In this document: positions 1 to 24,080 of the stretch, one piece after another
Numbering within the stretch: position 1 is the first letter of the stretch
How the letters are laid out: every line of letters starts with the position of its first letter
Source of the DNA: a virus
DNA length: 24,080 bases
Direction: 5' to 3' (one strand)
IMG/VR virus record: IMGVR_UViG_3300047554_000932
Location: 1-24,080 of that record
Position numbers and translations under genes: made by a program
Notes under the pieces: generated by a model
Databases searched by the model: none
Told to the model about the DNA's origin: nothing
What the model saw: only the letters and a program-made list of their open reading frames with translations

Positions 1-1138
1 CGGCGCGACCGGCCATACCGGCAGCGCCTTCCATCCCCATCGCGCCGCGGCCGAAGCTCGAGAGCGTTCCTTCTGGCAGCATCGACGCGCCCTTCATACC
101 GACCGCGATGCCGGTGAGGAGGCCGGCATTGTCGACGAGGAATTTGATGGTGTCCTTCGCCATCTTGAACGCGTCACGAATGTCGTCCGCGATCTCGCCG
201 CCGTTCGCGCGGAAGTATTCGGCCGCCTCGATGAGGTCGTTGATGATGTTCGCGACTTCCTTCCCGAAGTCCTTCCCCATCGCCTTCGCAAAGTCGTCGA
301 ACTCTTCGCCACCTTCGTTGATGGTGGTCCTCAGTGCCGACAGTTCGTCGATGACTTCCTTGATGAACGAACCGCCGAAGCTCTCCATAAAGGCGGTGCC
401 GGTCGCTTTCATCGAAGTGAGAAGATCGGTCACGGTAGGAGTCGCGGCGGACAGGTTTCCAGCCACCTTCGCGACGGCACCCTCGAGGCGCTTCACGCGC
501 TCCTCGCTGGTGAGTTTCTGCCACTCCTGGTTAATCTTCGTGATGTCGTTGCTGAAGATTCCGGTCGTTTTCAGCAAATTGAAGATCGGAGACTCCATCG
601 ACACGAAACCGGCTGCCATCTTTCCGAACTGCATGCCGAACTCGCGAAGGTCGATTCCGGTCACGTTCGCGATGCTGGCGAGGTTCTTGATGTTGCGGTT
701 CGCGATGTTGAACGCCTGATCGTTACCACCGAGGAACGTCCGAAGCGCGAGGTGCGACTGTTCGATAGACTCACGAGTCTGCCCGACCGAGATCGAGAGG
801 TCCGTGAACTCGTCGCGAAGGAGTGTCGCTGAGCCGCGAGCGTCGCCCCACGACTTGCCCGACATGCCAGCCATCATGCCGGCGATGTTCTGCTTCGCGT
901 CGTCCGCTGCGATGCCGAGCTCGATCGACCCGAGCGTCATGTCTCGAAGTCCTGAGACTGCTGGTTTCAGGAGATCGTGAACCACGAGGGCTCCGAGCGT
1001 TTGACTGAATTGCCCGAAACCCTCGCGAGCCTTCGCGACGTCGTCCTTCATCGCCGACAGCTCGTCTCGGATACCTTTCAAGGTTTCGTCGGCGTCGCTG
1101 TCGAACGTGAGCTTGGCTTTGACCTCGTGCGTCGTCAC
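1..1138 (-). CDS. tail tape-measure protein, N-terminal part (cut by window edge)
   Basis: The frame is open from a GTG at 1138-1136 to the window edge (379 codons). The next upstream in-frame codons lead to a TAG within four codons, so GTG is the only start near the chaperone stop. The protein opens MTTHEVKAKLTFDSDADETL and continues with charged helical segments, then alternating helical and Gly/Ala-rich hydrophobic stretches, for example around 'GLLTGIAVGMKGASMLPEG' near the cut end. This is the usual look of a tape measure: a long, helical protein that fills the tail tube, fixes tail length and is ejected with the DNA. It begins 9 bases after the frameshifted tail chaperone, exactly where phage tail operons carry this gene. 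No convincing Shine-Dalgarno sequence is visible, so translation may be coupled to the chaperone. The call rests on position and composition; no enzymatic domain is visible in the part present. Confidence 0.85.
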   Translation of the reverse strand, partial: MTTHEVKAKLTFDSDADETLKGIRDELSAMKDDVAKAREGFGQFSQTLGALVVHDLLKPAVSGLRDMTLGSIELGIAADDAKQNIAGMMAGMSGKSWGDARGSATLLRDEFTDLSISVGQTRESIEQSHLALRTFLGGNDQAFNIANRNIKNLASIANVTGIDLREFGMQFGKMAAGFVSMESPIFNLLKTTGIFSNDITKINQEWQKLTSEERVKRLEGAVAKVAGNLSAATPTVTDLLTSMKATGTAFMESFGGSFIKEVIDELSALRTTINEGGEEFDDFAKAMGKDFGKEVANIINDLIEAAEYFRANGGEIADDIRDAFKMAKDTIKFLVDNAGLLTGIAVGMKGASMLPEGTLSSFGRGAMGMEGAAGMAGRA

Positions 1139-1147
1139 ACCATGACG

Positions 1148-2049
1148 CTACCGGAAGTCGGCGCCGGGGTCATGTGCGAAGTCTTTCGTTTTCCGGTTTC
1201 CGTTCTCCGCTGCGATCCATTCGTCCGTCACCTCGACGAGTCGGGCCTGGTGGTCAACGTCGAGCGACTCCACATACTCAGGGGTGAGGCGTCCGTATCG
1301 GCACAGGTAGATCAGCATCTTGTCCATCTCGAGGAGCATCTCAGCGGGCGACGCTGACTTCCCATAGAACAATCGCAGATCGATGATGGTGTTGGCCGCG
1401 TCGTGCGTTCCGAAAAGTGCGAGCGACTGAAGGCGCCGATTCACTTCGGAGGGTTCGAGAGTCCCTCCGAAGCTGTCGATCTTCAGCCATTGGCACTTCT
1501 GACCACGACGCAGGATGTAAAAAAATCGACCGACTCCGCTGCGGTGAGGTTGTGGGTTCGATGATAGGTGGCGCGAATGAGTCGTCGAACCTTCTCGCCG
1601 CATTCGTTCCAGAACTGTTCCTGGACTCCGGCGATACCCCAGTCGACCGCGACGCCATCGATCGATCGAATCATCTGAAGTGCGAGCTCGTCCATCGCGC
1701 GGTCCTCGTCGCCGAGCGACCGCTTCAATGCGAGGCGCTTGTCGGCGACGTTGAGCGGCCAGGCGATGACCTGACGCCAAAGCTGAGGTTCGGTCGGCAC
1801 GTCTGCGCGCATGATCGGGTCGCCGTTCTCATCGTTCAGAACGTGGCCTTTCTTCGGGTTGTCGGTCCACTGCGACCTGAACCTCATGAAGATGACCTGT
1901 TTGTGAGGCGGAATGACGAGGTTCGGCGGAAAGAGAATCCACGATGGCGAGCCGCTTTCGAATGCGGTGGCTTGTGGAAGGTCTTGGTTCGCGGCGCGCT
2001 GTTCAGCGGTAGCCTGGACCGGCTTGGTGGGTTTTCGTTTGGTGGCCAT
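1148..2049 (-). CDS. tail assembly chaperone, -1 frameshift product (gpGT-like), join 2049..1519 and 1519..1148
   Basis: Slipping back one base at T1519 joins residues 1-177 of the short chaperone to 123 codons of the -1 frame, giving about 300 aa and ending at TAG 1148-1150, 9 bases before the tape-measure GTG. The extension begins YILRRGQKCQWLKIDSFGG and ends AHDPGADFR. It contains a well-formed helical region (AANTIIDLRLFYG, AEMLLEMDKMLIYLCRYG) and reads as real protein. Further upstream in the same -1 frame the translation turns into Arg-rich shadow sequence, so the extension has no sensible start of its own. In lambda-type tails the G and GT proteins are made in a fixed ratio, and the T part recruits tail-tube subunits to the tape measure. 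The frame arithmetic was checked by hand; the frameshift efficiency is unknown. Confidence 0.85.
1444..1472 (-). promoter_or_regulatory. perfect 10-bp GC-rich hairpin downstream of the slippery site
   Basis: CTTCGGAGGG (1444-1453) and CCCTCCGAAG (1463-1472) are exact reverse complements with a 9-base loop. In the mRNA the stem begins 46 bases after the slippery heptamer and 10 bases after the zero-frame stop, inside the coding sequence of the frameshift extension. It could influence frameshifting, but the spacing is much longer than the 5-9 bases of classical stimulatory structures. It has no T-tract and is not a terminator. Confidence 0.55.
1483..2049 (-). CDS. tail assembly chaperone, short form (gpG-like)
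   Basis: This 188-aa protein (MATKRKPTKP...) lies between the tail tube and tape-measure genes, the classical place of the lambda G-like chaperone that coats the tape measure during tail assembly. The sequence is mixed alpha/beta with a basic N-terminus and a helical second half (residues about 110-170: ADKRLALKRSLGDEDRAMDE...), and shows no membrane or catalytic motif. The strongest evidence is genetic: near its 3' end codons GAT TTT TTT (residues 175-177) form a T-TTT-TTT slippery heptamer, and the -1 frame stays open for 123 further codons. Without slippage the ribosome ends at TGA 1483-1485, adding TSCVVVRSANG after the slip site. The family is very divergent in sequence, so synteny and the slippery site carry the assignment. 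Confidence 0.85.
   Translation of the reverse strand: MATKRKPTKPVQATAEQRAANQDLPQATAFESGSPSWILFPPNLVIPPHKQVIFMRFRSQWTDNPKKGHVLNDENGDPIMRADVPTEPQLWRQVIAWPLNVADKRLALKRSLGDEDRAMDELALQMIRSIDGVAVDWGIAGVQEQFWNECGEKVRRLIRATYHRTHNLTAAESVDFFTSCVVVRSANG
1519..1525 (-). promoter_or_regulatory. programmed -1 ribosomal frameshift slippery site (T TTT TTT)
   Basis: On the minus strand the sequence reads GTC GAT TTT TTT ACA in the zero frame. The heptamer T-TTT-TTT fits the X-XXY-YYZ rule: both tRNAs re-pair perfectly after a one-base backward slip, and the next codon becomes TAC. It lies 11 codons before the zero-frame stop at 1483-1485. Confidence 0.85.
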
Positions 2050-2073
2050 GGTGGGTCACCTTGTATAGCACTC

Positions 2074-2153
2074 CAGGCGAGAGTCGGGAAAGCTCACGAA
2101 GGCATCGGCCCACCCAACCGCTATCGATAGAACTCAACTCCGACTCTCGCCTG
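2074..2153 (-). repeat. 14-bp perfect inverted repeat with 52-base spacer
   Basis: CAGGCGAGAGTCGG (2074-2087) and CCGACTCTCGCCTG (2140-2153) are exact reverse complements. They fill most of the 123-base gap between the tail-tube stop (2173) and the chaperone ATG (2049). The spacer holds a second small palindrome, CTATCGATAG (2121-2130). No T-tract follows the stem on either strand, so it is not a classical intrinsic terminator. An mRNA stem that tunes chaperone translation or RNA processing is an inference. Confidence 0.7.
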
Positions 2154-2172
2154 TCGTTCCTTCAGCTCAACC

Positions 2173-2619
2173 TCACGGGAGCTGATTTATCTGAATGGGA
2201 CGCTCAGAGCATCCGAAGGACTGAGCGACCTTCGCATAGTCACCGCGCGATCCGATCGAACCAGTGGTCGATGCGAAGAACACGTCCTGGTAGGTGTAGA
2301 TGATCGAGTCGCCGTTCGGGTACAGGTCCGTCCGAATCACGTTGATGACGAGGTTCGGACGCACTCGCGTCGCGCGGTCGTTGATCGCCTGGTCGAAACG
2401 AATCCAAGCAGCGGCTCGAGTGTGGAACTCGTACGATCCGCCGTAGCCGTTCAGGATCTCGTCGAAGCGGTTCGTCACCTCACCGAGGTATCCCGCCTCC
2501 TTGAGCTCGCGCTTCACCTCGTCATTGAAGGTGGAAATGCTGTCGATCTGATCGACCACCACTCCATCTTCCACGATTCGGATTGAGATTTCTTGGCCTT
2601 TTAGCCTTTGGTCTGCCAT
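2173..2619 (-). CDS. tail tube protein
   Basis: The 148-aa product starts MADQRLKGQEISIRIVEDGV and alternates short beta strands with one central helix (residues about 28-60, FNDEVKRELKEAGYLGEVTNRFDEIL), as in the beta-barrel tube subunits of contractile tails (gpFII and XkdM type). It follows the sheath gene directly, the standard order in myoviruses. The start is supported by AAGGAG eight bases upstream of the ATG. The tube subunit polymerises around the tape measure to form the channel for DNA. Identification rests on size, fold pattern and position between sheath and chaperones; no diagnostic motif was relied on. Confidence 0.8.
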   Translation of the reverse strand: MADQRLKGQEISIRIVEDGVVVDQIDSISTFNDEVKRELKEAGYLGEVTNRFDEILNGYGGSYEFHTRAAAWIRFDQAINDRATRVRPNLVINVIRTDLYPNGDSIIYTYQDVFFASTTGSIGSRGDYAKVAQSFGCSERPIQINQLP

Positions 2620-2650
2620 TGGAGTCTCTCCTTAAATCTGCGGTCGTGGG

Positions 2651-4876
2651 TTAGGTGGTGACGTCGGTGATCGTAACGGTCTCGCCGATCGTTGCGTCGA
2701 GGACGATGTTGTCGAGGCTCGAGAGTGTCCGAACGCAAATGCGAACCCGGAAGATTCCGAGGCCCAGCGTGTCGGGAGTGTTCGGGCTCTTCGCGTCGAT
2801 CGAGTAGGCATCGATCCTCTGGTTGTCGCTGTTCGGCTGCCCTTTGAGTCCGTTCAGATAGCCATCGGTCTCGCCGACGAGGTTCGCTCGTCGTGTGCGA
2901 GTGTTGGTTTTCTTCTCGAAGTTCTTGTACCGCTGCGCGAGGGTGTCGGTGATGAAGTCACTCATCCTCTGACGTGCGATGTTCACCAGCGACGGGTTCA
3001 CGAGCGGATCCACCGTCGTGATGCCGCTTTGGATCGACATCGACCCATCGAGAATCGGAGCGGCGATTCCGGACGCCTTGAAGGCGCGGTAATCGAGCTC
3101 GGTGAGGTTCTGAACATCAGCGTTCCCTCGTTCGATGCCGGTAGCGAGCGCCATGAACTCGGTGAGCTGGCCGGGGTTTTCTTCCGGTGCGAGCTGCGAG
3201 ATCGCGCTGGCGACCCAGGTGTCGAATCCAGTATCGATCATGCCGGAGTCGGTGAAGCCTGCGAGTCCTGCGACACCGCGAACGGCGATCTGAGGAACGT
3301 AGGTTTCGACGCCGGGGTAGGCGTAAACGACGCGACGATCACGATACGCGCCGACGCCGGGTTGCGAGGTCGTGCTCTTCGCCACGGACCGAAGGGTCTT
3401 CAGCGGAGGCCTTATGACAGCGATGCGGCCGTACAGGTTCTTCGACGCGTTGATCGCGTTCGCCTTGAGCGCCGACCGAACAGCGTTCGACTGGCGAGCG
3501 GACACGATGAGTCCTGCGGTCCTGGTGACCGCGTTCCGCGCTTCCGTGCTCGCGATAGCGGCGACGTAGGCCGCGTCGATGGCGGCTTCGGACAGCGCCG
3601 CTGAGAGCGGTAGAAGGTTCGTCACCCCGAACGAACCGACCTCGATCGCGTAAGGAACGACGTTGACCGTTCCGGTAGCGGCCGACGGCGTGGTGCCGTC
3701 GTCGTCAGCCGGTCGGACCTTCACGTCGTAAGGGCCGGGGCTGTCGGCCGTGACGGCGATGGTCTGCATCGTGACCCACTCCTCACCGCCCGAGTTTCGT
3801 ACTCGTGTTCCTGCAGGAATGACGCCAGCAGTTCCGACCGCATTCGTCGCAGTCGTTCCTGCGACGAACCCGAGATTGGCCGCGGTGGTGTTCGCGTGGA
3901 CCGTGATGGCGGCGCCGGGACTCGTCGAAGCGTTCGTGGCTCGCATGTAGCCCGACCCGTCGATGGCGATCAGGACAGCATTCGAAGACGCGGTGGCTAC
4001 GAGCGATGCAATCTCCGAGACCTTCACCTGGGTGATGTCTGCGACGTTACCAGTCCCGGCGGTGGTTCCTGCGACGAACCCGAGCTTGGTTCCGACGGCA
4101 GCGTCGACCGCTGCGATCTTCACGTTGCCGCTGGTACCACCGACGCGTGCGGTGAGCTTGATCACCGTAGCCGATACGGTCGTCGCGCAAGTGTAGCCGA
4201 GGAACTCGTTGATTCGAGCGATGCACTGAGCCTGAGACTCGTCGCCGTCCTGGAACGTGATCACGACCGGGCCGATCTGCTGAGGAGTACCCTCGTCGAT
4301 CGTGACTGTGAACTTCTCACCGCCTGCGAATGCGGTGGGGTAGGACCCGGCGCCGCTGTTCACGTTCGCGGCGACGCCTGTGAACGTCGTGTCGACCGCA
4401 CCAGCGCCGATGTCGAAGCTGAGGATCTGGCCGGAAGTGAGGCCGAACGAGAACGCGGAGATCGTGCTGGAAACGCTCGCCTGACGGGAGAACCGAACCG
4501 ATCCGACGCTCGTGTCAGCACGAACGACCGACAGCGATCCGAAACGCTTGTTCACTAGCGAGATGAATCCGTTCCCGTTCCAATACTCGCTGACGAGCGA
4601 CCCGTCTGCCTTACGAGAACGCGCGCAAGGGTTGTTCGCCGTCACGCCGTTGTAGGTGAACCCGAACCCTCCGAAGAGGTTCGTGAGGTCGTCCCCACTC
4701 AGGAGAGCGGTCGGTGTGTTGAACGGACCATCTTCGAACTCGGCGACCATCACGGCGTGGCCGGTCTGAATGCCGGTGATCACTGCCGGAGGCTCGCGAT
4801 CGATGATGACGGTTCCTTCGATGGCGCGAATCTCAGCCAAGCCCGGATCGGAATTGTAGCGACGAATGAAGCCCAC
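2651..4876 (-). CDS. contractile tail sheath protein with duplicated inserted domain
   Basis: The 741-aa product is the largest complete protein of the window. It opens MGFIRRYNSDPGLAEIRAIE, followed by a segment typical of sheath N-termini (AVMVAEFEDGPFNTPTALLS, then LTNLFGGFG, residues 41-73). The C-terminal half (about 440-741) has the conserved sheath core: a helical region of NAINASKNLYGRIAVIRP type, RDRRVVYAYPGVETYVPQIA, and a last domain with TEFMALATGIERGNADVQNL and a final beta unit (IFRVRICVRTLSSLDNIVLD). Residues about 150-400 are a Gly/Ala/Thr-rich beta insertion with two copies of LGFVAGTTA (265-273 and 335-343), 70 residues apart. The start is a GTG at 4876, set by AAGGAG eight bases upstream; an ATG one base after that site is out of frame. 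The protein contracts to drive the tube through the host envelope. Confidence 0.93.
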   Translation of the reverse strand: MGFIRRYNSDPGLAEIRAIEGTVIIDREPPAVITGIQTGHAVMVAEFEDGPFNTPTALLSGDDLTNLFGGFGFTYNGVTANNPCARSRKADGSLVSEYWNGNGFISLVNKRFGSLSVVRADTSVGSVRFSRQASVSSTISAFSFGLTSGQILSFDIGAGAVDTTFTGVAANVNSGAGSYPTAFAGGEKFTVTIDEGTPQQIGPVVITFQDGDESQAQCIARINEFLGYTCATTVSATVIKLTARVGGTSGNVKIAAVDAAVGTKLGFVAGTTAGTGNVADITQVKVSEIASLVATASSNAVLIAIDGSGYMRATNASTSPGAAITVHANTTAANLGFVAGTTATNAVGTAGVIPAGTRVRNSGGEEWVTMQTIAVTADSPGPYDVKVRPADDDGTTPSAATGTVNVVPYAIEVGSFGVTNLLPLSAALSEAAIDAAYVAAIASTEARNAVTRTAGLIVSARQSNAVRSALKANAINASKNLYGRIAVIRPPLKTLRSVAKSTTSQPGVGAYRDRRVVYAYPGVETYVPQIAVRGVAGLAGFTDSGMIDTGFDTWVASAISQLAPEENPGQLTEFMALATGIERGNADVQNLTELDYRAFKASGIAAPILDGSMSIQSGITTVDPLVNPSLVNIARQRMSDFITDTLAQRYKNFEKKTNTRTRRANLVGETDGYLNGLKGQPNSDNQRIDAYSIDAKSPNTPDTLGLGIFRVRICVRTLSSLDNIVLDATIGETVTITDVTT
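3855..4084 (-). repeat. 20-bp direct repeat inside the sheath gene
   Basis: The 20-base string at 3855-3874 recurs exactly at 4065-4084, and after one mismatched base four more bases agree. The copies are 210 bases (70 codons) apart and encode the repeated LGFVAGT segment. Together with loosely similar flanking protein this suggests an internal duplication of a small beta domain. Confidence 0.75.
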
Positions 4877-4968
4877 GGTTCATGCTCCTTCAAGTCTTCG
4901 AGCGGGGTGGTTCCAAAAATTCCGAACCAGCTCACCCATTGAACTCGCGAGGAACTGTCGAGGGCTCG

Positions 4969-5691
4969 TCAACAGCTACAGGCGCATCCGGAGTCTATCG
5001 GGTCGCAGGTACCTGGGGCAAGTGTAGAAGGGTCCGAGACGCACAGGTCGAAGGACGGTCGGAGACGATTCGCGTTGATGAGCGCGACTTCTGAGACCTG
5101 GAGCTGAATGGTGATCAGCGCGCGGCGGCGGTTTCTAGCTACTTCGTCGCCATCAACGTAGATGGTGTCGAGGATCTGGAACGAGGCGGCTCGGTCGTAA
5201 TACTCGGTCAGGCGTAGTCGGAGCGCGGACGAGTCCTGGCTGACCATCATGGCAGCCTTCACTCCGGCGACGAGAGCTCGTCGCTCGGCCTGCTTCGATC
5301 CCCACACCTCGAGCGTGAAGTTCTCTTGGTAGTCACCAGTGACCACGAGGACCGTACCCGGCGACCACACGTCGAACGAATCCTCCTCGGGATCGTTGGG
5401 TCCGAGGCCGAACGCTTCGGTCACGCCGAGCGACGGCACGATTCCGAATCCCGGCATCTTCGCCATCTTGATGTCGTCGGGCTGATAGATGTGGATATTT
5501 TCGATCGGTACCCTGAACGGGATCGATGTGGCGGTGTCGTCGGCGATGGGCCCCGATCGTTGGAACATCAGCGTCGACAGGAATCGCCTGAACTGCTTGA
5601 GCGCGGCATTCCGCGCGTCGTAGCTCGGTAGCGCTTGAGCGGGACGGTCCGGCCAAACTGCTTGAGGTCCACCGATGATCGTGAGAGCCAT
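4969..5691 (-). CDS. probable tail terminator/neck protein with cysteine-rich C-terminus
   Basis: The 240-aa product (MALTIIGGPQAVWPDRPAQA...) lies between the HK97 gp10-like gene and the sheath, where contractile phages encode tail-completion or tail-terminator proteins that cap the tube and sheath and dock the tail to the head. It is mostly beta with one central helix (KQAERRALVAGVKAAMMVSQ, about 133-152), then a strand-rich half (ASFQILDTIYVDGDEVARNRRRALITIQLQV). This strand-helix-strand pattern with the phrase 'xxLEVWGSKQAER' fits terminator-like folds. The last 24 residues are unusual, with Cys at 217, 229, 236, 238 and 240 (end CDPIDSGCACSC). It starts 10 bases after the previous stop with a short AGG-type ribosome site. 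The function is inferred mainly from position. Confidence 0.55.
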   Translation of the reverse strand: MALTIIGGPQAVWPDRPAQALPSYDARNAALKQFRRFLSTLMFQRSGPIADDTATSIPFRVPIENIHIYQPDDIKMAKMPGFGIVPSLGVTEAFGLGPNDPEEDSFDVWSPGTVLVVTGDYQENFTLEVWGSKQAERRALVAGVKAAMMVSQDSSALRLRLTEYYDRAASFQILDTIYVDGDEVARNRRRALITIQLQVSEVALINANRLRPSFDLCVSDPSTLAPGTCDPIDSGCACSC

Positions 5692-5701
5692 GCGACCTAC
5701 T

Positions 5702-6229
5702 TTACTCGAAGGCGCGCCAAATCGCTTCCTTCAGTTCTTCGTCGATGATTCGCTTCATTCGTCCGCTCGTGATGAGCTCCTTCAGGATGCCGAGCCCGTC
5801 CTTGCCGTTCCGATTGAAGATGCCTCGCCGTTTCATATTCCTGGCGATACCCCACGCAATCGAGACGGCCTCCTTCTGGTTCTCCGCGATTCCTTTTCGC
5901 AGCGCCCACTCACTGAGCGCCTGGATCATCTTTCGTCCGATCTTCACGTTCTGAGCTCGAACACCTTCCTCGATGAACACCGCGTGAGGTTCTGAGTTGG
6001 TCAACTCGACCGACTTGTTACCGACGCGTCGCACCGATGCGGCCCCCCATCCGGCCCGATAGATTCCGCGATCGACTGGTTGAGGACTTCGAGACGGGAT
6101 GATGCTGGACACGATCACGCCGACGCCTCGAAGTCCTGCTAGGTACAGACCGTCGAGCGCTGCCTTCTGAATCCGTGGACTCAGGCGGTCAATCCACGAC
6201 GGCGCTTCCTCTAAGTCGACGACGGTCAA
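5702..6229 (-). CDS. HK97 gp10-like neck/tail-completion protein
   Basis: The 175-aa product (MTVVDLEEAPSWIDRLSPRI...) has the profile of HK97 gp10-type proteins: an N-terminal amphipathic helix, a loop with PxPVDRGIYRAGW (about 50-62), a strand pair ending in NSEPHAVFIEEGVRA (about 78-93) and, after a helical region, the segment MKRRGIFNRNGKDG (about 132-145). The last two motifs are characteristic of this family of minor tail/neck proteins, which help join the tail tip to the capsid connector. Its ATG overlaps the stop of the previous gene by 4 bases (ATGA at 6226-6229), so translation is probably coupled. The basic, helical C-terminus (GRMKRIIDEELKEAIWRAFE) is also usual. Confidence 0.75.
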   Translation of the reverse strand: MTVVDLEEAPSWIDRLSPRIQKAALDGLYLAGLRGVGVIVSSIIPSRSPQPVDRGIYRAGWGAASVRRVGNKSVELTNSEPHAVFIEEGVRAQNVKIGRKMIQALSEWALRKGIAENQKEAVSIAWGIARNMKRRGIFNRNGKDGLGILKELITSGRMKRIIDEELKEAIWRAFE

Positions 6230-6915
6230 AACTCGTCCTCCTCGATTTCAGTTTGAGGGGTCGGCGATTGCTGAGTGTCGGCGTCGTTGCCGATCTGCGG
6301 AGCACCGAGACGGCTTAGGGATTCGGATGCCGCCTCGAGGTTGATGACCCACTGCATTCCGTCGATGTCGCGATCCGGTGCTCCGAGGACGCGATAGCGA
6401 GTCCTCAGCGGAGGCTCGTCACCGCGACCGTCTTCGACGATCTCCCACCAGAAGTCGATGTCGTCTCGAATCTTCATCTCAGAGAAGCACGGACCCGCTG
6501 GGTTCACGGGCGAGCTCGCGAGCGGCTTCACGGGTGAACAGCACGACCCACAGCGCATGCGAACGGCTTCGGTCGGAATGCGAAGGCCGGTCAGCATGTC
6601 ATACGTCCACTTCCCGAACGAGATCTCGCTGACGCGTATCGAGCCCTCGGGAAACTGTCCGATCGAATACGACCGGCGGCTGATCGAGGTGAGGTCGCTC
6701 ACGACGGGGATCGGTAGCACCTCGACGCGCGCGAACACGAACTCGACGCCTTCACCGCGCTCCTCACCAGTCCAGTGAGTCCACACGAGGAACGCCTTCT
6801 TGGGACGAGCTCCGAACTTGGCGGGAATGTTCGCGCGGACTCGATCAGCGACGCGCGACAATCGCTGAACGAGACTGGCCTTCGCTTCGATCGGAGTCGG
6901 TACGGTCTTCGACAT
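6226..6915 (-). CDS. neck/connector-region protein of unknown function
   Basis: I do not recognise this 229-aa protein. It has a basic N-terminal helix (about 10-30), a beta-rich body (KAFLVWTHWTGEERGEGVEFVFARVEVL), a cluster of cysteines at 122, 125, 126 and 143 that could form a disulfide or metal site, and an acidic disordered tail (QQSPTPQTEIEEDEF). Between them is a repeated SPVKP/SPVNP phrase. It is the first gene after the strong terminator at 6945-6983 and is coupled by ATGA overlap to the gp10-like gene, so it should belong to the head-tail joining set. Only a weak GGAG lies upstream of its ATG. Confidence 0.7.
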   Translation of the reverse strand: MSKTVPTPIEAKASLVQRLSRVADRVRANIPAKFGARPKKAFLVWTHWTGEERGEGVEFVFARVEVLPIPVVSDLTSISRRSYSIGQFPEGSIRVSEISFGKWTYDMLTGLRIPTEAVRMRCGSCCSPVKPLASSPVNPAGPCFSEMKIRDDIDFWWEIVEDGRGDEPPLRTRYRVLGAPDRDIDGMQWVINLEAASESLSRLGAPQIGNDADTQQSPTPQTEIEEDEF

Positions 6916-6944
6916 GCTCCGAGCATACTCCGAAACGACTCCAC

Positions 6945-6983
6945 AAAAGAAAACAACCTACCGGCGGGGTGACCGGTAGGTTG
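6945..6983 (-). terminator. intrinsic (rho-independent) terminator
   Basis: On the minus strand CAACCTACCGG (6983-6973) pairs perfectly with CCGGTAGGTTG (6964-6954) around an 8-base loop and runs straight into TTTTCTTTT (6953-6945). An 11-bp stem with a T-tract makes this the clearest terminator of the window. It lies between the small lipoprotein gene and the next neck gene, so it must be leaky or read through, unless a promoter lies in the 29 bases that follow, where I see none. Confidence 0.9.
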
Positions 6984-7012
6984 CAAGGGTCGCGGTGGGG
7001 ATTCCGTGCCCG

Positions 7013-7273
7013 TTACTTTTTGGGAGGGAGTGAAACTCCGGCGGCCTGATTCTTAGCAGCGCCGAGCTGGTCGATGAACGGGTCGATGACTTCGCGGATC
7101 GCACAGAACTCTTCGACTGACATGCCTTGCGCTTCGGCCTCGGCGCCGAGCATGGACTCGCAAGCGATCTTCGCCGCCTCATTCGCGCTTTTCACAGCAG
7201 GCTTGAGGAACGCGCATGAGATCGTTGCAATGCTGAACACGAGGCCGAGTAGTAACTTTTCGAGTTTGGTCAT
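7013..7273 (-). CDS. small probable lipoprotein in the head-tail module
   Basis: The 86-aa product begins MTKLEKLLLGLVFSIATISC: two lysines, an 11-residue hydrophobic core and Cys20 preceded by T-I-S, a near-canonical lipobox (Leu/Val/Ile is more usual than Thr at -3). The mature part is about 66 residues, helical, with Cys38 and Cys57 (IACESM, VEEFCAIREVIDPFIDQL), and would sit on the periplasmic face of a membrane. I recall similar short phage lipoproteins with a conserved 'FC...DPW/FID' segment, but cannot name a function. The ATG overlaps the previous stop by 4 bases and has GGAG seven bases upstream; a strong terminator follows. A role late in infection, such as superinfection exclusion or lysis control, is inference. 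Confidence 0.65.
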   Translation of the reverse strand: MTKLEKLLLGLVFSIATISCAFLKPAVKSANEAAKIACESMLGAEAEAQGMSVEEFCAIREVIDPFIDQLGAAKNQAAGVSLPPKK

Positions 7274-7698
7274 GAACGGACTCCGATGTTGATTCCACGG
7301 CGACCGCGGTAAACGCCGAGTCGCTTGTCGAATGGATTGGCTTGGACTCCTAACAGATTGGCCATGGCGCTACGGTGCCACTCGTAGGCTTTCTGGAGCT
7401 GTTCCTGTTGGTTGTCCTCGCCTTGGTTGTTGAGTTGGATGTTCCCGACGGCGTTCGCATCGAGGTTGTCGAGCGCGCATGCCATCTTCTTTTCGATCTC
7501 ATCACAGAGGGCTAACTTCTCGCGAATGAGTCCGAGCGCCGACGGCATCACGTACTCGAAAGCGCCTTCGATGATGAACTGAGTTTCCACACTGGACGGT
7601 GTGCCGAGCACGAAGGTCTGGACCTGTTGGACGTTCAAGTACCCGAGGTGGTGCCTGATACGAACCTTCTCGTCTTCGGTGAGCAGCGACGCCGCCAT
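7270..7698 (-). CDS. head-completion/connector-region protein (unknown)
   Basis: The 142-aa product starts MAASLLTEDEKVRIRHHLGY and is almost entirely helical apart from a loop at TFVLGTPSSVETQ. A long amphipathic helix with many Glu, Lys and Gln follows (LGLIREKLALCDEIEKKMACALDNL). The opening phrase 'LTxxEKVRIRHHLGYLNV' is one I associate with unnamed proteins encoded just after the major capsid gene in tailed phages, consistent with a head-tail connector role, but I have no functional evidence. AGGAGG six bases before the ATG is an excellent ribosome site and fixes the start. The gene overlaps the lipoprotein start by 4 bases. Confidence 0.7.
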   Translation of the reverse strand: MAASLLTEDEKVRIRHHLGYLNVQQVQTFVLGTPSSVETQFIIEGAFEYVMPSALGLIREKLALCDEIEKKMACALDNLDANAVGNIQLNNQGEDNQQEQLQKAYEWHRSAMANLLGVQANPFDKRLGVYRGRRGINIGVRS

Positions 7699-7727
7699 GT
7701 GGAACCTCCTGAATCGTTAGCGACCAA

Positions 7728-8048
7728 TCAGACTTCGATCTCGCCGATCTCTTCCAGCTTCACGCCCTGGCGCATAAGGCTGATGGGATTGTAGGTCCGA
7801 TCGTCGAACTCTTTGCCAGCGCGAAGGAGTGCGCGGGCTCCGTTGCTCGAGATGTTCTTGTCCGCGAGGACGCGATAGACCTTGTGCTTGGTCTTCACGT
7901 CGGACGGTTCGGCGACTGCCGAGCCCTTTTCGTAAACCGGCGTGATCTGCGCGGCCCTCGTCATTCCCTGATCGGGGATGCTCTCAACGGGTGCGTGGTT
8001 GATGGTCTCGATCTTTTCTTGAGATTCGTCGGGTGACTTGCGTGCCAT
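7728..8048 (-). CDS. small hypothetical protein after the capsid gene
   Basis: I prefer the ATG at 8048 (106 aa, MARKSPDESQEKIETINHAP) to the one 33 bases upstream, because AAGGAG lies six bases before it; that site would fall inside the longer reading. The first half is polar and probably disordered. The second half is compact and reads VYRVLADKNISSNGARALLRAGKEFDDRTYNPISLMRQGVKLEEI. Such a unit (strand, loop, helix, 'G..F....Y....L..QGVKLE') resembles small proteins found beside capsid genes in other phages, but I cannot assign a role. It is the first gene after the major capsid gene. Confidence 0.7.
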   Translation of the reverse strand: MARKSPDESQEKIETINHAPVESIPDQGMTRAAQITPVYEKGSAVAEPSDVKTKHKVYRVLADKNISSNGARALLRAGKEFDDRTYNPISLMRQGVKLEEIGEIEV

Positions 8049-8090
8049 TCGATGCTCCTTGGTGGGTGGGTTGTGATTCACAATACGCGA

Positions 8091-8128
8091 AAGGGCGCGA
8101 TCTCCACAAGCCGGGAGACAACGCCCTT
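8091..8128 (-). terminator. interrupted hairpin after the capsid gene (weak terminator candidate)
   Basis: AAGGGCG (8091-8097) pairs with CGCCCTT (8122-8128), and TCTCC (8101-8105) pairs with GGAGA inside it, giving a stem with one internal loop in the 103-base gap between the capsid stop and the next ATG. On the minus strand the stem is followed by TCGCGTATTGTG, not a real T-tract, so it may be an RNA-stabilising or weak attenuating structure. Confidence 0.4.
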
Positions 8129-8151
8129 CCGATTCGACCTCAAACCGCTAA

Positions 8152-9543
8152 TCAGTTGAGGGCGTGCTCGATGATGACCGCGCGCTTGTAGCGCTGAGGT
8201 CCGCCGCTCGTCACGTCCGAGGGGATCGGGAACGAGGTCGTGATCGACCACGTCGCGGCCACCTGGTCCATGAGGCGGTTGATCGGTGCGCGGAGGATGA
8301 GGCGGACGCGCTCGGTCGCCACTTCGATTCCTGCGTTCACGACCTGGAACTCGCCGATCTTACCGGTCACGCCTGCCTCGGTGATATACGAGGTCTCGTC
8401 GAGACCTTTTTCGTACATAGCGCCGCGACCTGTGATGAGAATGCGTCCGATGCGGACGTTGGTCTCGTTCACAACCTCAGCGCCGATGTCGCTGGCGTAC
8501 TTGGCATTGGTGCCGGTCGAGGTGAGCGCGCCGGCATTCGAGTCCTCGGGCGACTCGTTGTTGAGGAAGAACGCCGCGCCGCCGCCGGTCCCGATGAACG
8601 CTTCCTGATAGTAGGGAAGGTCGATCTGGGTCTGGTTCAGTTGGCGGAACGCCGTGTCGAGGAAGACCTGGCTGTTTCCGTCTGCGTTGATGTGAGCGTG
8701 GTACCAACCGTCCTCGTGGGGCTGGACGTTGTTCTTGCGGAGGTAGTTCACCGCATCGACCACGTTCTGAATGACGAACGTGTCGGACGTCGCGATGAAG
8801 TCCACCGAAGAACCACCGCCGGCGCGAATGACCTTCGGAGCTGCTGAGGAGACGACGCTCTTACGGACCGCGACGTTGCTGGCGAGGTTCGCGGAAAGGA
8901 ACAGGGTTCCTGGTCCGAGAAGGTCTTCCGGATCATCGGGGTCGAAGCCAACCACCTGCGCGGTGATGTTGAGCGTCTCCGGGTCGATCGTGATCGTCAG
9001 CGGAGACGAGTTCGACACGGTCGCCGGTCGGACGTTCGTACCCTTGGTCACGACGTCGGTGAAGCCGTTGAGGCTCGCGACTCGGAGCGCGTTCTGACCG
9101 CTGCTAGCTGCGGTGATGAGCACGGTCTGTCCACTGAGGTACGCCTGGAACATCGCGTTTCGCGGAATGCGGTTGAGCGACATACCAGCCTGGAGGCCGA
9201 GCTGTTGGATGTTCCGAAGGAACTGGTCGGCGTTCGAGACGGCGCTGGTCGGCGTGTGAGTGTCGATCGTGCCTGCGAAGCGCTCGAGGCGAGCACCCCA
9301 CTGCTCGTATGCGACGGCCTGCGGCGTCGGATCTGTACCAGCCGCGAGCGGCTTGGTGATCGCGGGAAGCAGACCAGGGCGAGTCATGAAGATCTCGGTT
9401 CCGGTGTTCGCGGCCCACTCTTCGTATTGCGCCTCGGCGCGATACAGGAGTGCCGGATACAGACCGTCGTGGAACGCGCGCTCCAAAAGACCCTGCTGGA
9501 CGAGATTCAAAACTGCGGGAGGAATACCGACTACGAGACCCAT
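8152..9543 (-). CDS. major capsid protein
   Basis: The product is 463 aa when started at ATG 9543 (MGLVVGIPPAVLNLVQQGLL). AAGGAG nine bases upstream supports this; the open frame extends a further 68 codons but reads as non-protein. The pattern fits an HK97-fold capsid subunit: an N-terminal helical arm, YEEWAANTGTEIFMTRPGLL (extended loop region), a spine-like helix (SNADQFLRNIQQLGLQAGMS), a beta-rich insertion (about 170-250, possibly an I-domain), then a long C-terminal part with HINADGNSQVFLDTAFRQL, RIGRILITGRGAMYEKGLDE and final strands (EVATERVRLILRAPINRLMD). It directly follows the scaffold gene, with hairpins on both sides, as expected for the most abundantly made protein. Assignment is by size, fold pattern and order; no family search could be run. 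Confidence 0.85.
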   Translation of the reverse strand: MGLVVGIPPAVLNLVQQGLLERAFHDGLYPALLYRAEAQYEEWAANTGTEIFMTRPGLLPAITKPLAAGTDPTPQAVAYEQWGARLERFAGTIDTHTPTSAVSNADQFLRNIQQLGLQAGMSLNRIPRNAMFQAYLSGQTVLITAASSGQNALRVASLNGFTDVVTKGTNVRPATVSNSSPLTITIDPETLNITAQVVGFDPDDPEDLLGPGTLFLSANLASNVAVRKSVVSSAAPKVIRAGGGSSVDFIATSDTFVIQNVVDAVNYLRKNNVQPHEDGWYHAHINADGNSQVFLDTAFRQLNQTQIDLPYYQEAFIGTGGGAAFFLNNESPEDSNAGALTSTGTNAKYASDIGAEVVNETNVRIGRILITGRGAMYEKGLDETSYITEAGVTGKIGEFQVVNAGIEVATERVRLILRAPINRLMDQVAATWSITTSFPIPSDVTSGGPQRYKRAVIIEHALN

Positions 9544-9737
9544 GATGATGTGCTCCTTGTGATTGAACGGTGATTCCGTTCCATCACTCCCCCATCCTGC
9601 TCGATCGTTTCCCGTGCGCCTATTGTTTGTCCAGCCAGGCGATGGCGGTGTTGGGAACACTCCTGAGAGGTTCGGTCGGGAATGACTTCCGGATCGAAAC
9701 TTCTGACTGTGAAAGTGCTCGCCTTCTGACCGCGAGT
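9544..9737 (-). other. capsid gene 5' leader, about 190 bases without an ORF
   Basis: Between the terminator after the scaffold gene and the capsid ATG lie about 190 bases with no credible coding sequence. The end carries the AAGGAG ribosome site of the capsid gene. It is the only long leader in the window and is the expected place for a dedicated capsid promoter, but I see no good -35/-10 pair (TTGACT at 9740-9735 is followed only by CACTTT at the right distance). Phage-specific or alternative-sigma promoters would not be recognisable to me. Confidence 0.5.
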
Positions 9738-9777
9738 CAACACACAAAACGAAACCGGCATCTCAAAGGATGCCGGT
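9738..9777 (-). terminator. intrinsic terminator between scaffold and capsid genes
   Basis: On the minus strand ACCGGCATC (9777-9769) pairs perfectly with GATGCCGGT (9762-9754) around a 6-base loop, followed by TTCGTTTTGTGTGTT. It begins 22 bases after the scaffold stop and would reduce read-through from scaffold into the capsid gene. Confidence 0.8.
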
Positions 9778-9798
9778 CGCGATGTGTTAGGGGGTGTC

Positions 9799-10659
9799 TT
9801 ACAGGATGCCTTGGCGCTGTTTGAACAGCTTGAGCTCCTTCGCGTTCATCGAGTTCGGGAGTCCGGGGCGCGGGGTTTTCCCTGCGAGCGGATCTGGATC
9901 TGAGGGGCCGGTGTTCGAACGAGGACTCGGCGGCTTGGCAGTCGTGATCGGTTTCGTCCTCGGAGGAGGAGTCGGAGCGGCTTCCTTTTTCTCCGGAGCC
10001 GGAGGGGCTGCGGGTTCTTTCGGAGCTGGTGCGGTACTGGCGATTCCGAAGTCGGGGTTTTCCTCGACGAACTTCTTGACCCACTTGTCGAGGTCCTTCG
10101 GGCTAAACGCGCGGCGCTTGTCGTCCGGTAGCGACTTGATGTGGTCTGCGAAGTCGCGACGGACGTATTTCAGACGCTCCGGTCGAACGTAGCGACCGAC
10201 AGTCTCGTTGATGATCGAGTCCTGCTTCATCGCAACGCCTTCGCGTTTCTGGCGGATGATCTGCTCCTCGAGCTCTTTGATGCGCGCGTCCTTCGCACGG
10301 TTGTCGGCCTCGGCGCGCTGACTGGCGGTCAGCCGGGCGCGCTGCCGCGCTTCTTCGAGTCGCTTGAACTTCGCATTCTCTTCGTCGCGCTTTTTCGCAG
10401 CTTCCTTGATCTCTGCGATCTTGGCGGGGTCATCAGTCCCATACGCTTCAATGAGAGCTCGCTTACGCTCTGCAGCGCGTTCTCGATCTAGTCGGTCCTT
10501 CAGCGATTCGCCTTCCAGTACCTGTCCACCTGCTCCGACTACCGCATCGGGTTTCGGTGTCGCAGGCGGTGTCGCCGTAGGCGGTGTCGGTTGCGGCGGC
10601 GTTGCGGCTTCGAGGAGAGCCTGTCCTTCTGGCGAATTGGCGTCGACTAGATCTGGCAT
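9799..10659 (-). CDS. capsid scaffolding protein
   Basis: The 286-aa product is highly charged and has no globular core. After a Pro/Thr-rich N-terminus (residues 20-38) comes a long coiled-coil stretch (about 52-145: LKDRLDRERAAERKRALIEA ... AEADNRAKDARIKELEEQII) and a basic helical segment with VRPERLKYVRRDFADHIKSL (about 158-177). A Pro/Ala/Lys-rich linker (207-265) follows, then a short helical C-terminus (MNAKELKLFKQRQGIL). This layout, together with the position immediately before the major capsid gene, is that of a procapsid scaffold, which nucleates capsid assembly through its C-terminus and is then released or degraded. No separate serine-type prohead protease is visible. The ribosome site (AAAGG, 13 bases upstream) is weak. 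Confidence 0.85.
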   Translation of the reverse strand: MPDLVDANSPEGQALLEAATPPQPTPPTATPPATPKPDAVVGAGGQVLEGESLKDRLDRERAAERKRALIEAYGTDDPAKIAEIKEAAKKRDEENAKFKRLEEARQRARLTASQRAEADNRAKDARIKELEEQIIRQKREGVAMKQDSIINETVGRYVRPERLKYVRRDFADHIKSLPDDKRRAFSPKDLDKWVKKFVEENPDFGIASTAPAPKEPAAPPAPEKKEAAPTPPPRTKPITTAKPPSPRSNTGPSDPDPLAGKTPRPGLPNSMNAKELKLFKQRQGIL

Positions 10660-10689
10660 GGTGGTTTGATTGCCTTTCGATGGGGTGGT

Positions 10690-10762
10690 GGAAAAGGAAA
10701 CGCCCTGGTGACCCCCGAGTGACCTTCCGAGCCCGAAGGGTCACTAGATGCCAACAGGGCGT
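10690..10762 (-). terminator. two-level hairpin terminator before the scaffold gene
   Basis: The outer stem pairs ACGCCCTG (10700-10707) with CAGGGCGT (10755-10762). An inner hairpin pairs AGTGACCTTC (10718-10727) with GAAGGGTCACT (10735-10745), with one bulged base. On the minus strand the outer stem runs straight into TTTCCTTTTC (10700-10691). It lies between the 206-aa virion protein and the scaffold. Confidence 0.7.
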
Positions 10763-10780
10763 CTCACGCTGCGAGTTTAA

Positions 10781-11401
10781 TCACGTGAGGTCGCTGGTAG
10801 CAACCAGCGAATCGGTCACCGAGACCTTCGGTGCGGCGATGAAACGAACGGTCGCTCGCGTGACTGCATCGGTGCCGTTGAACGCGATCAGACCAGCCGC
10901 CGTAACTGCGACCTGACCAGCCGAAGGTGCGGCGGCGCGAGCTGCCGTGGTCTTCGCACCGGTGGAGGCTCCTGCGGTCGCCGTCGCGCTGAGGATGAGG
11001 CGAGCAGTGCGACCGCCTGCAGGCGTGAAGGTGTTGGACACGACGAGCGCGTCCTCTTCAATGATGTCGCCTTCCATCGGAATGTAGGACACCTCAGCAG
11101 CCGTGACGGCATCGGTCGCGAAGAACTGGATGTTTCCATCCTTGTTCACCGTGAACTGAGTCGTCGCGGGAGTGCCGGGAACGAAGGTCATGACACCGGT
11201 GACCGAACCGGCGGTCACGTAAGCGATGAGGCCGACGAGGGCCTTCTGACCTTCTGCGAGGGTCATGATGTTGCTCGAGACGGCGCCCTTCTTGAAAGCG
11301 GCGAGGAGTCCGAGCATCGAACCGAGTTTACCAGCGCGCGCTGCATCAGCGAGCGTGTTGGGGTTTGCACGGTTGAGAACGTCCTTGAGAGTGTTTGCCA
11401 T
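10781..11401 (-). CDS. probable capsid decoration or head-fibre protein
   Basis: The 206-aa product begins with a helical segment (MANTLKDVLNRANPNTLADA, then LGLLAAFKKG) followed by Thr/Ala/Val-rich beta structure. It includes the phrases TQFTVNKDGNIQFFATDAVT and LIAFNGTDAVTRATVRFIAA, which look like two related beta units. Such Ala/Thr-rich beta proteins encoded beside scaffold and capsid genes are usually capsid-surface proteins. I cannot assign a named family. AGGAG seven bases upstream supports the ATG. A strong two-level hairpin follows the gene, suggesting that its expression is set apart from that of the scaffold. Confidence 0.6.
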   Translation of the reverse strand: MANTLKDVLNRANPNTLADAARAGKLGSMLGLLAAFKKGAVSSNIMTLAEGQKALVGLIAYVTAGSVTGVMTFVPGTPATTQFTVNKDGNIQFFATDAVTAAEVSYIPMEGDIIEEDALVVSNTFTPAGGRTARLILSATATAGASTGAKTTAARAAAPSAGQVAVTAAGLIAFNGTDAVTRATVRFIAAPKVSVTDSLVATSDLT

Positions 11402-11483
11402 GTGTTAGCTCCTGATGTGGTTTGCGCGCCCTTCGTTTTCGGACGTTCGGCACCATTGCCACCTGTCCGCTGTCTCGGGCTAA

Positions 11484-11879
11484 TTACTCCGCAATCTTCG
11501 ACGCGAAGTAGGTGAGGGTTCCCGTTCCTTTCACTCGCACCAACTTGATGCGGCGAGTTTCGGGCGTGGTGATCATGAGAACGCGGTTCATGGGTTGAAC
11601 GACCACCACGTTTCCGCCGACGCCATCGTCGTAGGTGATCTCGAGCGTGAACGCGTCGGTGGTCTTCACGAACAGGAAGTCAGCGCTCTCGACTTCGGCG
11701 CCAGTCCCGATCGCGCCGAGCGACACGAATGCATTCGGCGACGCATAGGTGCGCTCGACCAAACCTGTACCCGCGGCGAACGCGCTCGCATAGTTGAGGT
11801 CAGTGTCGAAGCGACTGTACCCGACCCCGCTCCCGGAGTTTGAGCCCTCGATGTTTCCCGACACCTTCAGCGTTCCCAT
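11484..11879 (-). CDS. small beta-rich virion protein (unknown)
   Basis: The 131-aa product (MGTLKVSGNIEGSNSGSGVG...) is Gly/Thr/Ser-rich at the N-terminus and then forms regular beta strands (DAFTLEITYDDGVGGNVVVV, RVLMITTPETRRIKLVRVKG, GTLTYFASKI). There is no signal peptide, membrane segment or catalytic motif. The composition and place in the head-gene block suggest a capsid-surface or decoration protein, but I do not recognise it. It stands alone between two intergenic regions, the upstream one holding a hairpin and a long palindrome, so it may be separately transcribed. No clear ribosome site is seen before the ATG. Confidence 0.65.
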   Translation of the reverse strand: MGTLKVSGNIEGSNSGSGVGYSRFDTDLNYASAFAAGTGLVERTYASPNAFVSLGAIGTGAEVESADFLFVKTTDAFTLEITYDDGVGGNVVVVQPMNRVLMITTPETRRIKLVRVKGTGTLTYFASKIAE

Positions 11880-11904
11880 GACGTATCAACTACACCCGGT
11901 CGGA

Positions 11905-11942
11905 CAAAACTGGAAGGGGAGACGAGTCGAAACCCATCTCCC
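11905..11942 (-). terminator. hairpin with short T-tract (terminator candidate)
   Basis: On the minus strand GGGAGATGGG (11942-11933) pairs with CTCGTCTCCC (11926-11917), including two G-U pairs, around the loop TTTCGA. The T-tract (GTTTTG at about 11910-11905) starts 7 bases after the stem, which weakens the case. It follows the 83-aa gene and precedes the 131-aa virion gene. Confidence 0.5.
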
Positions 11943-11950
11943 TCTTTCAT

Positions 11951-11972
11951 AATGGAAAGTCGACTTTCCATT
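11951..11972. repeat. 22-bp perfect palindrome
   Basis: All 22 bases are self-complementary (AATGGAAAGTC followed by its exact reverse complement GACTTTCCATT) with no spacer. As RNA it could fold into a 9-bp stem with a TCGA loop; as DNA it is the shape of an operator for a symmetric dimer. It lies 72 bases upstream of the 131-aa gene ATG and just before the terminator-like hairpin at 11905-11942. No T-tract follows. Confidence 0.85.
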
Positions 11973-11990
11973 CGGTCGCGACTTGTTAGG

Positions 11991-12242
11991 TCACGCGCCG
12001 CTGAGCTTGAACGGCTTCCGACCGTCGCCGATCGAGCCCACTCCGATGTCCTTGCCAGGAAGCGGAGTCGCGTCGGCGAGCAGAATGCGACCGCCCGGTG
12101 CGGCGGTTCGCATGTCGAGGTCCTCAGCCTCGCCGGTTTTCTGCATCGGAACGGGAGTCCGTCCGCCAGAGTCCTTGGTCAAATCAGGTCCGGCGCTGCC
12201 GCCAAAAGACCCGCGCGGGTTCTGAATGAGATTGCTGGCCAT
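11991..12242 (-). CDS. small protein with GSAGP motif, A copy (unknown)
   Basis: I place the start at ATG 12242 (83 aa, MASNLIQNPRGSFGGSAGPD) because GAGGAG lies eight bases upstream; an ATG 15 bases earlier would put that site inside the gene. The protein is Gly/Pro-rich and looks mostly disordered, with FGGSAGPDLTKDSGGRTPVP near the N-terminus and a short hydrophobic stretch RILLADATPL later. The following fragment GSAGP...RTP recurs in the neighbouring gene. It lies between the minor head gene block and the capsid-surface genes; a linker or virion-associated role is possible but unproven. Confidence 0.65.
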   Translation of the reverse strand: MASNLIQNPRGSFGGSAGPDLTKDSGGRTPVPMQKTGEAEDLDMRTAAPGGRILLADATPLPGKDIGVGSIGDGRKPFKLSGA

Positions 12243-12253
12243 GTTCGTTCTCC

Positions 12254-12496
12254 TCACTTCATCGGTAGGGGTTTCTTAGGAATCGGTTCAAACGGAATGC
12301 GCTGCTTGGCGATCTCGGCGGCGTTCTGATGAATGCCGGGCTTCCAAGCGCTGATGGTCGGCGTCGCACCTTCGGGCGTCCGTTGCTGACGCGAACCCGT
12401 TTGGCCGAACTCTTGAGGTCCGGCGCTGCCGACGAGTCCGGGAGTGTCTAACAGTCGGAAGGGTTTCGCGTCGATTGCCATAGGTTCATCTTTCAC
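12254..12496 (-). CDS. small protein with GSAGP motif, B copy (unknown)
   Basis: The 80-aa reading starts at a GTG that overlaps the Mu F-like stop in a GTGA at 12493-12496, typical of coupled phage genes; an in-frame ATG 15 bases later (MAIDAKPFRL) is the alternative. The protein is Pro/Gln-rich and low in hydrophobic residues. Its segment LVGSAGPQEFGQTGSRQQRT matches the neighbour's FGGSAGPDLTKDSGGRTP in spacing, and the DNA shares a 16-base identical block (12186-12201 and 12416-12431). The two genes may be diverged duplicates. The function is not known to me. Confidence 0.6.
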   Translation of the reverse strand: MKDEPMAIDAKPFRLLDTPGLVGSAGPQEFGQTGSRQQRTPEGATPTISAWKPGIHQNAAEIAKQRIPFEPIPKKPLPMK

Positions 12497-13920
12497 CCGC
12501 TGACCGTCGGAGTCAATCCTTCCTCGGTGCTCGATTCGTCCTTCGAGCGCTGTTCCTTTCGCTTCCCGATCTGGTCGAGCGGAACGGTGCTCATCAGCGG
12601 TCGCGATGGTAGCGACCGTTTATTACCGAGCTCGATCCATCGAGCAGCGACTTCGGCGTCGCTTTTCGGCGCGAGCTCTGGAGGAATCGGCCACTCGATG
12701 AAGTGTGCCACGACGATCTCGCGATCGTTCGGACGGTTCGGCGGCGTCATGTACTGGTGCTTCCAATCTTGGAACGGTTCGTTTGACCGCCGGATCTGGC
12801 CGTGGACTGCATAGGAGTCGGCACCTGTTCGCGAGTCGAAGGTCGCGCAAAGGATCTTCAGCATGCCACCGCCGGTTTGCTGATCGACCGACTGGATGAC
12901 TTCGAAGTTCGCTCGATTGTGAGCGCCCATGACTTCGGTTCTGACGATGCGTTCGGCCCAGCTAGCGGGGGCACCCTGTAGGAACTCGCTGTCGGACGTG
13001 ATCTCGTCGCGGACTTCCGCGATGGTCTTGCCCTGGATCATTCGCTGTTGGAGGCGGTCCTCGAAGCGTTGGATCACGGCGTCTCCGTAACGCGCGAGGA
13101 TGCCGGGGCCTGCCTTCTCGTCACCCTGAAGGCGATTGAGCAGCGACGACTCGGTGCCCTTCAGCGCGCGATCGAGCGCCTCGGCTTGTTTGAAAGCGAT
13201 CGGGCGAGCGACTCCTCGATACTGGTGCTCGGCTTGTTTGATGTACCGGATCGCGTCCTCGGCGGCGGCGGTGCTCGCGAGCTGTCCATTCTGAATCACG
13301 ACGTTCGAGAGCTCGGGCGTTAGGTCGTGAAGGACGGCCTTCACCTGCTCGAGGGTTGTTCGTAACTGAACAGCGGTGAACGAGTCCTCGCCTGGTCCGC
13401 TTGTGAGTGCGGCGTTCAGGCGTTTGGTCAGTTCGGCGTGTGACCGTTCCAACTGCTTCCGAAGTTCGCCGACCCCTTTTCGACTTGCGAGGTCGACCGC
13501 CTGTTCCCGCGACTGTCGAAGGGTCGAGGCGGGGTTCCCCATGAAGCTCCCGGCGTTCGGACGCTTCAGGCGAGTCCGTTCGTTCTCCTTGAACGGGGCC
13601 GGCGGTTTCCCGCCTGCTGCCTGCGGCGCTGCCTTCGGTTTAGGCTGGGGGGCGGGTTTCGGCTTCGGATCTTTCAGGGGCGCGGCAGGACGCGGCGTAG
13701 CGGGTTTGGGAGGGGCGGCGGACGGAACGACGCCCTGACTAGCGAGAATGCGCTCGGCGTCGTCGAACGTGGGACGCTTCGGAAGCGGAACCTCGCCAGC
13801 CTTGCTCGCGAGCACCCACCGGCCACCTTCCTTCGCGAGGACGGCGACCGGCGTGGCACCTGGCGAGTCTTCAGGAACTAACGCGTACCCGTCAGCACGT
13901 CGAACCCAAGTCCAGGCCAT
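12493..13920 (-). CDS. Mu F-like minor head protein (head morphogenesis)
   Basis: The 475-aa product is modular. Residues 1-60 form a small beta unit (WTWVRRADGYALVPEDSPGA ... GGRWVLASKAGEVPLPKRPT). A Pro/Lys/Ala linker covers 66-115, a helical region 130-300, and the Mu F/SPP1 gp7-type domain about 300-410. The last contains AERIVRTEVMGAHNRANFEV (322-341), FDSRTGADSYAVHG (361-374) and TPPNRPNDREIVVAH (392-406). These match the family's 'RTE...N.A', 'D.RT...H.....' and 'PP.HP.CR' signposts, although the final Cys is Asp here. The protein sits inside the procapsid near the portal and is needed for head assembly or DNA ejection in related phages. It starts 6 bases after the portal stop and is coupled to the next gene. 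Confidence 0.85.
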   Translation of the reverse strand: MAWTWVRRADGYALVPEDSPGATPVAVLAKEGGRWVLASKAGEVPLPKRPTFDDAERILASQGVVPSAAPPKPATPRPAAPLKDPKPKPAPQPKPKAAPQAAGGKPPAPFKENERTRLKRPNAGSFMGNPASTLRQSREQAVDLASRKGVGELRKQLERSHAELTKRLNAALTSGPGEDSFTAVQLRTTLEQVKAVLHDLTPELSNVVIQNGQLASTAAAEDAIRYIKQAEHQYRGVARPIAFKQAEALDRALKGTESSLLNRLQGDEKAGPGILARYGDAVIQRFEDRLQQRMIQGKTIAEVRDEITSDSEFLQGAPASWAERIVRTEVMGAHNRANFEVIQSVDQQTGGGMLKILCATFDSRTGADSYAVHGQIRRSNEPFQDWKHQYMTPPNRPNDREIVVAHFIEWPIPPELAPKSDAEVAARWIELGNKRSLPSRPLMSTVPLDQIGKRKEQRSKDESSTEEGLTPTVSG

Positions 13921-13926
13921 TCGGGG

Positions 13927-16020
13927 TTACTCCGTTGGCGTCGGCGGCGTCTGCGGCGAAGGCGGTGGCTGGTTTCGAAGTGTGAGGACTTCGGCATAGG
14001 AGTCGATCGGTAGGTTGCCCGCGGGATCTAGTGAGCCATCTGGTAGGAGCGCCGGACCTTGACCGAGGAGCTTTCGAGCCTCGTTCGCGGTGATGAGTTT
14101 CGAGATGGTGGTCGGTGCGAGTTCGACCGGGATACCGGCAGGAGTTTCGACCACGCCAGGATCGTCGGCAGGCGCTGTGACGGCTTCGACTTCTTCGCTC
14201 GGTGCGTCCGTCGTGATGGGTTCGGTTGGCACATCGTCGGGAACCACGCCGCCGATGCTTGGGAACATGCCGGACTGAGCAGCGGCGGCGGCGGCTGCCG
14301 CCTGCGCCTGTTCCTCTCGAACGCGAGCGTACTCTTCGGCAGGGTCGACGTCGTAGTCGAGTGACATCTTTTCGACTGCGGTCTTTTGCGACAACACCTT
14401 TCCAGCGACCGCCATCGTGATCGCGGAAACCTTCGCTTGGCGATCGGTGTCGGTTTGCCGGAAGTATTCTGGCCACTCGACTTCGATCTCCCCGTTACCA
14501 GGATGGCGCGGTTCCTCGATCATCGAAAACTCGCCAGTCGGGTTACCATCCTCGTCGAGCGTTTCAGTCTTCACGATCCGAGGTCGAAGTTCGAGGCGGT
14601 AATCGACGGGCTCGAGTTGGACGTCGCCGGTGTCGGGATCGACCACCTCGTTGCCACTCTCGTCGATGACTGGCTCGTGGACGAACTGTTGTTCGATCGT
14701 GTTCGCGCTCGGATCGCGGACGTGCTCGCGAGCTGTGATGACCATCTGGTTCACCAGTCGCTGGATGCCATCGCCGTATTGCTGTCGGAGAACGTCCACC
14801 TTCGACAACATCGGAGCGTAGATCATCTTCAGTGCGAAGCCGCTCGTTCCTGCGGCAGCGATCTTGTCGGGGTCGGGAATCACGCACTCGGCGGCCTCGA
14901 GGATCTGCGACCTGATATCCTTCACCGCGGTCGAGCCCGACGTCACCATGTCGGACGGAAGTGTGAGGTAACTCGCCGTTCCGCCTTGTCCGACTGCGAG
15001 CGCGTGTTTCGATCCCTTTCGAACTTCGGCATCGCCGAGCTCTTGCTTATCGAGACCGAGCACGAGCGTCGGATCGACGTTCTGCTTCACGCCTGAGATG
15101 TACGCCGAGTTCATCACGTCGTGTTCGTCCATCTGCTCGTAGAGCTCGGCGTAGTCGGTCTGGCCATCGACTGAGAAGGTGTCCTCGTCGGGCATGTTCT
15201 GGATCCAGACGATGTGAGCGAATCCGCTATTGTGGCGGACGCTCCGATCCTCATCGATCACCCACGGCGTCGGGTTCTCCTCGATGCATCGCTTCGGAAC
15301 GAATACGACGTCGGCGACTGTGGTCCAGTCGCGTCGCTGCCAGTATTCGACGGGCTCGACTCTCTTCGACTTCGAGTTGAGCTCCAGTCGCGTGAACTTG
15401 TAGACCTCGATCGCGTGACCGACTTCTAGGTCGTCGGGGTCTGCCCACTGCATTACGTGAACGAACCGAGGAGTGTGGACGCGAACACGCGGTCGCCCCG
15501 AATCGAACCACCACGAGAGGACCACAGTTCCGTTCGACCCTCCGATCTTCCGAGCGCGAATCATCTGGCTTTCCAGCTTGGTGATTCGAACGATCTCGCG
15601 CGCGAAATCTTGGGTGTCGGGATCGCTGCTCGTGATGGACGGAAACCGCTTATCGCCGAACAGCATTCCGGTGAACGCGTTCACGATCACGCGACTGATA
15701 CGAGTCGGCGTCGAAGGGCGCCGCTGGTTCATCGGTATGAACGTGGCGGATTCGGACGAACCGATCAGCGGCTGAGTCGGGTGGTGAGCTGGCGTGATGA
15801 CGTTGCCGTCCCAGTTCCATGCCTTGCCGTCGTGGTTGCGCGCGGTGAAGTATGAGTCTCGGAAGTTCAGCGTCATCGACCGAGGCGACCTCATGAGAGT
15901 GTCGACCCCGAAGGACGGCCCGGTCGTGGTGTTGTCGAGTCCGAAGGACGAGTACGCCTGCGCGTTCGGACCATCGGACTCGACCGTGGCTTGTGACCTG
16001 AAGAGGGAGAGCAACGACAT
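13927..16020 (-). CDS. portal protein
   Basis: The 697-aa product has the size and layout of a portal subunit, which forms the dodecameric DNA gate at one capsid vertex. Recognisable parts are the clip/wing entrance with TPTRISRVIVNAFTGMLFGD (105-123), a beta wing (VLSWWFDSGRPRVRVHTPRF, 167-186), VVFVPKRCIEENPTPWVID (238-256), HIVWIQNMP (269-277), the helix AELYEQMDEHDVMNSAYISG (291-310) and the stem-like SGFALKMIYAPMLSKVDVLR (393-412). The C-terminus holds a beta unit (420-560), a helix ending in an eight-Ala run, and an acidic Pro/Thr-rich tail. The gene order portal, Mu F-like, scaffold, capsid is standard. GAGGT four bases before the ATG supports the start. Confidence 0.92.
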   Translation of the reverse strand: MSLLSLFRSQATVESDGPNAQAYSSFGLDNTTTGPSFGVDTLMRSPRSMTLNFRDSYFTARNHDGKAWNWDGNVITPAHHPTQPLIGSSESATFIPMNQRRPSTPTRISRVIVNAFTGMLFGDKRFPSITSSDPDTQDFAREIVRITKLESQMIRARKIGGSNGTVVLSWWFDSGRPRVRVHTPRFVHVMQWADPDDLEVGHAIEVYKFTRLELNSKSKRVEPVEYWQRRDWTTVADVVFVPKRCIEENPTPWVIDEDRSVRHNSGFAHIVWIQNMPDEDTFSVDGQTDYAELYEQMDEHDVMNSAYISGVKQNVDPTLVLGLDKQELGDAEVRKGSKHALAVGQGGTASYLTLPSDMVTSGSTAVKDIRSQILEAAECVIPDPDKIAAAGTSGFALKMIYAPMLSKVDVLRQQYGDGIQRLVNQMVITAREHVRDPSANTIEQQFVHEPVIDESGNEVVDPDTGDVQLEPVDYRLELRPRIVKTETLDEDGNPTGEFSMIEEPRHPGNGEIEVEWPEYFRQTDTDRQAKVSAITMAVAGKVLSQKTAVEKMSLDYDVDPAEEYARVREEQAQAAAAAAAAQSGMFPSIGGVVPDDVPTEPITTDAPSEEVEAVTAPADDPGVVETPAGIPVELAPTTISKLITANEARKLLGQGPALLPDGSLDPAGNLPIDSYAEVLTLRNQPPPSPQTPPTPTE

Positions 16021-16027
16021 CGCGACC

Positions 16028-16336
16028 TCAGCTTACACCCGATCGACCTCTTTGCATTCGTTCATCGATGCTACCGATGAACGGTTCCGGTTGAGGCCTC
16101 GATGGTCGTTCCTTCTCGGGCTTCACGAGCATATCGACACCCTCGGGAGTGATGCCAACAAATGCGAACGGATCGCCAGTCGCGCTGTCCTCGTCGGCGG
16201 GCTGACCTTCAGCGTCCGAGACCTTCAGGTCGTCCGGGCTGATGATCTCCGCCGCTACGCTTGCGAGCTCCGACACCTGAAACGCGACCGCACTTAGACC
16301 GCGCAGGAAGTCGGCAAGCCTGGTCGCGACCTTCAC
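16028..16336 (-). CDS. small hypothetical protein before the portal
   Basis: The 102-aa product starts at GTG 16336, whose GTGA overlaps the stop of the previous gene. Residues 1-33 form one amphipathic helix (MKVATRLADFLRGLSAVAFQ...), and the rest is acidic and Pro-rich with DPFAFVGITPEGVDMLVKPE in the middle. No enzyme motif is visible. It ends only 7 bases before the portal ATG, so it is in the same transcript and may be a small portal-associated or virion protein, but I do not recognise it. Confidence 0.65.
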   Translation of the reverse strand: MKVATRLADFLRGLSAVAFQVSELASVAAEIISPDDLKVSDAEGQPADEDSATGDPFAFVGITPEGVDMLVKPEKERPSRPQPEPFIGSIDERMQRGRSGVS

Positions 16337-16899
16337 TTAGCACCTCGAAGGACGCTGGCGGCATGCATGACCACGAGCGAGTTCTCCGCGATGCCGTGGA
16401 GGACCGTACCGAGCTCGCCTTCGACGCTCGGCTGAATACTCGACAGCCCGACCAGCGTGACTCCGCCGTGCTCGTCGACTTGGCGCGACACGATCTCCGA
16501 CGCGTTCGACTCAAGGTTGGACAGCCCCGACGAGATTCCAGGTTGCGACGTGTCGGCCGCGAACTTGAACGAACCCGATACCGGCTTCGCAGGATTCGAC
16601 GGAACAATGCGAGCGACCCAATAGATCCGACTCTCGACGAGCGCATCGACCGACACTCGAAGCGCACAAGCCCGCGTGGCTCGCATGCCGGCGTAAAGGA
16701 GGCCGGTCCCGTAGAAACGATGAGCAAAGGAACCGAACGCTCCTCGGAACATCTTGCTCTGGTCAACGGGGAGCGTGACGACGCCGCGGCTCGCAATCTT
16801 CATCGCGGTCGTGTTCTCGATCACGGTCCCCGGAAGGATGGTTCCGCGAGGATCGAACACGACTACTTGGTGGGGGTATTGAAGGTGGGAAGGCTGCAT
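16333..16899 (-). CDS. hypothetical protein, possibly virion-associated
   Basis: I prefer ATG 16899 (188 aa, MQPSHLQYPHQVVVFDPRGT) because the open frame upstream reads Arg-rich shadow sequence and overlaps the lipoprotein gene; AAGGAA lies 11 bases before this ATG. The protein is a regular mix of short strands and helices (VVTLPVDQSKMFRGAFGSFA, RACALRVSVDALVESRIYWV, LSNLESNASEIVSRQVDEHG) and lacks a signal peptide and membrane segments. The repeated strand pattern would suit a structural or assembly protein, but I cannot place it in a family. It is coupled to the 102-aa gene. Confidence 0.65.
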   Translation of the reverse strand: MQPSHLQYPHQVVVFDPRGTILPGTVIENTTAMKIASRGVVTLPVDQSKMFRGAFGSFAHRFYGTGLLYAGMRATRACALRVSVDALVESRIYWVARIVPSNPAKPVSGSFKFAADTSQPGISSGLSNLESNASEIVSRQVDEHGGVTLVGLSSIQPSVEGELGTVLHGIAENSLVVMHAASVLRGAK

Positions 16900-16915
16900 G
16901 GTGGGTGGGGTTCCT

Positions 16916-17158
16916 TTAGTTGGCGCACTGATCGATCTGAGAACAGGTGGTCGCGATTCGGTAGCACGCCGGATCCGGAAGCGGAACACCGGCGGCAGCC
17001 ATATCCTCGATCACCTGCTCACATGGCGTCCCGGCAGGTGTCGGGTCGCCGCCTGGACAGTTGAGGCTCCGATACTTCGAGCACACCGAATCGGACTCCG
17101 GCGGTCGGGCAGCCGGAGAACACGAGACCACGAATGCGAAGACGAAGGCGAACCTCAT
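16916..17158 (-). CDS. cysteine-rich small lipoprotein
   Basis: The 80-aa product starts MRFAFVFAFVVSC, a hydrophobic run ending in V-V-S-C, a canonical lipobox with Cys13 as the lipidated residue. The mature part has six more cysteines (26, 34, 46, 65, 72, 78), enough for three disulfides, in VCSKYRSLNCPGGDPTPAGT, PCEQVIEDMAAAGVPLPDPA and CYRIATTCSQIDQCA, so it should fold in the periplasm. I recall comparable short Cys-rich lipoproteins in other phage genomes but no established function. A GTG at 17206 would give a more normal 28-residue signal but overlaps the peptidase gene. Neither start has a clear ribosome site. Between the peptidase and virion genes, a role at the outer membrane (lysis or exclusion) is inference. 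Confidence 0.75.
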   Translation of the reverse strand: MRFAFVFAFVVSCSPAARPPESDSVCSKYRSLNCPGGDPTPAGTPCEQVIEDMAAAGVPLPDPACYRIATTCSQIDQCAN

Positions 17159-17183
17159 GGGGCTCGACTGTATCAGCGATCGG

Positions 17184-17981
17184 CTAGTGATAGTAGCCGG
17201 GAACACGCAAGGCCCACACGTCCACCGAAGTCCGAGTGACCTGCTCCCACGACAGACTCCACCAGCCCGCGTTTCCGAAACCGGAACCCCAGGTACCGGG
17301 ACCGATCACTCCGTGCTCGTCGTAACCGAGAGCGCATTGGGCATGGCCGCCGATGACCGTCGTGTTCGGATCTTCGGTGTAATATTGGTGAGCCTTGAGC
17401 ATGCAATACCGATCGGTCACCGGCATGCCGAACACGATGGGGTCGTCGTTCGCGAGCGCGACCTTCCACTCGTACTCGTTACGAGGGTCGACTCGGTAAT
17501 ATTGGAACCCCTTCAGCTTGCGATCGTTGGCGACTCGGTAGGCGTTCTGACTCGGACGTTCTCCTGCATAGAACGAGTCTGCGCCGTCCAGACTTTCGCA
17601 TTCGGCCTCGGGACAGTGGCCGAGGCGCTCGAGCTGTTTCAGCGCTCCTCGGATATAGGTGCCCACGTTGCGACGCTCGGCGCGGTGAAGGATTCGAGAA
17701 TTGAACCAGATAAACCGCGGGCTCGGTAACTGCAAAGCGATCGGCGATTGACCGCTCGCCGGCCACACGCCTTGAGTCGCCCACCGAGCCACGAGCGCCT
17801 CAGCGATCGAGAACCCGACGCAGCTTTGAGCCGACTGGACGAACAGCCGATGGCCGAACTTGTGCGCCATATCGAGGTAGGCCGAAGGAACGGAGCTCAC
17901 TCCGAACGCGAGCGAGCTGCTACCTAATCGCAGGTCGCGAAGGTCTTGATCGTCCGGCACATACCCGAGGAGGCGCTTCAT
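17184..17981 (-). CDS. papain-like (C1 family) cysteine peptidase
   Basis: The 265-aa product carries the catalytic landmarks of papain-fold peptidases. These are VQSAQSCVGFSIA (48-60) with nucleophile Cys54 and an upstream Gln49 likely forming the oxyanion hole, and VIGGHAQCALGYDE (209-222) with His213. The third is GPGTWGSGFGNAGWWSLSWE (227-246), which corresponds to the 'NSWG..WG..GY' block. In that last block the usual Asn is not present (GTWG instead of NSWG). The N-terminal 47 residues (GYVPDDQDLRDLRLG...) resemble a short propeptide-like segment. There is no signal peptide, so the enzyme would act in the cytoplasm, inside the virion or after lysis. It could process structural proteins, since no other prohead protease is visible, or cleave cell-wall peptides. 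I cannot choose between these. Confidence 0.8.
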   Translation of the reverse strand: MKRLLGYVPDDQDLRDLRLGSSSLAFGVSSVPSAYLDMAHKFGHRLFVQSAQSCVGFSIAEALVARWATQGVWPASGQSPIALQLPSPRFIWFNSRILHRAERRNVGTYIRGALKQLERLGHCPEAECESLDGADSFYAGERPSQNAYRVANDRKLKGFQYYRVDPRNEYEWKVALANDDPIVFGMPVTDRYCMLKAHQYYTEDPNTTVIGGHAQCALGYDEHGVIGPGTWGSGFGNAGWWSLSWEQVTRTSVDVWALRVPGYYH

Positions 17982-18087
17982 TTGGGTCGCAATATCGAAT
18001 CACGATTCGAGGTGTGAGTCGAGCCGACGAACCGTCGAGCTCAATCTCACAATCGACGAACACCTGCTCGATCGAGGGCCGCTTCAC
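17920..18087 (-). CDS. possible 55-aa ORF overlapping the peptidase start
   Basis: A GTG at 18087 overlaps the stop of the membrane-protein gene in a GTGA, the coupling used elsewhere in this operon. It opens a 55-aa frame (VKRPSIEQVFVDCEIELDGS...) that continues past the peptidase ATG by 62 bases. The first 35 residues read as a credible small beta protein (EQVFVDCEIELDGSSARLTP, RIVIRYCD) and the end as Arg/Pro-rich. It fills what would otherwise be a 102-base gap. The evidence is only frame, coupling and composition, so it may be spurious. Confidence 0.4.
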   Translation of the reverse strand: MKRPSIEQVFVDCEIELDGSSARLTPRIVIRYCDPNEAPPRVCAGRSRPSRPAIR

Positions 18088-18440
18088 TTGAACACCAGCG
18101 GAATCACCAGGTGGGCGACGTAGCCGAACAGCCCGATGATCGCGAGCGCGACAACGACGCGACCGGTCACTGGGATGAGCTTCAGGAACCCACCGAACGA
18201 GTCCACGACTTGGGTGACCTCGTTGGCAGCCTTCCGAGTCTTTGAGCTGTCGGGTGCCTTCTCCACTGTTTTCTCCTGATGCAAGTGAATCACAATTCCG
18301 GGCTGAGTGGGAGTCTCCCAATCGTGATCGCTCGAATCTAGGTTCGCGAGCTCGCGACGAGACTGACGACGAAGGTCATCACGAATGGCCAACCGCTCTT
18401 CATCGCTCAGGCGAGGAGTCTTCGGAGGGTGAGATTTCAT
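18084..18440 (-). CDS. tail-anchored membrane protein (holin-like candidate)
   Basis: The 118-aa product has a charged N-terminal part (residues 1-70, with LSDEERLAIRDDLRRQSRRE) and ends in a hydrophobic segment of about 30 residues (FLKLIPVTGRVVVALAIIGL ... AHLVIPLVFK, 86-117), one long or two short membrane helices. With an endolysin-type gene two positions upstream and a peptidase downstream it is the best holin candidate here, but the hydrophilic N-terminus is longer than in typical holins. It could instead be a membrane anchor for a lysis or exclusion complex. The ATG overlaps the previous stop by 4 bases. Confidence 0.6.
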   Translation of the reverse strand: MKSHPPKTPRLSDEERLAIRDDLRRQSRRELANLDSSDHDWETPTQPGIVIHLHQEKTVEKAPDSSKTRKAANEVTQVVDSFGGFLKLIPVTGRVVVALAIIGLFGYVAHLVIPLVFK

Positions 18441-18733
18441 GTGGGAGTGGCCAGCGCGAGTCGCTGCTCGATGTTGTAGATCCGCCGATCGGACTCTTGG
18501 TTGCGCTCGCGGATCTCGTCCATGAAGGGACCGATGAGGGTTTGAAAGTTCCGATCGATGTTAGCCATGTGGCGCTTGATGGAGTCGATGTCCGTCGCGA
18601 TACCAGCCACCGTACCATCCATCGACGTCACCACTTCGAGGGTGTCCTCGAGCAGATCTTCGACGGCGCTGAGGCGTGCCTCAGTCGCGCTCAGCAACCT
18701 GTGAAGTCCTTGACCCCGATCGTCGTCGCTCAT
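18437..18733 (-). CDS. small coiled-coil protein
   Basis: The 98-aa product is helical with clear heptad-like hydrophobic spacing (LLSATEARLSAVEDLLEDTL, then IATDIDSIKRHMANIDRNFQ, IGPFMDEIRERNQESDRRIY) and ends NIEQRLALATPT. There is no signal or membrane segment. It is translationally coupled on both sides (ATGA at 18730-18733 and 18437-18440), so it is made together with the amidase and the membrane protein. A scaffold or regulator in the lysis cassette is one possibility, but I do not recognise the family. Confidence 0.65.
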   Translation of the reverse strand: MSDDDRGQGLHRLLSATEARLSAVEDLLEDTLEVVTSMDGTVAGIATDIDSIKRHMANIDRNFQTLIGPFMDEIRERNQESDRRIYNIEQRLALATPT

Positions 18734-19419
18734 GGCGCTTCCTTCATGGCAGTTTGAAACTCGCGGACGAGCTCCAAGTCGTGTTCGCGGTTCTGCGGTT
18801 CAGCCGTCTGGCGATAGGTGATGAACCCTAACAGCTTGGTGGCGACGAGTTTCTTCGGGGGCTGATCGACGAGGCGGATCATTCGCGACTCGTTACCACC
18901 GATCGTCGTGAGGCGAGGAGTGAGCGCATTCTCATCGAGGCCGCCCCATCCGACGACACGGTTGACGTGTCGGAACCACGCCGTCTCGGGCTTGCCCGGC
19001 GTGCTCCGATCCCAGATCGCGAGGTCGCCTGTTCTCGGCTCCCACTTATGCTGAAGGACCTCGGAATACGAATGCCAAAGGCCCTTCGCCTTCGCATCGG
19101 ACACGAGCTCTACGACGCCGGCTCGATAGTAGTGGGGCCGAACCTCGCCCTCGAGAATGCACTGCTCGAGGCACCACGACACGAATGCGGCACACCAGTT
19201 TCCTTCCTTGATGCGGAGGAACTCGGTCGGGCCAATGCGGCCATCGCCGTTCAGGTCGCGAACGCATCCGGCGAAGTATTCCGCGATCCTCGGAGATGTG
19301 TTCGGCCCCGGAGAGGGTTGGAGGGACGCGACGCCCTTCGTCATCTCATCCTTCGCTAGCAGGACGCATCGCATCCCGAGCGAGATTCCTGGGTTCTTCC
19401 ATGGCGGCAGACTCGACAT
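18730..19419 (-). CDS. CHAP-type peptidoglycan amidase/endopeptidase with EF-hand loop (endolysin candidate)
   Basis: The 229-aa product has the CHAP/NlpC-P60 catalytic pattern: GNWCAAFVSWCLEQC (73-87) with nucleophile Cys76, GDLAIWDRSTPGK (131-143), and FRHVNRVVGW (149-158) with His151, followed by TTIGGNES (171-178), the usual end of the active-site sheet. Before it, residues 34-54 (QPSPGPNTSPRIAEYFAGCV) match the start of phage CHAP hydrolases. A perfect EF-hand loop, D55-L-N57-G-D59-G-R-I62-G-P-T-E66, is inserted immediately before the nucleophile helix. No signal peptide is present, so release would need a holin or virion delivery. The protein cleaves peptidoglycan bonds for lysis or entry. 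No clear ribosome site is seen before the ATG. Confidence 0.8.
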   Translation of the reverse strand: MSSLPPWKNPGISLGMRCVLLAKDEMTKGVASLQPSPGPNTSPRIAEYFAGCVRDLNGDGRIGPTEFLRIKEGNWCAAFVSWCLEQCILEGEVRPHYYRAGVVELVSDAKAKGLWHSYSEVLQHKWEPRTGDLAIWDRSTPGKPETAWFRHVNRVVGWGGLDENALTPRLTTIGGNESRMIRLVDQPPKKLVATKLLGFITYRQTAEPQNREHDLELVREFQTAMKEAP

Positions 19420-19435
19420 GGTGGGAGCGTATCAG

Positions 19436-21628
19436 TCACGACCCGGTGTATTCAATCGGAAGCGATCCCCACGCCCACACATCGCTCTCACCTTCTAGGT
19501 TCGTCACTCGTACCCGGTAACGCGCGTCGACGTAGCGTCGGACGTTCGTATCCTGCGACGTGATACTGACCAGCGCGACGTTCGACGTTCCTTCGACGAG
19601 CTCGATGCCGCCGCCTGGAGCGGTGCTCTTCGTAACCTTGAATGACCCTTCGGGTTCGAACCATTCGAACGAGATCACCCAGTTCGACACGTCGAGCGGT
19701 GCGCCACTGGATGTCGTGAACACGAGTCGGAGCTTTCGGTCGGTCTTTTCGTAAATCGTGATCATCGAGCCTCCATCGAGAGTGCATACCCCCGGTCGCT
19801 TGCGAGCTACCACCTGAACGATACCAGGAGCGGAGTCAGAACTCAGCTCAACAATTCCGATGCGACGTAGCGAGATCGCGACGCGATGATCGTCTGGAAG
19901 CGGGACGTTCTTGACGACGAGGTACACCGCGATTCCGCCGATGTGCTCTTCGGACGGCGAGAACGCGAGTGCGATGGATTGGTCACCAGGTGTGAGCGAG
20001 ATCGGTGAGACGGCCTCGGACGACGCGACCCCGTTCAGGGAGATTGCGATGTAAACGTCCTCGAGTGCGTTCACGCGCTCCTCGGACTTCACACCTAGCA
20101 GCGCCACCGCGACCGGAGCCGTGGTGACCTGAATCCCTGCGACACGTTCCTCACTCGCCGCACCGGCCAGCAGAACGCCGAGCGACGCGGTGACCTGAAG
20201 TCCTGCAGCGCGTTCCTCGGACGGGGACGAAGTCAGTGAGATCGTGACCGGGCCGGTGGCCACCGAACCTCCGACGACTCGTTCCTCGGACGCTACTTGC
20301 GCCAAGGACAGCACCACAGGAGTCGGAGCGACTGAAACCCCGGCGGCCCGTTCTTCAGACGCTAGCGGTCCAAGTGTGAGGGAGAACGTAGCGATCACGG
20401 ACGGCCCGATGGTGCGTTCCTCGGACGCGATTCGTGTGGGGGTCACGGTCACGACCCCAGGCTCGACGGCGACCCCAGCGGCCCGTTCTTCAGACACCAC
20501 CCCGCTCAATAGGATCTGGGTTGGCCCGAGTGCGACGGACGGCCCGATGGTGCGTTCCTCCGCCGGAACCGCCCCGAGGCTTAGCGACTCAACGACGGAC
20601 ACCGAAACCCCCGAGGAGCGCTCCTCGGACGCTACAGGGGCGAGCAGAACCCCCAACACCTGCTCGACAGCGACCCCGATCGCCCGTTCTTCAGACGACA
20701 GGCCCGCGAGGTTCACTGCTAGCGCCTGAACGAATGAAGGACCGACCGCCCGTTCTTCGGACGCGATGGGCGCGAGACTGGTCGTGACAGCACCAGTCGC
20801 CACCCCAATGGGGGCGATTCGTTCCTCAGCCGCTACAGGTCCGAGGGCGGTAGCGATGGCCTGCTGGACTGAAGGTCCGGTCGTCCGCTCTTCCGACGCG
20901 ACGCCGCCAAGTGTTGTGCTGACGGCCTGTTGAAAGGAAGGACCAACCGCGAGCTCTTCGCTGTTCAGCGCGCCCAGCGTTACTGAGATGACCTGCTGGA
21001 AGGACGGACCAACGACGCGCTCTTCCGACGCGATGCCGTTGAGGGTAGTCCCGAGTGCGATCGAGTAGGAAGGTCCGATGGTGCGTTCTTCGGTCGCGAC
21101 GCCGTTGAGGACAGTCGCAAGCGCGATCGCTACCGTTGGACCGATGGTGCGCTCCTCCGACGCGACGTTGCCGAGCGTCGTCTCCACCACCACGGCCACG
21201 GTCGGACCGAGAGTACGTTCTTCGCTCGTTGAACCATTCAGCGAGACCGTGACGACAGTCGTGAAGTCCGAGGACTCCACCACGTTGGAGAACTGAGCTC
21301 CGTCGTACCACACCTGAGCGATTCGATAGTTGGTCGCAGGCGTTAGGCCGGTCGCATCGATCGGCCATGTGAACGGAGTCGTGGTGACCGTCGGCGCCTC
21401 GGTGTTACCGCTCCAAGTGACTGCCGGAGATCCGCTACCGTTGAGACCTGCTAGAATCTGCCCAGCATTCGGAGTGACCCAGCCCGCTGAGGGAGCCACG
21501 ATGGCGTGAAGCTGAGGCGCGTCGTCTGCTGGCCAATAGTCGACCGCAGCAACGACCGCCGACGTACCGTTTATGCTGTCAGCGAATCGTGCCGTGAGAC
21601 TTTTGGTAACGGCGCGAGATTGAGACAT
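19436..21628 (-). CDS. repeat-rich virion protein (head or tail fibre-like)
   Basis: The 730-aa product has three parts. Residues 1-133 resemble a fibronectin-type III/Ig-like unit (ATGLTPATNYRIAQVWYDG, then SNVVESSDFTT), common at phage surface-protein ends. Residues 134 to about 580 are some 20 tandem copies of a 22-23-residue unit with consensus xSEERxxGxSVxxxxxxxLxxV; copies 7, 18 and 19 are degenerate and copy 5 has SEEL. The remainder ends in a beta domain of baseplate-upper or BppU-like appearance (ITIYEKTDRKLRLVFTTSSG ... VSNWVISFEWFEPEG ... YRVRVTNLEGES). This layout suggests an extended shaft with terminal adhesive or attachment domains. It precedes the lytic cassette and follows other virion genes, and has only a weak GAAG ribosome site. 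Confidence 0.75.
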   Translation of the reverse strand: MSQSRAVTKSLTARFADSINGTSAVVAAVDYWPADDAPQLHAIVAPSAGWVTPNAGQILAGLNGSGSPAVTWSGNTEAPTVTTTPFTWPIDATGLTPATNYRIAQVWYDGAQFSNVVESSDFTTVVTVSLNGSTSEERTLGPTVAVVVETTLGNVASEERTIGPTVAIALATVLNGVATEERTIGPSYSIALGTTLNGIASEERVVGPSFQQVISVTLGALNSEELAVGPSFQQAVSTTLGGVASEERTTGPSVQQAIATALGPVAAEERIAPIGVATGAVTTSLAPIASEERAVGPSFVQALAVNLAGLSSEERAIGVAVEQVLGVLLAPVASEERSSGVSVSVVESLSLGAVPAEERTIGPSVALGPTQILLSGVVSEERAAGVAVEPGVVTVTPTRIASEERTIGPSVIATFSLTLGPLASEERAAGVSVAPTPVVLSLAQVASEERVVGGSVATGPVTISLTSSPSEERAAGLQVTASLGVLLAGAASEERVAGIQVTTAPVAVALLGVKSEERVNALEDVYIAISLNGVASSEAVSPISLTPGDQSIALAFSPSEEHIGGIAVYLVVKNVPLPDDHRVAISLRRIGIVELSSDSAPGIVQVVARKRPGVCTLDGGSMITIYEKTDRKLRLVFTTSSGAPLDVSNWVISFEWFEPEGSFKVTKSTAPGGGIELVEGTSNVALVSITSQDTNVRRYVDARYRVRVTNLEGESDVWAWGSLPIEYTGS
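19889..21229 (-). repeat. about 20 tandem 66-69-bp coding repeats
   Basis: This stretch encodes the SEER units of the 730-aa protein. Periodicity is 66-69 bases, and the plus strand shows frequent variants of CGTTCCTCGGACG and CGTTCTTCAGACG at that interval. Copies are diverged in DNA but constant in the protein motif, indicating purifying selection on SEER. Confidence 0.85.
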
Positions 21629-21631
21629 CGA

Positions 21632-22429
21632 TTACTTCTGGCCAAGACGTAGGAACCCCTGAACAAGTCCGGTGGACGTTGTGGAACAGAGTACCGCACC
21701 GAAGAGCGCGGCGTCGTTGTAGATTCGTGGGAACCCAAGGTCGAGCGGTCCGAGTCGGCTGATCTGGTTCGTCACCGCCGTCGGAACATTCGCGATCTGG
21801 CGAGTGAGCGTGACTCCGAAGCTGCCAGCAGTGCCGGTCGTTGCGGAGAGCGTGACGGACTGAATGGACTTGATGACGTCGCCGGCCGTGGTGGGTAGGA
21901 TCGGGAGCATGCGCCCGGCTCGCATCGTAGCGGCCAGCGCTACGACGCATGTCCTAGATCCGACGTCGCTTTGATTCGTGTAGGTGATGGTGGCGTTCAC
22001 GCCCGTCGCACCGGTGTCGGTGTACCACTCAAGCCACCACTGAGCGTCGCTTCCGTCTGAAAGCAAACCACGGCTCGCAGGGATCGAACCGCTGACCGTC
22101 TGCGCGCCAGTGTTCGTGCCGCTGAGCCCGCCCATGTGCCCGCATCGGTCGAACAGCATGAAAGACCCAGCATTCGCCATCTGGAGCCCGATGCCGGTGA
22201 GGTACGTCTCGACCGGGTTGGTCGGATTCGTGAAGGTGAAGTAACCAGTGTCGCTGTCCACCGGGGTCGCCCATGCACCGGGGATCGAAGGCTGAGTCGG
22301 TTGACCGGTTGCGCGAAACAGCGAGGTCATGCCGCCGGCCAGCGCATTCGAGATCGACGCCTTCGAGATACTGTACTGGACCTGAGCCGCCACGGCTGCC
22401 GAGAGATCGCTGAGTGATGTGATGGCCAT
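21632..22429 (-). CDS. virion structural protein (capsid-surface type)
   Basis: The 265-aa product (MAITSLSDLSAAVAAQVQYS...) has an N-terminal helical stretch, then beta-rich sequence with MLFDRCGHMGGLSGTNTGAQ (about 91-110) and ATITYTNQSDVGSRTCVVAL. This order, 'DR..H.GGLSGT...AQTV' followed by 'TYTNQ....RT', is one I recall from unnamed structural proteins encoded in head/fibre blocks of other tailed phages. The sequence also has VIKSIQSVTLSATTGTAGSF and a strand-rich end. AGGAG six bases before the ATG supports the start. It lies between the 279-aa protein and the repeat-rich fibre, fitting a surface decoration role. Confidence 0.65.
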   Translation of the reverse strand: MAITSLSDLSAAVAAQVQYSISKASISNALAGGMTSLFRATGQPTQPSIPGAWATPVDSDTGYFTFTNPTNPVETYLTGIGLQMANAGSFMLFDRCGHMGGLSGTNTGAQTVSGSIPASRGLLSDGSDAQWWLEWYTDTGATGVNATITYTNQSDVGSRTCVVALAATMRAGRMLPILPTTAGDVIKSIQSVTLSATTGTAGSFGVTLTRQIANVPTAVTNQISRLGPLDLGFPRIYNDAALFGAVLCSTTSTGLVQGFLRLGQK

Positions 22430-22438
22430 GTGAGACTC

Positions 22439-23278
22439 CTAGAACGTGATGGTGACGCGGGGTGTGACCGATGTCGATGTGGACGCTACGACGGTCGCGT
22501 CGCTGAGCACAGGCACGGTCGGCGCAGTATCCCAGGCGCCAGGATAGTCGCTGACGGTTGACCCTTCCAACGAATCAAACTCCTGTAAATCGAAGGTACC
22601 CGCAGCGCCGTAGGTCGCGCCCACGTCGTTCCATGGGTTGTTACCTCGGTCACTGAAGTCGTACCAACTCATCATGCTCGACCCGGTGTAGATCGGCGTC
22701 TCGGAATTGCGCTGATCGAGCGTGTCGGTTTCGCTGAATGCGACGGCCAACACACCTGCCTGCGCGGTTCTGAGGTTGTAACTTTCCTCATCCGACCCGA
22801 AGTTCGCACCGCCGACGATGTACTGGCGAAGCTGTCCGCCCTTGTTCGGGTTCCCCGATACGTCGGACACGGTGACACTGGTCACGCTCGACTGGTCCTC
22901 GAAGATGTAGCGCAGGATCACCGGGTCGGTGAGACTGCCCGCGCATGCGATGGCGACGCGGAACCACTCAGACGACGCGCCGGACCTGATGAGGAAATCC
23001 TGCGTCGTCCATCCCTCGCCCACGTAACAGCGAATCTCGTCCGAGACGACTTCATAATAGATCTGGACGTAGCCGGACTGAGATCCAGACGCTCCGTTTT
23101 CGACGTTCGCCGCACACACGTTGAGGTAACCACTCGCGCTGTTCGACACCCAATCGGTGATGCGACATGCGAACCACGACGTGGAAGCTCCAGAGTTAAA
23201 GCTCGCGTTCGAATCGGCGGCACCGCGCTTCATCAGGTACGCATGACCGCAATCGACGCACGTCGTCTGAGTCGGCAT
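22439..23278 (-). CDS. beta-rich surface protein (unknown)
   Basis: The 279-aa product starts MPTQTTCVDCGHAYLMKRGA, with a CxxC pair (Cys7 and Cys10) that could bind metal or form a disulfide. The rest is strand-rich and Ser/Gly/Thr-rich (FNSGASTSWFACRITDWVSN, YVQIYYEVVSDEIRCYVGEG, VILRYIFEDQSSVTSVTVSD) and would suit a jelly-roll or lectin-like sandwich for surface binding, but this is only a pattern impression. It starts directly after the stop of the 78-aa gene without a good ribosome site, so translation is probably coupled. No catalytic motif is visible. Confidence 0.6.
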   Translation of the reverse strand: MPTQTTCVDCGHAYLMKRGAADSNASFNSGASTSWFACRITDWVSNSASGYLNVCAANVENGASGSQSGYVQIYYEVVSDEIRCYVGEGWTTQDFLIRSGASSEWFRVAIACAGSLTDPVILRYIFEDQSSVTSVTVSDVSGNPNKGGQLRQYIVGGANFGSDEESYNLRTAQAGVLAVAFSETDTLDQRNSETPIYTGSSMMSWYDFSDRGNNPWNDVGATYGAAGTFDLQEFDSLEGSTVSDYPGAWDTAPTVPVLSDATVVASTSTSVTPRVTITF

Positions 23279-23515
23279 CTATGCCAGCAATTCTCCGAGC
23301 GACGTTCGTAACTCCGCGCGAATGACGCTCGATTCCTCGCGGGAGAACCCGACCAAGTCGGCACTGATGAGGAACTGCTCAGTGTCGTCCGTCACGTGGA
23401 GAGATCCCTCCGCGCCGTGTCGACCGGCAACGTCGGCGATGATGCCGGCGATCTGCTCAGAACGACCTTCGCGTCGTTCTGCAGCACATCGAAGAATGAC
23501 GTTGATCGCCTTCAT
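23279..23515 (-). CDS. small hypothetical protein
   Basis: I use ATG 23515 (78 aa, MKAINVILRCAAERREGRSE) because it lies 7 bases after the previous stop and has GAGGT close upstream; a longer reading would overlap that gene by about 60 bases. The protein is compact, with strand-helix-strand phrases (INVILRCAAERREGRSEQIAG, LHVTDDTEQFLISADLVGF, SVIRAELRTSLGELL) and no recognised motif. The stop is immediately followed by the next ATG. Confidence 0.6.
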   Translation of the reverse strand: MKAINVILRCAAERREGRSEQIAGIIADVAGRHGAEGSLHVTDDTEQFLISADLVGFSREESSVIRAELRTSLGELLA

Positions 23516-23522
23516 GCAAACC

Positions 23523-23903
23523 TCAGAACACCACCGAGCGAAGGTTGCCAAACTCCTTCGAAAGGTCAGCGGGCTCGCCACTCAGCATCTCGGCCGCGAG
23601 CTGCCCCTCTCCAGCGTCCGCCACTCGGACGAGGAGTACCAGCTCCTCAACGTCATCGAGGTTCGGAACCGCTGTGAGCTCGCTGAGGACCGCGACCGAC
23701 GCCGCCGGTACCTCGTCGCCTCCACACCAGGACGCAACACCATCGACGATTCGACCGTATCGCTTTTCCTTCGGACACCAGAACACCTGACCCCGGAACA
23801 TGAACTTGCGGACCTGATGAGAATCCTCAAACAGGAGCGGGCGCGGCGACTCGACGTCCAGGACTTCGACATACCCCTCGGAATAGAACTTGAGCTTGAG
23901 CAT
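23523..23903 (-). CDS. hypothetical protein, acidic
   Basis: The 126-aa product (MLKLKFYSEGYVEVLDVESP...) starts with beta strands and the phrase HQVRKFMFRGQVFWCPKEKRYGR, then has an acidic helix-rich end (LDDVEELVLLVRVADAGEGQ). GAGAGG lies 9 bases before the ATG. I do not recognise it. It sits between two virion-type genes and could be a small structural or assembly protein. Confidence 0.6.
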   Translation of the reverse strand: MLKLKFYSEGYVEVLDVESPRPLLFEDSHQVRKFMFRGQVFWCPKEKRYGRIVDGVASWCGGDEVPAASVAVLSELTAVPNLDDVEELVLLVRVADAGEGQLAAEMLSGEPADLSKEFGNLRSVVF

Positions 23904-23931
23904 CGTTGAAAAGCCTCTCGGTGGTGGATCG

Positions 23932-24080
23932 TTAGATGGTGCCGACGCCGGTGGTGTCGACCGTAGCGTTCACAGTCGGAGAACCGGAGCCCACCGTCAG
24001 CGGGAGGTTCGTTCCACCGAACTGAACGAGGATGAGGTTCGAAGTCGAAGCGACCGTGGTGTCGTTGTAATAGACGCACC
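23932..24080 (-). CDS. C-terminal end of a virion-type beta protein (cut by window edge)
   Basis: The last 49 codons of a gene that begins beyond the window end at TAA 23932-23934. The readable frame gives VYYNDTTVASTSNLILVQFG and then NLPLTVGSGSPTVNATVDTT, a Thr/Ser/Val-rich beta sequence typical of phage surface proteins; the other two frames look like non-coding shadow. No function can be assigned from this piece. Confidence 0.6.
   Translation of the reverse strand, partial: CVYYNDTTVASTSNLILVQFGGTNLPLTVGSGSPTVNATVDTTGVGTI

Follow-up and report, generated by a model that had tools for sequence, protein, structure and literature searches.

The closest described system to the array studied here is a repeat of phage minor tail proteins with the pattern GI(A/P)SxEAFG(T/S)P, hereafter the SAEAFG repeat. 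Its consensus matches 97 phage records, 93 of which belong to Mycobacterium phages, and the matching proteins are mostly annotated as minor tail proteins; the minor-tail families phrog_13352, phrog_8501, and phrog_553 carry the repeat. Pfam models gave no match to SAEAFG units or to the SEER units described below in the scans made, and a full-text literature search for the motif found no paper on or naming the SAEAFG repeat. In a scan of IMG/VR, at least 312 stretches encode SAEAFG repeats, and the 80 that were read have 3–35 units per ORF, with spacings of mainly 20, 22, and 23 aa. Copy number thus differs widely between relatives, as an earlier note made from the DNA sequence of our locus had anticipated. 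Some proteins consist of repeats only, including Brujita gp24 and Firecracker gp62 (phrog_8501). Corndog gp64 and Catdawg gp61, judged by their size and position, are also of the repeats-only type, and a consensus match places Catdawg gp61 there as well. Both were present in purified virions by mass spectrometry (PMC4351075).

Two other tandem arrays invite comparison with the protein described here, P0001. The LFSNTNSFY-type repeats of Pseudanabaena phage Pam2 gp68 have a similar period and an xGAVxLxPS half; they differ from those of P0001 in lacking the S-x-E core and in conserving the other half of the unit. These Pam2 repeats (L022:4794-6413) match phrog_8501 with an E value of 3.7e-9, which hints that they may be a further variant of the SAEAFG repeat. 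The BACON-domain repeats of crAssphage likewise stand in tandem in a phage protein (PMC6949934). BACON is a separate carbohydrate-binding domain.

The SEER array and its genomic setting

The window, the whole stretch of DNA analyzed, is 24,080 bases long and comprises an entire IMG/VR virus record, probably a fragment. The features discussed below are as follows.

21632..22429, minus strand: upstream neighbor of the repeat gene, 265 aa, with Rhodobacter phage homologues
19436-21628, minus strand: ORF of the repeat protein P0001, 730 aa, with an ATG start and the stop included
21227..21628, minus strand: P0001 N-terminal region, aa 1-134, without detectable relative
19886..21226, minus strand: P0001 array of 20 units, aa 135-581, consensus SEERxxG[PV]SVxxxxxxxLxxVA
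19436..19885, minus strand: P0001 C-terminal region, aa 582-730, of which aa 620-726 match phrog_1084
18730..19419, minus strand: downstream neighbor, CHAP-type endolysin-like by a weak match below the Pfam cut-off

The units of P0001 are contiguous and 22 or 23 aa long, with one of 21 aa, and self-identity of the protein is 0.33 at lag 22 and 0.20 at lag 23, compared with ~0.07 at other lags. The earlier note had described about twenty unbroken units of 22–23 residues in a 730-aa protein at 19889-21229; our analysis bears this out, with 20 units and boundaries within 3 bases of those positions. Its description of the SEER core as nearly invariant holds for 17 of the 20 units, which carry [STA]EER (SEER 14 times, AEER or TEER three times), but degeneracy marks the last two to three of them (SSEAVSP, SEEHIGG), units 19-20 included. 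Shuffles of the array region yielded SEER-type motifs with a mean count of 0.02 and a maximum of 2. At the DNA level, mean identity between units is 45%, SEER is written with many synonymous codons, and Tandem Repeats Finder detected only 2.3 copies. These three observations rule out recent tandem duplication of the DNA, and the low identity and mixed codons indicate that the array is old and has been maintained by selection at the level of the protein.

The ends of P0001 are less readily placed. Nothing matched its first 130 aa in a Pfam scan or in phage tblastn, and by eye this region looks Ig/FN3-like. Residues 620-726 weakly match phrog_1084 (E 2.7e-4), a family of unknown function. Pfam did not confirm a suspected likeness of the C-terminal region to BppU-type baseplate domains. 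Searches with tblastn using P0001 or its ends gave no significant match in the phage collection, and SAEAFG loci held no convincing homologues of the ends or of the neighboring genes. The proposal of the earlier note that the array separates two adhesive domains is thus not borne out: no match was obtained for the first 130 aa, and the weak phrog_1084 match is the only one for the C-terminal region.

The surrounding genes, also on the minus strand, encode an SPP1-type portal, a Mu F-like head protein, a major head protein (phrog_1357), and a neck protein (phrog_5), and the left end of the window gives weak tape-measure matches. A large terminase gene was not recognized among the ORFs searched in window 1-24080, a set that included small ORFs in part. 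The 265-aa neighbor has homologues, ~45% identical and annotated as hypothetical, in 23 records of Rhodobacter capsulatus phages; in RcZahn the homologue is the last gene of the tail module, and in RcGingersnap it stands beside replication genes. The nearest matches of the portal are from Komagataeibacter phages at 24–27% identity. In searches that may leave out records very near the window, IMG/VR yielded no close relatives of P0001 or of the portal, and the strict SEER array likewise lacked close relatives among phages, in IMG/VR, and in GTDB genomes. The phage lineage is poorly sampled.

Kinship of SEER units with the SAEAFG repeat

Sequence comparison places the SEER units in the same family as the GI[AP]SxEAFG[TS]P repeat of minor tail proteins, as a charged variant of it. 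When units are aligned at the serine, both types share S-x-E, a proline at S+7, a hydrophobic residue (aliphatic or aromatic) at S+9, and a closing G-[IV]-A or, more broadly, [GP]-[IV]-A. Unit lengths of 22 and 23 aa are common to P0001 and SAEAFG proteins such as Marvin gp88, Kumao gp32, Cosmo gp45, and Corndog gp64, and the 23-aa form of each carries the same optional xGxV insert (SVATGPVTISL in SEER unit 15, TVTTGAVTISP in the family). Both also occur as tandem arrays of variable copy number in a tail gene near a lysin. The core differs. P0001 has SEER, glycine at S+6, and no phenylalanine at S+4, whereas the family has SAEAFG, glycine at S+5, and phenylalanine at S+4; the 100% frequencies of the core glutamate and glycine in the SAEAFG units are by construction, as the motif filter fixes both. 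In place of xAFG, SEER units have arginine at S+3, small or aliphatic residues at S+4/5, and glycine at S+6, and we therefore file the array as a variant and not under the strict SAEAFG subtype. Moreover, leucine in P0001 replaces the proline that precedes the closing G-[IV]-A in SAEAFG repeats, 20-aa units occur in the family but not in P0001, and the flanking domains are unrelated.

Multiple comparisons support this kinship. First, when the SEER units are scored with a SAEAFG position-specific scoring matrix (PSSM), the in-register score is far above that of every other offset. With positions 0-6 (the SEER core and its glycine) left out, none of 5000 shared column permutations reached the observed score; with positions 0-3 alone left out, one of 5000 did. 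Second, the hhalign profile–profile score is 23.4, and 40 permuted controls gave no more than 14.2. Third, the profiles match reciprocally. A SAEAFG HMM matches P0001 with an E value of 2.3e-6 among 4,892 ORFs, many of which come from contigs picked for spaced EER motifs. The SEER-unit HMM, run against 4,984 ORFs, matches the SAEAFG family with a best E value of 1.5e-17, and all but one of its matches at E<0.01 besides P0001 itself are SAEAFG ORFs or the IMG/VR stretch L173; the exception is a single unrelated ORF at E 5.7e-5. The repeat-profile search proposed in the earlier note thus retrieves the SAEAFG family almost exclusively. Finally, L173 contains, at 10567-12000, a single array with GIASEERYG, TEERFG, GIASEEREG, and AISSAETIG units, which both profiles match. 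This mixed array is a bridge between the SEER and SAET-type forms of the repeat. It was the one true mixed array found when IMG/VR was searched with a DNA pattern for three EER cores ~22 aa apart; the other matches, mostly coiled-coil and low-complexity ORFs, were dismissed.

Independent convergence on a similar β repeat, with no shared descent with the SAEAFG repeats, would fit the isolation of the strict SEER array among phages, IMG/VR, and GTDB genomes and the one-position offset of the conserved glycine (S+6 as opposed to S+5). We strongly disfavor this explanation, as it is at odds with the in-register match that persists without the core, with the reciprocal profile matches, and with the mixed L173 array. 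The earlier note knew of no named repeat with the SEER signature; the array does have known relatives, being a variant of the minor-tail repeat of phrog_13352, phrog_8501, and phrog_553. The PHROGs profiles of these three families did not match P0001 at E<=1, and for this reason we class P0001 as a variant of the repeat and not as a member of a PHROG. A search of PDB sequences with P0001 gave insignificant matches only, and a MAFFT alignment of overlapping windows, which were aligned by identity, was uninformative about the register of the repeat.

The apparently orphan SEER repeat is thereby tied to a very common, unnamed family of phage tail repeats, one that tolerates a swap of its core motif.

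Predicted fold and a candidate stalk

AlphaFold modeling of SEER units 1-6, with the other units of P0001 as the alignment, gave a pLDDT of 81 and a pTM of 0.74. Each modeled unit comprises a short strand, an EE turn, a second short strand, a GP turn, and a long strand. A SAEAFG array was predicted with a pLDDT of 72, its strands being split differently from those of the SEER model. A periodic, all-β module is the sole point that both models support. The suggestion of the earlier note that the repeats form a β array therefore agrees with a prediction that is mostly β, with periodic strands, for which a regular β-solenoid is one possible form. The SEER model had no PDB match at E<=0.001, its TM scores against the PDB chains listed all staying under 0.2, and the SAEAFG model had no significant match to a solved structure. 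Among the Foldseek candidates, the hexapeptide solenoids GlmU and LpxA were dismissed (TM 0.1–0.2, rmsd >11 Å). A BFVD search gave no match at E<=0.001; a phage protein with a glycine-rich domain reached a probability of 0.98 there and was set aside for a TM of only 0.51 and an E value of 0.025.

We propose, with a probability of roughly 0.7, that the SEER array is a β-rich stalk within an appendage of the tail or baseplate, built from a variant of the minor-tail repeat. One terminal domain of P0001 would dock on the virion and the array would hold the other, probably a binding domain, away from it, at a distance set by the number of units; to judge from relatives, the anchor would lie at the C-terminus. 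Since no binding or anchoring domain was identified at either end of P0001, we infer its polarity and receptor-binding role, and likewise the stalk fold. The earlier note had called P0001 a virion protein. Relatives of the repeat are indeed found in virions, and from them we infer the same for P0001 in its own particle.

The architecture of relatives supports a stalk. Their arrays connect a domain of the head-closure or minor-tail-protein type with lectin, Ig-like, or β-helix domains. For example, in a single 888-aa ORF of L088 (2537-5200), a Laminin-G lectin domain is followed by 18 SAEAFG units and then by a head-closure Hc1/FII (lambda FII-like) domain, a composition that suggests an adhesin on the phage neck. 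Laminin-G domains also occur in L044 and L074, a β-helix and an Ig domain in L093, and a C-terminal minor tail protein domain (phrog_1885) in L033, L065, and L070. The minor-tail annotation of SAEAFG homologues and the presence of family members in the virions of other phages are consistent with this role, as is gene order. Often, as in Kumao, Cosmo, FSIL01-1, and phiT46-1, the repeat gene precedes the lysin by a few genes; P0001 is encoded just before the lysin-like gene, and the RcZahn homologue of its upstream neighbor ends a tail module. Against a stalk in a tail appendage, the PHROGs minor-tail profiles miss P0001, its ends and the genes beside it find no convincing counterparts in SAEAFG loci, and the SEER and SAEAFG models disagree and resemble no solved fold.

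The L088 fusion also bears on two other explanations. As its array is joined to a head-closure domain, the repeat occurs beyond tail tips, and P0001 might be a head or neck decoration or assembly protein whose array wraps or braces the particle. L074, which matches a head structural profile, points the same way. We consider this improbable, however, as most relatives match minor-tail profiles and as the P0001 gene precedes a lysin-like gene and adjoins an appendage-like one. Alternatively, the array itself could be the binding surface and no passive spacer, with charged hairpins making multivalent, low-affinity contacts to host polysaccharide or surface polymers. The conservation of SEER in 17 of 20 units while other positions vary would be expected in that case, and the repeats-only proteins Firecracker gp62 and Brujita gp24 have no other domain. 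This explanation is unlikely, if less so than decoration of the head or neck: the L088 array sits between lectin and anchor domains, and relatives that lack an acidic or charged core keep the repeat (IASSASVGRP in Brujita, SVPSRVAVGTP in phiT46-1), which suggests that the role of the repeat is structural and not one of contact.

Returning to the stalk, we put forward a broader version only tentatively. SEER and SAEAFG repeats may together represent an undescribed stalk fold that serves as an interchangeable spacer in many unrelated phages, combined with varied anchors and binding domains and tuned in length by copy number, with SEER as a charged subtype that has its own stacking chemistry. The fusions of lectin, array, and head-closure domains would place adhesins not only on the tail but also on the neck, and through them the notion of a stalk whose length can be adjusted becomes open to testing.

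As to the tail of this phage, a 741-aa protein encoded at 2651-4876 of the window weakly matches a tail sheath (Gp18 domain III) and shares 47% identity with an Alicyclobacillus phage sheath across 58 aa. The tail is thus likely to be contractile, this one weak sheath match being the sole sign of it.
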